A stretch of 64,000 nucleotides of DNA from Robiginitalea aestuariiviva. GTDB lineage: Bacteria > Bacteroidota > Bacteroidia > Flavobacteriales > Flavobacteriaceae. How positions within the stretch are numbered: the first letter of the stretch is position 1; every line of letters starts with the position of its first letter. The position numbers and the translations under genes are program-made. The notes below the pieces were generated by a model. It searched no databases. It was not told the DNA's origin and worked only from the letters and a program-made list of their open reading frames with translations. The DNA lies in assembly GCF_029537735.1 (NCBI RefSeq), contig NZ_JARPUQ010000002.1, forward strand, positions 611,536 to 675,535. Reading direction: 5' to 3'. This document shows positions 1-64,000 of this stretch, piece after piece.

Positions 1-43
1 TTTTCAAGGGGTATCGGTTAGGTGGTTATCCGGGGGAACGCCT

Positions 44-71
44 GCGCCCCCCTGAAAGCCTCAGGGGGCGC
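44..71. terminator. GC-rich stem-loop downstream of the dehydrogenase gene
   Basis: A 12-base arm (44-55) pairs with an 11-base arm (61-71) around a 5-base loop, with one bulge. It lies after the stop codon of the leftward gene at 142. Neither side carries a clear T-run, so it could be a weak terminator or an mRNA 3-prime end protector. Nothing else is recognisable in bases 1-141. Confidence 0.3.
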
Positions 72-141
72 TAAAAGGTCTCAATTCCCTCAAGATAGTA
101 AAAATACCGTACCCTTTCTCCTAATCCATTGAAATACAGGA

Positions 142-3100
142 TCAGGGATTGCCTTTCAGGCTCCCCAAATACTCCATAAGGTCGCGCAATTCCCGCCGGC
201 TGATGACCCGGCCCATGGGCGGCATGGCCGAGGGCTGGTTGGTCCGTTTGGCCACGCGGGATACCGGGATGCGCAGGGGTTCGGCCTCCTCGCCCTGCAG
301 TACCAGGGTCTGGGGGTCTTCCTCCAGCAGCAACCCGCTGATTTGCTGCCCGTCGGTCAGGGTCAGGCTTACGGATCCGTAGCCCGGGGCTATTCGCGCG
401 TTGGGATTGATCAGGGATTCCAGGATTTCTTCCCTGCTAAGGACGCTGGCAATGGAATCCAGGGCCGGGCCTACCTGCCCGCCGGCGCCATTAACGGCAT
501 GGCAGCGCACACACTGGGCGGCCGGGTTGCTGGTAAAGACGGATTGCCCGGCCCACCAGCTGCCGCCGTAAAGGGTTTCCTGGAAAGAATCCACGGAGTA
601 TCCGCTGTTTTTTAGGGTTTCCAGGCCGGCCATCAGAGCGGGAGACCCGGTGGCTTCCACCGCTTCGATCAGGTCCAGGATAGCCCCGGGGGCTATACGG
701 TCCTTTGTGGCATCTTCCAGCAGGCTGCCCAGCACCGGTTCGCTTTTTTCCAGGGGCATTTCCGCCAGGGTAGCCAGCATGGCCTGTTGTTCGCCTACGG
801 AACCTTCTTTAAAAATAGGTGTTACGATCCCCGGCAGGGCATCGGCAGGCAGGTCCAGTACTGGCAACAGGCTAATGGCCGTGGTGCGAACCCCGTTGTA
901 GGGGTCTGCAAGCCCTTTGCGCAGGTAGTCTCCGATCCTCTCGTCCGGCAGGCTCCTCAGGGTTTGCAGCAGGGCGGCCCGGGTAGCTCCGTCCGAATGG
1001 CGGTCAAAGAGTTCCCGCAGGCGGGCATTGTGGCCGGTAATCCCCAGTTCCCGGATCACCTGTCCGGTTCCGGCCAGGATAGCCGGGTCGGTACTGGCCA
1101 GTAGGGAAGGAATCTGGTCGGAAACCTTGCCGGTAACCAGGGCGGCATCGCGCTCAGCAGGGCCGCGGTAGCGACCGGTAACCCGGTCCAGGACTGAGGG
1201 GTTGGCCCAGCTGCCCAGGGCCGCCAGGGCTTCGCCCCGTAGGACGGCTGGCACATCTTCCCGTTGGGCATAGGCCAGCAGGCGGTCCAGGTCTTCTTCT
1301 GTCCCGGTGCGCAGGGCGGCGTTAATGGCTCTTCGCATCAGGGGCTCGGAATCCAGGCCTTCACGGTCAAGCAGGGCCGCCAGGGCAGGCAGGGCCTCCG
1401 GGATGGACCAGTCGTCGTTGATGGCCCGCGCGGCTTCTGCCAGGATGTAGGGATCCGAATCCGAAAGGAAACGGGTGATCCCCGGGTGTTGCAACCGGCG
1501 CAGGACCAGTACCCCGGCCAGGCGGAGGCTGGGGTTCGGTGAAGTGGCCAGGGCCAGGATAGGGTCAACTTCCCCGATACGGGAAAGGGCCAGGACGGCG
1601 GCGTGCCGCAGGTATACGTCCTGGTCGTCGTTTGCAGCCAGGAGTTCAATCAGGGCTTCTACAGCTGGCGCATAGGCCAGGCGCCCCAGGGATTGGGCGG
1701 CGAAAAACTGGACTCTCGGGGGCTGGTTTTCCAGCAAGGGGAGCAGGGCTGCGCCGGCTTCGGCATAGCGCACATTCCCCAGTACCTTGGCGGCCTGGGC
1801 CGTAAGTTCGGGATCGTCGGATGAAAGCAGGGGCAGCAGGATTTCAGCCAATTCCGGCTTGGACTCGGCCAGTTGGCCGATACCCCAGATGGCGTGGATT
1901 TTCGCCAGCGGATGCGCACTGTTTTCAAGGACCTCCTTAAAGGTCTGGTAGCCACGGCGCCCGCGGCCGGCCAGTTCAAACTGGGCCATTTGCCGTACCC
2001 GCATGTCTGCATATTCCAGCAGCCCGGCCAGGGTTTCCCGATCCTGGTCCCCGTAATCCAGCTGGATCAGCCGGCGGGTTTCGGTCCGTTGAACGGCCAG
2101 GTCGTCTTCCTCCGGGGTTACGTCCAGTTTCCAGACGCGCCCGGCATTTTTGGTATTCCACCCGTTAATCCAGTCGGCCAGGTACAGGGCCCCGTCCGGG
2201 CCAAAGCGGATCCCGGTAGGCAGTACGCCGCTCAATACATCCGCTTCGGATTTCAAAGCAAAGCCGGCCCCCTGGGGTTGCAGGTCGAAGGCCCAGATAT
2301 GGGAGCGTGCAGGGTCGCCAATAAATTCCACCAGGAAGAACTTGTCCTGCCAGCGGCTGCCCAGGGCTGTGCCCGGGTTGTAGACCATGCCGGTGGGGCC
2401 GTTATGGTAATTCTGGATGGGCGGGATAATGTAGGCAGCCTGCCCTTCCCAGCGGGGGAGGTAGAGCTTTTCGTCCATCCACACCTTGTAGCTGTTGTTT
2501 TTGGGGTCGGTATACTTGCCGAACTGCCAGTTGGTCCGCCAGCCGGAATCCGAGCCCTCCACCAGGTACACCAGGCGTTCGCTTTCGCCCTGGTGGTCCC
2601 CGTCGTTGTCCGAGGTAATCAGGTTGCCATAGGCGTCAAAGACAAACTCGTGGGTATTGCGCAGCCCGCGGGCAAAAACCTCAAAATGGCTCCCGTCCGG
2701 GTTACAGCGTACAATCACCCCCTGGTTGGGGTAATGGTGCTTGCTGCCGTCCCGGGCCGTAATGCTGGCGCCAATATCGCCTATGCCCCAGTACAGTTTC
2801 CCGTCCGGGCCCATGATGGCCCCGGACATACCGTGGCCCCCAAAACCGATGTGCACCATAAAACCGGTGGCCAGGGATTCTTTGGTATCCAGTACTTCAT
2901 CTCCGTTGGTGTCTGTTAGGCGCCACATATCCGGGGCAATGCCCACGTAAATGGCATCGTCCTGTACCAGCAGGGCCCCGGCCACATCGGAGACCTCTTC
3001 GTGAAAATCGCTCAGGATGCGCGTGGCAACATCCGCCGTCCCGTTTCCGGATCGGTCTTCCAGGCGCCAGACCTCGTCTTCTTCCACCCGCAGGTCCCTC

Positions 3101-3576
3101 CAGTCGTGAATTGTATCCTGGTTCAGATCCTTGAGCCACTCGTTTTCCGCGCTTTTTTCCGGGGCAAAGGTTTCCTGTAGGAAGGCCCGGCGGTCCTCCA
3201 CCGATTGCAGGCCAATGGAAGCGGTCATCCAGTCGCGGTGCCCGCGGATATCGAATTCGGAGTTTTTCTGGCGGTTGGTCCGCGTCAGGTAAATACGCCC
3301 CCAGCGGTCAATGTCCATGGCCACCGGGTCAGGAGCCAGGGAATCCGAGGCCCAAAGGCTCAGCTGCATCCCGTCGATCACCCGGGCCGCCACCGAGGTG
3401 CGGGCTTCCTGCGCAAGGGGCTCGGCAATACTATCCGGCTGGGCGATCACCAGGGGGGTCTCCAGGGGTTTATCCGGGGTAAAATCGCATGCGGCAGACA
3501 GAAAGGCCAGGCCTATCAGGGCCAGCCATCCCATTTTGGAAATGGAGAGGTTGGAAAGCGGTATCAGGGTTTTCAT
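142..3576 (-). CDS. PVC-type heme-binding dehydrogenase lipoprotein with HEAT repeats
   Basis: This 1144-residue exported protein starts with a lipoprotein signal (lipobox LSAAC, Cys at about 30). It then shows a glucose/sorbosone-dehydrogenase-like beta-propeller (about 65-490), a long stretch of HEAT-like helical repeats (about 510-960) and a C-terminal cytochrome c module with CVRCH at 1022-1026 and a likely Met axial ligand in SAMPPMG near 1118. The architecture is that of the membrane-bound dehydrogenases first catalogued in Planctomycetes and common in marine Bacteroidota, which probably oxidise a sugar or sugar alcohol and pass electrons to the attached heme. The substrate is unknown. 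The ATG overlaps the stop of the upstream peptidase gene as ATGA, so the two are probably translated together. Confidence 0.85.
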   Translation of the reverse strand: MKTLIPLSNLSISKMGWLALIGLAFLSAACDFTPDKPLETPLVIAQPDSIAEPLAQEARTSVAARVIDGMQLSLWASDSLAPDPVAMDIDRWGRIYLTRTNRQKNSEFDIRGHRDWMTASIGLQSVEDRRAFLQETFAPEKSAENEWLKDLNQDTIHDWRDLRVEEDEVWRLEDRSGNGTADVATRILSDFHEEVSDVAGALLVQDDAIYVGIAPDMWRLTDTNGDEVLDTKESLATGFMVHIGFGGHGMSGAIMGPDGKLYWGIGDIGASITARDGSKHHYPNQGVIVRCNPDGSHFEVFARGLRNTHEFVFDAYGNLITSDNDGDHQGESERLVYLVEGSDSGWRTNWQFGKYTDPKNNSYKVWMDEKLYLPRWEGQAAYIIPPIQNYHNGPTGMVYNPGTALGSRWQDKFFLVEFIGDPARSHIWAFDLQPQGAGFALKSEADVLSGVLPTGIRFGPDGALYLADWINGWNTKNAGRVWKLDVTPEEDDLAVQRTETRRLIQLDYGDQDRETLAGLLEYADMRVRQMAQFELAGRGRRGYQTFKEVLENSAHPLAKIHAIWGIGQLAESKPELAEILLPLLSSDDPELTAQAAKVLGNVRYAEAGAALLPLLENQPPRVQFFAAQSLGRLAYAPAVEALIELLAANDDQDVYLRHAAVLALSRIGEVDPILALATSPNPSLRLAGVLVLRRLQHPGITRFLSDSDPYILAEAARAINDDWSIPEALPALAALLDREGLDSEPLMRRAINAALRTGTEEDLDRLLAYAQREDVPAVLRGEALAALGSWANPSVLDRVTGRYRGPAERDAALVTGKVSDQIPSLLASTDPAILAGTGQVIRELGITGHNARLRELFDRHSDGATRAALLQTLRSLPDERIGDYLRKGLADPYNGVRTTAISLLPVLDLPADALPGIVTPIFKEGSVGEQQAMLATLAEMPLEKSEPVLGSLLEDATKDRIAPGAILDLIEAVEATGSPALMAGLETLKNSGYSVDSFQETLYGGSWWAGQSVFTSNPAAQCVRCHAVNGAGGQVGPALDSIASVLSREEILESLINPNARIAPGYGSVSLTLTDGQQISGLLLEEDPQTLVLQGEEAEPLRIPVSRVAKRTNQPSAMPPMGRVISRRELRDLMEYLGSLKGNP

Positions 3577-5774
3577 TTGGGCGTATTGAGATCGTTTTGG
3601 AGTTGGGTCAGGTATTGGGCCATCCCATTTAGGGTAGTGGCCAGGTGCTGGATCTGGGACTGGGCTTCTCCCCAGTTGTGCTGTTCGATGGCTTCGCGTA
3701 CCCCGGGCAGGGTTTTTACCCCATACCCGGTGTAAAAGCCGGGGGCGTAGATCTGGTGCTTGTACCAGGGCCGCCGGGGCAAGCCTTCTGCACGCGTTAG
3801 CTGGTGTTCTGCGGCCATGAGTTTGCGGTTTACCGCCTCCCGCTGTTTTGGGGTCAGGGCATGGGCCCGTGCAAGGTCCAGGCCATCCACGGTGGTGTGG
3901 AGTTGGGCCAGGGCATTCTGCAGGGGCGAGAAGTCCAGGTAAGGGATGGCGGGTTTTGCTTCGGCCGCTGCCTGGGGCCGGGTAGGGTCTGCCGCCAGGT
4001 TATAGGCCTTCCGGGCTACCAGGGCATTGTGTTGGGTTACTTCCTTTCGAAGGGATTCGGCGGTTTCCATTACCTGCTCCAGGTAGGTTTCCAGGGTGTG
4101 CTGCCAGGGCTTGAAATCCAGGGGCAACACCTCCGCATTGGCCAACCGGAGCACCACGCGGCCTGCGGTTTGGGCCAAAGCCACCCCATAGGCAAATTCC
4201 GGGTCCTTAAACCGCTTGTAGTGGGTATAGGTATCGTAAATGGTATGGTATTCGCCCCCGGCATTTTCCCCTCCAAAGCCCAGGTTCAGGGCAGCGATGC
4301 CCGCATGCTGGATAAAGGGCGTATAGTCCGACCCGGAGCCCAGGGCAGAAAGGTTGAAGCCGGCTTTGCCCCCGCCCACCAGGATGCGGGCATCCCGGCG
4401 TTCCAGGATGCTCACCCCGGTCTGGGGGTCGGTTACCGCCCCGGCTACCTCGGCCACCAGGGTCTGCAGGCTGTGGGAGCCGCCGGCACCGAGGAAGCCT
4501 CGGCCATTGCCGTCGGTGTTGATATAGGCCACTGCCTTTTCCTGTAGTTCGGGCAGGTGGTCTTCGACCCATTCGGTAGACCCGATCAGGCCGGGTTCTT
4601 CCGCATCCCAGGCGCAATACACCAGGGTCCGTGCCGGGCGTTGCCCCTTTTGGGCCAGCATCCCCACAGCTTTGGCTTCGGCCATCAGGGCCACCATCCC
4701 GCTCACGGGGTCTGCCGCTCCGTGCACCCAGGCGTCGTGGTGGTTCCCCCGGATCACCCATTGGTCCGGGTACTGGGCACCTTTAAGGGTAGCAATGACG
4801 TTGTGGGCCGGCTGTAATTTCCAGTCAAATTCCAGTTTCAGGCGTACCCGGGCAGGCCCCGGCCCGATGTGGTAGGTCAGGGGCAGGGCGCCCTTCCAGC
4901 TTTCCGGTGCCACCGGCCCGCCAAGGGCCCGCAGCAGGGGTTCTGCATCTGCATAGGAAATGGGGAGTACCGGGATTTTGGTAATGGTGGGGGCCTCTTC
5001 GCGTTTCAGGCGTTTGGCCCTGGCAGTAGCGCCATAGCCCGGGGTGAGCACATCCCCCGGGTAGAGGGGCATGTCCATCACGGAGCCTCGCTGCACCCCG
5101 GTGGCATTCTTGAACGCTCCTTCGGGGTAAACATCCCCCCGGTAGTAACCATCGTCCTTGGGGTCGGAGTATATGATACAGCCGATGGCCCCTTTTTCTG
5201 CCGCCAGTTTGGGTTTGATCCCCCGCCAGGACCCATAGTACTTGGCGATCACGATTTTTCCTTTCACATCAATGCCCTGGCGTTCCAATTCTTCATAATC
5301 GCTGGGAATCCCGTAGTTCACAAAGACCAATTCGGCCTCCACATCCCCGTCGGTGGAAAAGGCGTTGTAGGAAGGCAGCAGGGCGTCTCCCTGCTGGGTG
5401 TAGGGGTCGCCTTCCACGGGCACGGCTTTCAGGGAAGCCGAAAAGGATTCCGGGGCAGTCATTTCCAGCAGGCGGACCCTGGGGTAGGGGAATAGTACCT
5501 GGTAGGTTTCGATGCGGGCGTCGTACCCCCAGGAGGCAAATTGCTGCTGCATCCAGCGGGCATTGGCCTCACCGTAAGGGGTGCCCACCCAGTGGGGTTC
5601 TGCCGCCATCCGCTGCATCCAGGACTCCAGGGAGTCGGCGGAGAGCAGGGCGTCAAAGGCTGCTTCGAGTTGGTGCTGGGCCTTGGACTGGTCCGGGGTA
5701 AACCCGGTAATCTGCTGGGCGGTAGCCCAGTAGGTGATCCCACACGCCACGGCCAGGAAAAGGAGCTTTTTCAT
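3573..5774 (-). CDS. M28 family metallopeptidase, glutamate carboxypeptidase II-like
   Basis: This is a 733-residue exported zinc peptidase with a Sec signal (residues 1-20), an inserted PA domain (about 120-280), the M28 catalytic domain and a C-terminal helical domain like the dimerisation domain of PSMA and transferrin receptor. The two-zinc site is complete by alignment with PSMA: H345 in GNHHDAW, D355, E392/E393 in DAEEPGLIGS, D421 in NTDGNG and H510 in EYH. It should remove C-terminal acidic or other residues from peptides in the periplasm. It is the first gene of a two-gene unit with the PVC-type dehydrogenase, overlapping it by 4 bases. Exact specificity cannot be read from the sequence. 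Confidence 0.9.
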   Translation of the reverse strand: MKKLLFLAVACGITYWATAQQITGFTPDQSKAQHQLEAAFDALLSADSLESWMQRMAAEPHWVGTPYGEANARWMQQQFASWGYDARIETYQVLFPYPRVRLLEMTAPESFSASLKAVPVEGDPYTQQGDALLPSYNAFSTDGDVEAELVFVNYGIPSDYEELERQGIDVKGKIVIAKYYGSWRGIKPKLAAEKGAIGCIIYSDPKDDGYYRGDVYPEGAFKNATGVQRGSVMDMPLYPGDVLTPGYGATARAKRLKREEAPTITKIPVLPISYADAEPLLRALGGPVAPESWKGALPLTYHIGPGPARVRLKLEFDWKLQPAHNVIATLKGAQYPDQWVIRGNHHDAWVHGAADPVSGMVALMAEAKAVGMLAQKGQRPARTLVYCAWDAEEPGLIGSTEWVEDHLPELQEKAVAYINTDGNGRGFLGAGGSHSLQTLVAEVAGAVTDPQTGVSILERRDARILVGGGKAGFNLSALGSGSDYTPFIQHAGIAALNLGFGGENAGGEYHTIYDTYTHYKRFKDPEFAYGVALAQTAGRVVLRLANAEVLPLDFKPWQHTLETYLEQVMETAESLRKEVTQHNALVARKAYNLAADPTRPQAAAEAKPAIPYLDFSPLQNALAQLHTTVDGLDLARAHALTPKQREAVNRKLMAAEHQLTRAEGLPRRPWYKHQIYAPGFYTGYGVKTLPGVREAIEQHNWGEAQSQIQHLATTLNGMAQYLTQLQNDLNTPK

Positions 5775-5826
5775 CGGAAGGGTTTGAAGAGGGAAGATAG
5801 CAATTTGAACCCAAAGCCAGCCCCTT

Positions 5827-5834
5827 CAAATGTA
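5827..5834 (-). promoter_or_regulatory. Bacteroidota -7 element upstream of the M28 peptidase
   Basis: The minus strand reads TACATTTG, a perfect TAnnTTTG match, about 50 bases before the ATG at 5774. No TTG lies at the usual 19-base spacing, so the -33 half is not supported. It sits in the 71-base gap after the M20 gene, where a promoter for the M28-dehydrogenase pair is expected. Confidence 0.4.
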
Positions 5835-5845
5835 AAAAATACACT

Positions 5846-7183
5846 TTAGTCCCAGCTCTGGTCCAGGAGTAGCAGGGTATGCAGCAATACATCGGCTCCG
5901 TGGGCCATATCTTCACGGGAGGTGTATTCTTCCGGGGAATGGCTGATGCCACCATTGCTGGGGACAAAGATCATCCCCACCGGGGCAATCAGGGCCATGT
6001 CCTGTGCATCGTGCCCGGCCCCGCTTTGCATGTTGCGGCGCGACAGCCCCAGGGCGTCCGCGGCCTCCTGAATGGTCTGCTGTATTCGCGGGTCGGTCAG
6101 GGCGGGTTTCCCGGTGGTGTCCAGGGCTTCAAAGGCAAAGGTGGTACCGCTGTCCTGGGTAATGGCGGAGGCCCGTTCCAGAATACGTTCGTACAGGGCG
6201 TCGATGACGGCATCGGACAGGTCCCGGATCTCCAGGCTCAGCACCACTTCTCCCGGGATAACATTGGGGGCCCCCGGGTAGGCAGCAATGCGCCCTACTG
6301 TGGCTACCTGTTTCCCGTCCATCCCCTTGGCTTCTTCATTTACCGCCTGTATAAAACGGGCTGCAGCCAGCAGGGCATCCTGCCGCAGCCCCATGGGGGT
6401 AGTGCCGGCATGGTTGGCCATCCCCTTCACGGTAACGTCCCACCAGCGCAAGCCTACAATACCTTCTACCACCCCTATGTCTTCTCCTTCCCGGTCCAGG
6501 ATGCCCCCCTGTTCAATGTGGAGCTCCAGAAAGGCGGCAAAACTCCCTTTGGGCCGGATGGCTTCCTGCAGGCGGGTGGTGTCGCCGCCCAGCCGCTGTA
6601 TGCCCTGCCCCATGGAATACCCGGTGCTGTTGACCACTTGCAGGGCCTCCGGCTTCAGGGCGCCGGCCATGGCGCGGCTGCCCATTACCCCGCCCTCCTC
6701 ATTGGAAAAGATGATAAACTCCAGGGGGTGGCGGGTTTGTACCTGGTTTTCCTGTAATACCCGGGCTACTTCTATGGCTGCCAGGCTGCCCACGCACCCG
6801 TCGTAGTTGCCGCCGTGGGGTACCATGTCAATATGGGACCCAAGCCCCAGGGGTTTCAGTCCGGCCACCGTGCCCGGGCGCGTGCCGATCAGGTTGCCGG
6901 CAGCGTCTGTGCGCACCTGCAACCCGGCCTGTTTCATGAGCCCCGCCACATAGGCGCGTCCCTGGATATCCCCGTCGCTGAAAGCCACCCGGTTCGGTTG
7001 CCCGCTGGCATCTTTGCCGTAGGTGGCCAGGGTTTCCAGGGTGCCTTGCAGCCTGTCCTGATTTACGCGCAGCGCCTCTTGGGCGTGGCCGGTAATCAGC
7101 CCACAGCAGAAAACGCCCATGAAGAGAGCCAGGATTGTGCGTGCGGGAAAATGGGAAAATGGGAATTGGGTGGTAGTGGACAT
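5846..7183 (-). CDS. Exported M20 family amidase/hydantoinase (AllC-like)
   Basis: The 445-residue product is a Zn-dependent hydrolase of the M20 group containing allantoate amidohydrolases, N-carbamoyl amino acid amidohydrolases and beta-ureidopropionase. Metal-site motifs are GSHIDMVPHGGNYDG, SNEEGG, ELHIEQG and a late HSPEEYT; the central lid domain lies around residues 210-330. The ATG at 7183 is preferred because it opens directly into a Sec signal ending in GHAQ. A longer frame beginning with TTG at 7243 has no conserved sequence and overlaps the preceding gene. Because it is exported, it probably acts on external ureido or amide compounds. It lies 56 bases after the DUF58 gene and may be read through from that operon. 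Confidence 0.85.
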   Translation of the reverse strand: MSTTTQFPFSHFPARTILALFMGVFCCGLITGHAQEALRVNQDRLQGTLETLATYGKDASGQPNRVAFSDGDIQGRAYVAGLMKQAGLQVRTDAAGNLIGTRPGTVAGLKPLGLGSHIDMVPHGGNYDGCVGSLAAIEVARVLQENQVQTRHPLEFIIFSNEEGGVMGSRAMAGALKPEALQVVNSTGYSMGQGIQRLGGDTTRLQEAIRPKGSFAAFLELHIEQGGILDREGEDIGVVEGIVGLRWWDVTVKGMANHAGTTPMGLRQDALLAAARFIQAVNEEAKGMDGKQVATVGRIAAYPGAPNVIPGEVVLSLEIRDLSDAVIDALYERILERASAITQDSGTTFAFEALDTTGKPALTDPRIQQTIQEAADALGLSRRNMQSGAGHDAQDMALIAPVGMIFVPSNGGISHSPEEYTSREDMAHGADVLLHTLLLLDQSWD

Positions 7184-7239
7184 GAGAAAAACGATTGGTA
7201 CCGGGCAAGGTACAAAACTCCCTGGGATTCTGCCGGGGT

Positions 7240-8574
7240 TCAAAGCATCCCTCTGGCCTTGATCTCCAGGTACTTGTTGAGCGTGGCCACCGTCAGGTCT
7301 TCCGGGCGGGTGAGAAGGGCCTGTATGCCGTGCCGGTTCAGTTCCCGGACAATACGTTTCTTCTCATACAGGAATTTGCGCGCTATGGTTTGCTGGTAAA
7401 CGCCGCGCACGTTTTCCGCCGACTGCTGACTAAAGGCCTCCAGTTCCGTGTTCTGGAAGAAGACCACCACCAGCAGGTGCTGGCGCTGCAGGGCTTGCAA
7501 ATAGGGCAGTTGGCGGCTTAGGGCGTCCAGGGTTTCAAAATTGGTAAAAAGCAACAGCAGGCTACGGTGGCTCAGCTGGCGCTTCACGTCCGTGTAAAGG
7601 CGGGCAAAATCGCTTTCGGCAAAGTCGGTATCGATGTGGTACAGGGTTTCCAGCAGGCGTTGCATCTGGGAGCTGCGGCGGTCTGCCGCCACCCGGTTTT
7701 CCACGCGCCGGTTAAAGGTCATCAGCCCGGCCTTGTCCTGTTTGCGGATGGCTACCCGGCTCAGTACCAGGGCGGCATTGATGGCGTAGTCCAGCAGGCT
7801 CATCCCTTCAAAGGGCATACGCATCACCCGGCCGGTATCGATAACCGCGTAAATGGGCTGGGATTTTTCGTCCTGGTACTGGTTCACCATTAACTGCCCG
7901 CGTTTGGCAGTGGCTTTCCAGTTCAGGTTGCGCACATCGTCTCCCGGAATATACTCCCGGATCTGTTCGAACTCCAGGGTATGCCCAATACGGCGGATGC
8001 GTTTGAGCCCCAGGTCGGTGAGGCGGTTCGAGATCGCCATCAGCTCGTATTTCCGCAGTTGGAGGAAGGAAGGGTATACCGCCACGGTTTGCCCTCCCGG
8101 CGTACTGAAGCGGCGTACCAGCAACCCCAGGGGCGAGCGCACCAGGACGTGCAAAGCGCCAAAAGTATACCGGCCCCGTTCTGTAGGCCGAAGCTCGTAT
8201 ACAGGGGAGTGAGCAGCTCCGGATCCCAGGCGGCCGCTACGGCTGAAATCCCGGATTTGCAGCCGTACGGGCAGCTCTTCGATCAGGGTATACCGCACCG
8301 GGAAGAGGTAGGTGTTGCGGAGGTAGAGCTGAACCGGGTTCAGGTCGCCATTGGAAAAGCGTTCGGGCAATTCCCGTTTGGCCTCTACCCGGCCCCGGGA
8401 CCCGTACAACAACAGGGCATCTGCACCTATGGCAACGCCAAGGGCCAGGGCAACTACCCGGGCCGGACCCATGAGCCCGGGCAGGAGGTAGGCCAGGATA
8501 AACAGGCCTGCCAGCCCAAAGAGGAGGGCAAAGAAGCGGGGGCTCAAAAACAGGTTGCGCAGGGTGGTTCGCAT
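7240..8574 (-). CDS. DUF58 domain protein of the MoxR island
   Basis: This 444-residue protein has two adjacent N-terminal membrane segments (about 13-55), a beta-rich linker and a C-terminal DUF58/vWA-like domain. The signature GDDVRNLNWKATAKRG and the following YAVIDTGR strand are typical. DUF58 proteins sit next to MoxR AAA ATPases in many phyla and are thought to act with them in assembling or activating other protein complexes, but this is not demonstrated for this family. It is the last gene of the leftward six-gene island, 11 bases after moxR. Confidence 0.88.
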   Translation of the reverse strand: MRTTLRNLFLSPRFFALLFGLAGLFILAYLLPGLMGPARVVALALGVAIGADALLLYGSRGRVEAKRELPERFSNGDLNPVQLYLRNTYLFPVRYTLIEELPVRLQIRDFSRSGRLGSGAAHSPVYELRPTERGRYTFGALHVLVRSPLGLLVRRFSTPGGQTVAVYPSFLQLRKYELMAISNRLTDLGLKRIRRIGHTLEFEQIREYIPGDDVRNLNWKATAKRGQLMVNQYQDEKSQPIYAVIDTGRVMRMPFEGMSLLDYAINAALVLSRVAIRKQDKAGLMTFNRRVENRVAADRRSSQMQRLLETLYHIDTDFAESDFARLYTDVKRQLSHRSLLLLFTNFETLDALSRQLPYLQALQRQHLLVVVFFQNTELEAFSQQSAENVRGVYQQTIARKFLYEKKRIVRELNRHGIQALLTRPEDLTVATLNKYLEIKARGML

Positions 8575-8585
8575 CGGCTTCGGGT

Positions 8586-9605
8586 TTATCGGGGTACTTG
8601 CAACCCGTCCAGGATCTGGCGGATCACTTCTGCCGGGGTAACCCCTTCCATTTCCCGTTCCGGGGTCAGGACAATACGGTGGCCCAGCACGTACGGGGCC
8701 ACGCGCTTGATGTCGTCCGGGGTCACAAAATCCCGTCCCCTCACCGCAGCCTGGGCCTTGGCGGTCAGCATGATGGCAATCGAAGCCCGGGGCGAGGCGC
8801 CCAGGTAGAGGCTCCCGTGTTCCCGGGTTTGCCCCACAATGTCCGCGATGTATTCCAGGAGCTGGTCTTTGATCACCAACTGGTGAATACTAGCCTGGTA
8901 TTCCCGGATTTGTGCCGCGGTGAGTACCGGGGGTACCGTAGCTGTTTCCTCCCGGCCCTGCAGCTGGTGTTTCCGCCTGAGGATCTCCACTTCTTCCTCC
9001 CGCCCCGGGTAGCCAATGTCGATTTTGAACAGAAAGCGGTCCAGTTGGGCCTCCGGCAGGCGGTAGGTGCCTTCCTGCTCAATGGGGTTCTGGGTGGCCA
9101 CCACCAGGAAAGGCGGGTCCAGGGGGTAGGTGACTCCGTCCATACTCACCTGCTTTTCGGCCATGGCCTCAAAGAGGGCTGCCTGGGTCTTGGCGGGCGC
9201 CCTGTTGATCTCGTCGATTAACACCACATTGGAGAACACCGGGCCTTTCTTGTATTCAAAATCCCCGGTTTTGGGGTTGAAAACGGAGGTGCCCAGGATG
9301 TCGCTGGGCATCAGGTCCGGGGTGAACTGTATGCGGCTGAAGCCCACGTCCAGGGTCCGTGCCAGGAGTTTGGCGGTAAGGGTCTTGGCAATGCCGGGCA
9401 CTCCTTCAATGAGGGCATGCCCCTCTGCCAGCATGGCGATGATAAGCATCTCCACCATGTCCTGCTGCCCGACCAGGACGCTGCCAAAGGCCTCCTTAAT
9501 GGCGGTAACGGCCTGGCGCAGGCGTTCCAGGTCTACGCGGTTGGTAAATTCCAGGGGGTTGCCCCCTTCCGGGGCGGGGTTCGGGTTTTCTTCAGTTGAA
9601 GCCAT
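8586..9605 (-). CDS. MoxR family AAA ATPase
   Basis: The 339-residue product carries Walker A GVPGIAKT (68-75, Lys 74), Walker B VVLIDE (127-132), the sensor segment ATQNPIEQEGTY and a C-terminal lid with SPRASI. It matches the full length of MoxR-type chaperone ATPases. These use ATP hydrolysis to remodel partners, usually those encoded beside them; here the candidates are the DUF58, DUF4350 and DUF4129 membrane proteins. It starts 3 bases after the DUF4350 stop codon, so it belongs to the same transcript. Confidence 0.95.
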   Translation of the reverse strand: MASTEENPNPAPEGGNPLEFTNRVDLERLRQAVTAIKEAFGSVLVGQQDMVEMLIIAMLAEGHALIEGVPGIAKTLTAKLLARTLDVGFSRIQFTPDLMPSDILGTSVFNPKTGDFEYKKGPVFSNVVLIDEINRAPAKTQAALFEAMAEKQVSMDGVTYPLDPPFLVVATQNPIEQEGTYRLPEAQLDRFLFKIDIGYPGREEEVEILRRKHQLQGREETATVPPVLTAAQIREYQASIHQLVIKDQLLEYIADIVGQTREHGSLYLGASPRASIAIMLTAKAQAAVRGRDFVTPDDIKRVAPYVLGHRIVLTPEREMEGVTPAEVIRQILDGLQVPR

Positions 9606-9608
9606 GTG

Positions 9609-10814
9609 TCATAGATTAAAAGGTTCCAGGAGCCGGTGCAGGCGCAGCAGGTCCGATTCGGTATGTGTGGTCTTCCGTTCCAGTTGACGGATGGTTTTCA
9701 GCAGGTTTTCGGCAGCGGTTTCCGCCACCCCGGATTTCAGGGCTATGCGGCGGGACAGGCCGCCGTCCTGGTCGTCCCACTTCAGGAAATACTTCGAGCG
9801 CAGGGCTTCCCGGAAAAACCGGATCCGCTTCCGGATCAGGTCTGTGGCATCCCCATGCTGGAAATACAGGTCGCCTATGGTCCGGGCAAAGGCCACGGAG
9901 GTGTTTTCGGGCGGGGGCATCAGGGGGATGATCCGCTGCTGCCTGCGCGAACGCACCAGCAGGAAAAGCAGGCCCCCGGTCAGGGCCAGGTAATAGGCCC
10001 ACCGCAGGGCGTCCTGAGCCAGGATAAAGCGCAGGGGCGACTGCACCACCACCCGGCCGCTCTTCATGGAGTTGTCCCAGAACAGGGGGGCGTTGTCCAG
10101 GTAAGAGAAAACCCCGGCCGCATAGGGGCCGCCAGGTCCCAGCAGGTGGTAGTTGCCAAAGGCATAAGGGGTGGTGTGCAACAACAGCTGCCCGGCCCCC
10201 ACGGGCAGGCGGACAAAATTCAACCGTTCCTGGGCTACGGGATTACCCGTTGCAAAGTCTGCCGCTTCAAAACGGACGACTCCCAGGGCAATCGCCCGGG
10301 CAGTATCCACAGCGGTAAAATAGGTGCGCAGGTAGCCCTTGTCCAGGGTGGGGTTCAGGCTGTCCCAGGCCCTGCCTTCCAGGCGTACTTCCACGGCCTC
10401 CGAGCCAAAGCCGTATTCGGAAGCCACGGTCAGGCCCAGGCTGTCTTCCAGGGTTTGCCCGAAGGTGTGGCTGCTGATCAGTACCGAATTCCCCTTTTGG
10501 GTGAAATCCAGCAGGGCATAGGCCAGGGTTGGGTCCATGTCCGCCTGTTCATTGATTACTACCAGGGAGGCCTTGCGGGTGGTGTCGCGGGTGCGCAGCC
10601 AGGTATACAGGTCGGTGCTTATAGGGGTAACCCCGGCCTCGGGGAATAAGCCAGGGAGTTCTTGGTAGAGGACGTAGCAGCCAAAAGGATCCCGGGAGGT
10701 ACGCGTAAAGTCTGGCCGCCAGTTGAGGGGCCGGGGCCGGCTGACTTCGAAAATGCCAATCCCCAGGACCGAAAGGCCGAATAGGAGCAACAGGATTTTA
10801 CTGCTTTTTTGCAT
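9609..10814 (-). CDS. DUF4350 domain membrane protein
   Basis: This 401-residue protein has an N-terminal membrane helix, an outer-face domain of about 220 residues resembling the DUF4350 class-I-amidotransferase-like fold, a second membrane helix near residue 265 and a basic cytoplasmic tail of about 110 residues. The ATG at 10814 is chosen because it begins at MQKSSKILLLLFG, a normal signal anchor. A GTG at 10856 would add 14 residues and lengthen the overlap with the upstream gene from 17 to 59 bases. DUF4350 proteins are regular members of MoxR/DUF58/DUF4129 loci; their biochemical role is unknown. Confidence 0.75.
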   Translation of the reverse strand: MQKSSKILLLLFGLSVLGIGIFEVSRPRPLNWRPDFTRTSRDPFGCYVLYQELPGLFPEAGVTPISTDLYTWLRTRDTTRKASLVVINEQADMDPTLAYALLDFTQKGNSVLISSHTFGQTLEDSLGLTVASEYGFGSEAVEVRLEGRAWDSLNPTLDKGYLRTYFTAVDTARAIALGVVRFEAADFATGNPVAQERLNFVRLPVGAGQLLLHTTPYAFGNYHLLGPGGPYAAGVFSYLDNAPLFWDNSMKSGRVVVQSPLRFILAQDALRWAYYLALTGGLLFLLVRSRRQQRIIPLMPPPENTSVAFARTIGDLYFQHGDATDLIRKRIRFFREALRSKYFLKWDDQDGGLSRRIALKSGVAETAAENLLKTIRQLERKTTHTESDLLRLHRLLEPFNL

Positions 10815-11526
10815 CCAGCGCCGGGGTGTTAGGGGTTTCAAAGAGGTGGGCCACACTCCCGTAGCCTTCCGGGTTCAGGGCCTGTTCCCCATACCAGGTG
10901 TATTCGTAAATGCGGGAGGCCTGGGCAAAGGAATGGCGCAGCCCGGCATCCGATATTTCCGAAAGGTAATCCCAGTTGGTTTTTTCCGGGTGGTAGGCTA
11001 TTCGCCCGGCGCGCTGCAACTGCTGCAGCAGCCGCAGGTAGCGGTACCGGACGGCCATGCGGTAATCCCCGGCCGCCAGGGCGGTCTCCAGCAGGGCATC
11101 CAGGTCCGTGGTTTCCAGGGCTTCTTCGGTCCAGATGGCTTTTTGCGGGGCCTCGGCCTCTTTGCGGAACAACTGTCCAAAAGGGGCCTGTATCAGGTAG
11201 CGCACCACCAGGTAGATGGCCAGGGCGCCCAAAAGAATATAGATCACGTATTCCAACACGGCTGCCCAGCCGGGGGGCAGTTCCACCCCAAAAGTGTCGA
11301 AAAGCCAGCGGCTTACCGCATTGATAAAACGGGCCAGGTAATTTTCCGCTGCCCCTTCCGGCCGCAGGTAATCGAAATCTGAACCGGAATATCGCTCATT
11401 CAGGCCCGGCTCAAAGCTGCGTACCTGTCCCGGCCCCAGGGTGTCCGCAGCCACCTCCCGAACCGAATCCGAAACCTGAGCCCCGGCTTGGCGGGGTATG
11501 GATATGGGGTCTGAGACTGGGATCAA
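10798..11526 (-). CDS. DUF4129 domain membrane protein, TTG start
   Basis: The 242-residue product has a disordered N-terminal 75 residues, one membrane helix (about 88-112) and a C-terminal DUF4129 domain with the final TWYGEQALN segment typical of the family. The only in-frame start after the upstream stop is TTG at 11526, which forms a TTGA overlap with the preceding gene, so translation is probably coupled. No signal peptide follows this start, unlike many DUF4129 proteins, leaving its membrane topology uncertain. It lies in the SpoIIM/DUF4129/DUF4350/MoxR/DUF58 island. Confidence 0.75.
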   Translation of the reverse strand: MIPVSDPISIPRQAGAQVSDSVREVAADTLGPGQVRSFEPGLNERYSGSDFDYLRPEGAAENYLARFINAVSRWLFDTFGVELPPGWAAVLEYVIYILLGALAIYLVVRYLIQAPFGQLFRKEAEAPQKAIWTEEALETTDLDALLETALAAGDYRMAVRYRYLRLLQQLQRAGRIAYHPEKTNWDYLSEISDAGLRHSFAQASRIYEYTWYGEQALNPEGYGSVAHLFETPNTPALDAKKQ

Positions 11527-12476
11527 GGGGTTTCGGGTTGGCCGATCAGTTCAATTTTCCGGCGGGTGTTCAGGTTGTATTTCTTTTCGTGCAGGCTGTT
11601 GTACAATACCCCGTTAATCCATTGGGAAAGGGCCTGCTGGAAAAGCCCGGCAATCATCAGAATGCCTACCCCTACGGTAAAGATCAGGGTATCCAGTTCT
11701 TCCATGCGCTGCTGGCCCAGGGTTTCAAACTGGTGGAAGGCGTAAATACCAATCAAAACCCCGGGAGCGGTCATCAGCAGGAGCAAGAGGATGTAGTTCA
11801 GAATGCCCAGGATAAAATTCACTCCCACACAGGTCCAGAAGGATTTCATCACCAGGTCCCAGCCTTCTCCCAGGGCGCTGCCCAGGCCCTTTTTTTCCGA
11901 GATCAGGGCAAAGAGGGAGACCCCCAGCCAGGCGCTTACAAAGAACATCAGGCCGTAATAGGCCAGGGTCCCTACAATCGGGATAAGGGCCAGGATAAAG
12001 CCTACCACAAAGGTCATCAACAGGATGCCCATGGCCAGCAGCACAAACAGGATAATGTTTCCCAGTTCCCCGCGTATGCTGCGCCAGAGGGTGCCTGCCG
12101 TTGGGGTTTCGCCCCCGGTTTCCTGATAGTGGTTCATATAGGCGCTGGCCAGTGCAAAATTCAGGGCGGCTGCCAGGGCCACAATAAGCACGTAGCCCAG
12201 GACGCCCACCATCATAAGGGTACTGCTGGAAGCCACCTCCTCGCTTTCTACGCCCATCTGCATATTCCCAACCCCGTTAATGATACCCGAAAATCCGGAA
12301 ACCAACAGATAACTGCATAGCATCAACCCGATCATAAACAGGCCGTTATACTGGATAAAAATGTTTGAGAAGGGTTTGAAATGCCGCTTCAGGAACACAA
12401 AATACAGGGTGAGGATTTCCCCAAAATCCCGGTTTACCCGAAGGTCAAGGAAGGGGGGTTGGGCTGGGTTTTGCAT
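11523..12476 (-). CDS. Polytopic membrane protein of the MoxR island
   Basis: I do not recognise a named family with certainty. The 317 residues hold about six hydrophobic segments (near 45-65, 90-115, 140-165, 170-195, 215-240 and 260-285) and a basic C-terminus, KKYNLNTRRK. Similar hydrophobic proteins sit in this position, between SpoIIM-like and DUF4129 genes, in other Bacteroidota MoxR loci. It overlaps the SpoIIM-like gene by 32 bases and the DUF4129 gene by 4, so it is translated as part of the same unit. Confidence 0.65.
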   Translation of the reverse strand: MQNPAQPPFLDLRVNRDFGEILTLYFVFLKRHFKPFSNIFIQYNGLFMIGLMLCSYLLVSGFSGIINGVGNMQMGVESEEVASSSTLMMVGVLGYVLIVALAAALNFALASAYMNHYQETGGETPTAGTLWRSIRGELGNIILFVLLAMGILLMTFVVGFILALIPIVGTLAYYGLMFFVSAWLGVSLFALISEKKGLGSALGEGWDLVMKSFWTCVGVNFILGILNYILLLLLMTAPGVLIGIYAFHQFETLGQQRMEELDTLIFTVGVGILMIAGLFQQALSQWINGVLYNSLHEKKYNLNTRRKIELIGQPETP

Positions 12477-13425
12477 GGGTCGTGTTTAGGTATCTGGGAT
12501 AGATGAAATAATAGAACAGGATCAGGCCAAAGCAGGCAGCAATGAGTATAAGCGCCAGCCAGAGGGGCATTTCGGAATAGCGGGTAATAAAACCTTCAAT
12601 AAAGCCGGCCACCACAAAGAAAGGCAGGGTACTCACCAGGACTTTCAGCCCATCCTTGGCCCCCTGCATAAAGGAATGCCGTCTGGGGTAGGTTCCGGGA
12701 AAGAGCAGGCCTTTGCCCATAAGCAGCCCGGCACAACCGGCCACTACGATAACCGAAAGCTCGAATGCCCCGTGAAGCCAGATCTGTTTGTTGGCTTCCA
12801 CAAAAACCCCTTCGTTGTAAAAAAAGGTGATAAAGGCCCCAACCATCACCCCATTGTTGAACAGGAGGTAGGCGGTGCCGATCCCGGCAGTTACCCCCAG
12901 CGCATAGGCCAGCAGGGCTACCCGGATGTTGTGGATGGTGATGCCGAGAAAACTGCCCAGTGCCCCGCCGCTCTTATATATGGCGGTGGGGTTTCCCTGG
13001 GCGATGTTGTCCAGGGTGAGGTTCACATAGGCGTCTCCCAGGATCAGGCGTACAAAACTGGCATCGTTAAGGGCGGAAAGCGAGCCGATGGCCGCGGCCA
13101 GTACAAAGATGAGCAGGGCCAGCCCCAGGGTACGCTGGTGGGGCCCGAAAAAATGGGGAAATTCATGGGTCCAGTACCGCCACAGCCGGTTCCGGCTTTC
13201 CTTTCGGTTCCGGTAGATTATCTGGTGGGCTTCGGATGCCAGGGCATTCAGGTATTCCAGGGTTTTGCTCCCGGGGTAATAGGTCTGGGCATAGGCCAGG
13301 TCGTTGGTCAGGTGGATATAGCCATCCGCCAGGGCGTCAGGGGCCAGCCCGCCGCCTTGTTGCAACGCCTTTTCGAATGCGGTCCATTTTTCCTTATTTT
13401 GCCTGACAAAAGCTGCTTCGCGCAT
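12445..13425 (-). CDS. Stage II sporulation protein M (SpoIIM)-like membrane protein
   Basis: A 326-residue membrane protein whose soluble N-terminal 100 residues are followed by five or so membrane segments of the SpoIIM/DUF95 type. Landmarks are IHNIRVALLAYALGVTAGIG near 170 and HGAFELSVIV near 220. Despite the name it has nothing to do with sporulation in this group; it is the usual first gene of Bacteroidota MoxR islands. It starts 37 bases from the divergent RDD gene, so both promoters must fit into or overlap this short gap. Confidence 0.82.
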   Translation of the reverse strand: MREAAFVRQNKEKWTAFEKALQQGGGLAPDALADGYIHLTNDLAYAQTYYPGSKTLEYLNALASEAHQIIYRNRKESRNRLWRYWTHEFPHFFGPHQRTLGLALLIFVLAAAIGSLSALNDASFVRLILGDAYVNLTLDNIAQGNPTAIYKSGGALGSFLGITIHNIRVALLAYALGVTAGIGTAYLLFNNGVMVGAFITFFYNEGVFVEANKQIWLHGAFELSVIVVAGCAGLLMGKGLLFPGTYPRRHSFMQGAKDGLKVLVSTLPFFVVAGFIEGFITRYSEMPLWLALILIAACFGLILFYYFIYPRYLNTTHAKPSPTPLP

Positions 13426-13462
13426 AGGCTGTAAGAGGGCTTTCGGTTAAAAATAGGATTAA

Positions 13463-14185
13463 ATGGCCAACCTCCAAATAACGACTACCCAAAATGTAAA
13501 CCTGGAATACACCCTGGCCGGGGTAGGGGAGCGCATCCTGGCCTTTCTGGTGGATGGCGGCATCCTCCTGTTATATGCCCTCTTGGTCAGCCAGATTGCC
13601 GATACCATTGGGGTGGTCTTTGACGATGGCTGGACCGGAATTGGCCTGGCCTCCCTGATGATGCTGCCGGCCTTCTGCTACAGCCTGGTACTGCAGAGTA
13701 TATTCAACGGGCAAACCGTGGGGAAAATGATCCTGAAGATCCGGGTGGTACGGCGGGACGGGGCTCCGGTGCAATTCAGCAATTACCTGGTGCGGTGGAT
13801 GCTGCGCCTGGTCGATATCTGGCTGTTTTTCGGTTCCATCGGGCTGCTCTCCATGCTCTTCTCGGAAGCCTACCAGCGTATCGGGGATGCGGCCGCCGGC
13901 ACGGTGGTGGTCAACAACAAGCGCAAAACGCGCATTGACCATACCATCCTGGAGGAACTGGAGCAGGAATATAGTCCTGTGTTCCCCCAGGTGACCCGCC
14001 TGAGTGACCGCGACGTTCGCCTGATCAAGGAGATTTACGGGGTGGCCCGGAGGAGCGGGGATTACGGTACCCTGAAGGCCCTCCGGGAAAAAGTGGAAGG
14101 CCTGCTGCAGACCGGCTCGGACCTTTACGACAAGCCCTATTTGGACGCCGTGCTCAAGGATTATTCATATTATACCCGGGGCTAG
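13463..14185 (+). CDS. RDD family membrane protein
   Basis: The 240-residue product shows the RDD pattern: a first helix starting GERILAFLVDGGILL (about 22-36), a second helix near 60-80, the loop GQTVGKMILKIRVV, and a third helix near 115-135. The cytoplasmic C-terminal 90 residues are extra to the core domain and rich in charged residues. RDD proteins are small membrane proteins with suspected ion-transport roles. It is divergent from the SpoIIM-like gene and followed after one base by the TRIC-type gene. Confidence 0.82.
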   Translation: MANLQITTTQNVNLEYTLAGVGERILAFLVDGGILLLYALLVSQIADTIGVVFDDGWTGIGLASLMMLPAFCYSLVLQSIFNGQTVGKMILKIRVVRRDGAPVQFSNYLVRWMLRLVDIWLFFGSIGLLSMLFSEAYQRIGDAAAGTVVVNNKRKTRIDHTILEELEQEYSPVFPQVTRLSDRDVRLIKEIYGVARRSGDYGTLKALREKVEGLLQTGSDLYDKPYLDAVLKDYSYYTRG

Positions 14186-14186
14186 G

Positions 14187-14801
14187 ATGGTTTTCTTCAC
14201 AACCCTGGATATGTTGGGGACCGCAGCCTTTGCCATTTCGGGGGTGCTGGTGGCCATGGAAAAGCGACTGGACCTCTTTGGGGTAGTCATCGTTGCGGCG
14301 GTTACCGCCATTGGCGGGGGTACCCTGCGCGACCTGCTGATCGGCGATGTGCCCGTGCGCTGGATGGCGGACCCCCGATACCTCTACCTGATCCTGGCAA
14401 CCGCGGCCTTTGCCGTGCTCTTCCAGAGCCGGTTGCGGTACCTGAGGCGATCCCTGTTTTTGTTCGATACCCTGGGCATAGGGTTATATACGCTGGTGGG
14501 GATCGAGAAAGGGCTGGCCACGGGCCTTTCCCCTTTAATTTGCGTGGTGCTGGGCACCATGACAGCCTGTTTCGGGGGGGTAATCCGCGATATCCTCTGC
14601 AACGAGATCCCGGTGATCTTCCGCAAGGAAATCTACGCCACGGCCTGTATAGCCGGCGGGGCCCTGTACTTTGTCCTGCTGGGGGCCGGCCTGCCCGAGG
14701 CCTATGCCTACCTGGCCGGGATTGGCGCCGTAATCCTGATCCGGCTGCTGGCGGTGCGCTTTAAGATTGCCCTGCCCGATATTTACCGCAAGCGCATCTA
14801 A
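14187..14801 (+). CDS. TRIC/UPF0126 family cation channel-like membrane protein
   Basis: This 204-residue protein has seven predicted membrane helices built from two similar halves. Each half carries the family glycine motif: GGGTLRDLLIGDVPVRW near 47 and GGVIRDILCNEIPVIF near 130. It matches bacterial homologues of the trimeric intracellular cation channel (YicG/YadS group), which conduct potassium or other monovalent ions or amino acids. The start follows the RDD stop codon by one base, implying a two-gene transcript. Confidence 0.88.
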   Translation: MVFFTTLDMLGTAAFAISGVLVAMEKRLDLFGVVIVAAVTAIGGGTLRDLLIGDVPVRWMADPRYLYLILATAAFAVLFQSRLRYLRRSLFLFDTLGIGLYTLVGIEKGLATGLSPLICVVLGTMTACFGGVIRDILCNEIPVIFRKEIYATACIAGGALYFVLLGAGLPEAYAYLAGIGAVILIRLLAVRFKIALPDIYRKRI

Positions 14802-14804
14802 GGC

Positions 14805-15536
14805 TTACTCCAGGACTTCCGCCTTCAGGATGTAGACGTTTTTCATGGGCCACTCCCCGTCGTCAATCTCTACCTGGTTAATGGCATCCACTACGTCCAT
14901 CCCTTCCACTACGCGCCCAAATGGGGTATAAGAACCATCCAGGTGGTAGGAGCCGGGGTCGGTTACCACAATAAAGAACTCAAAGGGCGAGGCCAGCATA
15001 TGGGGGTTGTCGATCTCGCTGGAGGGCATGGAAAGCGTGCCCCGGTGGTGCCTGTATCCTTTGCGGGTATCCGGGGGCAGCAGGTAACGCCCAATGGCCT
15101 TGCGCTTCAGGGCGGTTTTCAGGTTGTCGGCATTCCCACCCTGAATGATAAATTTCGGCACCACCCGGTGAAACATGGTACTGTCGAAGTATTTTTTCCG
15201 GGCCAGGTAGATAAAATTGGCCTTGTGGTAGGGCACATTGTCGTAGAGCTCCACGGTAAAGGCGCCCATACTGGTGGTTAGCCGTACCCGGTTGGCTTTT
15301 AGCCCTTTCTGGTATTCAAAGAAAAAGGGGATGGCATTGTCCTCGTCCAGCACCAGGGTGTCTGCGGGGTTTTCCCGCGCTGCGTCCCGGGTTTCACCCG
15401 TATCCTTTTTCAGGGTATCCGCAGGGGCGGTATCCCGGGCCTCCACCTTGGCCGGCACGGATTTATTTTGTTCCTTACACCCGCAGAACAGCCCGGTGGC
15501 CAGGACGGTCAGCAGGAGGATGTTTTTGATTTTCAT
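14805..15536 (-). CDS. Cyclophilin-type peptidyl-prolyl isomerase, probable lipoprotein
   Basis: The 243 residues begin with a lipoprotein-like signal (Cys in FCGCKEQ, about residue 20), then a charged linker to about residue 65 and a cyclophilin domain. Seen motifs are YHKANFIYLARKKYFDSTMFHRVVPKFIIQGG and GTLSMPSSE, the latter in place of the usual GxxSMA. It should catalyse proline isomerisation in the periplasm. Its ATG (15534-15536) overlaps the ATG of the divergent NUDIX gene inside a single CATG, an unusual arrangement discussed in the findings. Confidence 0.88.
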   Translation of the reverse strand: MKIKNILLLTVLATGLFCGCKEQNKSVPAKVEARDTAPADTLKKDTGETRDAARENPADTLVLDEDNAIPFFFEYQKGLKANRVRLTTSMGAFTVELYDNVPYHKANFIYLARKKYFDSTMFHRVVPKFIIQGGNADNLKTALKRKAIGRYLLPPDTRKGYRHHRGTLSMPSSEIDNPHMLASPFEFFIVVTDPGSYHLDGSYTPFGRVVEGMDVVDAINQVEIDDGEWPMKNVYILKAEVLE

Positions 15537-16176
15537 GGACTATAACCGTTTTTCCCGTTCGCTTGCAAAAATAAAGAATCTTCCCCTTCCTGGCCGGGAG
15601 GCCCATTACCAGATGGCGCCCCAGGTTCGGGTAAAGGAACTGGAGGCCATGGAATCCATCCCGGACCAGGCCCGGCAGGCCGGGGTTATGGCCTTGTTTT
15701 ACCCGGGCCAGGATACATTGGCCCGTCTGTTGCTCATCGTGCGTCCCACCTATCCGGGGGTGCATTCCGGGCAGGTTGCCTTTCCGGGCGGGGGTCGGGA
15801 ACCCGAAGATGAGGACCTGTTGCAAACTGCGCTGCGGGAAACCCGTGAGGAAGTTGGCGTGCCCGAGGGGGACGTGCAATGCCTGCGGCCGCTCAGCCCG
15901 CTGTATATCCCGCCCAGCAACTATACGGTTAGCCCGCATGTGGGGCTTTGTACGGCGCGCCCGAACTTCAGGCCGGACCCCGAAGAGGTGGCCGGGCTTA
16001 TCGAAGTGCCGGTGCAGGAGCTTTTGGGGCCGGAAAATATCGTCTCCCGCCCCATGACCACCTCTTATGCCCATCGTATTGAGGTTCCGGCTTTTACATT
16101 TCAGGGGCATATTGTATGGGGGGCCACAGCCATGATTTTGAGCGAGCTTCGGAGCCTTTTAAGGCAGGTGGTCTGA
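15535..16176 (+). CDS. NUDIX hydrolase, CoA pyrophosphatase-like
   Basis: The 213-residue product has a full Nudix box, G-x5-E-x7-RETREEVGV, at about 84-106, preceded by HSGQVAFPGG, the region characteristic of the CoA pyrophosphatase (NudL/YeaB) group. It should split CoA or similar nucleotide diphosphates in the cytoplasm. The ATG at 15535 gives MDYNRFSRSLAKIKNLPLPG, which matches the start of flavobacterial relatives. A later ATG at 15613 would remove this part, and the open frame upstream of 15535 is antisense to the cyclophilin gene. Confidence 0.87.
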   Translation: MDYNRFSRSLAKIKNLPLPGREAHYQMAPQVRVKELEAMESIPDQARQAGVMALFYPGQDTLARLLLIVRPTYPGVHSGQVAFPGGGREPEDEDLLQTALRETREEVGVPEGDVQCLRPLSPLYIPPSNYTVSPHVGLCTARPNFRPDPEEVAGLIEVPVQELLGPENIVSRPMTTSYAHRIEVPAFTFQGHIVWGATAMILSELRSLLRQVV

Positions 16177-16201
16177 CCCTAAATTCGTAAATTTACACCC
16201 T

Positions 16202-17014
16202 ATGGGACTTTTGAAACGAAATCCGTTTGGCCATATCCTGCTGCTTAAGAAATGGTTGATCCGCATCATGGGGGTACTTACCCACCAGCGCTATAAAGGC
16301 TTTAACAAGCTGGAGATTGAGGGCTCTGAAATCCTGAGGTCCCTGCCCGGCGAAAATGTACTGTTTGTGAGCAACCACCAGACCTATTTTGCGGATGTGG
16401 TGGCCATGTTCCACGTTTTTAACGCCAGCCTGAGCGGGCGGGTGGACAACATCAAGAATGTGGGTTACCTCTGGAACCCCAAGCTCAACATCTATTATGT
16501 GGCGGCCAAGGAAACCATGGGCAAGAGCCTGCTCACCAAGATCCTGGCCTATGCGGGGTCCATCAGCATTGAACGAACCTGGAGGGCAGACGGGGAGAAT
16601 GTGAACCGGCAGGTGCGTATGAGCGACATCACCAATATCGGGACCGCCCTTAAAGACGGGTGGGTGATCACTTTCCCTCAAGGTACCACGACCCCCTGGA
16701 AGCCCATTCGCAAGGGCACGGCCCACATCATCAAAAAATACAAGCCCCATGTGGTTCCTGTGGTCATAGACGGGTTCCGCCGCTCCTTCGATAAAAAGGG
16801 GTTGTTCGTCAAAAAGAAAGGCATCCTGCAGTCTATGGTGATCAAGCCGCCGCTGGAGATTGACTACGACGGGGAATCCGTGGAGTCCATTATCGAAAAG
16901 CTGGAATACGCCATTGAGCAGCATCCTTCATTCCTTAAGGTTATCCCCAAGGAAGAATTACTTGCCTATGAAGCGGCCCACGAGGAGCGTCGCTGGCGCC
17001 CCGGCAGGAATTAG
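16202..17014 (+). CDS. Lysophospholipid acyltransferase family protein (PlsC-like)
   Basis: The 270-residue protein resembles 1-acyl-sn-glycerol-3-phosphate acyltransferases: NHQTYFADV near 57-65 (motif I), ERTWRADGE (about 123) and FPQGTTTPW near 158-166 (motif III). It should transfer an acyl chain in membrane lipid synthesis at the inner membrane. Motif I is odd: His and Asp are separated by five residues (HQTYFAD) instead of the usual four. The product could therefore be a distinct acyltransferase subgroup. Its 3-prime end overlaps the convergent gene by 4 bases. Confidence 0.82.
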   Translation: MGLLKRNPFGHILLLKKWLIRIMGVLTHQRYKGFNKLEIEGSEILRSLPGENVLFVSNHQTYFADVVAMFHVFNASLSGRVDNIKNVGYLWNPKLNIYYVAAKETMGKSLLTKILAYAGSISIERTWRADGENVNRQVRMSDITNIGTALKDGWVITFPQGTTTPWKPIRKGTAHIIKKYKPHVVPVVIDGFRRSFDKKGLFVKKKGILQSMVIKPPLEIDYDGESVESIIEKLEYAIEQHPSFLKVIPKEELLAYEAAHEERRWRPGRN

Positions 17015-17661
17015 TGGTCCAGCCGTTTCAGTTCCTTGTAGTTGGCATATAGCCTGCGGGTAAGCAACCCGTAAAGCAGGAAATAAATCCCGCCCATCAG
17101 GGCGGTAAAGAGGATGGCCAGCACGGCCATGATACCCATCACCAGCCATTTGAGTTGTACCGGGTCCTGGTCTGCATCCGGGTGGAGGTGCAGGGCCCCC
17201 ACCAGGTTGTCGGAGAAGTACATGCCGGCAATAAAGACCCCGAAGATTACCAGGATCATGCTCAGGCAGAAAATCACGTAGTGCTTAACCGTACGACGGG
17301 TCCGGATAATCCGGTCCATCAGTCGGCTGGCATCTTCCAGCACCGAGATTTCCCGGTATCGCATGTAAAACTGCACGATAAAATAGAGCACCACGGCATA
17401 CTGGATTACCGTCACCACAATCAGCTCGGTCTGTATGCCCAGGTCCCGGGCCACGTCGTAGCCGTTGCCGTTGCGGAAGGAGGGGACCAGGTACAGCAGG
17501 TGGGGCACGATAAATTCGATGATGCTGATGTAAAAGATCCACCGGACTAGGGAAGAAGAGCGCTTCCAGATCATACGGTGGAGCTGGTCGAAGGACAGGC
17601 GGGGAAGGGCTTCTTCCCGCTGCTGCCAGTCTTTTTTAAGTAAATCCAGTTCGTCCATCAT
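17011..17661 (-). CDS. Four-helix membrane protein paired with an ECF sigma factor
   Basis: I recognise no characterised family. The 216 residues begin with a short soluble segment (about 1-37, DLLKKDWQQREEALP) followed by four hydrophobic helices near 40-62, 75-100, 130-150 and 175-205. Similar proteins in Flavobacteria are often mislabelled as beta-carotene monooxygenases. The gene follows the sigma-factor stop by 4 bases, so it may sense or restrain that sigma factor, although it has no recognised anti-sigma domain. The first codons are ATGATG; either may be used. Confidence 0.68.
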   Translation of the reverse strand: MMDELDLLKKDWQQREEALPRLSFDQLHRMIWKRSSSLVRWIFYISIIEFIVPHLLYLVPSFRNGNGYDVARDLGIQTELIVVTVIQYAVVLYFIVQFYMRYREISVLEDASRLMDRIIRTRRTVKHYVIFCLSMILVIFGVFIAGMYFSDNLVGALHLHPDADQDPVQLKWLVMGIMAVLAILFTALMGGIYFLLYGLLTRRLYANYKELKRLDH

Positions 17662-17665
17662 GGCC

Positions 17666-18160
17666 TTACGGATTGAGAATGGTTCTTAGTTTGGTTTTGA
17701 TGCGATTCATCTTCACCCGGGCGTTTACTTCGGTAATCCCCAGGGTTTCCGATATTTCGCTATAGCCCTTGTCTTCCAGGTAGAGAAAGACCAGGGCCTT
17801 GTCTATGTCTCCCAGTTCCCTGATGGCGTCATACATCAGTTTAAGCTGCCGCTCTTCCGTGGGGTCATACTGTTCTGCGCGGATGCGGTATACCACCGTA
17901 TCAAAATCCTGGGTTTTGGGCTGCTTTTTAGACCGCCGGTACAGGGTAATGGCCGTGTTAAGGGCCACCCGGTACATCCAGGTGCTGAACTTGGAATCCC
18001 CCCGGAATTTCGGGTAGGCCTTCCAGAGTTGGATGGCAATCTCCTGAAACAGGTCGTTGTGGGCTTCCGGGTTGTTCGTATACAGGCTGCAGACCTTGTG
18101 TACGATATTCTGGTTGCTTTCCAGCAGGGAAACGAATTGATGTTCGAGTTCCTTCTTCAC
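17666..18160 (-). CDS. RNA polymerase ECF sigma factor
   Basis: The 164 residues contain sigma region 2 (about 25-92, with DLFQEIAIQLWKAYPKFRG and the DNA-melting segment FSTWMYRVALNTA) and region 4 (about 110-160, helix-turn-helix around YSEISETLGITEVNARVKM). The start is GTG at 18160 followed by KKELEHQF; no ATG lies in a suitable place. It probably directs RNA polymerase to a regulon that includes the downstream membrane gene. No target promoter can be named from this window. Confidence 0.92.
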   Translation of the reverse strand: MKKELEHQFVSLLESNQNIVHKVCSLYTNNPEAHNDLFQEIAIQLWKAYPKFRGDSKFSTWMYRVALNTAITLYRRSKKQPKTQDFDTVVYRIRAEQYDPTEERQLKLMYDAIRELGDIDKALVFLYLEDKGYSEISETLGITEVNARVKMNRIKTKLRTILNP

Positions 18161-18219
18161 GCGGGGTTGGAGGTTGTGCCTATAAGTAGCCCGGGGGTGA
18201 CTTTCGTTACAGTCGGATG

Positions 18220-18244
18220 AAAAAAAGGGGGGGCATGCCCCCCC
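18220..18244 (-). terminator. Rho-independent terminator of the M20D hydrolase gene
   Basis: Seven G and seven C bases (18227-18233 and 18238-18244) form a perfect stem with a CATG loop. On the minus strand it is followed by seven T bases (18220-18226). It lies about 20 bases after the stop codon of the leftward gene at 18264. Confidence 0.88.
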
Positions 18245-18263
18245 GTAAAGGTATTATTTCGGG

Positions 18264-19673
18264 TCAGTTCCGGTAATCCAGGGCAGGTGCCCGGTCCCCC
18301 AAAAGGGATTCATACCGGAAGTCAGGGCCCCTGCGGTTTTCGAATTCCATCCGGGCCTGGGTCAGGATTTCCGGTTGGGACAACAATTCGATGGCTGTCC
18401 GGGCCAGGGTTTTGGCGGCAATCATCATCCCTTTAGTACCAATACTGGTGCCCCCGGCGGCCACGGCCTGCCAGCTGTGTGCCGGGGTTCCGGGTACCCA
18501 GGTGGCGGCGCGCAGGCCCACGGTAGGCACCACAAAACTCACATCCCCCACATCCGTAGAGCCGAATGCCCGGCTCTCTTCCCGGAACGGGGCTACGGAA
18601 GCCGCGGTTGCCTCGTCCAGTTCAATGCCCATGGAGGCCGCAATTTTTTCGGCAAAGGCCTTTTCCTCCGGGGTATAGGTCATCCCGCCCACCTCGGATA
18701 GGGTCTGGTGCATGACCTTTTGCAGGGTCACATTGGGGAGGGTTTCGTAAACCCCGTTGATCAATTCGTACTCCATGCGGGTGCCTGTACCCAGGGCAGC
18801 CCCTTCGCCGGCCTTTACAATGCGGTCAAAAACTTCCCGGACCACTTCGCGGGTGTTGTGGCGGGCGTAATAGTATACTTCTGCAAAATCGGGCACCACG
18901 TTGGGGGCTTTCCCCCCGTCGGTTATCACATAGTGGATCCGGGTTTCCTGGGGGATGTGCTCCCGCATCAGGTTCACCATCATGTTCATGGCTTCCACCC
19001 CGTCCAGAGCGGAACGCCCCCGTTCCGGGGCGGCTGCCGCATGGGCGGAAACCCCATAAAACCGGAACTTGGCAGATTTGTTGGCCAGGGAAGCCCCGGC
19101 GCTGGCCCCGTTGGCGGCGCCCGGGTGCCAGTGCAGCACGGCGTCCAGCTGGTCAAAAAGGCCGGCTCGGGTCATGTAGACTTTACCGCCCCCGCCTTCT
19201 TCGGCCGGGCAACCGTAAAAGCGCACCGTTCCGGCTTTCCCGCTGGAGATCAACCAATCCTTCACCGCAATGGCTGCGGCGGCGGAAGCCGTGCCGAACA
19301 AATGGTGGCCACAGGCGTGCCCGGCTACGCCTCCGGCGGATTTCTTCTCGGGCAGCGCCTGCTGGGAAAGCCCCGGCAGGGCATCGTACTCGCCCAGGAT
19401 GCCGATTACCGGACCCCCGCTACCGTATTCGGCCATAAAAGCGGTGGGTATCCCGGCTATGCCCGTTTCAATCCGGAAGCCCGCGTCCTTCAGGGTCTGT
19501 TGCAACAGGGCGGAACTCTTTTCCTCCTGGTATCCCATTTCTGCCCAGTCCCAGATCTGCAGGGCAATGTCTGCATACTTCCCGGCTTTGGCATCCAGCC
19601 CGCTCAGGGCCTTGTCCTGGGCGTGCAGCGCCAGGGTGCACAGGGCCAGGCCAAAAGTGTAGATTCGTTTCAT
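18264..19673 (-). CDS. Exported M20D amidohydrolase, AbgB-like
   Basis: The 469-residue product starts with a Sec signal (MKRIYTFGLALCTLALHAQ) and carries M20D metal motifs: AGHACGHHLFG, CPAEEGGGGK, HWHPG and a late PAHSWQ. It is closest in form to the p-aminobenzoyl-glutamate hydrolase subunit B and amino-acid N-acyl hydrolase group. It would cleave amide-linked acyl amino acids or peptides in the periplasm. The ATG at 19673 is preferred to a start at 19727 because the promoter elements lie between the two. Confidence 0.86.
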   Translation of the reverse strand: MKRIYTFGLALCTLALHAQDKALSGLDAKAGKYADIALQIWDWAEMGYQEEKSSALLQQTLKDAGFRIETGIAGIPTAFMAEYGSGGPVIGILGEYDALPGLSQQALPEKKSAGGVAGHACGHHLFGTASAAAAIAVKDWLISSGKAGTVRFYGCPAEEGGGGKVYMTRAGLFDQLDAVLHWHPGAANGASAGASLANKSAKFRFYGVSAHAAAAPERGRSALDGVEAMNMMVNLMREHIPQETRIHYVITDGGKAPNVVPDFAEVYYYARHNTREVVREVFDRIVKAGEGAALGTGTRMEYELINGVYETLPNVTLQKVMHQTLSEVGGMTYTPEEKAFAEKIAASMGIELDEATAASVAPFREESRAFGSTDVGDVSFVVPTVGLRAATWVPGTPAHSWQAVAAGGTSIGTKGMMIAAKTLARTAIELLSQPEILTQARMEFENRRGPDFRYESLLGDRAPALDYRN

Positions 19674-19697
19674 TTCGGATGTTGGTTTTGGATTCCT

Positions 19698-19727
19698 TAA
19701 AGATACAAACCCGCCCGGGTTATACAA
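19698..19727 (-). promoter_or_regulatory. Promoter of the M20D hydrolase gene
   Basis: On the minus strand, TTG (19725-19727) is followed after exactly 19 bases by TATCTTTA (19698-19705), one mismatch from the Bacteroidota TTG-N19-TAnnTTTG pattern. Transcription would start near 19692, about 20 bases before the ATG at 19673. This placement excludes the longer upstream start. Confidence 0.6.
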
Positions 19728-19756
19728 GCCCCGGAAGGGCTTCGTGGCACACCCCC

Positions 19757-20659
19757 TTACAGGGATTTCCGGGGGTGGTACCGCTCCACAACCTCGGTGA
19801 GGTGGCCCCGGTCCATATGCATGTACACCTCGGTGGTGGTGATGCTCTCGTGCCCCAGCATTTGCTGGATGGCCCGGATATCCGCCCCGTTTTGCAGCAG
19901 GTGGGTGGCAAAGGAGTGGCGGAAGGTGTGCGGGCTTACCTTTTTCCCGATCCCGCTGCGGGCAGCCAGGTCACGTACCACGGTAAAAATCATGGCCCGG
20001 GTCAGGCGCTTGCCCCTCCGGTTCAGGAAGACCTGGTCCTCATGGCCCTTCTCCGGGCGCCAGTGGGGGCGGATTTCCCGCAGGTAGCGCTCCAGGCAGC
20101 GGATGTTGTGTCCTCCTATGGGCACCAGTCGCTCCTTGCTGCCCTTGCCGGTGACTTTGATAAAGCCTTCCTCAAAAAACAGGTCGCTCAGGCGGAGGTC
20201 CAGTAATTCGGAAACCCGAAGCCCACAGCCGTACAGGGTCTCCACGATGGCCAGGTTCCGCTCTCCCTCCGGTTTGGACCGGTCTATGGCGGCAATCATC
20301 CGGTCGATATCCGCCACGCTTAGCGTATCCGGGAGTTTCCGGCCAATCTTGGGGGATTCGATCCATTCCATGGGGTTGTCTTCCCGGTATTTTTCAAAAA
20401 GGAGGTAATCGAAAAACCCGCGCAGCCCGGAAATGACCCGGGCCTGGGAGCGGGCCTGCAGCCGGCTGCCCAGCTCGTGGACGAACCCTTCCAGGTGGTG
20501 GCGGGTGGTCTCCAGCGGGCCTACTGCAGGTTCCAGGCTGCAGGCGTAGTCGGCCAGCTTCCGTACATCGCGCCGGTAGTTGCTTACCGAATGCTCGGAG
20601 AGGCCCCGTTCCAGGCGGAGGTAATGGATATAATCGGCTATGGCCTGTTCCCACTTCAC
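19757..20659 (-). CDS. xerD: Tyrosine recombinase XerD
   Basis: The 300-residue protein has the SAM-like N-terminal domain (1-95) and the catalytic domain with every active residue at the positions known from E. coli XerD: R148 in GCGLRVSELL, K172 in GKGSKER, H244 and R247 in PHTFRHSF, H270 in LGHESI and the nucleophile Y279. It resolves chromosome dimers at dif with its partner recombinase and FtsK. The start is GTG at 20659 followed by KWEQAIADY, matching relatives. It neighbours aroQ, as in many Flavobacteriaceae, with a small barrel gene in between. Confidence 0.94.
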   Translation of the reverse strand: MKWEQAIADYIHYLRLERGLSEHSVSNYRRDVRKLADYACSLEPAVGPLETTRHHLEGFVHELGSRLQARSQARVISGLRGFFDYLLFEKYREDNPMEWIESPKIGRKLPDTLSVADIDRMIAAIDRSKPEGERNLAIVETLYGCGLRVSELLDLRLSDLFFEEGFIKVTGKGSKERLVPIGGHNIRCLERYLREIRPHWRPEKGHEDQVFLNRRGKRLTRAMIFTVVRDLAARSGIGKKVSPHTFRHSFATHLLQNGADIRAIQQMLGHESITTTEVYMHMDRGHLTEVVERYHPRKSL

Positions 20660-20781
20660 CTGGTAAAGATAGCCGAATAGTTCTGTGCGAGGAAAAGGAA
20701 GAGATACCTGTAATCGCAGGTGGTGTAGGTGAAACCTGTCAGAAAAAATACTACCTTAGAAGTATCACTAAAACAATAAAT

Positions 20782-21297
20782 ATGAGACGTATTGTATTGA
20801 CTGTCATGGCCCTGCTGGGCCTGACTGCCGGGGTTCAGGCCCAGGACATCGATTTTGGGATTACCGCCGGGTACCTGAATGCCCGTGGCAGTATCAAGTC
20901 GGACGGCGTAACCATTTCTGCGGATGAATCCGGGATTTACGGGGGGCTGGTTGCCGAATTTTCCGTGGGCAACAAGGTGGGCCTGCAGCCCGAATTGCTC
21001 TATGCCAGCATCGATGGCAGCGACGGTATCCTGCTGCCGGTCCTCTTTGAATTCGGGATTGCGCCCAAACTGAACTTGCAGGCCGGACCGCAGTTTGTCT
21101 TCTCCCTGGAGGACGTACCGGAAGATTTTACCGGGGTGGAGTTTGACCTGGCCGGTGGAATTGGCCTGGACATTACGGAAGCCTTTTTTGCCGAGGCGCG
21201 GTACACCTTCCAGCTGAATAATTCCTATACCGGCCCTGAGGATGTAAAAGTCCGGGGGAATTACCTGTCGGTGGGTATCGGCTACAAATTTTTCTGA
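20782..21297 (+). CDS. Small outer-membrane beta-barrel protein
   Basis: The 171 residues have a Sec signal (about 1-20, ending VQAQ) and then alternating strands ending with an aromatic-terminated strand GIGYKFF, the usual outer-membrane barrel C-terminus. It resembles the porin/OmpA-like barrel proteins of Bacteroidota, with about eight strands. Its specific job is unknown. A strong terminator follows, so it is a single-gene unit. Upstream, TACCTTAG at about 20752 is a poor -7 match only. Confidence 0.78.
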   Translation: MRRIVLTVMALLGLTAGVQAQDIDFGITAGYLNARGSIKSDGVTISADESGIYGGLVAEFSVGNKVGLQPELLYASIDGSDGILLPVLFEFGIAPKLNLQAGPQFVFSLEDVPEDFTGVEFDLAGGIGLDITEAFFAEARYTFQLNNSYTGPEDVKVRGNYLSVGIGYKFF

Positions 21298-21319
21298 ACC
21301 CTTTCAGATAGCAGAGAAG

Positions 21320-21346
21320 CGGGGGCCGGGCGCCCCCGTTTTTTTT
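21320..21346 (+). terminator. Rho-independent terminator after the barrel gene
   Basis: CGGGGGC (21320-21326) pairs perfectly with GCCCCCG (21332-21338) around a 5-base loop and is followed by eight T bases. It ends the transcript of the gene stopping at 21297. Confidence 0.9.
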
Positions 21347-21395
21347 ACCTGGCCGGCAGGGACCCGGCTGGGCTTAATTTCTTAGTTTTATGCCC

Positions 21396-21812
21396 ATGAA
21401 GCTGATCATCATCAACGGCCCCAACCTGAACCTGCTCGGCAAACGCGAACCGGAGGTGTACGGCAAGCAGACTTTCGAAGACTATTTCCGGGGGTTGCAG
21501 CTGCAATTCCGGGAGGTGCAACTGGAGTATTTCCAGTCCAATATAGAGGGCGAACTGATTTCCAAAATCCAGGAGGTCGGGTTTACCTACGATGGTATTA
21601 TCCTGAATGCAGCCGCCTATACCCATACTTCAGTAGGCCTGGGGGATGCCGTTAAAGCGGTAGACACCCCTGTAGTGGAGGTGCACATTTCCAATGTAGC
21701 TGCCAGGGAGCCCTTCCGCCACGAATCCTATATTTCCGCAGGGGCCCGCGGGGTCATCTTCGGTTTCGGGTTACAGGGGTACGACCTGGCTATCCGGAGC
21801 TTTCTGGACTAA
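21396..21812 (+). CDS. aroQ: Type II 3-dehydroquinate dehydratase
   Basis: This 138-residue enzyme converts 3-dehydroquinate to 3-dehydroshikimate in the shikimate pathway. Seen are the opening KLIIINGPNLNLLGKREP, catalytic Tyr 22 in EVYG, NAAAYTHTSVGLGDA (71-85), His 97 in VEVHISN and the terminal AREPFRHES region. Relatives begin at MKLIIINGPN, so the ATG at 21396 is preferred; another ATG two codons earlier (21390) is equally possible. The 3-prime end overlaps the convergent DUF3817 gene by 23 bases. Confidence 0.94.
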   Translation: MKLIIINGPNLNLLGKREPEVYGKQTFEDYFRGLQLQFREVQLEYFQSNIEGELISKIQEVGFTYDGIILNAAAYTHTSVGLGDAVKAVDTPVVEVHISNVAAREPFRHESYISAGARGVIFGFGLQGYDLAIRSFLD

Positions 21813-22086
21813 GATCCCGTAGCCAGCGGCGTTCTACATAAAAAGTGCCAAAAGGCAGCAGGGAGGCGATTACCAGATAGGCCAGACGTCCAAAGCCCCA
21901 TTTCCGCTGCCACCACACCCAGGCGGCCAGCAGCAGGTACCCGATAAACAAAACCCCGTGGGCATACCCTATATAGATATTGGGTTCGGCTATACCGGCC
22001 CAGTATTTCAGGGGCATACTCAGGGCAAAGAGCAACAGGTAACTGATGCCCTCCAGGATGGCTATTCCTCTGAAGATGGGGAGCAT
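21790..22086 (-). CDS. DUF3817 family small membrane protein
   Basis: The 98 residues form three hydrophobic helices with the family signature EGISYLLLFALSMPLKYW near the start and an AHGVLF segment near the middle. DUF3817 proteins are small integral membrane proteins of unknown function, sometimes fused to transporters. It lies 13 bases after lpdA on the same strand and shares its last 23 bases with aroQ on the opposite strand. Confidence 0.82.
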   Translation of the reverse strand: MLPIFRGIAILEGISYLLLFALSMPLKYWAGIAEPNIYIGYAHGVLFIGYLLLAAWVWWQRKWGFGRLAYLVIASLLPFGTFYVERRWLRDLSPESSG

Positions 22087-22099
22087 TCCTTGAGAAAGG

Positions 22100-23491
22100 T
22101 TACAGGTGGATCACTTCGTCGTAGGCAGCAGCCACGGCCTCCATTACGGCTTCGCTCATGGTCGGGTGCGGGTGTACGGCCTTCAGGATTTCGTGCCCGG
22201 TGGTTTCCAGTTTACGGCCTACCACCGCCTCGGCAATCATATCCGTTACGCCGGCGCCGATCATATGGCAGCCCAGCCATTCCCCGTATTTGGCGTCAAA
22301 AATCACCTTGACAAACCCGTCTGCATTCCCTGCAGCCTTGGCTTTCCCGCTTGCGGAGAAGGGGAATTTCCCCACCTTGATCTCATAGCCGGCTTCCCGG
22401 GCTTTTTTCTCCGTCATCCCCACGGAAGCTACCTCAGGCATACAGTAGGTACACCCGGGAATGTTGCCGTAATCCAGGGGTTCCACATGCATCCCGGCCA
22501 GTTTTTCCACGCAGAGGATACCCTCGGCAGAGGCCACGTGCGCCAGGGCCGGGCCGGGGGTTACGTCCCCGATGGCGTAGTACCCGGGGATGTTGGTTTG
22601 GTAGTAGTCGTTTACCAGGATTTTGTCGCGGTCCGTGGCAATGCCCACGTTCTCGAGCCCGATATTTTCAATGTTGGTCTTGATGCCTACCGCCGAAAGC
22701 ACGATGTCCGCTTCCAGGATTTCTTCCCCTTTCTGGGTTTTCACGGTGGCCTTCACCCCGGCACCGGAGGTATCTACCCCGGTTACCTCGGCGGAGGTCA
22801 TGATTTTTACGCCCGCCTTTTTAAAGCTGCGCTCCAGTTGCTTGGAGACCTCTTCGTCCTCTACAGGGACAATGTTGGGCATGAATTCCACCACAGTCAC
22901 CTCCGTGCCCATGGCGTTGTAGAAGTAGGCAAATTCGATGCCGATGGCACCGCTGCCTACCACGATCATTTTCTTAGGTTGGGATTCCAGGGTCATCGCT
23001 TCCCGGTATCCGATAATCTTTTTGCCGTCCTGGGGCAGGCTGGGCAGTTCCCGGCTGCGGGCCCCGGTAGCAATGATGATGTGCTGGGCGCCGTATTCGG
23101 TTTCCTTGCCGTCGGCCGCTTTTACGCTGATTTTTTTCCCGGGTTTCAGGGTCCCGTATCCCTGGATCACCTCAATCTTGTTCTTTTTCATCAGGAACTG
23201 TACCCCTTTGCTCATGCCTTCGGCCACGCCCCGGCTGCGCTTCACCACGGCGTCAAAGTCCTTGTCCGCCCCTTCCACTTTCAGGCCGTAGTCTCCGGCG
23301 TGTTGCAGGTATTCGAACACCTGTGCAGATTTCAGCAGCGCCTTGGTGGGGATACAACCCCAGTTCAGGCATACCCCGCCCAGGCTTTCCTTTTCGACAA
23401 TAGCGGTCTTGAATCCCAGTTGCGAGGCCCGAATGGCCGTTACATAGCCCCCGGGGCCGCTTCCCAAAACAATGATGTCAAAGGTATTCAT
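22100..23491 (-). CDS. lpdA: Dihydrolipoyl dehydrogenase (E3)
   Basis: The 463-residue flavoprotein reoxidises dihydrolipoamide in the pyruvate, 2-oxoglutarate or branched-chain dehydrogenase complexes. It shows the FAD GxGxxG (GSGPGG, 10-15), the redox disulfide C41/C46 in GGVCLNWGCIPTK, the NAD GSGAIGIEF motif and the catalytic pair H442/E447 in HPHPTMSE. The ATG at 23491 is chosen over a longer frame starting at 23539 because relatives start at the FAD fold and a -7 promoter element lies between the two positions. Confidence 0.95.
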   Translation of the reverse strand: MNTFDIIVLGSGPGGYVTAIRASQLGFKTAIVEKESLGGVCLNWGCIPTKALLKSAQVFEYLQHAGDYGLKVEGADKDFDAVVKRSRGVAEGMSKGVQFLMKKNKIEVIQGYGTLKPGKKISVKAADGKETEYGAQHIIIATGARSRELPSLPQDGKKIIGYREAMTLESQPKKMIVVGSGAIGIEFAYFYNAMGTEVTVVEFMPNIVPVEDEEVSKQLERSFKKAGVKIMTSAEVTGVDTSGAGVKATVKTQKGEEILEADIVLSAVGIKTNIENIGLENVGIATDRDKILVNDYYQTNIPGYYAIGDVTPGPALAHVASAEGILCVEKLAGMHVEPLDYGNIPGCTYCMPEVASVGMTEKKAREAGYEIKVGKFPFSASGKAKAAGNADGFVKVIFDAKYGEWLGCHMIGAGVTDMIAEAVVGRKLETTGHEILKAVHPHPTMSEAVMEAVAAAYDEVIHL

Positions 23492-23519
23492 AGGTGATCT
23501 GTTTCTCGATTTTGCCCCG

Positions 23520-23527
23520 CAAAGGTA
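23520..23527 (-). promoter_or_regulatory. -7 element of lpdA
   Basis: The minus strand reads TACCTTTG, a perfect match to TAnnTTTG, 29 bases before the lpdA ATG. A TTG at the right spacing upstream is not visible. The position argues against the longer lpdA start. Confidence 0.5.
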
Positions 23528-23602
23528 CGAAACACGCACGAAAAACGGCGGGGGTTTACGGCCCGGGCCTAAGGGGGGTGAAAGGGGTTGGTTCTGTTGG
23601 GG

Positions 23603-24142
23603 TTAAGCCTGGTCTCTAGGTCCCATCATGCGGCGGTTAAAGGCCTCGCTTTGCCCCGGGGGGATACTTAAGGGTTGCCAGGACTCTCCCAGCAACCATT
23701 TCCCCAGGTAAATTAATTGGCCCACGTGGGAGGCGTAATGGGCCAGCTGGCGCGTTACGGCAGCCTCAGGGCTATGGGCCTGCCCACGGATATGCAGGCG
23801 GGTTTCCGGCGGCAGGCCCTCCAGTTGGTCCAGGGCTTCGAACAAACACTCCCAACCGGCCTCCCACCGGGCCATCAGGACCTTCCGGTCCTGGGCGGGT
23901 TCCCGGAATTCCGACTCCCGGTTCCGCCAGGGTTTTTCCCCGTCCTCTTCCAGGAAACGGGTCCAGCGGCTGAGCATATTGCCCGCCAGGTGTTGCACGA
24001 TAACGGCAGCACTGTTGGAACCCGGCCCGGGGGAGGCAAACAGCTGCGCATCGCTCAGCTGGGACAGGGCCCGGTCGCCCAGGTCCTTGTAGCGCTGGAA
24101 TTCGGTCCTTGCGCTGGGAATAAAGCCCTGGGTGAGGTTCAT
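23603..24142 (-). CDS. DUF1572/DinB-superfamily protein
   Basis: The 179-residue protein has the four-helix DinB fold features of DUF1572: VQHLAGNMLSRWTRFL near 50-65 and HYASHVGQLIYLGK near 135-148. The three histidines can form the usual metal site. Members are thought to be metal-dependent thiol transferases or are uncharacterised. Its ATG overlaps the msrB stop codon as ATGA, so it is translated with msrB; a shared role in thiol or redox chemistry would be plausible but is not shown. Confidence 0.8.
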   Translation of the reverse strand: MNLTQGFIPSARTEFQRYKDLGDRALSQLSDAQLFASPGPGSNSAAVIVQHLAGNMLSRWTRFLEEDGEKPWRNRESEFREPAQDRKVLMARWEAGWECLFEALDQLEGLPPETRLHIRGQAHSPEAAVTRQLAHYASHVGQLIYLGKWLLGESWQPLSIPPGQSEAFNRRMMGPRDQA

Positions 24143-24636
24143 TTTTCTGCCGGGACAAAGTTCAGGGCAGCCCCGTTGATGCAGTGGCGCATCCCGGTGG
24201 TCTGCCGCGGGCCGTCTTCGAAGACGTGCCCCAGGTGCCCCCCGCAGGTGGCGCAGTGTTCCTCCACCCGCCGCATGCCATAGGTGGTATCGATGCTGTA
24301 GGCCACGTTGCCTTCAATTTCACGGTCGAAGCTGGGCCAGCCCGTGCCGGAATCGAATTTATGGGCGCTCTCAAAAACCGGGGTGCCGCAGCCGGCGCAC
24401 ACATAGGTGCCGTCTTCTTTGTTGTACAGCAGGTCGCTGCTCCCGGCATTTTCCGTGCCGGCCTTGCGCAGGATGTAGTATTCCAGGGGGGTAAGCTGGG
24501 CCTTCCACTGGGCATCCGTCTTGTTTACGGCAAATTCGGCCTCGCTTTCCTGTGGGTTTGCGGGCTTCTGGGAGTGGCCCTGGCAGGCAAAAAGCAGCAC
24601 GCCCAGGGCGGCCATCATAAGCTGTTTCATAACCAT
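24139..24636 (-). CDS. msrB: Peptide-methionine (R)-S-oxide reductase, lipoprotein
   Basis: The 165-residue product reduces methionine-R-sulfoxide in oxidised proteins. It has the zinc-binding pairs C80/C83 (CAGCG) and C128/C131 (CATCGGH) and the catalytic Cys 152 in RHCINGAALNF. A lipobox (LLFAC, Cys 18) implies it is anchored to the periplasmic side of a membrane rather than cytoplasmic. ATG codons at 24636 and 24630 both fit the signal; the second gives the more usual MKQL start. Confidence 0.93.
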   Translation of the reverse strand: MVMKQLMMAALGVLLFACQGHSQKPANPQESEAEFAVNKTDAQWKAQLTPLEYYILRKAGTENAGSSDLLYNKEDGTYVCAGCGTPVFESAHKFDSGTGWPSFDREIEGNVAYSIDTTYGMRRVEEHCATCGGHLGHVFEDGPRQTTGMRHCINGAALNFVPAEK

Positions 24637-24674
24637 TTTTTTAGCATTAGTCCGTTGGGAGAGGCTGTTCCTTT

Positions 24675-24682
24675 CAAAAATA
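24675..24682 (-). promoter_or_regulatory. -7 element of msrB
   Basis: The minus strand reads TATTTTTG, a perfect TAnnTTTG, 38 bases upstream of the msrB ATG and just after the terminator of the preceding gene. No convincing -33 TTG is seen. Confidence 0.45.
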
Positions 24683-24693
24683 GGGGAAAACGC

Positions 24694-24722
24694 AAAAACC
24701 CACTGCCGGGGCAGCGGGTTTT
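24694..24722 (-). terminator. Rho-independent terminator of the collagen-like lipoprotein gene
   Basis: On the minus strand AAAACCCGCTGCC pairs with GGCAGTGGGTTTT across a CC loop, with one G-U pair. The stem runs into a T-tract of five, then GCGTTTT. It lies 21 bases after the stop codon at 24744. Confidence 0.85.
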
Positions 24723-24743
24723 GACAACACTTTAACGCTCGGT

Positions 24744-25307
24744 TTACTGCTGGATGCGGGGAATGGTTTGTTCCTTCACGCCCAGGTAATCGAGCACGGA
24801 CTGCATATTGGAAACGTCCACTTTGCCGCCCAGGCCGTCGGCCGGGAGGATGGCAATCCGGAAAATCTGGTTGTCCGTATCCCCGGGGCTCAGGGTAGCC
24901 AGGTCAAAGTCCGACTCCAGGAAGATACTCACGTCCAGAAAGGTATGGTCGTAATTGTACTGCAGGATGCCCTGGTCCAGCAGGCGCGTTTGCGGGAGCA
25001 GGCGCCATACATCTATGGGAGCACCCCCGTTGGGCTCGTCCACCGCTTCCCAGCGGATGTATACCAGCACCACATCGGTCTCAAAGACCTCCAGGCCCGG
25101 GGCATCTTCGGAAAATACAGAGAACAGGGAGTAGTCGTTGCCCGGGGTAAAGTCTCCGACAATGTCGTAGACGCTGCCCAGGATGTTTACGCCGTCTGCC
25201 CCGTCAAGGCCGTCACGGCCGTCAAAGCCGGGAGGGCCTGCCGGGCCTTCGCAGGACAGGGTGGTCAGGGAAATGAGAATCACGAGGAAGGTGCTGAATG
25301 TTTTCAT
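24744..25307 (-). CDS. Lipoprotein with short collagen-like Gly-X-Y stretch
   Basis: The 187 residues begin with a lipoprotein signal (LTTLSC, Cys about 19). Immediately after comes a Gly-X-Y run of six triplets (GPAGPPGFDGRDGLDGADG), then a roughly 145-residue beta-rich domain without a recognised family. Such collagen-like lipoproteins are frequent in Bacteroidota and sit on the cell surface or periplasmic face. The function is unknown. It is monocistronic, with its own terminator. Confidence 0.75.
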   Translation of the reverse strand: MKTFSTFLVILISLTTLSCEGPAGPPGFDGRDGLDGADGVNILGSVYDIVGDFTPGNDYSLFSVFSEDAPGLEVFETDVVLVYIRWEAVDEPNGGAPIDVWRLLPQTRLLDQGILQYNYDHTFLDVSIFLESDFDLATLSPGDTDNQIFRIAILPADGLGGKVDVSNMQSVLDYLGVKEQTIPRIQQ

Positions 25308-25638
25308 AAGGGTTTGTTTTTAACTCCCGGGGGCGGCCCGGGATGGTATTTTCGGATATCCGTTTCAAAAAGCGTTCCAAAAATGCGATGCCGGCCCCTG
25401 AATCCGGTAAACATCCCTTGGCGCTGTCTTTTGGTTGTAGCCTTAAAACATCCTGAGAGCAAAAGATTTGGCCGCTTCCAGGAGGCTTTTAGGGCCGTGG
25501 CTGCCCGAAGGTTTTTTGGTACAAATATTCACAACGTTACAGCCCCAGTGCCCGTTTGGGCAGCGGATATTTCGGACGTCTCATTGGCTGAAATGTGGAA
25601 TAATGGCTACATTTAGGGCGCTATCAACTCTATACCCT
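25308..25638. other. Intergenic region between divergent transcription units
   Basis: This 331-base gap separates the leftward lipoprotein gene from glgE. I see no gene, RNA or repeat in it. An open frame in phase with glgE extends back to 25468, but its sequence looks non-conserved. The only signal I can support is the candidate glgE promoter at 25584-25615. Confidence 0.6.
25584..25615 (+). promoter_or_regulatory. Candidate promoter of glgE
   Basis: TTG (25584-25586) is separated by 21 bases from TACATTTA (25608-25615), one mismatch from TAnnTTTG. It would place the transcription start near 25621, about 18 bases before the glgE ATG. Confidence 0.38.
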
Positions 25639-27573
25639 ATGCTACCACAAGAACGTGTGGTCATCGATGCCATACGCCCCCAGCTGGACTGCGGAAAATT
25701 CTTTATTAAACGCATTGTAGGAGAGGAAGTCCGGGTTACTGCGGACATCCTTCCCGACGGCCACGACGTTATGCAGGCCGAGGTGCTCTACAAGCATCAG
25801 GGCGCACGGACCTGGAAAACCGTGCGGATGGAACCCCTGGAAAACGACCGCTGGGAAGCGGCTTTCCACGTGGAAAAGCAGGGTTTCTATCAATACAAGG
25901 TGAGGGGCTGGGTAGACTATGCTCTGAACTGGCAGCACGGCATCGAGGCCAAGATTGCAGACGGACAGCACGTAACCAGCGAATTGCTGGATGGGATACG
26001 CTACCTGGAATTCCTCCTGAAAGAGGTGGATAAAAGCGGGCAGGCTTACCTGCAGGACCTGATTAAGGCTTTTGCAGACCCCAGCCGGTACCTGGAAGCT
26101 ACGGAAGCAGCCGTTTCCGAGCGCCTGCACGGGTGGTTTGTGGAATACCCGGAGCGCAGGCTGGCCAACACCAGTAAGGAATTACAGGTGTATGCCGACC
26201 GCCCCCGGGCCGGATTCAGCACCTGGTATGAATTCTTTCCCCGGTCGGCGGCACAGACCCCGGGAACCCACGGCACCTTCGCGGATTGCGAACGCCTGCT
26301 GCCACGGGTAGCCGAAATGGGCTTCGACGTGCTGTATTTCCCACCCATCCATCCTATAGGAGAGGTGAACCGCAAGGGCAAGAACAATACCACGAATGCA
26401 CAGGAGGGCGACAGCGGGGTGCCCTGGGCCATTGGCTCCCGTCATGGGGGGCACCGCCACATCCATCCCGAGCTGGGAACGGAAAAGGATTTTCGCCGGC
26501 TGGTGGCCAGGGCACATGACCTGGGGATAGAGGTGGCCATGGACCTGGCTTTCCAGGCAGCACCGGACCATCCCTATATACAGGATCATCCGGAATGGTT
26601 TCGCCGCCGCCCGGACGGGACCATGCAATATGCCGAAAACCCGCCCAAGAAATACCAGGACATCGTTAATTTCCACTGGGAATCCGAAGCCTATACCGCC
26701 CTGTGGAAGGAGTTGCTGGGGGTTACCCTGCAATGGGTGGACTGCGGGGTGCAGATCTTCCGGGTAGACAACCCCCATACCAAGCCCTACTATTTCTGGC
26801 ACTGGCTCATTGCCGAGGTGAAGAAGAAGCACCCGGACGTACTCTTCCTGGCCGAAGCGTTCTCCCGCCCCCGGGTGATGCAGCAGCTGGGCAAGCAGGG
26901 CTTTTCCCAGTCCTACACCTATTTTACCTGGAGGGTCCACAAACAGGAGATTATCGACTATATGGTAGAACTCACCCAATCCGAAATGCGGGAGTACTAC
27001 CGTCCCAATTTCTGGCCCAATACGCCGGACATCAATCCCTTCCACCTGCAGGGTACGGGCGAGGCCATGCATATGATCCGGTATGCCCTGGCGGCCACCC
27101 TTTCCGGGAACATCGGCATCTACGGACCGGTCTTCGAGTATATGGTTACCGACCCCATGCCCGGGAAAGAGGAATACCGGGACTCCGAGAAGTACGAAAT
27201 CCGGCATTGGGACTGGGAGCACCAGAACAAACTGACCCACGTGATCACCCGCATCAACACCATCCGCCGGAAGCACCCGGCCCTGCAACAGACCAACAAC
27301 CTGCATTTCTGCGGGCTGGAAAACCCGGAGATGCTGGCCTTTTACAAATGGGATAGCGGGCGTACCAACGAGCTGCTGGTGGTGATTAGCCTGGATCCCA
27401 ATACTACCCAACAGGGCATGGTGCGATTGCCCTGGGAAGCCATGGGCGAGCCCCACCGCGGGCTGGAGGTCTACGACCTGATGACCCAGGCCAGCTACCG
27501 CTGGGAAGCCGAATGGAACTTTGTGGAGTTGCATCCCAACCTGCCGTTTCATATTTTTCAGATCAGACGATAG
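25639..27573 (+). CDS. glgE: Alpha-1,4-glucan:maltose-1-phosphate maltosyltransferase
   Basis: The 644-residue enzyme adds maltose units from maltose-1-phosphate to alpha-1,4-glucan. It has the GlgE N-terminal beta domain (about 1-115; FFIKRIVGEEVRVTADILPDGHD), a helical segment, and a GH13 barrel with PPIHPIGEVNRKGKNN near 236, nucleophile D377 in FRVDNPHTKP and acid/base E406 in FLAEAFSRP. The ATG at 25639 is chosen because family members begin just before the conserved VVIDAIRPQ. It is followed after 6 bases by maltokinase, the enzyme that makes its substrate. Confidence 0.93.
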   Translation: MLPQERVVIDAIRPQLDCGKFFIKRIVGEEVRVTADILPDGHDVMQAEVLYKHQGARTWKTVRMEPLENDRWEAAFHVEKQGFYQYKVRGWVDYALNWQHGIEAKIADGQHVTSELLDGIRYLEFLLKEVDKSGQAYLQDLIKAFADPSRYLEATEAAVSERLHGWFVEYPERRLANTSKELQVYADRPRAGFSTWYEFFPRSAAQTPGTHGTFADCERLLPRVAEMGFDVLYFPPIHPIGEVNRKGKNNTTNAQEGDSGVPWAIGSRHGGHRHIHPELGTEKDFRRLVARAHDLGIEVAMDLAFQAAPDHPYIQDHPEWFRRRPDGTMQYAENPPKKYQDIVNFHWESEAYTALWKELLGVTLQWVDCGVQIFRVDNPHTKPYYFWHWLIAEVKKKHPDVLFLAEAFSRPRVMQQLGKQGFSQSYTYFTWRVHKQEIIDYMVELTQSEMREYYRPNFWPNTPDINPFHLQGTGEAMHMIRYALAATLSGNIGIYGPVFEYMVTDPMPGKEEYRDSEKYEIRHWDWEHQNKLTHVITRINTIRRKHPALQQTNNLHFCGLENPEMLAFYKWDSGRTNELLVVISLDPNTTQQGMVRLPWEAMGEPHRGLEVYDLMTQASYRWEAEWNFVELHPNLPFHIFQIRR

Positions 27574-27579
27574 TATCCC

Positions 27580-29229
27580 ATGGCCAAAAAGACCCCTTCA
27601 ACCCCCGCAAAAACACAGGAAGCCCAACCGGAAACCGCCTACCGCTTTGACGTGCCCTGGGAGGGCCTGATGGACCACCCGGAATTTGTCTCGGTTTTCC
27701 TGTCGGACGTACTGGAGCGCTATGTACAGCAGCAGCGCTGGTACGGCGGTAAATCCAGTACCCTGAAATACATTGAACTGCAGGAGTATTTCCGCATACA
27801 GCAAGGGGCGGAGGTCTATTACGGCCTGTTGCTGGAGGTAAATTTTGAAGAAGCCTTTTACCAGCATTACTTTCTGCCCATCGCCTTTGTCTCCGACCCG
27901 GACTTTGCCAAAAAGGACCGCATCCTGCCCGTGGTGGTTGGTGGGGAGGAGGGCTTTATTATCGACGCGGTTAACCTGGAATCCTTCCGCAGGCTGGTGT
28001 ACGAGCGCATCATCACGGCAGAGCCCAACGACACTACCCGGGTGCGCTACCACAAGAGCGTGACCTTTGAACCTGAGGCCTATGCATCCTCGCGCCTGAT
28101 GGGCCTGGAGCAGAGCAATACCTCCATCATCATCAATGGGAAATCCGTGATCAAGTTCTTCCGCCGCATCTATGCAGACAAGAACCCGGATTACGAGATG
28201 AGCCGTTTCCTTTCCGAACGCAAGGAATACCGGAACACCCCGGCCTACCAGGGGAGCCTGAGCATCATCGATACGGATAACGCCAACATTACCATTGCCC
28301 TGATGCAGGAACTGATCGCCAACCAGGGAGATGCCTGGGACTATATGCTCAAGGAGCTGAATAAGATTTTTTCCAACCTGGAGTACAAGGGCATACAGAT
28401 TGCCCGCCTGCCCGAAACGGAGCTGTTTACCCGGCTTAAAATCCGGGACGTGCCCCCTGAAATTATAGACTGGGCGGGGTTGAAAATCTTCCTGAAACTC
28501 CAGAAACTGGCCCAGCGCACCGCGGAAATGCATATTGCCCTGGGGTCCGAATTTGAAGACACGGCCTTTACCCCGGAACACTTTAACGGAGATTATGAGG
28601 TCTGGCTGAAGAACCGCCTGCTCTACCAGTTCCAGAACCGCCTGAATACGGTGGAAAACAACCTGGAGCGCCTGGAAGGCAATTCCCTGGCCCTGGCTAA
28701 AGAATTCCTGGAGCGCAAGAATGAGATCCGCAAGCGCTTTATGAAATTCGACTGGACCCGGCTGAAAGGGGAACGCCTGCGCGTGCACGGCGATTACCAC
28801 CTGGGGCAGGTACTGGTGCAGGGCGAGGATTTCTTCCTCCTGGATTTTGAAGGGGAACCCGAAAGTACCATCCGCGACAGGAAGGTGAAACAACCCCCGC
28901 TGAAGGACATTGCGGGGATCTTCCGCTCCTTCCACTACGCGGTGTACGCCACTATCTTCAATAATGAAGGCAAATTCCCCTTCGAGCAGCAGGAGTTGTT
29001 CCGTGCCGGGGAGTTGCTCTACCGCTATTTTATCGGGGTCTTTCTGGAGACCTACGTGCAACTGATCCAGGACCACAATGTGGACATCGGGTACAGCGCA
29101 GAGCGTATATTCCTGCTGAAATACTGCATGCTGGAAAAGGCGGTATACGAACTTGGATACGAAATGAATTCCCGCCCGGACTGGGCGGTGATCCCCCTGG
29201 AAGGGATCCGAAGCATCATCAACGACTAA
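27580..29229 (+). CDS. Maltokinase (maltose 1-phosphotransferase)
   Basis: The 549-residue protein matches the maltokinase domain that is often fused to trehalose synthase. Landmarks are QQRWYGGKS near 50-58 (N-terminal cap), the kinase loop HGDYHLGQVLVQ near 403-414, LLDFEGEPE (metal-binding Asp) and PPLKDIAGIFRSFHYA. It would phosphorylate maltose with ATP to give maltose-1-phosphate for GlgE. Here it stands alone, with only a 25-residue polar leader where a trehalose synthase domain would be. It lies 6 bases after glgE and 12 before glgB, clearly one operon. Confidence 0.88.
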   Translation: MAKKTPSTPAKTQEAQPETAYRFDVPWEGLMDHPEFVSVFLSDVLERYVQQQRWYGGKSSTLKYIELQEYFRIQQGAEVYYGLLLEVNFEEAFYQHYFLPIAFVSDPDFAKKDRILPVVVGGEEGFIIDAVNLESFRRLVYERIITAEPNDTTRVRYHKSVTFEPEAYASSRLMGLEQSNTSIIINGKSVIKFFRRIYADKNPDYEMSRFLSERKEYRNTPAYQGSLSIIDTDNANITIALMQELIANQGDAWDYMLKELNKIFSNLEYKGIQIARLPETELFTRLKIRDVPPEIIDWAGLKIFLKLQKLAQRTAEMHIALGSEFEDTAFTPEHFNGDYEVWLKNRLLYQFQNRLNTVENNLERLEGNSLALAKEFLERKNEIRKRFMKFDWTRLKGERLRVHGDYHLGQVLVQGEDFFLLDFEGEPESTIRDRKVKQPPLKDIAGIFRSFHYAVYATIFNNEGKFPFEQQELFRAGELLYRYFIGVFLETYVQLIQDHNVDIGYSAERIFLLKYCMLEKAVYELGYEMNSRPDWAVIPLEGIRSIIND

Positions 29230-29241
29230 ACCTGAAAAAAC

Positions 29242-31134
29242 ATGGGAAAAGTAATCCCCCACAGCATATTCTCCGATTTCGACATTGAACTCTTCAAAGC
29301 CGGCAAGCATTTCCGGCTCTATGAGAAATTAGGCTCCCGCCTCATGGAGGTGGATGGGGAAAAGGGCGTGTATTTTGCCGTGTGGGCGCCATCGGCCAAG
29401 GCGGTTTCCGTGGTGGGCGATTTCAATTACTGGCTGGAGGGGGAACACCCCCTGAACGTACGCTGGGATGCCAGCGGGATCTGGGAGGGCTTTATCCCTG
29501 GGCTAAAAAAGGGCACCCTGTACAAGTACAAGATCCATTCCCACCACAACGACATCAAAACCGAAAAGGCAGACCCTTACGCCCGTGCCTGCGAACACCC
29601 GCCCAAGACCGCTTCAGTGGTCTGGGAAGACCAGTACGCCTGGAAGGATGAAGGATGGATGGAAAAGCGCGCTGCCCACAACGCCCTGGAAGCGCCCTAT
29701 TCCGTCTATGAGGTGCACCTGGGGTCCTGGAAACGCAAGGACGGTGACTTCATGACCTACAGGGAACTGGCCAAAGACCTGGTGGAATATGTGAAGGATA
29801 TGAATTTTACCCATGTGGAATTTATGCCCATTATGGAATACCCGTACGATCCCTCCTGGGGCTATCAGCTTACCGGGTACTTTGCGCCTACCAGCCGCTT
29901 TGGGTCCCCCGAGGACTTTAAGTTCCTGGTGGACGCCCTGCACCGGGCCGGTATTGGGGTAATCCTGGACTGGGTGCCTTCGCACTTCCCGGAGGATGCC
30001 CATGGCCTTGGGTACTTTGACGGGTCCCACCTGTACGAACACCCGGACCGCCGCCGGGGCTACCACCCGGACTGGAAAAGCCTCATCTTCAATTACGGCC
30101 GCAACGAGGTGCGCTCCTTTCTGATCAGCAATGCCCTGTTCTGGCTGGACCAATACCATGCGGATGGCCTTCGCGTGGACGCAGTAGCCTCCATGCTCTA
30201 CCTGGATTACTCCCGGGAAGAAGGGGAGTGGGAGCCCAATATTTATGGCAACAATGAACACCTGGAGGCGATTTCATTTATCCGGGAACTCAATACTGAA
30301 GTCTACGGCAATTTCCCGGGGGTACAGACCATTGCCGAGGAATCCACGGCCTTCTCCATGGTGACCAAACCCGTTAGCATGGGTGGCCTGGGCTTCGGGA
30401 TGAAGTGGATGATGGGCTGGATGCACGACACCCTGGAGTATTTCAAGAAGGAGCCGGTATACCGCCGCCACCACCAGAACGACATCACCTTTAGCATGAC
30501 CTATGCCTTTACGGAGAACTTTATGCTGCCCTTTTCCCACGACGAGGTGGTTTACGGGAAACAGTCCCTGCTGTACCGCATGCCGGGGGACGAGTGGCAG
30601 CGCTTTGCCAACCTGCGGCTGCTCTTTGGCTATATGTTCACCCACCCGGGCAGCAACCTGCTGTTTATGGGCGGGGAATTCGGGCAGTCATCCGAATGGA
30701 ACTTCCAGCAGAGCCTGGACTGGCACCTCCTCCAATACGATTTCCACAAAGGGGTGCAGGCCGTGGTACGGGACCTGAACGCCCTGTACCGCGCCCAGCC
30801 GGCCCTGTATGAGAAGCAATACAGCCCCGAGGGCTTCCAGTGGATCGACTACGGGGATGCCGAAAATTCCGTGCTAACCTACCTGCGCAAGGGGAAAGCC
30901 TCCAAAGACGACCTGGTGATTGCCTGCAACTTTACGCCCGTACCCCGCGAAGGGTACCGCATTGGGGTGCCCAAGACGCGGCAGCTGAAGGAGGTTTTTA
31001 ACAGCGACGCCGAAATGTATGGGGGAAGCGGGATGGTCAACACCAAGGCGGCCATCGAAAAAACGCCCTGGCACGGGTATGACCGTTCCATTTGTGTGAA
31101 CCTGCCGCCCCTTTCCGTAGTGGTTTTCCGATAA
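29242..31134 (+). CDS. glgB: 1,4-alpha-glucan branching enzyme
   Basis: The 630-residue GH13 enzyme has a CBM48 domain (about 25-120; VYFAVWAPSAKAVSVVGDFN), the barrel with VEFMPIMEYPYDPSWGYQ, nucleophile D313 in GLRVDAVASMLY, acid/base E366 in TIAEESTAF and the C-terminal beta domain. The D313-E366 spacing of 53 equals that of E. coli GlgB. It introduces alpha-1,6 branches into the glucan built by GlgE. It lacks the extra N1 domain of longer branching enzymes. Third gene of the glgE operon. Confidence 0.95.
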   Translation: MGKVIPHSIFSDFDIELFKAGKHFRLYEKLGSRLMEVDGEKGVYFAVWAPSAKAVSVVGDFNYWLEGEHPLNVRWDASGIWEGFIPGLKKGTLYKYKIHSHHNDIKTEKADPYARACEHPPKTASVVWEDQYAWKDEGWMEKRAAHNALEAPYSVYEVHLGSWKRKDGDFMTYRELAKDLVEYVKDMNFTHVEFMPIMEYPYDPSWGYQLTGYFAPTSRFGSPEDFKFLVDALHRAGIGVILDWVPSHFPEDAHGLGYFDGSHLYEHPDRRRGYHPDWKSLIFNYGRNEVRSFLISNALFWLDQYHADGLRVDAVASMLYLDYSREEGEWEPNIYGNNEHLEAISFIRELNTEVYGNFPGVQTIAEESTAFSMVTKPVSMGGLGFGMKWMMGWMHDTLEYFKKEPVYRRHHQNDITFSMTYAFTENFMLPFSHDEVVYGKQSLLYRMPGDEWQRFANLRLLFGYMFTHPGSNLLFMGGEFGQSSEWNFQQSLDWHLLQYDFHKGVQAVVRDLNALYRAQPALYEKQYSPEGFQWIDYGDAENSVLTYLRKGKASKDDLVIACNFTPVPREGYRIGVPKTRQLKEVFNSDAEMYGGSGMVNTKAAIEKTPWHGYDRSICVNLPPLSVVVFR

Positions 31135-31233
31135 TTATGTAGCCGCAAACGTTATAGTTCATAATTGTCAGGCCCAGGGCTTCATTATCCCGGGCGAATG
31201 TCGTTTTTTTGTTGGTTTCTATACCGACCCACT

Positions 31234-33633
31234 ATGATCACCAATACCGAACTCGAGTATAAGGGGAACCTCTATCCGAAGCAGGTTGAAAGCTTCCGGG
31301 AGGATTCGGGCAACTTCTACTTTACCAGCGAAAACGGGGTTCTGCTGCAGATTACCGTATTGCGCAACAGCGTCTTGCGCTTCCGATACGCCACCGACCG
31401 CATCTTTGAACCGGATTTTTCCTATGCCATTGCCCCGGACGCCAGCCGCGGCTATAATGACCTGAAGCAGGAGGAGACCGAGACGGCCTACCTGATCTTC
31501 ACCAGCAAGCTGCGCGTGGAGGTGGAAAAGAGCAGTTTGAGGATTTCCATCTCCGACCTGGATGGGAACGTGATCAACGAGGACGAATTGGGTTTCCACT
31601 GGGAGGAAAATTACGCCTACGGGGGGAATACGGTCAAAATGAGCAAGGTAACCCAGCCTTCCGAAAGCTTTTACGGGATGGGCGACAAGGCCACTCATTC
31701 CAACCTCAAAGGCCGGCGGGTAAATAACTGGGTTACGGACCAGTACGCCTTCAGCAAGGAGCAGGAGCCCCTGTACAAGGCCATCCCGTTCTACATCGGG
31801 CTGCATAATAACACCGCCTACGGCATCTTTTTCGACAACTCCTTCTGTACCCATTTCGACTTTTCCCACGAACGCCGGAACATCACCAGTTTCTGGGCGG
31901 ACGGGGGCGAAATGAACTATTATTTCTTTTACGGCCCGGCCATCTCCAAGGTGGTGCAGGCCTATACGGACCTTACCGGTACCCCGGAACTGCCACCCCT
32001 GTGGGCGCTGGGATATCACCAGTCCAAATGGAGCTACTACCCCGAAAAACGGGTGAAGCAGATCACCAACACCTTCCGGAAGCTGCAGATCCCCTGCGAT
32101 GCCATTTACCTGGACATCGATTATATGGACGGTTTCCGCTGCTTTACCTGGGACAAGAAACACTTCCCCGACCCCAAGCGGATGATCCGGGAACTGGAGG
32201 CTCAGGGCTTTAAAACCGTGGTCATGATCGACCCCGGGATCAAGATTGACCGGGATTACTGGGTGTACCAGGAGGCCCAGGAAAACGATTATTTCTGCAA
32301 GCGGGCGGACGGCCCCCTGATGACCGGGAAGGTATGGCCGGGGCCCTGTGGCTTCCCGGATTTTACCAACCCCGAAGTCCGGGAGTGGTGGGCCGGGCTG
32401 TACGGTGATTTTATCAAGGAATCCGGCCTGCACGCGGTCTGGAACGATATGAACGAGCCGGCCATCATGGAGGTGCCCACCAAAACGGCGCCCCTGGATA
32501 CCCGCCACGACTACGACGGCCACCCCTGCAGCCACCGCAAGGCGCACAATGTGTACGGGATGCAGATGGTGCGGGCCACCTACGAAGGGGTGAAGAAGTA
32601 CGTTTTCCCCAAGCGCCCCTTTGTGATTACCCGGGCAGCCTACGCAGGCACCCAGCGCTATGCCTGTACCTGGACAGGAGACAATGTGGCTACCTGGGAA
32701 CACCTCTGGATTGCCAATGTACAGGTTCAGCGCATGTGCATGAGCGGCTATTCCTTTGTGGGGACCGACATTGGCGGGTTTGCCGAACAACCCAACGGGG
32801 AACTCTTTGCCCGGTGGGTGCAGCTGGGGATTTTCCACCCCTTCTGCCGCGTACACTCCAGCGGCGACCACGGCGACCAGGAACCCTGGTCCTTCGATGA
32901 GGAAGTCACCAACATTGTACGGAAGTTTGTGGAGCTGCGCTACCAGTTGCTCCCTTATATCTATACCATGTTCTGGAAGTATGTGAAGGAAGGCGTGCCC
33001 ATGCTGAAACCCCTGGTCTATTTTGACCAGGAAGATGCCCAGACCCATTTCCGCACAGACGAGTTCATCTTCGGGGAGCATATCCTGGTGTGCCCCGTAC
33101 AGGAACCCAATGCCAAAGGCCGGCGGATGTACCTGCCCCGGGGTAAATGGCATAACTACTGGACCGGGGAAGTCCTGGAAGGCGGCTCTGAAAAATGGGT
33201 GGCGGCCGATATCGACAAGATCCCGATCTTCATTAAGGAGGGGGCCATTATCCCCCTGTACCCCGTGCAGCAGTACGTGGGCGAAAAGACCATAGAGCAG
33301 CTCCGGCTGAATGTCTACTACAAGCTGGGCGTGGAGCAATCCACCTTGTACGAGGATGCCCAGGACGGGTACGATTACAAAAAAGGCGGCTACAGCCTGC
33401 GGAATTTCCGGGTAAGCGGACGCGAAAAGGAAATCATCATCCAGCAGTATAAGGACGGGTCTTATATTACCCCGTACAAGGATATGAAGGTGAACCTGAT
33501 CGGCCTGCCCTTCCGGATCAAAAGCGTAGAGGTGGACAACCAAAAGGTAGACCTGAAATCCGTGCGTCCCAACGGGGACAACACCATTGTGGTCGACAAG
33601 AACTTCGGGGAACTGCACATCTTCGGAAGCTGA
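31234..33633 (+). CDS. GH31 family alpha-glucosidase
   Basis: The 799-residue protein has the GH31 N-terminal beta-sandwich, the barrel with catalytic nucleophile D405 in WNDMNEPAI and acid/base D483 in WTGDNVATWEH, and a distal beta domain. Substrate-site motifs IDYMDG and GTDIGGF are present. It has no signal peptide, so it acts in the cytoplasm, presumably releasing glucose from maltose, maltodextrins or the stored glucan. The ATG at 31234 begins just before the conserved domain; an upstream frame to 31165 is not conserved. A 99-base gap separates it from glgB. Confidence 0.92.
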   Translation: MITNTELEYKGNLYPKQVESFREDSGNFYFTSENGVLLQITVLRNSVLRFRYATDRIFEPDFSYAIAPDASRGYNDLKQEETETAYLIFTSKLRVEVEKSSLRISISDLDGNVINEDELGFHWEENYAYGGNTVKMSKVTQPSESFYGMGDKATHSNLKGRRVNNWVTDQYAFSKEQEPLYKAIPFYIGLHNNTAYGIFFDNSFCTHFDFSHERRNITSFWADGGEMNYYFFYGPAISKVVQAYTDLTGTPELPPLWALGYHQSKWSYYPEKRVKQITNTFRKLQIPCDAIYLDIDYMDGFRCFTWDKKHFPDPKRMIRELEAQGFKTVVMIDPGIKIDRDYWVYQEAQENDYFCKRADGPLMTGKVWPGPCGFPDFTNPEVREWWAGLYGDFIKESGLHAVWNDMNEPAIMEVPTKTAPLDTRHDYDGHPCSHRKAHNVYGMQMVRATYEGVKKYVFPKRPFVITRAAYAGTQRYACTWTGDNVATWEHLWIANVQVQRMCMSGYSFVGTDIGGFAEQPNGELFARWVQLGIFHPFCRVHSSGDHGDQEPWSFDEEVTNIVRKFVELRYQLLPYIYTMFWKYVKEGVPMLKPLVYFDQEDAQTHFRTDEFIFGEHILVCPVQEPNAKGRRMYLPRGKWHNYWTGEVLEGGSEKWVAADIDKIPIFIKEGAIIPLYPVQQYVGEKTIEQLRLNVYYKLGVEQSTLYEDAQDGYDYKKGGYSLRNFRVSGREKEIIIQQYKDGSYITPYKDMKVNLIGLPFRIKSVEVDNQKVDLKSVRPNGDNTIVVDKNFGELHIFGS

Positions 33634-33678
33634 TTTTTTCGTACATTCCGTATACACTAACCCTATAAATTGGCTCTC

Positions 33679-34485
33679 ATGAAAAACGTGATGCCCCTGC
33701 TGCTGCTATGCCTGGCGCTGGCCGCATGTAAAACAAACCCCTTTACCGGGAAAAAGACCCTGAATTTTTACGGCAACAGCCAGATCTTCCCCATGGCCTT
33801 TGCCCAGTACGACCAGTTCCTGGAGGAAAATACCGTGTTGGAAGACACCGAGGAAGCCCGTAAAGTGGCACGGGTGGGACGGCGTATTGCGGCTGCCGCG
33901 GAGCGGTGGCTTGACGCCAACGGCTACCCCGGCTACCTGAAAGAATACCAGTGGGATTATAACCTGGTTAAGGATTCTACGGTAAATGCCTGGTGCATGC
34001 CCGGCGGGAAAATTGTCTTCTATTCCGGAATCATGCCCATCTGCCAGAACGAGACCGGAATGGCGGTAGTCATGGGGCATGAAGTAGCCCACGCCCTGGC
34101 AGACCACGGGGCCCAGCGCATGAGCGCAGGTACCCTGCAGCAAATTGGCGCGGTGGGCGTTGGCGTGGCCGTAAACGACCCGGAGAAACGCAATGCCTTC
34201 CTGCAGGCCTACGGGCTGGGGACTACCCTGGGCGGGATGCTGCCCTTTAGCCGCAGTCACGAAACCGAGGCAGACCGCATTGGCCTGCAGATCATGGCCA
34301 TTGCCGGGTACAACCCGGACGAAGCGGCCGAACTCTGGAAGCGGATGAAGGCCCAGGGCGGCCAGGCCCCGCCGGAGTTCCTGAGCACCCACCCCTCCAA
34401 CGACACCCGGATTGCCAACCTCACGGCCTGGGCCCCTGCGGCCAAAGAAGAGGCCCGTAAGTTCGGGGTGACCACCTTCGAGTAA
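33679..34485 (+). CDS. M48 family metallopeptidase lipoprotein
   Basis: The 268-residue protein begins with a lipoprotein signal (LALAAC, Cys about 17) and has the zinc site HEVAH in GHEVAHALADHGAQRMS near 137-153 with the third ligand Glu in SHETEADRIGL. It resembles the exported M48 peptidases (LoiP/YcaL/BepA-like catalytic core), which degrade misfolded outer-membrane proteins. The ATG at 33679 is chosen over a TTG at 33670. It is 45 bases after the glucosidase gene, possibly on the same transcript, and is followed by a terminator. Confidence 0.9.
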   Translation: MKNVMPLLLLCLALAACKTNPFTGKKTLNFYGNSQIFPMAFAQYDQFLEENTVLEDTEEARKVARVGRRIAAAAERWLDANGYPGYLKEYQWDYNLVKDSTVNAWCMPGGKIVFYSGIMPICQNETGMAVVMGHEVAHALADHGAQRMSAGTLQQIGAVGVGVAVNDPEKRNAFLQAYGLGTTLGGMLPFSRSHETEADRIGLQIMAIAGYNPDEAAELWKRMKAQGGQAPPEFLSTHPSNDTRIANLTAWAPAAKEEARKFGVTTFE

Positions 34486-34516
34486 GGGTCGGGGTTCTTC
34501 GAATTATCGTATATTG

Positions 34517-34543
34517 AAACCATTCACATCGAATGGTTTTTTT
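34517..34543 (+). terminator. Terminator-like hairpin abutting the MFS start codon
   Basis: AAACCATTC (34517-34525) pairs with GAATGGTTT (34531-34539) around a 5-base loop, and T bases run to 34543. The next base opens the ATG of the MFS gene. It can end the M48 transcript, but because it also occupies the ribosome-binding region of the MFS mRNA it might control that gene too. Confidence 0.75.
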
Positions 34544-35866
34544 ATGGCAAAAGCGCTGGCCCTGAAGGGGAGTAAACGGCTATTGCATGCCTGGGCTTTT
34601 TACGACTGGGCCAACTCGGTATACAGCCTAACGGTGGTCTCTGCCATCTTTCCCTTGTATCTGGGTGCCCTCTTCCGTCTGGAAGGGGTGGAGGAGGTCG
34701 CCTTTCTGGGAGGGAGTATTGCCCGTACCCCCCTAATCAGTTATGTCACGGCAGCGGCCTTTGTGGTAATTGCCATCATCACCCCGCTGCTTTCCGGTAT
34801 TGCAGACTACCTGGGAAATAAGAAGGTCTTTATGAAATTCTTTTGTTACCTGGGCGGGGTGGCGTGTATGGGCCTGTACTGGTTTACTTTGGATAACCTC
34901 CTGTGGGGTCTGTTTTTCTACTTTCTGGGGGTCATCGGGTTTTGGGTAAGCTATGCCATGAACAACTCCTACCTCCCGGATATCGCCTTCCCTGAACAAC
35001 AGGACCGGGTAAGCGCCCGCGGCTTCTCCCTGGGCTATATCGGCAGTGTGATCCTGCTGTTGCTGAACCTGAGCATGGTATTGAATCCCGGGCTTTTCGG
35101 GATTGCGGACCACCCGGAGCAGCCCGCCGCCATCCTGGCCATGAAGTACTCCTTTGTAAGCGTGGGCATCTGGTGGATCGCCTTCAGCCAGTATTCCTTT
35201 TATTACCTCCCCAAGGGGAACCGGCGGGAGGGTGCACGCTCCCATATCATCTTTAACGGGTTTCGCGAGCTGCGCTCGGTCTGGCAACAACTTAAGCATA
35301 CCCGGGCGCTCAAGCGCTACCTGGGGGCCTTTTTCGTGTACAGCATGGCCGTACAGACCGTGATGCTCATTGCCGCCTACTTTGGGGAATCCGAGATTGC
35401 CTGGGGCTCAGACGACGAACGCACCCTGGGGCTTATAGGCAGCATCCTGATTATCCAGTTGGTGGCTGTCCTGGGCGCCACCCTCACGGCCAAAGCCTCG
35501 CGGGCCTATGGTAACATCCGCACCCTGGTGGTCATCAACTTTTTGTGGGTGCTGATCTGCATCTACGCCTTCTTTGTGCGCCAGCCTGTGGAATTCTATG
35601 TGGCCGCCGCCTGCGTGGGGATGGTCATGGGGGGGATACAGGCCCTGTCCCGGTCCACCTATTCCAAGATGCTGCCCGAAACCCAGGACACCACTTCGTT
35701 TTTCTCCTTTTACGATGTGGCCGAAAAAATCGGTATTGTGATCGGGATGTCCATCTTTGCCCTGGTTTCCCAATGGAATAACAGCATGCGCCCTGCGGCC
35801 CTTATGCTCGGGGTTTTCTTCCTCCTCGGGATTTTTCTGCTCCTCCGCGTACGCGAACAAAAATAA
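34544..35866 (+). CDS. MFS transporter, UMF1/Atg22-like
   Basis: The 440-residue protein has about twelve membrane helices, the opening AWAFYDWANSVYSLTV and the MGGIQALSRSTYSKMLPE segment near 365-382, both typical of the UMF1 (Atg22-like) branch of the major facilitator superfamily. Substrates of bacterial members are not established; the adjacent glucan operon makes a sugar conceivable but no more. The ATG at 34544 starts at MAKALALKGSKRLL, matching relatives; an in-frame TTG at 34514 lies inside the upstream hairpin region. Confidence 0.85.
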   Translation: MAKALALKGSKRLLHAWAFYDWANSVYSLTVVSAIFPLYLGALFRLEGVEEVAFLGGSIARTPLISYVTAAAFVVIAIITPLLSGIADYLGNKKVFMKFFCYLGGVACMGLYWFTLDNLLWGLFFYFLGVIGFWVSYAMNNSYLPDIAFPEQQDRVSARGFSLGYIGSVILLLLNLSMVLNPGLFGIADHPEQPAAILAMKYSFVSVGIWWIAFSQYSFYYLPKGNRREGARSHIIFNGFRELRSVWQQLKHTRALKRYLGAFFVYSMAVQTVMLIAAYFGESEIAWGSDDERTLGLIGSILIIQLVAVLGATLTAKASRAYGNIRTLVVINFLWVLICIYAFFVRQPVEFYVAAACVGMVMGGIQALSRSTYSKMLPETQDTTSFFSFYDVAEKIGIVIGMSIFALVSQWNNSMRPAALMLGVFFLLGIFLLLRVREQK

Positions 35867-35892
35867 CCCCGGTACCGCTGTGCGGCCCGGGG
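35858..35892 (-). terminator. Terminator of the sigma/DUF2807 operon
   Basis: On the minus strand CCCCGG (35892-35887) and an inner CCGC/GCGG pair fold back on CCGGGG (35872-35867), followed by TTATTTTTG. It lies 31 bases after the stop at 35923, and its T-tract overlaps the last codons of the convergent MFS gene. Confidence 0.7.
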
Positions 35893-35922
35893 CTATGACT
35901 GCTTGTTTTTTGATGTAAGGGC

Positions 35923-36654
35923 TTAGCCTTTGGTGATGTCGCCGGAACCGGAGGTTTTGGAATCGACCTTTTCGGGGTTCCCCCGATAGTGGATGTCCCC
36001 GGAGCCGGAGACCCGTGCCATCAGGGATTCCCGGGCGGTGACATAGATGTCCGCAGACCCGGAAACGTAGGCCTCTACGCGGGCGGCGTCCATGTCGTAG
36101 GCATTCACATCGCCGGAACCGGAAATGCGCACCTCCAGGGCGCCCGCTTGCCCGCCCAGTTCAATATCCCCGGAGCCGGAGAGGGTGGCTTCCACCTGTT
36201 CGGCTTCCACTTCCAGGGTCATATCCCCACTGCCGGACATGGCCGCCTTAAAGCGCGGGGCTTTGAGTACGGTTTTCCCGACCACATCGCCGGAGCCGGA
36301 AAGGCTTACGGCCTCCACCTCTTCTACGGGAACGGTAATAGTAATTCCGCCAGACCGCCAGGAGGAAGGCTCCAGGCGCTTGCCCTTTTCGGTTTTGATG
36401 ACCAGTTTCCCGTCCTTGACTTCGGTTTTAATATGTTCCAGCAGGTTGGATTCCCCCTTCAGGGTAATACGCCCTTCGCGCCCGCTCACCAGTTCCAGGT
36501 CGAACCAGCCGGAGAGGGCAATGGCGTCATAGTCCCCCACGTTGCGGTCTATGGTGACCACGTTGCCGTCGCCTTTGATGCTTTTGCCCCATTGGGCGTT
36601 CAGGTTGCAGGATGCCAGCACCAGGGCCAGAATCGGGATCCATTTTGTTTTCAT
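35923..36654 (-). CDS. DUF2807 (head GIN domain) protein with SGSGD repeats
   Basis: The 243 residues have a signal sequence that can be read as a lipoprotein signal (LVLASC, Cys 16) or as cleaved after LNAQ. The mature part is a DUF2807 beta-helix with seven SGSGD-type turns starting at residues 119, 140, 159, 178, 198 (SGSAD), 216 and 235. DUF2807 proteins are exported beta-solenoids of unknown role, often called putative autotransporter adhesins. It is the last gene of a five-gene operon that starts with an ECF sigma factor. Confidence 0.85.
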   Translation of the reverse strand: MKTKWIPILALVLASCNLNAQWGKSIKGDGNVVTIDRNVGDYDAIALSGWFDLELVSGREGRITLKGESNLLEHIKTEVKDGKLVIKTEKGKRLEPSSWRSGGITITVPVEEVEAVSLSGSGDVVGKTVLKAPRFKAAMSGSGDMTLEVEAEQVEATLSGSGDIELGGQAGALEVRISGSGDVNAYDMDAARVEAYVSGSADIYVTARESLMARVSGSGDIHYRGNPEKVDSKTSGSGDITKG

Positions 36655-36679
36655 GCGTTCGATTTTTTGATGTTAAGGG

Positions 36680-37420
36680 TTATGATTTTTTGACGCTCCC
36701 GGCCCCTGAGGCCTTGGAGTCTACTTGTTCCGGGTTGCCTTTGTACCTCAGGTCTGCAGCCCCGGATACCCGGGCTTTCAGGCGCTCGGAAGCCGTGATC
36801 TGCACATCGGATGCGCCGGACAGATCCGCCTCTGCCTCCCGGGCCTGCAGGTCGTAGGCGCGCAGGTCCGCAGCCCCGGAACCTTCAATCTCAAGGGTGC
36901 CGGCCCGGCCGGAGAGTTTCAGGGTAGACGCCCCCGAAATGTCTATTTCCAGGTGGCCGGCCTGTATGTCGAGCTGGGCTTCGGCGGCTCCGGAGGTGCC
37001 GGCCCGGAAATGGTCTGCCTGCAGGGGCAACTGGCCAATGAGGTCCGAGGCCCCGCTGGCATGGGCGGCGCTCAGGTCCCGTACCGGGACTTCCACGCGG
37101 ATGCCGTTTTTATTCCCCCGGGAGGTTTCCAGCTGGTAGCCCTTGCGAACCTTGATGTCCAGCCGGCCGCCGCTTACGCGGGTTTCGATATATTCCATCA
37201 GGTTTTCTTCCCCGGTAACCGTCAGGGTGCCTTCGTTCCCGGGTACCAGGTAAACGGTAAAGATGTGGGAGACGTGTACTTCGTCATAGGAACCCACCTC
37301 CCGGGTTTCAGTGGTCATCTGCCCGTTCCCCCGGACGCGCTTGCCCCATTGGGCCTGCAGGCCGGAGCCGGCCATGACGGCCAGGAGCAGCAATACCATT
37401 CGGATATTCATGGTTTTCAT
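36680..37420 (-). CDS. DUF2807 (head GIN domain) protein with SGA repeats
   Basis: The 246-residue paralogue of the next gene has a Sec signal ending GLQAQ. Its seven turns are Ala-type (SGASD, SGAAE, SGAST, SGAAD, SGASD, SGAAD, SGAGS) and begin at residues 122, 143, 162, 181, 201, 219 and 238. That is exactly the same spacing (21, 19, 19, 20, 18, 19) as the SGSGD turns of its neighbour, so the two arose by duplication and then swapped turn residues as a set. Function unknown. It begins 3 bases after the DYG-repeat gene. Confidence 0.85.
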   Translation of the reverse strand: MKTMNIRMVLLLLAVMAGSGLQAQWGKRVRGNGQMTTETREVGSYDEVHVSHIFTVYLVPGNEGTLTVTGEENLMEYIETRVSGGRLDIKVRKGYQLETSRGNKNGIRVEVPVRDLSAAHASGASDLIGQLPLQADHFRAGTSGAAEAQLDIQAGHLEIDISGASTLKLSGRAGTLEIEGSGAADLRAYDLQAREAEADLSGASDVQITASERLKARVSGAADLRYKGNPEQVDSKASGAGSVKKS

Positions 37421-37423
37421 GGT

Positions 37424-38524
37424 TTAGTTGCGGTTAAAGGTAATGTTGCCGTAATCGCCGGTGATGCGTACGGAGTGGCCGCTGCCGGCTGCCCCGTGAT
37501 ACCCGGAATAGTAGCGGGAACTGTTGCGCTCCTTGCTCACCTGTACGGTTAAGTCTTCCAGGCCTTTCACGCCGGCGTATTCCGAGGTGATCTCGAAATC
37601 GAAGGCATAGGCAGGGTCGTAGCCCACCCGGATGCCGGTGTAGTCCGTTCTTATATTGACGTTTCCGGCATCGGCGGCCATGCGGTCAATATGGATGGAA
37701 CCGTAATCTGCAGTAAGGTCCACGTCCCCGTGGAGGGTCCCCAGGCGGATGTCCATATAGTCTCCGGTGCCCTGTACATTTCCGGCCTCGTCCACTTCAA
37801 TATGTCCATAATCCCCGGAATAGATAAGGTTCCCCATTTCCAGGACGCGGGACTTGGTATAATCCGTATTCAGGGTCAGGTCTCCCGCTTTTTCGATGGT
37901 GTATTCGGAATAATCCGCTGAAATACGGCCGGAGCGCATGTACCCGATATTGGATTTACTGGTATAGTCGAAGCTCAGTTCGTTGTTGCGGCCATGCAGC
38001 TCTCCCAGGTCCAGCCGTCCGTAGTCGCAACTGATTTTGGCGTGCCCGTCTATGCGGTCCAGGGTAATGTTGCCGTAGTCGTTGCTCAGGTGGACGGAAT
38101 GCTTCACCGGGAGGTTCACGGTGTAGTTGATCTGCATGTTCACATTGTTGTTGTTGCCCCACCAGCCCCAGGAGCGTTCCCGGGCCACATGGGTGCGGGC
38201 AGAAACCATAGCGGCGTCCGCTTCGAATTCCACGGTAATTTCATCCAGCTTTTGCTGGACTTTTTCCTCGTTGTTGCCGTTGGTGGTGATGTGTACTTCA
38301 ATCACCACCCGGTTCTCGTTCCAGGAATTCAATACCAGGTTGCCGTAGCTGTTTTGGATCTTCAGCAGGGCATCCGGGTTAACATTAAATTCCTTGCGGA
38401 TGGTTTTTTCCTTGGTATGGCGGCCGCGAAAGCCGGGGTCGTTTGCCACCGCGGTGCCCAGCCCGGCCAACAGGGCCAGGCAAAGGGGGATCATTTTAAA
38501 GGGTATGCGTAGCATGGGTTTCAT
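37424..38524 (-). CDS. Exported repeat protein with DYG/DYT motifs (DUF4097-like)
   Basis: The 366-residue protein starts with a Sec signal (residues 1-27) and then shows about eleven beta-strand repeats marked by a D/E-Y-G/T/S turn (NDYGNIT, CDYGRLD, ADYSEYT, TDYTKSR, GDYGHIE, ADYGSIH, TDYTGIR, GDYGNIT and others). This looks like a right-handed beta-solenoid related to DUF4097/DUF2807. It has no catalytic motif. It overlaps the probable anti-sigma gene by 29 bases and so belongs to the sigma operon, perhaps as an envelope-stress output. Confidence 0.78.
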   Translation of the reverse strand: MKPMLRIPFKMIPLCLALLAGLGTAVANDPGFRGRHTKEKTIRKEFNVNPDALLKIQNSYGNLVLNSWNENRVVIEVHITTNGNNEEKVQQKLDEITVEFEADAAMVSARTHVARERSWGWWGNNNNVNMQINYTVNLPVKHSVHLSNDYGNITLDRIDGHAKISCDYGRLDLGELHGRNNELSFDYTSKSNIGYMRSGRISADYSEYTIEKAGDLTLNTDYTKSRVLEMGNLIYSGDYGHIEVDEAGNVQGTGDYMDIRLGTLHGDVDLTADYGSIHIDRMAADAGNVNIRTDYTGIRVGYDPAYAFDFEITSEYAGVKGLEDLTVQVSKERNSSRYYSGYHGAAGSGHSVRITGDYGNITFNRN

Positions 38525-39050
38525 TTTTTAAAGTTTGAATCTGTTCAATTTGCGCCATAACGTCCTGCAGCAGGTCAATGCGCGTCTGGAAATTGGTCAC
38601 CATGGCCCTGAGGATCATTTTACTGTTCCCTCCGGCCACCAGATCTTCTTCCAGTTGGCGGTAATCCGTCTCCAGCTCCTCCAATTGCTGCAGGGTATCC
38701 TGGATCAGGGGTTCGGTTTCCGGCCCGCTCAGCTGCTCCAGTTCCTGCACTTCCTGCTGAATCAGGTTGGCAAAATAGAAGGAGGTCCGGGAGGCTTCCG
38801 GCGAGATTTCGGCTACCTGGGCTTCCAGGCTTTCCACCGGTCGCAGGAAGGTAAGCCCGACGCCCAATAGCAAGGCCACGGTGGCCGCTATCGAGAGGGG
38901 TTTCCACCAGCTTCGGCCCGCAGAGCCCGCCCCGCCGTCGGTGTTAAGGCGCTGGCGGAAGCGTTCCCGGTGTCCTGCCGGGGGTTGGGCCTGGTCAAAG
39001 GCGCCCTGCAGGTTTTCAAAAAGCGTTTCCAGGGGTTCGTTCGGGTTCAT
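38496..39050 (-). CDS. Probable membrane anti-sigma factor
   Basis: The 184 residues have a cytoplasmic N-terminus of about 48 residues, one membrane helix (about 51-69, SIAATVALLLGVGLTF) and an extracytoplasmic, strongly helical Glu/Gln/Leu-rich domain likely to form coiled coils (about 75-175). No named anti-sigma domain is visible. The ATGA overlap with the ECF sigma gene and the single-helix design make an anti-sigma role the best guess. Confidence 0.65.
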   Translation of the reverse strand: MNPNEPLETLFENLQGAFDQAQPPAGHRERFRQRLNTDGGAGSAGRSWWKPLSIAATVALLLGVGLTFLRPVESLEAQVAEISPEASRTSFYFANLIQQEVQELEQLSGPETEPLIQDTLQQLEELETDYRQLEEDLVAGGNSKMILRAMVTNFQTRIDLLQDVMAQIEQIQTLKNETHATHTL

Positions 39051-39607
39051 ATGCTGGGGGCTTGGGTTAATTTATTCCGCAGGCTTTCCTTGGCCCGGGA
39101 GATGGTGGTCCGGCAATTGGCGTAACTGATTTCCATAATCTCGCTGATTTCGTGGTAATCATACCCTTCAATTAAGTGTAAGGTCAAAGAAATTCGGTAG
39201 TTGTCTTTCAGCTGCTTCATGGTTTCCAGTACTTTTTGAGCCATTCGTGCCGTACTCCCGTCGGCAGCCTCGGCCACGTCATTATCTTCGACCTTGTACA
39301 ATACACTTTCCAGTCCCACTTCCCGGTTTTTCTGTTGCTTGCGGTAGTGGTAGATACTGTTGTTGATCACAATGCGTTTCAGCCAGGCCCCAAAGGTTAC
39401 CTCGCCTTTAAACGTGTCCAGTTTGGTGAAAGCGCTCAGAAAAGACTCCTGCATGATATCTTCGGCCGTTGCAGCGTCCTTTACGATCCGCACGGCCGTG
39501 TTGAACATGGCGCTGTAATAGCGGTCGTAAACCTTCATCTGAGCCCTGGAATCCCCTTCCAGACAGGCTTGTAACAGAACATCAGTATGCTCGATCGGGT
39601 GGCTCAA
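39047..39607 (-). CDS. RNA polymerase ECF sigma factor, TTG start
   Basis: The 186-residue protein has region 2 (about 25-95; AEDIMQESFLSAFTKLDTFKG and FGAWLKRIVINNSIYHYRK) and region 4 (about 125-180; HLIEGYDYHEISEIMEISYANCRTTISRAKESLR, quoted by its key parts YDYHEISEIM and NCRTTISRAK). The only start in phase after the upstream stop that leaves region 2 intact is TTG at 39607. It heads the operon with the probable anti-sigma and three exported beta-repeat proteins, which it probably controls. Confidence 0.9.
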   Translation of the reverse strand: MSHPIEHTDVLLQACLEGDSRAQMKVYDRYYSAMFNTAVRIVKDAATAEDIMQESFLSAFTKLDTFKGEVTFGAWLKRIVINNSIYHYRKQQKNREVGLESVLYKVEDNDVAEAADGSTARMAQKVLETMKQLKDNYRISLTLHLIEGYDYHEISEIMEISYANCRTTISRAKESLRNKLTQAPSI

Positions 39608-39822
39608 AAAGTTGTATTTGTCTTAGAGATGACCCAAGTTACGCTTTGTTACAGTTTAGGGGGCAAAAGTTTTGGCTTGGCACAACAATTGTCGATACCA
39701 AGGGACGAGGAAAGGAACAATAGGTGTTAAGATGCTGAAAAACAAAAAGATAAACATTCGCCTTTCCCATGTAGTGTGCAATTATGCTGTCCGCAGGTGA
39801 CAGAATGACCGAAAAAACCTTT

Positions 39823-42273
39823 ATGGCAACATCAAAATTCATATCTCTTGACAAACTGTCGCTCCAGGACCTGGACCAGGAATCTGAACTGATTCCGCTG
39901 CTAACCCCGGAAGACGAGATGGAGATGCACAACGAGGAACTCCCCGAAGTGCTGCCCATCCTTCCCCTGCGCAATACGGTCCTCTTCCCCGGAGTGGTCA
40001 TCCCCATAACCGCCGGGCGGGATACGTCCATCCACCTGATCCGCGACGCCAACAACGGCTCCAAGGTGATCGGGGTGGTGGCCCAGAAAGACGAATCCGT
40101 AGAAAACCCTGGGGTGAAGGACATTCACGCCCAGGGTACCGTGGCCCGCATCCTGCGGGTATTGCAGATGCCCGATGGGAATACCACCGTGATCATCCAG
40201 GGGAAAAAGCGCTTTAAAATCGGGGAGATGCTCACCGATAAGCCTTACCTCACCGCTACCGTGCTGGAAGCCCGGGAAGTCCGCCCGAAAGAGGGGGATG
40301 TGGAGTTTGCGGCCATTATGGAATCCCTGAAGGAACTGGCCCTGCAAATCATTAAGGACAACCCCAACATTCCCAGCGAGGCGGCCTTTGCCATCAACAA
40401 TATCCAGAGCGATTCCTTTTTGGTAAACTTCGTTTCCTCCAACCTGAACCTGGAGGTGGAAGACAAGCAGGCCCTGCTGGAAATCGGGGACCTGAAGCAG
40501 CGCGCCATGGCTGTGCTGAAACACCTGAACACCGAACTCCAGAAGCTGGAACTGCGCAATGAACTGCAATCCAAGGTCCGCAGCGATATGGACCAGCAGC
40601 AGCGGGAGTATTTCCTGCACCAGCAGATGAAAACCATACAGGAAGAACTGGGCGGCCTTTCCTACGATGAGGAACTCGAAGAGCTGGAGCAGCGCGCCCG
40701 CAAAAAGCAATGGAGCGAGCAGGTGGCGGACCACTTCGAGAAAGAGCTGGCCAAGATGCACCGGATGAACCCGCAGGTGGCGGAGTATTCCATACAACGC
40801 AATTACCTGGACCTGTTGCTGGACCTGCCCTGGGGCGAATATTCCGAAGATCGCTTTGACCTGAAACGGGCCCAGCGCATCCTGGACCGCGACCACTACG
40901 GCCTGGAAGACGTCAAACGGCGTATTATCGAATACCTGGCCGTGCTGAAACTGCGCAACGACATGAAATCCCCCATCCTATGCCTCTATGGCCCCCCCGG
41001 GGTAGGGAAGACCTCCCTTGGAAAGTCCGTGGCCGAAGCCCTGGGCCGGGAATACGCGCGAATGTCTTTGGGTGGGTTACGGGACGAGGCCGAGATCCGC
41101 GGGCACCGAAAAACCTATATTGGGGCCATGCCCGGCCGCATCATCCAGAACCTCAAAAAGGCGGGTACGTCCAATCCGGTTTTTATCCTGGACGAGATCG
41201 ACAAACTCTCCAGCAGTTACCAGGGCGATCCGTCTTCGGCCATGCTGGAAGTACTGGACCCCGAACAGAACGGCGATTTCCACGATAATTTCCTGGAAAT
41301 CGGGTACGACCTCTCCAAGGTTATGTTTATCGCCACGGCCAACAACCTTTCCACCATTCAGCCTGCCCTGCGGGACCGGATGGAGATCATCAACGTAACG
41401 GGCTACACCATTGAGGAAAAGGTGGAAATTGCCCGCCGCCACCTCCTGCCCAAGCAACTGCAGGAACACGGGATGACCAAAGACCAGCTGAAGATCGGCA
41501 AGCGTCAACTGGAGAAGATCGTGGAAGGCTATACCCGGGAATCCGGGGTGCGGGGCCTGGAGAAACAGATCGCCAAGATGGTGCGTTACGCCGCCAAGAA
41601 CCTGGCTATGGAAACCGAGTACCAGGTAAAGGTGAGCAACGAAGACATCGAGACGGTGCTGGGCCCGCCCCGTATGGAACGGGACAAATACGAAAACAAC
41701 GAGGTGGCCGGGGTGGTCACCGGCCTGGCCTGGACCAGCGTGGGGGGCGATATCCTCTTTATCGAATCCATCCTCTCCCGGGGTAAAGGCGGCCTGAACA
41801 TTACCGGAAATCTGGGCAAGGTCATGAAGGAATCGGCCACCATTGCCCTGGAATACATCAAGGCCAATGCCGACCAGTTTGGGATTAAGCCGGAGGTATT
41901 CGAAAAGTACAACGTACATATCCACGTGCCGGAAGGGGCTACGCCTAAAGACGGGCCCAGCGCCGGGATTGCCATGCTTACCTCCCTGGTGAGCCTTTTC
42001 AGCCAGCGCAAGGTGAAACGCAGCCTGGCCATGACCGGGGAGATTACCCTGAGGGGCAAGGTACTGCCGGTGGGCGGCATCAAGGAAAAAATCCTGGCGG
42101 CCAAACGGGCGCGGATCAAGGAGGTGATCCTCTGTGAGGAGAATCGCCGGGATGTGGCCGAGATTAAGGAAGACTACCTGAAAGGGCTGACTTTCCACTA
42201 CGTTTCAGACATGAAGGAGGTCATTGACCTGGCCATCACCAAACAACGCGTAAAAAACGCCAAGCAGTTATAA
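39823..42273 (+). CDS. lon: ATP-dependent Lon protease
   Basis: The 816-residue protease degrades misfolded and regulatory proteins. It shows the LON N-terminal domain ([18 protein letters not shown] near 43-60), a coiled-coil stretch, the AAA module with Walker A GPPGVGKT near 390 and Walker B VFILDEID, and the protease domain with the Ser-Lys dyad S713 (KDGPSAG) and K754 (GGIKEK). ATG codons at 39784 and 39805 give longer versions, but relatives begin at the conserved [12 protein letters not shown], so 39823 is preferred. A strong terminator follows. Confidence 0.96.
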
Positions 42274-42280
42274 GGAAAGG

Positions 42281-42308
42281 CCGGCCCCCGAGGGGGCCGG
42301 TTTCTTTT
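42281..42308 (+). terminator. Rho-independent terminator of lon
   Basis: CCGGCCCCC (42281-42289) pairs with GGGGGCCGG (42292-42300) across a GA loop, followed by TTTCTTTT. It lies 7 bases after the lon stop codon. Confidence 0.9.
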
Positions 42309-42326
42309 GAATCCCTATTTTTGAGC

Positions 42327-43019
42327 ATGCGAAATATTTCCATAGCCATAGACGGATACTCCTCTACGGGAAAGAGTACCCTGGCCCGGCAGCTGGCCCG
42401 TGAACTGGAGTATGTGTATATCGACAGCGGCGCCATGTACCGGGCGGTTACGCTGTTTGCCCTGCGCAACGGGCTTATCGGGCCGCAGGGCCTGGATGCG
42501 GACGGGCTGCTGGCCCGTTTGCCGGAACTCGAGGTGGGCTTCCGGTTGAATCCACAGTCCGGGCGGTCCGAGGTTACCCTGAACGGGGAGAATGTAGAAG
42601 GGGACATCCGGACCCTGGAGGTTTCCCGCCAGGTGAGCGAAGTCTCCACCCTGGGTCCTGTCCGGGAAAAGCTGGTGGCCGTGCAACGGGCCATGAGCCG
42701 GGACGGGGGCGTGGTTATGGACGGGCGCGATATCGGAACGGTGGTCCTCCCCGATGCGGAACTGAAACTCTTTATGACCGCCAGCCCGGAAATCCGGGCC
42801 AGCCGGCGCTATAAGGAGTTGCTGGACCGGGGGGAACAGGTGAAATATGAGGACGTGCTGAAAAACGTGCGCCACCGGGATTACCTGGATTCGCACCGGG
42901 AAATCTCCCCCCTGCGGCAGGCCGAAGACGCCATTGAACTGGACAATTCGGACATGGGGTTGAAGGAGCAGTTCGAGCGGGTCCTGGCCCATGCCCGGCG
43001 GGTGGCCGAAGCCCAATAA
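42327..43019 (+). CDS. cmk: Cytidylate kinase
   Basis: The 230-residue kinase phosphorylates CMP and dCMP with ATP. It has the P-loop IDGYSSTGKST (8-18), the substrate segment DSGAMYRAVT and the motif DGRDIGTVV near 133-141. The ATG at 42327 begins at MRNISIAIDG; an in-frame TTG two codons earlier is not needed. It sits 18 bases after the lon terminator with little room for its own promoter, so read-through from lon may contribute to its expression. Confidence 0.95.
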   Translation: MRNISIAIDGYSSTGKSTLARQLARELEYVYIDSGAMYRAVTLFALRNGLIGPQGLDADGLLARLPELEVGFRLNPQSGRSEVTLNGENVEGDIRTLEVSRQVSEVSTLGPVREKLVAVQRAMSRDGGVVMDGRDIGTVVLPDAELKLFMTASPEIRASRRYKELLDRGEQVKYEDVLKNVRHRDYLDSHREISPLRQAEDAIELDNSDMGLKEQFERVLAHARRVAEAQ

Positions 43020-43045
43020 AAAAAGGCGCCTGAACCAGGCGCCTT
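43018..43045 (-). terminator. Terminator of the LysM protein gene
   Basis: On the minus strand GGCGCCTG and CAGGCGCC (43043-43036 and 43032-43025) form a perfect 8-pair stem with a 3-base loop, then seven T bases (43024-43018). It ends the leftward gene that stops at 43068 and overlaps the cmk stop codon. Confidence 0.88.
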
Positions 43046-43067
43046 GCACTACTCAACTCTAAAACCA

Positions 43068-43448
43068 TCAAAGGTTCGGGATCACCAGTACCTGGTCCGG
43101 GTGGATCAAATCCGGGTTGGACAGGATATTGGTGTTCGCTTCAAAAATCTTCTTGTATTTCATGGGGTCGCCATAGTAGTGTTTGGCGATCTTGCTAAGG
43201 GATTCCCCCCGCTGTACCACGTGGCGGTGGTATACAGAATCGTCTTCTACGGTGATATTCGCTTTGATATCCGAAGGGCTCTCGCCCCCAATGGCCTTGA
43301 TCTTATCCCAGAGCAGGTTCTTTTCGTACTGGGTATTGGTCATGCCCTTGATTTTCAGCACCCCATCTTCTTCGCGAACATCTCCGTTTTGTACGCCGAG
43401 CTTTTCGCCCAGGTCCAGAACGGCCTGATATTTGGATTTAACACTCAT
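43068..43448 (-). CDS. BON/LysM domain protein, Kbp/YgaU-like
   Basis: The 126-residue protein pairs a BON-like N-terminal domain (about 20-70) with a C-terminal LysM domain (about 77-124; VVQRGESLSKIAKHYYGD, IHPDQVLVIPNL). This matches the length and order of E. coli Kbp (YgaU), a cytoplasmic potassium-binding protein. There is no signal peptide, so a cytoplasmic location is expected here too. It is transcribed alone, divergent from rpsA. Confidence 0.85.
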   Translation of the reverse strand: MSVKSKYQAVLDLGEKLGVQNGDVREEDGVLKIKGMTNTQYEKNLLWDKIKAIGGESPSDIKANITVEDDSVYHRHVVQRGESLSKIAKHYYGDPMKYKKIFEANTNILSNPDLIHPDQVLVIPNL

Positions 43449-43562
43449 TTTAAAAGGAATTTAATGGTTAATATTTAGGCTATCCAAGGTACGAAAACCC
43501 CCTGTCTTTTCCCATGGGTGTGCAGAATTTTATATAAGAATGCCGCCCTGCGGCAGAAAAGC

Positions 43563-43593
43563 TTTGTAAAACCGGGGAATCGTTGTATTTTTG
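43563..43593 (+). promoter_or_regulatory. Promoter of rpsA
   Basis: TTTG (43563-43566) and TATTTTTG (43586-43593) are separated by 19 bases, a complete match to the Bacteroidota housekeeping promoter. Transcription would start near 43599, leaving a leader of about 114 bases before the rpsA ATG. Confidence 0.75.
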
Positions 43594-43712
43594 CAGACCT
43601 TTTTTAGCTAGGAATCAAGAGGAAAGAGGCCAAAAACACACATCAAAAAAAAACCGCTTCCGAAGGAATTGCGAACTCTTGAAGTACTTTGGAATACAAA
43701 CACCATCAGCAC

Positions 43713-45554
43713 ATGGCTGAAGAAAACAAGGCAGCAGAAACGGTAGAAACCGCCGCTGCAACAGCGCAGGCCCAAGCGCCCGCCAAACAAGAAAACCCGC
43801 AGGAATTCCTCGAAAACTTCGATTGGGATAAATACGAGGAAGGCATTGAGCGGGTTGCCGACGAGAAACTGAAGGAATTCGAAAAACTCGTCGAGGAGAA
43901 TTTTGTAGATACCGCCGATGAGGAAGTGGTGGAAGGGAAAATCACCCACATCACCGACCGCGAGGCGATCATCGATATCAATGCGAAATCCGAAGGGGTA
44001 ATTTCCCTGAACGAATTCCGCTACAACCCGGACCTGAAAGTTGGGGATACCGTAGAAGTGCTGATCGACATCCGCGAGGACAAGAACGGCCAGCTGGTAC
44101 TCTCCCACCGCAAAGCCCGTACCATCAAAGCCTGGGAGCGTGTTAACACGGCATACGACAAGGAAGAAGTGGTTACCGGTTTCGTAAAATGCCGTACCAA
44201 GGGTGGTATGATCGTAGATGTCTTTGGCATCGAGGCCTTCCTGCCCGGGTCCCAAATTGACGTGAAGCCCATCCGCGACTACGACCAGTACGTAGGAAAG
44301 ACCATGGAATTCAAGGTGGTGAAGATCAACCAGGAGTTCAAGAACGTGGTGGTTTCCCACAAAGCCCTGATCGAGGCGGACATCGAAGAACAAAAGAAGG
44401 AAATCATCAGCCAGCTGGAGAAAGGCCAGGTACTGGAAGGGGTGGTCAAGAACATCACCTCCTACGGGGTCTTTATCGACCTGGGCGGCGTAGATGGCCT
44501 GGTCCACATTACCGACCTGTCCTGGAGCCGTATCAACCACCCGAGCGAGGTGGTGGACCTGGACCAGAAGCTGAACGTGGTAATCCTGGATTTCGACGAC
44601 AACAAATCCCGTATCCAACTGGGTCTGAAGCAGCTTGAGAAGCATCCGTGGGATGCCCTTGGCGATGAGATCAAAGTTGGGGACAAGGTGAAAGGAAAAG
44701 TAGTGGTTATTGCCGATTACGGCGCCTTCCTGGAAGTAGCAGAAGGTGTGGAAGGCCTGATCCACGTTTCCGAAATGTCCTGGTCTACCCACCTGCGCAG
44801 CGCCCAGGATTTTGTGAAAGTTGGAGACGAGCTGGAAGCCGTGGTCCTGACCCTGGACCGCGAGGACCGCAAAATGTCCCTGGGGCTGAAGCAACTCACC
44901 CCGGATCCGTGGACCGATATCACCACAAAATACCCTGTGGGCAGCCGCCACAAGGGAATTGTCCGGAACTTCACCAACTTTGGTGTGTTCGTAGAACTGG
45001 AAGAGGGCATTGACGGCCTGATCTACATCTCCGACCTGTCCTGGACCAAAAAGATCAAGCACCCCTCCGAATTTGTAACCGTTGGGGACGAGCTTGAGGT
45101 GGAAGTACTGGAACTGGATGTGGACGGCCGCAAACTGAGCCTGGGCCACAAACAGACCCAGGAAAATCCCTGGGATAAATACGAGGAGGAGTTTGGCGAA
45201 GGCACCGTTCACAAGGCTGCCATCTCCGAGATCGTGGACAAGGGTGCTATCATCGAATTCAACGATGATATCACGGCCTTTGTACCCGGACGACATATGG
45301 AGAAAGAAGACGGCAAGAAACTCGTTCGCGGGGAAGAGGCCGAATTCAAAATCATCGAGTTCAACAAGGACTACAAGCGGGTGGTAGCCAGCCACACGGC
45401 TATCTTCAAAGAAGAAGAGCAGCGTAACGTACGCGCTGCCCGGAAGAAGATCGCCTCCATGGCCGATGAATCCAAACCCACCCTGGGGGATGCCAACGAT
45501 CAGCTCCAGGCCCTGAAGGACAAGATGGAAGCCGCTAACAAGAAGAAAAAGTAA
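43713..45554 (+). CDS. rpsA: 30S ribosomal protein S1
   Basis: The 613-residue protein has an acidic, Ala/Glu-rich N-terminal extension (about 1-70) and six S1 RNA-binding repeats. Typical repeat segments are GVFIDLGGVDGLVHITDLSW, GAFLEVAEGVEGLIHVSEMS and GVFVELEEGIDGLIYISDLS. It helps the ribosome bind mRNA, which is important in Bacteroidota because Shine-Dalgarno sequences are rare. The ATG at 43713 is preferred over a TTG eight codons upstream. The long leader may serve autoregulation. Confidence 0.96.
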   Translation: MAEENKAAETVETAAATAQAQAPAKQENPQEFLENFDWDKYEEGIERVADEKLKEFEKLVEENFVDTADEEVVEGKITHITDREAIIDINAKSEGVISLNEFRYNPDLKVGDTVEVLIDIREDKNGQLVLSHRKARTIKAWERVNTAYDKEEVVTGFVKCRTKGGMIVDVFGIEAFLPGSQIDVKPIRDYDQYVGKTMEFKVVKINQEFKNVVVSHKALIEADIEEQKKEIISQLEKGQVLEGVVKNITSYGVFIDLGGVDGLVHITDLSWSRINHPSEVVDLDQKLNVVILDFDDNKSRIQLGLKQLEKHPWDALGDEIKVGDKVKGKVVVIADYGAFLEVAEGVEGLIHVSEMSWSTHLRSAQDFVKVGDELEAVVLTLDREDRKMSLGLKQLTPDPWTDITTKYPVGSRHKGIVRNFTNFGVFVELEEGIDGLIYISDLSWTKKIKHPSEFVTVGDELEVEVLELDVDGRKLSLGHKQTQENPWDKYEEEFGEGTVHKAAISEIVDKGAIIEFNDDITAFVPGRHMEKEDGKKLVRGEEAEFKIIEFNKDYKRVVASHTAIFKEEEQRNVRAARKKIASMADESKPTLGDANDQLQALKDKMEAANKKKK

Positions 45555-45573
45555 GCGGTACGCTATGCAATAC

Positions 45574-45607
45574 AAAACCCCGGAAAGCAGTTTCCGGGGT
45601 TTTTTTT
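45574..45607 (+). terminator. Rho-independent terminator of rpsA
   Basis: AAAACCCCGGAAA (45574-45586) pairs perfectly with TTTCCGGGGTTTT (45591-45603) around a GCAG loop, with T bases continuing to 45607. It lies 19 bases after the rpsA stop codon. Confidence 0.93.
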
Positions 45608-45667
45608 GCCCCATTCCCGCGGGAGGTTTGCGGGATTCCCGATACGGGTGAATTGGGAAGAATTGTA

Positions 45668-45675
45668 TACTTTTG
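45668..45675 (+). promoter_or_regulatory. -7 element of the pyrR-pyrB operon
   Basis: TACTTTTG matches TAnnTTTG and lies 28 bases before the pyrR ATG. No TTG at 19-21 base spacing is present, so only the -7 half is supported. No attenuator hairpin is visible in the short leader. Confidence 0.45.
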
Positions 45676-45703
45676 TATCACCAACGCCTAGGACCGGCCC
45701 CCT

Positions 45704-46243
45704 ATGAGTCAAAAAGTGCTGCTTTCCGCCAAGGAGATCGAAATTATCCTGCACCGCCTGGCCTGTCAATTGTTGGAAAACCACCTGGATTTTAGCGAGA
45801 GTGTCCTGATTGGGTTACAGCCCCGCGGCAGTTTTCTGGCCGTACGCCTCAGGGAACTGCTGGAAAAGGAGTACAAAGTGCGGAAGATCCCCTTTGGCCT
45901 GCTGGACATCACGTTTTACCGGGACGATTTCCGCCGGGGCGACAAGACCCTGGCAGCCAGTTCAACCCAGATCGACTTCCTGGTGGAGGGCAAACGGGTG
46001 GTGCTGATAGACGATGTGCTTTACACCGGGCGCAGCATCCGCGCAGCCCTCACGGCCCTGCAGTCCTTCGGGCGGCCGGGCAGCATAGAACTGCTCACCC
46101 TGATCGATCGCCGCTTCAGCCGCCACCTTCCCATACAGCCGGATTACCGCGGCCGGCAGGTGGATGCCATCAACGCCGAGAAGGTGCGGGTGTGCTGGAA
46201 GGAAAACGAGGGGGAAGATGCGGTTTACCTGATTAGCAATTAA
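45704..46243 (+). CDS. pyrR: Bifunctional pyr operon regulator/uracil phosphoribosyltransferase PyrR
   Basis: The 179-residue protein has the phosphoribosyltransferase fold with the PRPP loop VVLIDDVLYTGRSIRAAL near 101-118 and the PyrR-like GLLDITFYRDD near 65. In Gram-positives PyrR binds pyr mRNA; in this organism no binding hairpin is seen upstream, so the enzymatic role may dominate. It lies 3 bases before pyrB. Confidence 0.92.
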   Translation: MSQKVLLSAKEIEIILHRLACQLLENHLDFSESVLIGLQPRGSFLAVRLRELLEKEYKVRKIPFGLLDITFYRDDFRRGDKTLAASSTQIDFLVEGKRVVLIDDVLYTGRSIRAALTALQSFGRPGSIELLTLIDRRFSRHLPIQPDYRGRQVDAINAEKVRVCWKENEGEDAVYLISN

Positions 46244-46246
46244 CCG

Positions 46247-47176
46247 ATGAGCGAACTGAGCGTACGACACCTGCTGGGCATCAAATACCTGAATCCGAAG
46301 GATCTGGAGCTGATCTTTCAAACGGCAGACCACTTTAAGGAAGTTCTGGGACGTGCCATCAAAAAAGTCCCTTCCCTAAGGGACATTACCATCGCCAATA
46401 TTTTCTTCGAAAACAGTACGCGAACCCGGCTTTCCTTCGAGCTGGCCGAAAAGCGCCTGTCCGCGGATGTGGTTAACTTCTCGGCCGCACAGTCTTCGGT
46501 GCGCAAGGGGGAAACCCTGATCGATACCGTGAACAATATCCTCTCCATGAAGGTGGACATGGTGGTGATGCGCCATCCCAACCCCGGGGCCGGAATCTTC
46601 TTGTCCAGGCATGTGCAGGCCGCCATCGTAAATGCCGGCGACGGGGCCCACGAACACCCCACGCAGGCCCTGTTGGACTCGTATTCCATCCGAGAACGCC
46701 TGGGCGGGGTAGGGGGCAAAAAGGTGGTTATTGTGGGCGATATCCTGCATTCGCGTGTAGCGCTCTCCAATATCTTCGCCCTGCAGATGCAGGGGGCTGA
46801 GGTCCGGGTTTGCGGGCCCAAGACCCTGATCCCGAAACATGTGGAAAGCCTGGGGGTAAAGGTGGAAAGCAACCTGCGCGATGCCCTGCAGTGGTGCGAC
46901 GTGGCCAACATGCTGCGGGTGCAGAACGAGCGGATGGACATGAGTTATTTCCCATCCACCCGGGAGTACGCCCGGCAGTTCGGGCTGAACAAGGCCCTGC
47001 TGGACAGCCTGGACAAGGAAATCGTGATTATGCACCCGGGCCCGATTAACCGCGGGGTGGAGATCACCAGCGACGTGGCGGATTCGGACCATTCCATCAT
47101 CCTCAACCAGGTGGAAAACGGGGTGGCCATTCGGATGGCAGTGATTTATTTGTTAGCTTCCAAGATAAAACAGTAA
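46247..47176 (+). CDS. pyrB: Aspartate carbamoyltransferase catalytic subunit
   Basis: The 309-residue enzyme condenses carbamoyl phosphate with aspartate in pyrimidine synthesis. It has the carbamoyl-phosphate site STRTRLSFE near 56-64, HEHPTQALLD near 134-143, and HPGPINRGVEI near 265. No pyrI regulatory subunit gene is nearby, as is normal for ATCases controlled through pyrR. It is 3 bases from pyrR on one side and 3 bases from a small gene on the other. Confidence 0.95.
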   Translation: MSELSVRHLLGIKYLNPKDLELIFQTADHFKEVLGRAIKKVPSLRDITIANIFFENSTRTRLSFELAEKRLSADVVNFSAAQSSVRKGETLIDTVNNILSMKVDMVVMRHPNPGAGIFLSRHVQAAIVNAGDGAHEHPTQALLDSYSIRERLGGVGGKKVVIVGDILHSRVALSNIFALQMQGAEVRVCGPKTLIPKHVESLGVKVESNLRDALQWCDVANMLRVQNERMDMSYFPSTREYARQFGLNKALLDSLDKEIVIMHPGPINRGVEITSDVADSDHSIILNQVENGVAIRMAVIYLLASKIKQ

Positions 47177-47179
47177 GCC

Positions 47180-47512
47180 ATGATTTTCGATACGGAAGGC
47201 CATACCACGGTTGTCTTCCAGGAAAAGGTATCCCTGGCGGTATTCCTGAAAAACCTGGAGGAAGCGTATCCGCGGTTTAAACACAACAACCTGATCCTGA
47301 ACCTGTTTTCCTTCGATGCGCTCCGCCCGGCGGACCTGCTGGAGTTCCTGGACATTTCCAACCGCCACAGGGGCGCGGGTAAGTCCCTGGTCCTGGTCTA
47401 TGACGGGGTTTCCTATGAAGACGTGCCGGACGAGCTCTGCCTGGTACCCACCTTGCAGGAAGCCCGGGATGTGATCGAGATGGAGGATATCGAAAGGGAC
47501 CTGGACCTTTGA
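47180..47512 (+). CDS. Small conserved-looking protein between pyrB and rnz
   Basis: I do not recognise a named family. The 110 residues alternate strands and helices (LILNLFSFDAL, LLEFLDISNRHR, KSLVLVYDG) in a way that recalls a STAS-like alpha/beta fold, and end in an acidic tail DVIEMEDIERDLDL. It has no signal or membrane segment. It sits 3 bases after pyrB and 17 before rnz, so it is co-expressed with them; a link to RNase Z or ribosome-related RNA processing is only a guess. Confidence 0.7.
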   Translation: MIFDTEGHTTVVFQEKVSLAVFLKNLEEAYPRFKHNNLILNLFSFDALRPADLLEFLDISNRHRGAGKSLVLVYDGVSYEDVPDELCLVPTLQEARDVIEMEDIERDLDL

Positions 47513-47529
47513 GCGCTGCCCATCCGTCC

Positions 47530-48435
47530 ATGCGGTTACAGATCATCGGCTGCCATGCTGCCACCCCCCGCCACCTGACTCATCCCAGCGCCCAGATCCT
47601 GGAAGCCGGCGGGCATATGGTGTTGATTGACTGTGGGGAAGGCACCCAGATGGAACTGCGCCGTTACCGCATCAAGTTTTCCCGCATCGGGCATATTTTT
47701 ATATCCCACCTCCATGGGGACCACTTCTTTGGCCTGCCCGGGCTGATCTCCACCTTCCGGCTGCTGGGGCGGGAAAAACCCCTGCACATCTACGGCCCCA
47801 AGGGCATTAAGGAGGCGGTTACCCTCCTGTTAAAGCTCGGGGATTCCTGGACCCAGTACCCCCTGCATTTCCATGAACTGACCGCAACGGAACCGGAAGT
47901 AATCCTGGAAGATACCACCCTGCAGGTTTCTACCCTGCCGCTGGCCCACCGCGTCTATACCAACGGTTACCTGTTTCGTCAGCAGCCCGGGTTGCGCAAA
48001 CTCGACCTGGAAAAGGCTACGGCCCTGGGGATTGACCGCGCCTATTTCCGGCGGATACAATTAGGGGAGGACGTACCCGGCCCGGACGGGAAACCGGTGC
48101 CTAACCGGGAGGTGTCCCTGCCGCCTCCGCCTCCCGCCAGCTATGCGTATTGCAGCGACACCGCCTACAAACCGGAACTCACTTCCTGGATAAACGGGGT
48201 TGACAGGCTCTACCACGAAGCGACCTTTCTGGAAACCGAAGCCCACCTGGCTTCCAAAACGGGGCATTCCACGGCCCGGCAGGCCGCCCGGATTGCCGCC
48301 GATGCCGGGGTGGGGCAGCTGATCCTGGGCCATTTCTCTACGCGGTACAAGGATTTATCCGCCTTCCGGACCGAAGCTGCCGCCATTTTCACCAACACGG
48401 AGCTGGCCGAGGACGGCAAGCAGTTCCAGTGGTAA
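47530..48435 (+). CDS. rnz: Ribonuclease Z
   Basis: The 301-residue metallo-beta-lactamase-fold nuclease removes 3-prime trailers from tRNA precursors. It shows the zinc motif SHLHGDHFFGL near 58-68, LAHRVYTNGYLF, the later SDTAY and a final LGHFSTRYKD. The ATG at 47530 starts at MRLQIIGCHAATPRH, matching relatives; a TTG at 47509 would overlap the previous gene. It is the last gene of the pyrR-pyrB unit. Confidence 0.93.
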   Translation: MRLQIIGCHAATPRHLTHPSAQILEAGGHMVLIDCGEGTQMELRRYRIKFSRIGHIFISHLHGDHFFGLPGLISTFRLLGREKPLHIYGPKGIKEAVTLLLKLGDSWTQYPLHFHELTATEPEVILEDTTLQVSTLPLAHRVYTNGYLFRQQPGLRKLDLEKATALGIDRAYFRRIQLGEDVPGPDGKPVPNREVSLPPPPPASYAYCSDTAYKPELTSWINGVDRLYHEATFLETEAHLASKTGHSTARQAARIAADAGVGQLILGHFSTRYKDLSAFRTEAAAIFTNTELAEDGKQFQW

Positions 48436-48533
48436 GCAACCTCCCGCCTCCGGGCCTTTAACGATATTTTAAAGGCAATCCTATCCCCGGGTTTTAGGCA
48501 ACTTTGATTATCTTGGGGCTCCAGTTTAAACGC

Positions 48534-49181
48534 ATGCAGGAGGATTTAGGAGACTACCGGAAATCGTATCAGAAAGGGCAGTTGCTCGAGGGGGAAGTCC
48601 CCGCCAATCCCATGGAGCTGTTTCAGCAATGGTTCCGGATGGCCGAAGCGCACCCGGGCATGGATGAGCCCAATACCATGATGCTCACCACCATAGGGCA
48701 GGATGGCTTTCCCAAGGGACGGATTGTGCTGCTCAAGAGGTTTACCCACGAGGGGTTTATCTTCTACACCAATTACGAAAGTGAAAAGGGCCGGGCCATT
48801 GCGGCCAACAACCGGGTTTGCCTGTCGTTTTTCTGGCCGGTGCTGGAGCGGCAGGTGATTGTGAAGGGCCGGGCCGAAAAACTGGCGCCCAACCTTTCCG
48901 ACGGGTATTTTGAGTCCCGGCCGGACGGGAGCAAGTTGGGGGCCATCGCTTCGCCCCAAAGCCAGGTAATCCCTTCCCGGGCCGTTTTGGAAGAAGCTGT
49001 CCGGGATCTGGAACAACGCTACCAGGGGCAGGAAATCCCCCGGCCCGATTTCTGGGGCGGCTTCCTGGTGCGGCCACAGAGCGTGGAATTCTGGCAGGGG
49101 AGGCCCAATCGCCTCCACGACCGGCTGCGCTACCTGCTGCAGGAAGACTGGGACTGGAAGCTGGAGCGCCTGGCGCCCTGA
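48534..49181 (+). CDS. pdxH: Pyridoxamine 5-phosphate oxidase
   Basis: The 215-residue FMN enzyme makes pyridoxal phosphate from the pyridoxine or pyridoxamine forms. Visible are GRIVLLKRFTHEGFIFYTNY near 62-81, SEKGRAIAAN, the FFWPVLERQVIVKGRAEKL strand and the C-terminal QGRPNRLHDRLRY with the substrate-binding Arg residues. The ATG at 48534 is preferred to a TTG at 48504. The region just upstream has TATCTTGG, a one-mismatch -7 element. Confidence 0.94.
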   Translation: MQEDLGDYRKSYQKGQLLEGEVPANPMELFQQWFRMAEAHPGMDEPNTMMLTTIGQDGFPKGRIVLLKRFTHEGFIFYTNYESEKGRAIAANNRVCLSFFWPVLERQVIVKGRAEKLAPNLSDGYFESRPDGSKLGAIASPQSQVIPSRAVLEEAVRDLEQRYQGQEIPRPDFWGGFLVRPQSVEFWQGRPNRLHDRLRYLLQEDWDWKLERLAP

Positions 49182-49219
49182 GGCTCCGAAAAAACAACCA
49201 ATACCGACCTGTTAATAAC

Positions 49220-49705
49220 ATGAAAGAACTGATTCTGATCCGTCATGGCAAGTCTTCCTGGGAATACGACGTCTCGGATAAGGACCGCCCGTTAAGCGAA
49301 CGGGGCGTGCAGGACGGCCACCTGGTGGCGGCTGCCCTCAAGCCGGAGTTGGCGGTCCCCGATGCCGTCTTTTCCAGCCCGGCCAACCGGGCTTTGCACA
49401 CCTGTACCATCCTGATGCGCGAGCTGGGCATTCCCTACGATCGCCTGGAGCTTGCCGCAGCGCTCTATGATTTCAGCGGGGGTTCGGTCAAGGCATTTGT
49501 TCGCGGCCTGGACGATGCCCTGAAGCGGGTGCTGATCTTCGGCCACAACCACGCCTTTACCCTGGTGGCTAACGCCTGGGGCAGCCGGCACACGGACAAC
49601 GTACCCACTACGGGATGCGTCCGCCTGCAATTTGATACGGCGCATTGGAAGGATATTACCCACGGCAGGACCCTTGGCATGGTCTTCCCGAAACACCTTA
49701 AATAA
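49220..49705 (+). CDS. SixA-type histidine phosphatase
   Basis: The 161-residue protein has the phosphohistidine-phosphatase signature LIRHGKSSW (residues 6-14) with the catalytic His, an Arg further on in SSPANRALHT and the second His in FGHNHAF near 113. SixA proteins remove phosphate from His in signalling or PTS proteins. Here it is followed after 3 bases by ppk1; the pairing of a SixA-like phosphatase with polyphosphate kinase also occurs in other bacteria. Confidence 0.87.
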   Translation: MKELILIRHGKSSWEYDVSDKDRPLSERGVQDGHLVAAALKPELAVPDAVFSSPANRALHTCTILMRELGIPYDRLELAAALYDFSGGSVKAFVRGLDDALKRVLIFGHNHAFTLVANAWGSRHTDNVPTTGCVRLQFDTAHWKDITHGRTLGMVFPKHLK

Positions 49706-49708
49706 TAC

Positions 49709-51787
49709 ATGGACAAAACCCAATACATCAACCGGGAAATCAGCTGGCTCCGCTTCAATGAACGCGTGTTGCAGGAGAGCCAGGACACCCGCGTACCCCT
49801 GATCGAACGCCTGCGTTTCCTGGGCATATTCTCGAACAACCTGGATGAATTCTTCAAGGTGCGCTATGCCACGGTCAAACGGATTGTGCAGGCCGGGAAA
49901 TCCGGCAAGAGCGTATTGGGGGGCGAAAAGGCCAAGGACCTGCTGGAGGAGATCACGGCCATCGTGATCCGGCAGCAGGAAAAAAGCATTGAGATCCTCA
50001 GGGAGATCGAGGAAGAGCTGGAACGGGAGCATATCCACATCATCAACGAAACGGAAATACAGGAACACCAGGAGGAGTTTCTGCGCAATTACTTCATCCA
50101 GAAGGTCAATCCCATGCTGATGACCATCATTCTGGACGGGCTTACCGAATTCCCGGTCCTGAAGGACACCGCCGCCTACCTGGCCGTAAAGCTGGTGCTG
50201 CTGGATACGGAGGCCACAGACGGGGCCGAAAACGAGACCCGCTATGCCCTGATTGAGATCCCCAAGGACATCGACCGGTTTATCGTATTGCCCCCGGAAG
50301 GAGAGGACCACTATATCATTATCCTGGACGACCTGATCCGGTATTCCCTGAGGAGCATCTTCAACATGTTCAACCTCTCGGAGATCTCGGCCCATATGAT
50401 CAAGATTACCCGCGATGCCGAGCTGGATATCGACAACGACCTGAGCAAAAGCTTTATCGAAAAAATCTCCACTTCGGTGGAGCACCGGAAAATCAGCGAC
50501 CCGGTGCGTTTTGTCTACGACCGGGCCATTGAGGCGGACACCCTCAACTACCTGAAGGAAAAAATGAACATCCAGGATACGGACAGTGTCATTCCCGGGG
50601 GGCGTTACCACAACCGCCGGGATTATATGGGCTTTCCGAGCCTGGGCCGGGAAGACCTCATGTACGAAAAGATCCGGCCCCTCCCGGTGAAGGACCTCAC
50701 CATGGAAGGGAGCATGCTGGTGGACATAGCCCGTCGGGATTACCTGATGTACGCCCCCTACCACACCTTTACCTATGTGATTAAATTCCTGAGGGAAGCG
50801 GCCCTGGACCCCAGGGTGCGGAGCATCAAGATTACCGTCTACCGCCTGGCGAACAATTCCCAGGTAGCGGCTGCCCTGATCAACGCGGTCAAGAACGGAA
50901 AGCAGGTTACGGTACAGATTGAGCTGCAGGCCCGCTTTGACGAGCGTGCCAATATTGAATACGCGGAACAACTGCAGGCGGAAGGGGTTAAGCTCATTTT
51001 CGGGGTCCCCGGCCTGAAGGTACACAGCAAGATCTGCGTCATAGAACGGGAGGAGGCCGAGGGCGTGAGGCGCTACGGCTTTATCAGCACGGGGAACTTC
51101 AACGAATCCACGGCCCGGGTCTATACGGATTATACCCTGTTTACCGCAGACGATTCCCTGCTGAAGGAATTGGCCAAGGTCTTCGATTTCTTTGAGACCA
51201 CCTATAAAGTCAAGAAATACAAGCACCTGATTGTTTCCCCCCACTATACCCGGGAGCGCTTTGAGCGCCTGATCCGCAAGGAAATGGCCAATGCTGCAGC
51301 CGGTAAGGAGGCTTACATCAAGATCAAGATGAACAGCTTTACCTCCTACGATATGGTGGACCTGCTGTACGAGGCCAGCAATGCCGGAGTTAAGATCCAG
51401 CTCATCATCCGTGGGATTTGCTGCCTGGTGCCGGGCATCCCCGGGATGAGCGAAAACATCGAAGCCATAAGTATTGTGGACAAATTCCTGGAGCACCCCC
51501 GGGTCTTTATTTTTGCCAATAACGGCGACCCCAAGGTGTTCATCTCTTCGGCGGACTGGATGACCCGCAACCTGGATTACCGGGTGGAGGTGGGTTGCCC
51601 CATCTACCAGGAAGACATCAAACAGGAACTGATCGACACCTTCGAGATTTCATGGAGGGATAATGTGAAGGCAAGGGTCTTTGACGTAGAACAGCAGAAC
51701 AACTACCGGGTTAATACCGAGGCGCCTTTCCGGTCGCAGTTCGAGATGTACGACTATTACCGTCGCAAGCTGGGGTTGAAGCCCTAG
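49709..51787 (+). CDS. ppk1: Polyphosphate kinase 1
   Basis: The 692-residue enzyme polymerises the gamma-phosphate of ATP into polyphosphate. The N-terminal helical domain opens with INREISWLRFNERVL (7-21), and the two phospholipase-D-like C-terminal domains carry the autophosphorylated His in LKVHSKICVIER near 440 and the second His/Arg region near 590. Length and domain order are normal. It is probably in one transcript with the SixA gene and converges with miaE, the stops being 6 bases apart. Confidence 0.95.
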   Translation: MDKTQYINREISWLRFNERVLQESQDTRVPLIERLRFLGIFSNNLDEFFKVRYATVKRIVQAGKSGKSVLGGEKAKDLLEEITAIVIRQQEKSIEILREIEEELEREHIHIINETEIQEHQEEFLRNYFIQKVNPMLMTIILDGLTEFPVLKDTAAYLAVKLVLLDTEATDGAENETRYALIEIPKDIDRFIVLPPEGEDHYIIILDDLIRYSLRSIFNMFNLSEISAHMIKITRDAELDIDNDLSKSFIEKISTSVEHRKISDPVRFVYDRAIEADTLNYLKEKMNIQDTDSVIPGGRYHNRRDYMGFPSLGREDLMYEKIRPLPVKDLTMEGSMLVDIARRDYLMYAPYHTFTYVIKFLREAALDPRVRSIKITVYRLANNSQVAAALINAVKNGKQVTVQIELQARFDERANIEYAEQLQAEGVKLIFGVPGLKVHSKICVIEREEAEGVRRYGFISTGNFNESTARVYTDYTLFTADDSLLKELAKVFDFFETTYKVKKYKHLIVSPHYTRERFERLIRKEMANAAAGKEAYIKIKMNSFTSYDMVDLLYEASNAGVKIQLIIRGICCLVPGIPGMSENIEAISIVDKFLEHPRVFIFANNGDPKVFISSADWMTRNLDYRVEVGCPIYQEDIKQELIDTFEISWRDNVKARVFDVEQQNNYRVNTEAPFRSQFEMYDYYRRKLGLKP

Positions 51788-51793
51788 GCGGGG

Positions 51794-52375
51794 TTACCCG
51801 TGCACGGTTTCCTTTGTCCCGAGGCCTTTCATGATTTCTGCCTCGTACTCCAGCAGGGCCTGCCATTTGGCATCTACTTCGGCCTTATCCCCGAATTTGC
51901 GGGCGAATTTTAAAAACAGGGTGTAGTGCCCCGCTTCGCTCACCATGAGTTTGCGGTAAAACTCGGCCAGGTCGGCATCCCGGAGTTCCTCGGAGAGCAG
52001 GCGGAAGCGTTCGCAGCTGCGGGCTTCGATCAGGGCGGCGTAAAGCAGGCGATGCACCAGTTGCTCGCTTCTCGCCCCGCCTTTGGGGAAGAATTTCATC
52101 AGGGCAATCACGTATTCGTCCTTCCGGTAACGCCCCAGGGTTTTGCCGCGCGCGAGAATGCGCTCGTGCACCATCTTGAAGTGCCCCATCTCCTCCCGGG
52201 CCAGGGCCACCATTTCGTTAACCAGGTCCGGGTATTCCGGGAAGTTCACAATCAGGGAAATCGCCGTACTCGCCGCTTTCTGTTCGCAGAAGGCGTGGTC
52301 GGTCAGGATTTCGTCGATATTCTTTTCCACAATATTCACCCACCGGGGATCTGTAGGGAGCTTGAGTCCGAGCAT
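51794..52375 (-). CDS. miaE: tRNA-(ms2io6A)-hydroxylase-like di-iron protein
   Basis: The 193-residue protein has the ferritin-like four-helix bundle of MiaE, with iron ligands in HAFCEQKAAS, AREEMGHFKMVHE, IEARSCERF and SEAGHYTLF. It hydroxylates the prenyl group of 2-methylthio-N6-isopentenyl-adenosine at position 37 of tRNA. The Bacteroidota members are shorter than the Salmonella enzyme, as here. It is transcribed alone, divergent from the ebo cluster. Confidence 0.88.
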   Translation of the reverse strand: MLGLKLPTDPRWVNIVEKNIDEILTDHAFCEQKAASTAISLIVNFPEYPDLVNEMVALAREEMGHFKMVHERILARGKTLGRYRKDEYVIALMKFFPKGGARSEQLVHRLLYAALIEARSCERFRLLSEELRDADLAEFYRKLMVSEAGHYTLFLKFARKFGDKAEVDAKWQALLEYEAEIMKGLGTKETVHG

Positions 52376-52471
52376 GGCGTCCGTTTTTTGCGAAGGTAAA
52401 AAGTTTTGACGGGATCGCCCGATACGGTCTGGTTTCCCGTTTTTTCAGGCGGGAATCTGAATATTAATGGC

Positions 52472-52479
52472 TAGCTTTG
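52472..52479 (+). promoter_or_regulatory. -7 element of the ebo cluster
   Basis: TAGCTTTG is a perfect TAnnTTTG match 48 bases before the ATG at 52527. A TTG at the usual distance is absent; only a T-rich tract (52440-52445) lies there. The element lies downstream of the alternative ATG at 52467, which supports 52527 as the true eboA start. Confidence 0.5.
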
Positions 52480-52526
52480 TAAGGCTCCGGGGGTCCCGTT
52501 CCCCCGAACCTTCAACCCGGAAATCT

Positions 52527-53387
52527 ATGCATTCTAACATCGCACCGGATGCCCTAGGGCAATGGCTGGTAGCGGAAGGAGGTGCCGAGGCTGCCGCCTG
52601 GCTGAAAAGTCAGCTTGCAGGCATTCTGGACCCGCCTTCGGGCCACAAGCTATTTATGGCCTACAGCCTGTGCGGGCGTAAGTTTCCGGATACTCCTATA
52701 GCGCCCCCACCCGCAGCGCTTATGGATCAGATGACGTATCTGCGGGAACATCAGATCCGAAGCCGGGAACTGGCCCGGGTATACCTGCTGGCCCGTGTGC
52801 TGGACGCCAACCCGGAATATTTTGTTCCCAAGGTTCGCCAACTGGCACAGGTGGCCGATACAGGGGAATTGGTGACCCTGCTCCGCTATCTTTCCACCTT
52901 GCCATCGGCCGCACAATTGTCAGACCTGGCGGTGGATGCCCTGCGCACGAACATTGCGGATGTCTTCGATGCCATCGCCCTCCGAAATCCCTATCCGGCC
53001 CGATATTTCAATACCGACCAGTGGAATCAGATGTATCTGAAGGCGGCCTTTATGCAGCGGGATCTGCTGGCCATCCCCGGGGTGGAAGCCCGGGCCAATG
53101 CCGATCTGGCCCGCATCATTTCGGATTATGCCCATGAACGCTGGGCAGCTTCCCGGGATATCGATCCTATTTTTTGGCGGCCGGTGGCAGCCTACCTGGA
53201 TCAGGATGGTTTGCTGGCGGATATGCGCCGCCTGCTGAAAAGCCCTGACCCCAGGGAGCAAAAAGCGGGCTACCTGGTGTGCCGGGCTTCCGGGCTTGCC
53301 CGGGTTCAGGACCTGATTTGGGTCCACCCCCTGCATGCCGAATTCCAGAACCATCCCTTTCGCTGGGAAGACCTTAAAGCCAAATAG
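52527..53387 (+). CDS. eboA: EboA domain protein
   Basis: The 286-residue protein is all-helical with no signal peptide or catalytic motif. It is assigned to EboA from its place as first gene of a complete ebo cluster and from features such as the repeated helical pairs around SRELARVYLLARVLDANPEYF and NPYPARYFNTDQWNQMYLKA. The biochemical role of EboA is unknown. The start at 52527 is supported by a -7 promoter element between it and the earlier ATG at 52467. It is followed after 2 bases by eboB. Confidence 0.82.
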   Translation: MHSNIAPDALGQWLVAEGGAEAAAWLKSQLAGILDPPSGHKLFMAYSLCGRKFPDTPIAPPPAALMDQMTYLREHQIRSRELARVYLLARVLDANPEYFVPKVRQLAQVADTGELVTLLRYLSTLPSAAQLSDLAVDALRTNIADVFDAIALRNPYPARYFNTDQWNQMYLKAAFMQRDLLAIPGVEARANADLARIISDYAHERWAASRDIDPIFWRPVAAYLDQDGLLADMRRLLKSPDPREQKAGYLVCRASGLARVQDLIWVHPLHAEFQNHPFRWEDLKAK

Positions 53388-53389
53388 TT

Positions 53390-54298
53390 ATGGAGAAACC
53401 CTTGCGTTTCATTGACCCCCATGTACACATGACCTCCCGTACCACGGACGATTACGAGGCCATGGCTGCCGCCGGCGTGGTGGCCCTTATCGAACCCGCC
53501 TTCTGGCTGGGCCAACCCAGGACCCAGGTGGGCTCCTTTCAGGATTACTACAGCAGCCTGGTGGGGTGGGAGCCTTTCCGGGCCAGCCAGTTTGGGATTA
53601 AGCACTACTGCACCATTGGCCTGAATTCCAAGGAGGCCAACAACGAACCTCTGGCCGAGGCCGTTATGGAACTGCTCCCCCTGTACCTCCATAAGGAGAA
53701 TGTGGTAGGGGTAGGGGAAATCGGGTACGACGACCAAACTCCCACAGAGGATAAATTTTTCAGGGCGCAGTTGGAACTGGCCAGGGAAATGGGGATGAGC
53801 GTGCAGGTCCATACCCCTCACCGGGACAAAAAGGCCGGGACCATACGGAGTATGGAGGTATGCCTGGAGCACGGCCTGGCCCCGGCAGACGTGATTATAG
53901 ATCACAACAATGAGGAGACCGTGCAGGAGGTGCTGGACCGTGGCTTCTGGGCGGCATTTACCATCTATCCCAAAACCAAAATGGGGAATGAGCGGATGGT
54001 GGAAGTCGTGCGCCGGTACGGCAGCGAACGTATCCTGGTGAACAGCTCTGCAGATTGGGGGGTGAGCGATCCGCTGGCCGTGCCTAAAACCGCTTCCCTT
54101 ATGCTGCGCAGGGGGATTTCCCGGGAGGATGTGGAGCGTACCTGTTATCAGAATGCCCTGGATGCCTTTGGGCGGAACAGCGGCATGTCCGAACAGGACT
54201 GGCAGGAGGCCGGCGGCATTGACCAGCGCCAGCTCTTTAACGACAATAGCGTACTTCGCGGGCAGCAACCCCGGGTGGATTCCGACGAAATCCGATAA
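53390..54298 (+). CDS. eboB: TatD family metal-dependent hydrolase EboB
   Basis: The 302-residue amidohydrolase-fold protein carries a plausible two-metal site: H11 and H13 in DPHVHM, E110 in GVGEIGYD, H141 in VHTPH, H172 in IIDHNN and D222 in SSADWG. True TatD proteins are nucleases, but EboB forms a separate clade and probably acts on a small molecule. It directly follows eboA and its TAA is one base from the GTG of eboC. Confidence 0.88.
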   Translation: MEKPLRFIDPHVHMTSRTTDDYEAMAAAGVVALIEPAFWLGQPRTQVGSFQDYYSSLVGWEPFRASQFGIKHYCTIGLNSKEANNEPLAEAVMELLPLYLHKENVVGVGEIGYDDQTPTEDKFFRAQLELAREMGMSVQVHTPHRDKKAGTIRSMEVCLEHGLAPADVIIDHNNEETVQEVLDRGFWAAFTIYPKTKMGNERMVEVVRRYGSERILVNSSADWGVSDPLAVPKTASLMLRRGISREDVERTCYQNALDAFGRNSGMSEQDWQEAGGIDQRQLFNDNSVLRGQQPRVDSDEIR

Positions 54299-54299
54299 G

Positions 54300-55202
54300 G
54301 TGGTGGGGCAGACCGTATCGGGACTCATCCGGCTCACGCGCCCGGCCAACCTGCCGACGGCAGCCGCTGATATCCTTGCCGGGATGGCCATAGCCCTTGG
54401 GTTGGCGGGGATGTCTCCAGCTACCCTGGGTTCAGAACTCTTGCCTTCCGCCCTTTTGCTGGTAGCTGCTTCAAAAGCCCTGTATGCAGGCGGGGTGGTC
54501 CTTAACGATGTATTTGATGCAGGACTGGATGCCGTGGAACGGCCGGAACGGCCCATTCCCAGCGGCATGGTTCGCCGGGGTGCTGCAGGGGGCTTTGGGG
54601 CGCTGTTGCTCCTGGCCGGGATGGCCCTGGCCTATGCGCAAAGCCTGCAGAGTGCCGGGGTGGCCCTGATCCTGGCCATTAGTATACTCTGGTACGATGC
54701 CCTGGCCAAGAAGAACGGTTTTTTTGGGCCGCTGGCCATGGGGATATGCCGGGGCCTTAACCTGGCTCTGGGGATGAGCCTCCTCCCGCTTGGGGAAATA
54801 TGGGTGTTTCTAGGGGTACCTCTGGTCTATATCTTTGCCATAACCACGGTTAGCCGCGGGGAGGTACACGGCTCGGGGAAAAAGCCCCTGATCCTGGCGG
54901 TGGTTTTCTACGCGATCGTTATTTTTACGCTGGGCTACCTGGTGTGGTACCATCAGGGAAACCTGCCTTATGCCGTGGCCTTCCTGGCGCTTTTTGCGAT
55001 CCTGGTCTTCCGGCCCCTTTTGGCGGCGCTCAGAGAACCCCTTCCCTCCCGGATCCGGAAGGCCGTAAAATGGGGGGTGATCGGGATTATTGCCATGGAC
55101 GCTGCCTGGGCGGCGGGTTTTGGCGATTGGTGGCTGGGCCTGATGGTGCTGCTGTTGTTACCCCTGGCCCGCTGGCTGGCTGGGCGTTTTGCTGTGACAT
55201 AG
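54300..55202 (+). CDS. eboC: UbiA prenyltransferase EboC
   Basis: The 300-residue protein has about eight membrane helices and the first Asp-rich motif of UbiA enzymes, NDVFDAGLD (residues 69-77), which binds prenyl diphosphate through magnesium. The second motif is weaker (YDALAKKNGFFGPLAMG). It would attach a prenyl or similar chain to an acceptor in the membrane. No ATG fits: translation probably starts at GTG 54300 or the next codon, GTG 54303, right behind the eboB stop. The frame open further upstream is antisense-free overlap with eboB and not conserved. Confidence 0.86.
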   Translation: MVGQTVSGLIRLTRPANLPTAAADILAGMAIALGLAGMSPATLGSELLPSALLLVAASKALYAGGVVLNDVFDAGLDAVERPERPIPSGMVRRGAAGGFGALLLLAGMALAYAQSLQSAGVALILAISILWYDALAKKNGFFGPLAMGICRGLNLALGMSLLPLGEIWVFLGVPLVYIFAITTVSRGEVHGSGKKPLILAVVFYAIVIFTLGYLVWYHQGNLPYAVAFLALFAILVFRPLLAALREPLPSRIRKAVKWGVIGIIAMDAAWAAGFGDWWLGLMVLLLLPLARWLAGRFAVT

Positions 55203-55207
55203 ACCTT

Positions 55208-56371
55208 ATGAAACGTATAGAAAAGACATTTTCCGTCCCCTTCAGGCACCGCCTGCTGTTTACGCGGGGGCTTTTTGAACCTGATAATGCCCTGCTGGCC
55301 GAAGTGGTGCGGGGCTACCGTCCGGACTCGGCTGTCCGCCTCCTCTTTGTGGCAGACTCGGGGGTGCTGGATGCCCATCCGGGCCTGGAGCAGCGCATCC
55401 GGGCCTATTGCCGGAAATGGGAGGCCCACCTGGACTTTACAGCCCTGTTATCCGTGCCCGGGGGCGAAGCCGCCAAGAATTCCGAAACCTGGTCCCAGCA
55501 GGTGCTGCAGGCCATTGACCGGGAGCGGATTTGCCGCCACTCCATTGTAGTGGCCATTGGCGGGGGCGCGGTGATCGACATGGTCGGGTATGCCGCGGCC
55601 ATTGCGCACCGGGGGGTACAGCTGCTCAGGATCCCAACTACGGTTTTGGCTCAGAACGATGCGGCCGTGGGGGTTAAGAATGGACTCAATGCCTTTGGCA
55701 AAAAGAATTTTGTGGGCACGTTTGCCGTGCCCCTGGCCATCCTGAACGACGCAGACTTCCTCCGCACCCTGGAAGACCGGGATTGGATTGCCGGGATGGC
55801 TGAGGCCGTGAAGGTGGCCCTGATTAAGGATGCCGGTTTTTTTGAGGCGCTGGAAGAACGGGCACGGGCCCTGCGCCAGCGCGATATGGAGGCCATGGAC
55901 CACCTGATCTACCGCTGTGCGGAACTGCATATAGATCATATAGCCGGTGGAGGGGACCCTTTTGAAAGCGGGTCTTCCCGCCCCCTGGATTTCGGCCACT
56001 GGGCCGGCCACAAACTGGAGCACCTGACCCATTACGAAATGCGCCACGGCGAAGCTGTTGCCCTGGGGATGGCCATAGACGTGGTGTACAGCCACCTTAC
56101 GGGTTGGCTGACCCGGGAAGACCGGGACCGGGTTCTTGCCCTGCTAGAGGCCCTGGGCTTTACCCTGGAATTGCCGGTGCTGGAAACGGATGGGGTAGAG
56201 GCCCTGCTGCAGGGGATTGAAGAATTCCGGGAGCACCTGGGCGGACGCCTGACCATTACGCTATTGGAAGGGCTTGGCCGCAAGCGGGATGTCCACCAGA
56301 TCGATTTGCCAACCATGCGCCAGGCCATCGGCTCCTTTTTGCCGGGCCGGGGGATTGAAAAAGCCTCCTGA
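55208..56371 (+). CDS. eboD: 3-dehydroquinate synthase-like sugar phosphate cyclase EboD
   Basis: The 387-residue protein belongs to the dehydroquinate synthase fold: an NAD-binding AIGGGAVIDMVGYAAAI, the loop RIPTTVLAQNDAAVGVKNG and a zinc site predicted at E199 (AEAVKVAL), H264 (DFGHWAGH) and H280 (RHGEAVALG). It is unlikely to be the shikimate enzyme, because of its place among ebo genes and its different active-site wording. It probably cyclises a sugar phosphate to a cyclitol-type product. It overlaps eboE by one base (TGATG). Confidence 0.87.
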   Translation: MKRIEKTFSVPFRHRLLFTRGLFEPDNALLAEVVRGYRPDSAVRLLFVADSGVLDAHPGLEQRIRAYCRKWEAHLDFTALLSVPGGEAAKNSETWSQQVLQAIDRERICRHSIVVAIGGGAVIDMVGYAAAIAHRGVQLLRIPTTVLAQNDAAVGVKNGLNAFGKKNFVGTFAVPLAILNDADFLRTLEDRDWIAGMAEAVKVALIKDAGFFEALEERARALRQRDMEAMDHLIYRCAELHIDHIAGGGDPFESGSSRPLDFGHWAGHKLEHLTHYEMRHGEAVALGMAIDVVYSHLTGWLTREDRDRVLALLEALGFTLELPVLETDGVEALLQGIEEFREHLGGRLTITLLEGLGRKRDVHQIDLPTMRQAIGSFLPGRGIEKAS

Positions 56372-57567
56372 TGCGCCTGGAAGGCCCGCTGCATATCAGT
56401 TATTGCACCAACATCCACCCCGGATCCGATTGGGCAACCACCTTTAAGGCCCTGGAGGCCTACCTGCCTGGGATCAAGGCGCAGGTAGCCCCAAACCAGC
56501 CCATGGGCCTGGGCCTCCGGTTATCGGATAAGGCCAGCCGCGAACTGGGTGAGGGTCCGGCCCTGGAGGCCTTTCGCACCTGGCTGGATGCCCGGCAGAT
56601 CTATGTCTTTACCATGAACGGGTTTCCCTACGGGGATTTCCACGGCAGCCCGGTGAAGGACCAGGTGCACCACCCGGACTGGACACGGCCCGAACGCCTG
56701 GAGTACACCCTAAGGCTGTTCCGCCAGCTGGAACAGCTCATGCCGGCAGGGGAGGAGGCAGGGATATCTACCTCCCCCGTAAGCTACAAGTACTGGCACA
56801 AGGACAAGGCCGCCACAGCTTCGGCCCTGGGGGAAGGCGCCCGGCAGATGGCCCGGGTGGCCGCTTACCTGGCCGGTCGGGAAGCCGCCACCGGCAACTA
56901 CCTCCACCTGGATGTAGAACCCGAACCCGATGGTCTTTTGGAAAATACGGCAGACGTCCTGAGGTTTTACCAGGATTACCTCCTGCCCCTGGGCGGCCCC
57001 ATTTTGGAAGAAACCCTTGGCATAGGCCCGGAGGAAGCAAGGGAGGCCCTGTTGCGTCACATTACCCTCTGTTATGATATTTGCCACTTTGCACTGGCCT
57101 TTGAAGGGCCGGAAAAGGTGCTGCCTGCCCTGCAGGCCGCCGGGATTCGGGTAGGCAAGATCCAGGTAAGCGCCGCCCTGAAAATTCCGGCCGGGAAGGA
57201 TCCCATGGCCGCCCTGCAAGCCCTACAGGCTTTTAACGAACCCATATACCTGCACCAGGTGACCCGGCAGACCCCTTCCGGGGTACAGACTTATCCGGAT
57301 TTGCCCGAACTGTTTCGGGAGGCCCCCGAATTTCAGGAATTGCGGGCCCATTTCCACGTGCCGGTATTTACGCAGACCTTCGGCTTGCTGGAAGCCACCC
57401 AGCCGGAAATCCTGGAGGTCCTTCAGACGCTTAAGGCAAGTCCCTTTACGCGTCACCTGGAGGTGGAGACCTATACCTGGGAGGTACTGCCCCCGGGCCT
57501 GAAGGAGGACCTCGGGGCTTCTATTGCCCGGGAGTTACAATGGTTAAAAACGGCATTGGAATCGTGA
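56371..57567 (+). CDS. eboE: TIM-barrel protein EboE
   Basis: The 398-residue protein has the fold of sugar-phosphate isomerases/epimerases and AP endonuclease 2. Likely metal ligands are the Glu in HLDVEPEPDG near 187, Asp and His in YDICHFALAFE near 236 and a late Glu. It opens with LHISYCTNIHPGSDW, a phrase characteristic of EboE. EboE has been described as a metabolite traffic protein in annotation, without biochemical proof. It overlaps eboF by 4 bases if eboF starts at the GTG at 57564. Confidence 0.86.
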   Translation: MRLEGPLHISYCTNIHPGSDWATTFKALEAYLPGIKAQVAPNQPMGLGLRLSDKASRELGEGPALEAFRTWLDARQIYVFTMNGFPYGDFHGSPVKDQVHHPDWTRPERLEYTLRLFRQLEQLMPAGEEAGISTSPVSYKYWHKDKAATASALGEGARQMARVAAYLAGREAATGNYLHLDVEPEPDGLLENTADVLRFYQDYLLPLGGPILEETLGIGPEEAREALLRHITLCYDICHFALAFEGPEKVLPALQAAGIRVGKIQVSAALKIPAGKDPMAALQALQAFNEPIYLHQVTRQTPSGVQTYPDLPELFREAPEFQELRAHFHVPVFTQTFGLLEATQPEILEVLQTLKASPFTRHLEVETYTWEVLPPGLKEDLGASIARELQWLKTALES

Positions 57568-58940
57568 AAAAGACGGTGGTCATTAACGTGGTGGGCCTGA
57601 CCCGCAGGCTTCTGGGTCCTCACATGCCCCGGATCACCGCTTTTGCCGAAAGGGGCGGGATGCAGGACATCCACCCGGTGCTGCCGGCCGTGACCTGTAC
57701 CGCCCAGTCTACCTATCTGACGGGTACCTGGCCCGAAGACCATGGCATTGTGGGTAATGGATGGTACTTTAACGAGGAGCTGGAGGTGAAGTTCTGGAGG
57801 CAATCCAACCGCCTGGTGCAGGGAGATAAAATCTGGGATGCCCTCCGTAGGGAAAACCCCGGTTTTACCTGTGCCAATATGTTCTGGTGGTACAATATGT
57901 ATTCCAGCGTGGATTTTAGCGTGACCCCGCGACCCAATTACCTGGCAGACGGTCGTAAAATCCCGGATGTCTACAGCCACCCCGCCGGTCTCAGGGACCG
58001 CTTGCAGGAGGAGTTGGGAACCTTTCCCCTCTTCCATTTCTGGGGCCCTAAAACCAGTATCCGTTCCACAGAGTGGATTGCCAACGCCAGTATGCTGACG
58101 GACCGCTGGCATAACCCCACCCTGACCCTGATTTACCTGCCCCACCTGGATTACAACCTGCAGCGCCACGGTTTGGACATGGATCGCATTGCCACGGATT
58201 TGCAGGAGGTAGACCGGGTGACGGGCAACCTGATTGATTATTATTCCGGGCAGGGGGCCCGGGTAGTACTCCTTTCGGAATATGGCATCACGAACGTACA
58301 CCGACCGGTTCACCTGAACCGTGTGCTGCGGGCCGCAGAACTGCTTGCCGTGCGGGTAGAGCGTGGGCTGGAACTCCTGGACGCCGGGGCCAGTGAGGCC
58401 TTTGCCGTAGCAGATCACCAGGTGGCCCATATCTATGTAAAGGATCCTGCTCGGATTCCCGAAGTGCAGGCGCTGCTGGCATCCCTTCCCGGGGTGGAAC
58501 GCCTGCTGGTCGGGGAGGAGCGCAGCGCAGCTCACCTGGGGCATGCCCGTTGCGGGGACCTGGTAGCCGTAGCCGACGCAGATTCCTGGTTTACTTACTA
58601 CTATTGGGAGGATGATGCCCGGGCTCCGGATTTTGCCCGGACGGTCGATATTCATCGCAAACCGGGGTACGACCCGGTGGAATTGTTTACGGACCCGGAC
58701 GATGCCTGGGTGATGCCCCGGGTAGTCGGAAAACTGTTGCGGAAGAAATTGGGCTTCCGTACCTTAATGAACATCATTCCACTGAAACCGGAGCTGGTGA
58801 AGGGCTCCCATGGACGCATCCCGGACGATCCGCTGGATTATCCTATCTTTATTTCAGACAACCCCGTTTTTCAGAACCCCGACCCCATGCAGGCTACCGA
58901 GGTGTATTCCTGCCTTAAAAGGCTTCTGGAGGCGGAATAA
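57564..58940 (+). CDS. eboF: Alkaline phosphatase/phosphodiesterase-fold protein EboF
   Basis: The 458-residue protein has the nucleotide pyrophosphatase/phosphodiesterase fold with the predicted nucleophile T44 in PAVTCTAQSTYLTG, LPHLDYNLQRHG (D196, H202) and a late GSHG. Compared with classical members the first metal Asp is replaced (NVVGL instead of xxDGL) and the usual DHG is EYG (LLSEYGI), so the metal site is altered. Start: GTG at 57564 gives MKKTVVINVVGL and a GTGA overlap with eboE; an ATG at 57540 would add eight residues. Last of the six core ebo genes. Confidence 0.86.
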   Translation: MKKTVVINVVGLTRRLLGPHMPRITAFAERGGMQDIHPVLPAVTCTAQSTYLTGTWPEDHGIVGNGWYFNEELEVKFWRQSNRLVQGDKIWDALRRENPGFTCANMFWWYNMYSSVDFSVTPRPNYLADGRKIPDVYSHPAGLRDRLQEELGTFPLFHFWGPKTSIRSTEWIANASMLTDRWHNPTLTLIYLPHLDYNLQRHGLDMDRIATDLQEVDRVTGNLIDYYSGQGARVVLLSEYGITNVHRPVHLNRVLRAAELLAVRVERGLELLDAGASEAFAVADHQVAHIYVKDPARIPEVQALLASLPGVERLLVGEERSAAHLGHARCGDLVAVADADSWFTYYYWEDDARAPDFARTVDIHRKPGYDPVELFTDPDDAWVMPRVVGKLLRKKLGFRTLMNIIPLKPELVKGSHGRIPDDPLDYPIFISDNPVFQNPDPMQATEVYSCLKRLLEAE

Positions 58941-58949
58941 GACCAACCG

Positions 58950-59306
58950 ATGAAACCTTTTTTCAAAGCTTTTGCCGCGCTGATGGCCCTTTTGTTTGCC
59001 TGGGCTGCCTATGTTCAACTCAATGACCCGGATGCCGCCGTCTGGATTGGGATCTATTTGGTAGCCGCCCTGGGGTGCCTGGGGTTTGCCCTGGGAAAAC
59101 TCCCCTATTGGCTGGCACTGGTGTTGGGCATAGCCTATCTGGCTGGCACCTTTCTTTTCTGGCCGGAAAGTTTTGAAGGGGTTCGCTTTGGGGAGCGCGG
59201 AATGGCCAATATGAATATTGAACGCGGGCGGGAATCCCTGGGGCTGGCTATAACTGCCCTGGTATTCCTGCTACTCAGCTGGCGCATCCGCAGGGACCGG
59301 TCATAA
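58950..59306 (+). CDS. Transmembrane protein 220 (TMEM220) family
   Basis: The 118 residues contain four hydrophobic helices and the family opening FAWAAYVQLNDPDAAVWIGIY, with the closing NMNIERGRESLGLAIT segment. Bacterial TMEM220 proteins have no known function. The gene begins 9 bases after eboF on the same strand, so it is probably transcribed with the ebo cluster and could help move or process its membrane-associated product. Its last 6 bases overlap the end of dnaX. Confidence 0.83.
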   Translation: MKPFFKAFAALMALLFAWAAYVQLNDPDAAVWIGIYLVAALGCLGFALGKLPYWLALVLGIAYLAGTFLFWPESFEGVRFGERGMANMNIERGRESLGLAITALVFLLLSWRIRRDRS

Positions 59307-61193
59307 TTCCAGGTCGAAGGTTTTTCGCAGCAGATCCAGGGCCGGGTTTTGTTCCCGTAACTTCTCGTATTTCTCCTGGGGGGTAAAGGCGTACTGGCGT
59401 TCGGTTTCCTCGTTCACCGTGATCTTGAGGTGCAGGTGGTGGTTGTTCAGCTCCTGTTTCAGGTAGCGCATCAGCTCGTACTGATCCCGTTCCACCTCCT
59501 TTTTCATGGTACTGTTGGGTAGTTCTATCCAGATGGTGTGCGGCCCCTGCAGTTTGGGCGTATCCGTGCTCAGGCTGGCAGCCAGGATTTTCTTGCCAGA
59601 GGCTTCCAGGGTGCCCACAAATGCCTTCCAGTGTGTTTGCATGGCCTCCTCCGAAACCGGATCGTCCGGCAATTCCTCCGGCACCTCTTCGGCTTCGCGT
59701 TTGCGCTGTTCATGGGCTTTTTTGGCCCGGATGCTGGAAAGGGACAGGCCGGAGACGCCCTGCCGCTGCTGGGGGGTGGGCAGTGCTGGTCTGGCGGGTT
59801 GCTCCTCCGGGATCCCGGATACATCCGTAGGGGTTTCGGGTGCCCTGGCGGCCGTAGCATTTCCAGAAATTTCCGGGTTTTTGGCGGGTTCCGAGGCCTG
59901 GACTTCAGGGGTCGGTGGTTCCGACTTCATTTCCGACTCCGGATGTTCTGTAATGGCTTGGGGTTGCACGGGCTCTTCTGCCGGGGTTTCGGGCACTACA
60001 TGGGTGGGGGCGTCTTCCGGGTCTGGCACCTGGGTTTCAGGTGCAGCAGGTGTAGCCAGGGAGGGGGTAGTTTCGGGAACCACGGTAAACCGCGATGCCG
60101 GGATCAGGGGGGCGTCTCCCCTAGTCTTTTTTTTTTGGCCCTGTTCTACAGAGGCCAATTTCATCAGGCAGAGTTCTACCAGCAGGCGGTGGTTCTTGCT
60201 GCTTTTGTAATCCAGGTCGCATTGGTTGGCCAGGTCCAGGACTTCCAGCAGGAAGGGGCCGCTGCAGCGCTGGGATTGCTCCAGGTACCGCTGGCGCGTG
60301 GCTTCGCTGGTTTCCAGCAGGGCTACGGTATCCTGGTGGCGGCACACCATGAGATCCCGGAAGTGGGAGGCCAGCCCGCTGATGAAGTGGTGGCCGTCAA
60401 ACCCCTGGGCCAGTACCTGATTGAAATAGAGTAACAGGGCGGGGATATCCCCTTCCAGAATCAGGTCTGTGCTGTGGAAGTACACGTCTACATCCAGCAC
60501 GTTCAGGTTTTCGGCCACGGCCTTCCGGGTAAGCTGGTTCCCGGCAAAGCTCACCACCCGGTCAAAAATAGAGAGGGCGTCGCGCATGGCGCCGTCCGCC
60601 TTTTGGGCAATCATGTGCAGGGCTTCTTCCTCGGCTTCCACGCCTTGCTGCCCGGCGATGTACTTCAGGTAATCCACCCCGTCCTGTACCGTAATACGCC
60701 GAAAGTCAAAAATCTGGCAACGGGAGAGGATGGTGGGGATAATTTTGTGTTTTTCGGTGGTAGCCAGGATAAAAATGGCATGGGCCGGCGGCTCTTCCAG
60801 GGTTTTCAGAAAGGCGTTAAAGGCCGCCTGGGAAAGCATGTGCACCTCGTCGATGATGTACACCTTATATTTTCCTACCTGAGGGGGGATGCGCACCTGG
60901 TCAATCAGGTTGCGGATGTCGTCTACCGAATTGTTCGAAGCGGCATCGAGTTCAAAGATGTTGAATGCAAAGTCCTCCCCATCGCGCTGGTTGCCATCCT
61001 CATTGATCTTTTTCGCCAAAATCCGGGCGCAGGTGGTCTTTCCAACCCCCCGGGGTCCGCAAAACAAAAGGGCCTGGGCCAGGTGGTTGCTGGCAATCGC
61101 ATTTTCGAGGGTGCGCGTAATGGCCTGCTGGCCAATGACGTCCTCGAATTGCTGGGGGCGGTATTTCCGTGCCGATACGATAAAGGGTTCCAT
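59301..61193 (-). CDS. dnaX: DNA polymerase III subunits gamma and tau
   Basis: The 630-residue clamp-loader ATPase has Walker A GPRGVGKT near 45-52, Walker B IIDEVHM near 111-117 and the SRC motif (LSRCQIFDF). The zinc-binding cysteines of the E. coli protein are missing, as is usual in Bacteroidota. Domain III ends near residue 350, followed by a Pro/Glu/Thr-rich linker (about 365-455) and a tau-like C-terminal domain. An A10 run at 60127-60136 encodes QKKK (353-356). A -1 shift adds Asp and stops; a +1 shift adds seven residues and stops. A short gamma form is therefore likely. Confidence 0.95.
   Translation of the reverse strand: MEPFIVSARKYRPQQFEDVIGQQAITRTLENAIASNHLAQALLFCGPRGVGKTTCARILAKKINEDGNQRDGEDFAFNIFELDAASNNSVDDIRNLIDQVRIPPQVGKYKVYIIDEVHMLSQAAFNAFLKTLEEPPAHAIFILATTEKHKIIPTILSRCQIFDFRRITVQDGVDYLKYIAGQQGVEAEEEALHMIAQKADGAMRDALSIFDRVVSFAGNQLTRKAVAENLNVLDVDVYFHSTDLILEGDIPALLLYFNQVLAQGFDGHHFISGLASHFRDLMVCRHQDTVALLETSEATRQRYLEQSQRCSGPFLLEVLDLANQCDLDYKSSKNHRLLVELCLMKLASVEQGQKKKTRGDAPLIPASRFTVVPETTPSLATPAAPETQVPDPEDAPTHVVPETPAEEPVQPQAITEHPESEMKSEPPTPEVQASEPAKNPEISGNATAARAPETPTDVSGIPEEQPARPALPTPQQRQGVSGLSLSSIRAKKAHEQRKREAEEVPEELPDDPVSEEAMQTHWKAFVGTLEASGKKILAASLSTDTPKLQGPHTIWIELPNSTMKKEVERDQYELMRYLKQELNNHHLHLKITVNEETERQYAFTPQEKYEKLREQNPALDLLRKTFDLEL
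60126..60137 (-). promoter_or_regulatory. Slippery A10 run in dnaX, probable programmed frameshift or slippage site
   Basis: On the minus strand the reading frame passes CAA AAA AAA AAG ACT AGG. Slipping to -1 (or one extra A in the mRNA) gives AAA GAC TAG, a stop one codon after the run. Slipping to +1 gives AGA CTA GGG GAG ACG CCC CCC TGA. A small stem (AGGGG with CCCCT, 7-base loop) begins 4 bases downstream of the run. The position, at the end of the clamp-loader core, equals the job done by slippery sites in E. coli and Thermus dnaX. Confidence 0.72.
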
Positions 61194-61293
61194 CCGAAAG
61201 ACCTTATGCAGCGCGCCAACGCTGGCGCCCCTGCAGTCTTACAAATATAACCATCGAAGTGGTTTTCCTGCACCTGCAGGCCCCTGCGCCCCC

Positions 61294-61323
61294 TTGAACT
61301 TATTAACAATAGCCGTATCTTTG
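61294..61323 (+). promoter_or_regulatory. rnpB: Promoter of rnpB
   Basis: TTG (61294-61296), 19 bases, then TATCTTTG (61316-61323): a full match to the Bacteroidota housekeeping promoter. The predicted start near 61329-61331 coincides with the 5-prime strand of helix P1 of the RNA. Confidence 0.85.
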
Positions 61324-61330
61324 CAAACAG

Positions 61331-61655
61331 AGCAGGCCGGCCTGTCGCTCCGGGGAAACCCCCGGTGAGGAAAGTCCGGACACCATAGTGCGGCATAGCG
61401 GGTAACGCCCGTCACCGTGTAGTAGAAGCAGGCTTCACTATACGGGAGGACCAGTGCAACAGAAAGCAAGTACAGTTCGGCTGTAGTGAAATCAGGTAAA
61501 CTCTATGCGGTGAAACGCCACATAGGCCAGCGTTTAAGGGTGGCACGCCCAAGCTGGCGGGTAGGCGGATCGAACCCGTGGGTAACTGCGGGTCCAGATA
61601 AATGACAGGTACCCCGGATCCGTCCGGGTACAGAATCCGGCTTATGGCCTGCTTT
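61331..61655 (+). ncRNA. rnpB: RNase P RNA, class A
   Basis: The catalytic RNA that removes 5-prime leaders from tRNA precursors. Helix P1 is AGCAGGCC (61331-61338) pairing with GGCCTGCT (61646-61653), followed by a T-rich terminator tract. The conserved core is present: GAGGAAAGTCCGGAC near 61367-61381 and the complementary ACAGAATCCGGCTTAT near 61630-61645 that forms P4. Other invariant parts such as GAGGACCAGTGCAACAGAAA near 61446-61464 and GGTAAACTC near 61495 are also seen. Length and order agree with the class A form. It is read from its own promoter, opposite in direction to the adjacent dnaX. Confidence 0.95.
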
Positions 61656-61662
61656 TTTCTTT
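61646..61662 (+). terminator. 3-prime end of rnpB
   Basis: The P1 helix of RNase P RNA itself supplies the terminator stem, and the sequence continues CTTTTTTCTTT, so transcription probably stops here without a separate hairpin. Confidence 0.6.
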
Positions 61663-61785
61663 GAACCCGAATGCCGCACTCAGGCGCCGCTGCGCCCGGG
61701 TCTTTCATCCCCTTAGATTGGCTTTTTCTCGCGACGTAGCGCTGCTATGCCACTCCAAAAACCCTGCCTAAGGGAAATAAAATCC

Positions 61786-61889
61786 CTCGGGCTCGCCTGC
61801 CGCCTTCCTGCGTCCTTCGGGTTCTTCTTTTTCGGGATTAACCCTTTTTCCAGACCCAGAATTCATAGGCCTCGCCTGGCTCCTTCAAA
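61786..61889. repeat. 104-base direct repeat, copy 1
   Basis: The unit begins CTCGGGCTCGCCTGCCGCCT and ends GGCTCCTTCAAA. It matches copy 2 at 61962-62065 in 103 of 104 positions, the difference being A versus C in the middle (GATTAACCC versus GATTACCCC). It is followed by a weak stem AACCC/GGGTT and a CTTTTCTTTTTC tract. Confidence 0.9.
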
Positions 61890-61961
61890 CCCAAACCGGG
61901 TTCTTTTCTTTTTCAGTTAAGAAACCAGAACTTCCACTGCGACCTGAGGGAAGCAAAACCT

Positions 61962-62065
61962 CTCGGGCTCGCCTGCCGCCTTCCTGCGTCCTTCGGGTTC
62001 TTCTTTTTCGGGATTACCCCTTTTTCCAGACCCAGAATTCATAGGCCTCGCCTGGCTCCTTCAAA
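61962..62065. repeat. 104-base direct repeat, copy 2
   Basis: This copy lies exactly 176 bases after copy 1 and is nearly identical to it. Its end takes part in a 9-pair stem (CCTCGCCTG at 62046-62054 with CAGGCGAGG at 62068-62076), which copy 1 cannot form. The stem is followed by TACTTTCCTTTTTC, so the unit may act as a terminator. Confidence 0.9.
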
Positions 62066-62185
62066 TTCAGGCGAGGTACTTTCCTTTTTCAGTCTGGTTG
62101 ATTGATAACCCCACGCTCCGTGTTAGTGTACCGGCTTGCGGGTGTATTTCGAAAAAGGGTAAAGTTCCTTATTAAAGGGGTTGGC

Positions 62186-62734
62186 CTAAGGCTGGGCAAC
62201 CCGCTCAAAAAAGCTAAAGGCCGAGCTGCCGTAGACACGCTGCTCGGTAAAGCCAGGCCAGTCGCTGGGGTCGGTTTGCCGGCCGTGTTCCAGGATAAAA
62301 ATGCCGTCCTCGGCCAGGAGCTCCGGGGAAGTACAGCGGGCTGCCAGCTGTTTCATGGCAACAGGATCCAGGTCGTAGGGGGGGTCCGCAAAGATCAGGT
62401 CAAAGCTGCGACCCACGCGATCTACATATTTCAGGGCGTCCTGCCGCATCGGGTGCACCGGTAGTTCCAGGGCCTTGGCGGTTTTCCGGATAAAAGAAAC
62501 ACACCCGGGGTGGGCATCTACGGCGGTTACCGAAGCGCAGCCGCGGGAGGCGCATTCCAGGGCAATATTGCCCGTGCCTGAAAACAAATCCAAAACTTCC
62601 GTGTCCGGCCAGTATACCCGGTGGGCCAGGATATTGAACAGGCCTTCCTTGGCCCGGTCAGTGGTTGGGCGGACCGGGAGGTTTTTAGGGGCTTGAAGCC
62701 GCCTGCCTTTATGGGTACCGGAGATGATGCGCAT
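62186..62734 (-). CDS. rsmD: 16S rRNA (guanine(966)-N(2))-methyltransferase
   Basis: The 182-residue enzyme methylates G966 of 16S rRNA. It opens with MRIISGTHKGRRLQ, has RPTTDRAKEGLFNIL near 22-36, the SAM-binding DLFSGTGNIALE (49-60) and the catalytic motif DPPY (117-120). Length is typical. It begins inside the stop codon of the DUF3822 gene (TAATG) and so is translated together with it. Confidence 0.94.
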   Translation of the reverse strand: MRIISGTHKGRRLQAPKNLPVRPTTDRAKEGLFNILAHRVYWPDTEVLDLFSGTGNIALECASRGCASVTAVDAHPGCVSFIRKTAKALELPVHPMRQDALKYVDRVGRSFDLIFADPPYDLDPVAMKQLAARCTSPELLAEDGIFILEHGRQTDPSDWPGFTEQRVYGSSAFSFFERVAQP

Positions 62735-63567
62735 TACAGAGCGCCAATCAGGGTGAAATCCGGGGAGGCTTCGGCATCCGTCACGGGATAGCCCGGGCCC
62801 CCGGGAATAAAGATGGCTACGTTTTCGAGGTACTCCGAGGCCTGTTCAAAGATGGGGTCGCCTTCGGTCACCTCGCCCAGTAACCGGAGTTTTACGCGCA
62901 AGGGGTCCAGGCCCAGCTGTTCCAGGGTAAAGAGGAGGTAATACAGGAAATCCAGGTCGCCATGGAGGGAAAAACTGTTGAAGAACCGTAATTTCTTATG
63001 GGCAAAAACGGCGATATCCAATTGGGATTCCCCCAGGTGGGCATAACAGACCGTCCCCTGCCCGCTGCTGGGCAATTTCACCAGGGTTTCCAGCAATACG
63101 GTACCCGAGTGTTTGAATTCGAAGGGGCCAAAAAGGTCGTACAGGTAATTGTTGATGTTGGTGAAGGGCACATAGACGTTCATCAGGTCCAGGCCGGCTA
63201 CCGGGTCGTGGTCCAGGCGGTCCGTGGGCAGCATCTTGGCGTTGAATTTCAGGTAGTCTGCCAGGTCTTCCTCCCGGAAGAAGGCCTGGGGCACCAGGCT
63301 GAAAAGCGTATTGCGGTGGATGGCCACTACCTCGGTGAAAGCGTAGTCCCAGACCCCCTGTTCCCGCAGGTGCTCCTTGAGTTCATGTTGCAGTCGGTAG
63401 GGGGTCACCGGCGCCTCAAAGCGGTGTGCATACCGCAGGGATAGGTTCTTTTCAACCGTATCGAGCACACAAAAAGAAAGTCCATTCAGGCTTACCTGAA
63501 TGGACAGTTTATGATAAGGAGTGTCGGAGGCGCTCAGCGCCTTATTGTTGTTCTCCTTTTTTGTCAT
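62734..63567 (-). CDS. DUF3822 family protein
   Basis: The 277-residue protein has the DUF3822 beginning (HKLSIQVSLNGLSFCVLDT) and the NVYVPFTNINNYLYDLFGPF centre. The family is restricted to Bacteroidota and is thought to have an actin-like ATPase fold without known activity. It is coupled to rsmD by a one-base overlap and overlaps the upstream gene by 26 bases. Its role, perhaps in ribosome-related processes, is unknown. Confidence 0.85.
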   Translation of the reverse strand: MTKKENNNKALSASDTPYHKLSIQVSLNGLSFCVLDTVEKNLSLRYAHRFEAPVTPYRLQHELKEHLREQGVWDYAFTEVVAIHRNTLFSLVPQAFFREEDLADYLKFNAKMLPTDRLDHDPVAGLDLMNVYVPFTNINNYLYDLFGPFEFKHSGTVLLETLVKLPSSGQGTVCYAHLGESQLDIAVFAHKKLRFFNSFSLHGDLDFLYYLLFTLEQLGLDPLRVKLRLLGEVTEGDPIFEQASEYLENVAIFIPGGPGYPVTDAEASPDFTLIGAL

Positions 63568-64000
63568 AGATCGGGGGCCAGTTACCGCTGGTACTCACCT
63601 TGGTGAGGGAACCTACGGTGATTTCGGAACCGTTAACTTCTTCCACGCTAACCTGAGCGTTCTCACGGGCCACCAGGTCTTCCGGCTGATCGAAAAGGAT
63701 AATTTTCTTGGCTACCTTGGCCTCAAAGACGGGGGCGCGGTATCCGCTTTGCTCAATAAAATCCGCTTTCATGGTGAAGGTCTCATTGCCCTGGGCATGC
63801 GGGACATTCATCATGGAGTTGTAACGGGTGTCCGCTTTAAAGAGGGAGTCTTTCACGGATACATATCCCAGGGTATCGATAATCTTCACTTCCTTAAGCA
63901 TGTCGATGCCGTAGGTGGGGTCGAATTCCATATAGGAGGAATCCCGCTGCTGGGTGATAACGTACTGGCCGGTATCCACGAATTTGATCAGGCTCTGGAA
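63542..64000 (-). CDS. Uncharacterised protein, 5-prime end outside the window
   Basis: The frame is open from the right edge (first codons read FQSLIKFVDTGQYVIT) to the stop at 63542, so only the C-terminal 152 residues or so are visible. They look like a beta-rich extracytoplasmic domain (EVKIIDTLGYVSVKDSLF, AKVAKKIILFDQPEDLVARE) and end in NWPPIYDKKGEQQ. I recognise no family. It forms an operon with DUF3822 and rsmD. A GTG at 63979 exists but the frame clearly continues beyond it. Confidence 0.65.
   Translation of the reverse strand, partial: FQSLIKFVDTGQYVITQQRDSSYMEFDPTYGIDMLKEVKIIDTLGYVSVKDSLFKADTRYNSMMNVPHAQGNETFTMKADFIEQSGYRAPVFEAKVAKKIILFDQPEDLVARENAQVSVEEVNGSEITVGSLTKVSTSGNWPPIYDKKGEQQ

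Follow-up and report, generated by a model that had tools for sequence, protein, structure and literature searches.

The need of bacteria for a short gamma form of DnaX has long been a matter of debate. Different routes to such a form have been described. According to the accessible text of PMC1088944 and of the review PMC5009743, transcriptional slippage on a run of nine A (A9) takes place in dnaX of Thermus thermophilus. The same accessible text of PMC5009743 describes -1 programmed ribosomal frameshifting at A_AAA_AAG for E. coli dnaX, and the formation of gamma by proteolysis for Caulobacter DnaX. Reversed two-ORF dnaX was reported for 17 genes of 12 genera, nine of them with A10, in the available part of PMC3711429, where the finding of both shift directions for a single gene function is also given as a mark of transcriptional realignment. 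In the available part of PMC3971599, dnaX is given only as present or absent.

The stretch of DNA considered here (the window, 64,000 nucleotides from Robiginitalea aestuariiviva, family Flavobacteriaceae) contains a dnaX gene for the DNA polymerase III gamma/tau subunit on the minus strand at 59301..61193, with an ORF of 630 aa and tau as its plain product. Pfam matches of this product are PF13177, PF22608 and PF12169, and in the PDB it matches chains that bear the name DNA polymerase III subunit gamma/tau (E 4.7e-57). The part shared by gamma and tau, consisting by Pfam of the AAA+ ATPase, lid and domain III, lies at 60135..61193 (minus), and domain III (PF12169) ends at residue 353. Directly behind it, at 56% of the gene, the A10 run occupies 60127..60136 (minus) in the codons CAA AAA AAA AAG for Q353 K354 K355 K356, as a preliminary description of this DNA had reported. 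The run is followed by the tau-only linker and C-terminal part of the ORF (59304..60125, minus). It includes an A_AAA_AAG heptamer (60126..60132, minus) in the same phase as in E. coli dnaX.

Stops in both other frames were found where the preliminary description had placed them, their distances being counted here from the codon in contact with the run's end. The -1 frame closes with TAG at 60121..60123 (minus; AAA AAA GAC TAG), two codons past the run, and the +1 frame with TGA at 60104..60106 (minus; CTA GGG GAG ACG CCC CCC TGA), the seventh codon, which falls within the CTG ATC codons of a LIP motif. The statement that both frames stop at once is fair for -1 and strong for +1. As read from the window, a -1 shift or one extra A leads to a protein of 357 aa with the end QKKKD, and a +1 shift or one missing A to a protein of 362 aa with the end QKKRLGETPP. 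Because domain III ends at residue 353, both shorter products would be the clamp-loader core minus the tau tail, which fits the gamma of about 357 residues predicted earlier to end right behind this core. A small GC stem of a local fold is situated right behind the run (60105..60123, minus).

In our opinion, this A10 run is probably a programmed slippage site of the Thermus type making gamma beside tau, and two proteins very probably come from the one dnaX gene of the window, judging by the comparisons with relatives considered below. RNA polymerase would add or drop A's at A10, so that some dnaX mRNA would have 9, 11, 12 or other numbers of A's. Messages with 10 or 13 A's would give tau, and the remaining ones would reach a stop about two codons (-1) or about seven codons (+1) further on and give gamma, i.e., the clamp-loader core without the tau tail, with a counted length of about 356-363 aa. 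In Robiginitalea, -1 shifting of the ribosome at A_AAA_AAG may add to this. We infer that both products are made and that it is mainly RNA polymerase that slips; a tau:gamma ratio would be a deduction of the same kind.

Taken alone, the window could owe its A10 run and stops to chance, and the weight of the evidence is comparative. Three overlapping A9 matches were found in these 64 kb with a shuffle mean of 1.03, and 13 of 100 shuffles reached three. A second A9 run of the window is located at 43645-43653 (+). In the genome (3.2 Mb), A/T runs of ten or more number 13 when counted separately, and only that of dnaX keeps a distance of at least 60 codons from either end of a frame with 200 codons or more, by a 60-codon cut-off that was chosen after the list had been seen; the run next nearest to this cut-off stands 48 codons into a 552-codon frame (L432). 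When the next 24 codons of the window dnaX were shuffled synonymously, both stops came equally near in one of 300 cases. The earlier opinion that stops so close behind the run are unlikely to be a chance event holds by comparison across relatives and could fail for the single genome alone.

Close relatives have lost neither the run nor the -1 stop. All ten Robiginitalea genomes contain RAA AAA AAA AAG, exactly A10 followed by G, the -1 frame being closed within 2-3 codons and the +1 frame within 10. In the family Flavobacteriaceae, whose comparison the preliminary description had proposed, a run of at least nine A stands at the junction in 206 of 209 further genes (own genus apart), being exactly A10 in 175, and the off-frame stops are kept as well. 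For the main family sample one genome was drawn per genus, with the exception of the genus of the window. Of 199 genomes, 193 gave a match, 192 of the 193 matches were read (G121 was left out) and 189 of these 192 carry a run of at least nine A. A further 19 family genes, as well as all genes from the order, class and phylum, belong to a second set, in which a part of 292 matches was read and the rows read lean to the listed ones and to one pick per family. One dnaX locus per genome was counted, paralogue loci, second pieces and L001 being left out. The three family genes without such a run are those of G071 (contig end), G104 (A8) and G029 (no run). In the last one (L282) the plain frame is nevertheless closed at the junction (FVEK and stop), and this is either a gamma-only gene or an assembly error.

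Outside the family, a run of at least nine A at the junction was found in 6 of 6 genes of the order, 33 of 37 of the class and 22 of 52 from the rest of the phylum, a rough sample in which 30 of 52 genes have no run. Among the best 80 of 594 candidate named loci, 59 carry the run and 21 do not. The labels of the former include Muricauda, Aquimarina, Flavobacterium, Chryseobacterium, Pedobacter, Hymenobacter, Chitinophaga and Aureispira, and in 56 of these 59 loci one frame is long and the two others are closed within 10 codons. The labels Bacteroidales, Bacteroides, Bacteroidaceae, Prevotellaceae or Prevotella belong to 19 of the 21 loci without a run.

Exactly one long frame was established in 276 of 277 run-bearing genes; the sole gene with a second frame open (86 codons) is L230 (G241), and it was left out of the 276. 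Both non-tau frames are shut within 10 codons in 266 of 276 genes, against a null of 33% from 35,787 linker codons, related rows and null positions not being independent of each other; in the other ten genes an off-frame stop is more than 10 codons away. In the 170 family genes with tau in frame, a -1 stop index of 3 or less and a +1 stop index of 9 or less were each observed in 96.5%, with nulls of 32.8% and 49.3%, respectively. Synonymous shuffling of 215 family genes is weaker per gene, giving 23 genes at 0.05 or less and 202 at 0.5 or less with a mean of 0.20.

The codons that carry the +1 stop were considered separately. An IIP motif follows the run in 95 of the 170 family genes with tau in frame, and its first Ile is ATA in 93 of the 95, which creates TAA in the +1 frame; among the other Ile-Ile pairs of these gene cores, taken as controls, ATA occurs in 92 of 509 cases. 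By these codon counts, the synonymous codon ATA protects the +1 stop. In the genus, the +1 TGA is placed inside CTG/TTG ATY codons of the LIP motif in 8 of 10 genomes, and the single LIP gene with CTT (G006) has an alternative +1 stop that is nearer (index 5).

The frame that encodes the tail of tau differs from one relative to another. Tau is the plain product of 206 of the 276 genes; the other 70 need a shift to make it, with tau encoded in the -1 frame of 63 and the +1 frame of 7. For the family including the own genus (n = 216), tau is in frame in 170 genes, in the -1 frame in 39 and in the +1 frame in 7, i.e., 46 genes are shifted. When 130 residues of the tau C-terminus were used as a query, a same-strand counterpart was recognised at 233 of 280 dnaX-bearing loci, several of which come from one genome, 179 of these counterparts being in frame and 54 shifted.

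The preliminary description had left open the choice between transcriptional and ribosomal slippage, and the comparison of relatives favours the transcriptional kind. Among the explanations that compete with it, E. coli-type -1 ribosomal frameshifting at A_AAA_AAG, with the additional A's as an incidental feature, stands best and is nevertheless unlikely. The heptamer has the right phase in all ten genomes of the genus, each with its near -1 stop, and a ribosomal share is possible on account of this phase, the stem in the window and the lysine tRNA considered below. Against it, the heptamer is not conserved in the family: the fourth codon of 163 family genes with the run in the main phase is AAT in 90, AAG in 37, AAC in 21, AAA in 14 and ACT in 1, so that AAT or AAC follows in 111 of them. 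Relatives have the run in each of the three codon phases, an A7 would be enough for the ribosome and yet A10 is kept, +1 stops are kept too, and seven family genes have tau in the +1 frame. Transcriptional slippage is favoured because the run is met with in all three phases, stops are present in both directions and tau is encoded in either shifted frame; it accounts for ten A's, for the indifference to phase and for +1 stops, while E. coli-type shifting needs none of these. Shifts in both directions, the mark of transcriptional realignment mentioned above, were observed among the relatives examined.

The stimulators of ribosomal shifting were searched for around the run. In E. coli dnaX a Shine-Dalgarno stimulator is situated about 10 nt before the slip site; a Shine-Dalgarno-like string 18 to 5 nt before the run was detected in only 3 of 216 family genes, and such a stimulator was rejected on this count. 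Within 25 nt a string of this type is present in 130 of 216 genes, largely as GGAG touching the run. Of the 216 family genes, 111 have GATGGAG immediately 5' of the run, and this string is perhaps a part of the slippage context. Folds downstream of the run do not exceed controls in family genes (z averages -0.23, compared with -0.20 and -0.34 for control positions), and those of the genus, compared by eye, have no common shape. The stem noted in the preliminary description is present in the window as a good local fold, and it was rejected as a required part because a common fold is found in neither the genus nor the family; it is probably dispensable. In favour of the ribosome, only tRNA-Lys UUU was found, as in E. 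coli, by a tRNA family search in which 30 of 36 tRNA loci were scanned and 2 more were seen alongside (32 of 36 tRNAs read). The review PMC5009743, in its accessible text, connects the use of slippage by Thermus with the presence of two tRNAs for lysine, and ribosomal shifting in E. coli with the presence of a single one.

Slippage of RNA polymerase, which we prefer, can also be compared with an explanation by DNA-level contingency, with the run as a phase-variation tract, or by homopolymer assembly errors in the shifted genes. By parsimony on a FastTree of the shared core, at least 23 changes between in-frame and out-of-frame tau were counted in the family, and at least 14 with A10 genes only, although this tree is a quick one and its errors may inflate the number of swaps. 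Of the 46 shifted family genes, 11 have run lengths other than A10, and 5 of these 11 would be in frame if they had A10, so some of them may be sequencing errors. The remaining 35 have A10 and are not explained by such errors. In the genus g128, all 17 genomes read share A10 and encode tau in the -1 frame. Phase switching is improbable for an essential replication gene, and we consider this explanation very improbable in both its variants. On the genes compared here, the run outlasts changes of residue, codon phase and default product.

Conservation at the protein level only, that is, a Lys-rich linker that chances to be spelled with A's, is less probable still and has hardly any place among the serious explanations. 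It is true that KKK is common at the site and that AAA is the commoner Lys codon, with 75% elsewhere in the same family genes. However, the inner two codons are AAA AAA in 170 of 170 family genes with in-frame tau (own genus included), against 96 expected from their own Lys usage, and the run as a mere effect of Lys codons was rejected on these counts. For the ten genomes of the genus, the joint probability is about 10^-8.6 on the assumption of independent rows, which these rows are not. Of the runs of nine or more A in the 216 family genes, 216 lie at the junction and 8 in other places. As the fourth codon varies, the residue differs while the run mostly remains ten A, and this includes changes of K to N with A10 kept. 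Runs in other phases, off-frame stops and 70 genes whose plain frame ends near the run also disagree with a linker conserved for its lysines. Judging by the codon counts, the nucleotides, rather than the protein, are conserved at the run.

Finally, the formation of gamma by proteolysis of tau with a run that has no role, for which the accessible text on Caulobacter (PMC5009743) provides a precedent, is an equally slight prospect, leaving unexplained both the nucleotide-level signal and the genes whose plain frame stops at the run.

Relatives without an A run have other structures at the same junction. In the family f11 (L495-L524), which covers Bacteroides- and Prevotella-labelled records alike, GGGC-N3-4-GCCC was found at the junction in 25 of 30 loci (the best 30 of 40 matches), one pairing position of this pattern being allowed a T. 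The hairpin was also noticed in the named run-less loci L356, L366, L368, L376, L385, L388, L394, L395, L400 and L409. Together, f11 and the non-duplicate named loci give 33 hairpin genes with 14 loops, including TTCG and GCAA; their codons 2 and 3 vary, and the stems hardly vary, so that covariation provides no proof of pairing. Off-frame stops within 12 codons are more frequent in the hairpin genes than expected (79% against 39% for -1 and 76% against 41% for +1). A +1 stop within 3 codons was found in none of them (null 15%), and no slip site was recognised in the 33 genes examined. Among the five f11 loci without the GGGC hairpin, three have other possible hairpins (by eye), one has an A11 run and one has neither. 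The locus with A11 is L508 (G602), where gamma is in the plain frame, as if the A run and the hairpin replaced each other.

Three loci of MAGs labelled Bacteroidales/Bacteroidetes (L390, L393 and L406) have no A run and contain an in-frame TAG (TAG ATT GCW AGG) at codon 353-354, followed in the same frame by 189-254 open codons with a tau-like end; their cores are 74-83% identical. Stop-codon readthrough making tau is possible in these loci, to judge from their open frames. The pattern was found in 0 of 395 genomes of the phylum.

It may tentatively be suggested that the Bacteroidota junction is under steady selection for two products and that the signal is interchangeable, mostly an A9-A11 run with flipping of the default product, in f11 a hairpin, and in three MAGs an in-frame TAG. 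If this possibility proved true, the f11 hairpin and TAG readthrough would be candidates for new ways of splitting the output of dnaX.

The significance of the site is connected with its distribution. In nearly 190 genera of one family, and also outside it, the nucleotides of the run are conserved, and the two-product layout has persisted through an estimated 14 or more swaps of the plain product; taken together, this is strong evidence from evolution for a need of both products. Relatives with a swapped plain product represent natural pairs for tests of the mechanism. Where gamma is the plain product, gene callers would be expected to report a truncated DnaX with tau missing. The literature searched, with most subscription journals outside it, contained no A10 slippage site in dnaX for Flavobacteriaceae or across Bacteroidota, and nothing on a protected ATA codon or on repeated swaps. 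The spread may partly stand in the supplement of PMC3711429. The spread of the dnaX site and the swapping of the default product look new.

Among the known systems, Caulobacter DnaX has two forms, as is predicted for the window, and its mechanism is a protein-level one. The genus of the window shares with E. coli dnaX the heptamer in the same phase, and the -1 product of the window ends one codon later. Unlike E. coli, the family lacks a Shine-Dalgarno string near the corresponding position in 213 of 216 genes, and no fold beyond controls was found; the run in the family is longer than needed, the heptamer is not kept and +1 stops are kept. The reversed two-ORF dnaX of PMC3711429, as far as its available part goes, likewise has A10 at the junction, and the same layout was observed in 70 of 276 genes here, some of which may overlap the nine A10 genes of that paper; gamma is the plain product in that layout, whereas the window has tau in the plain frame.

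Thermus dnaX shares with that of the window a long A run, a single tau ORF and near stops in both other frames, together with a truncated gamma, which is predicted for the window. Its run is A9 and lies seven-eighths along the gene, according to the accessible text of PMC1088944, while that of the window is A10 at 56%, in another phylum. Varied numbers of A's in the mRNA and about equal amounts of gamma and tau also characterise the Thermus type, to which the dnaX of the window is likened here by its sequence. Summarizing these comparisons, it may be concluded that the dnaX of the window itself belongs to an already published kind, namely dnaX slippage.
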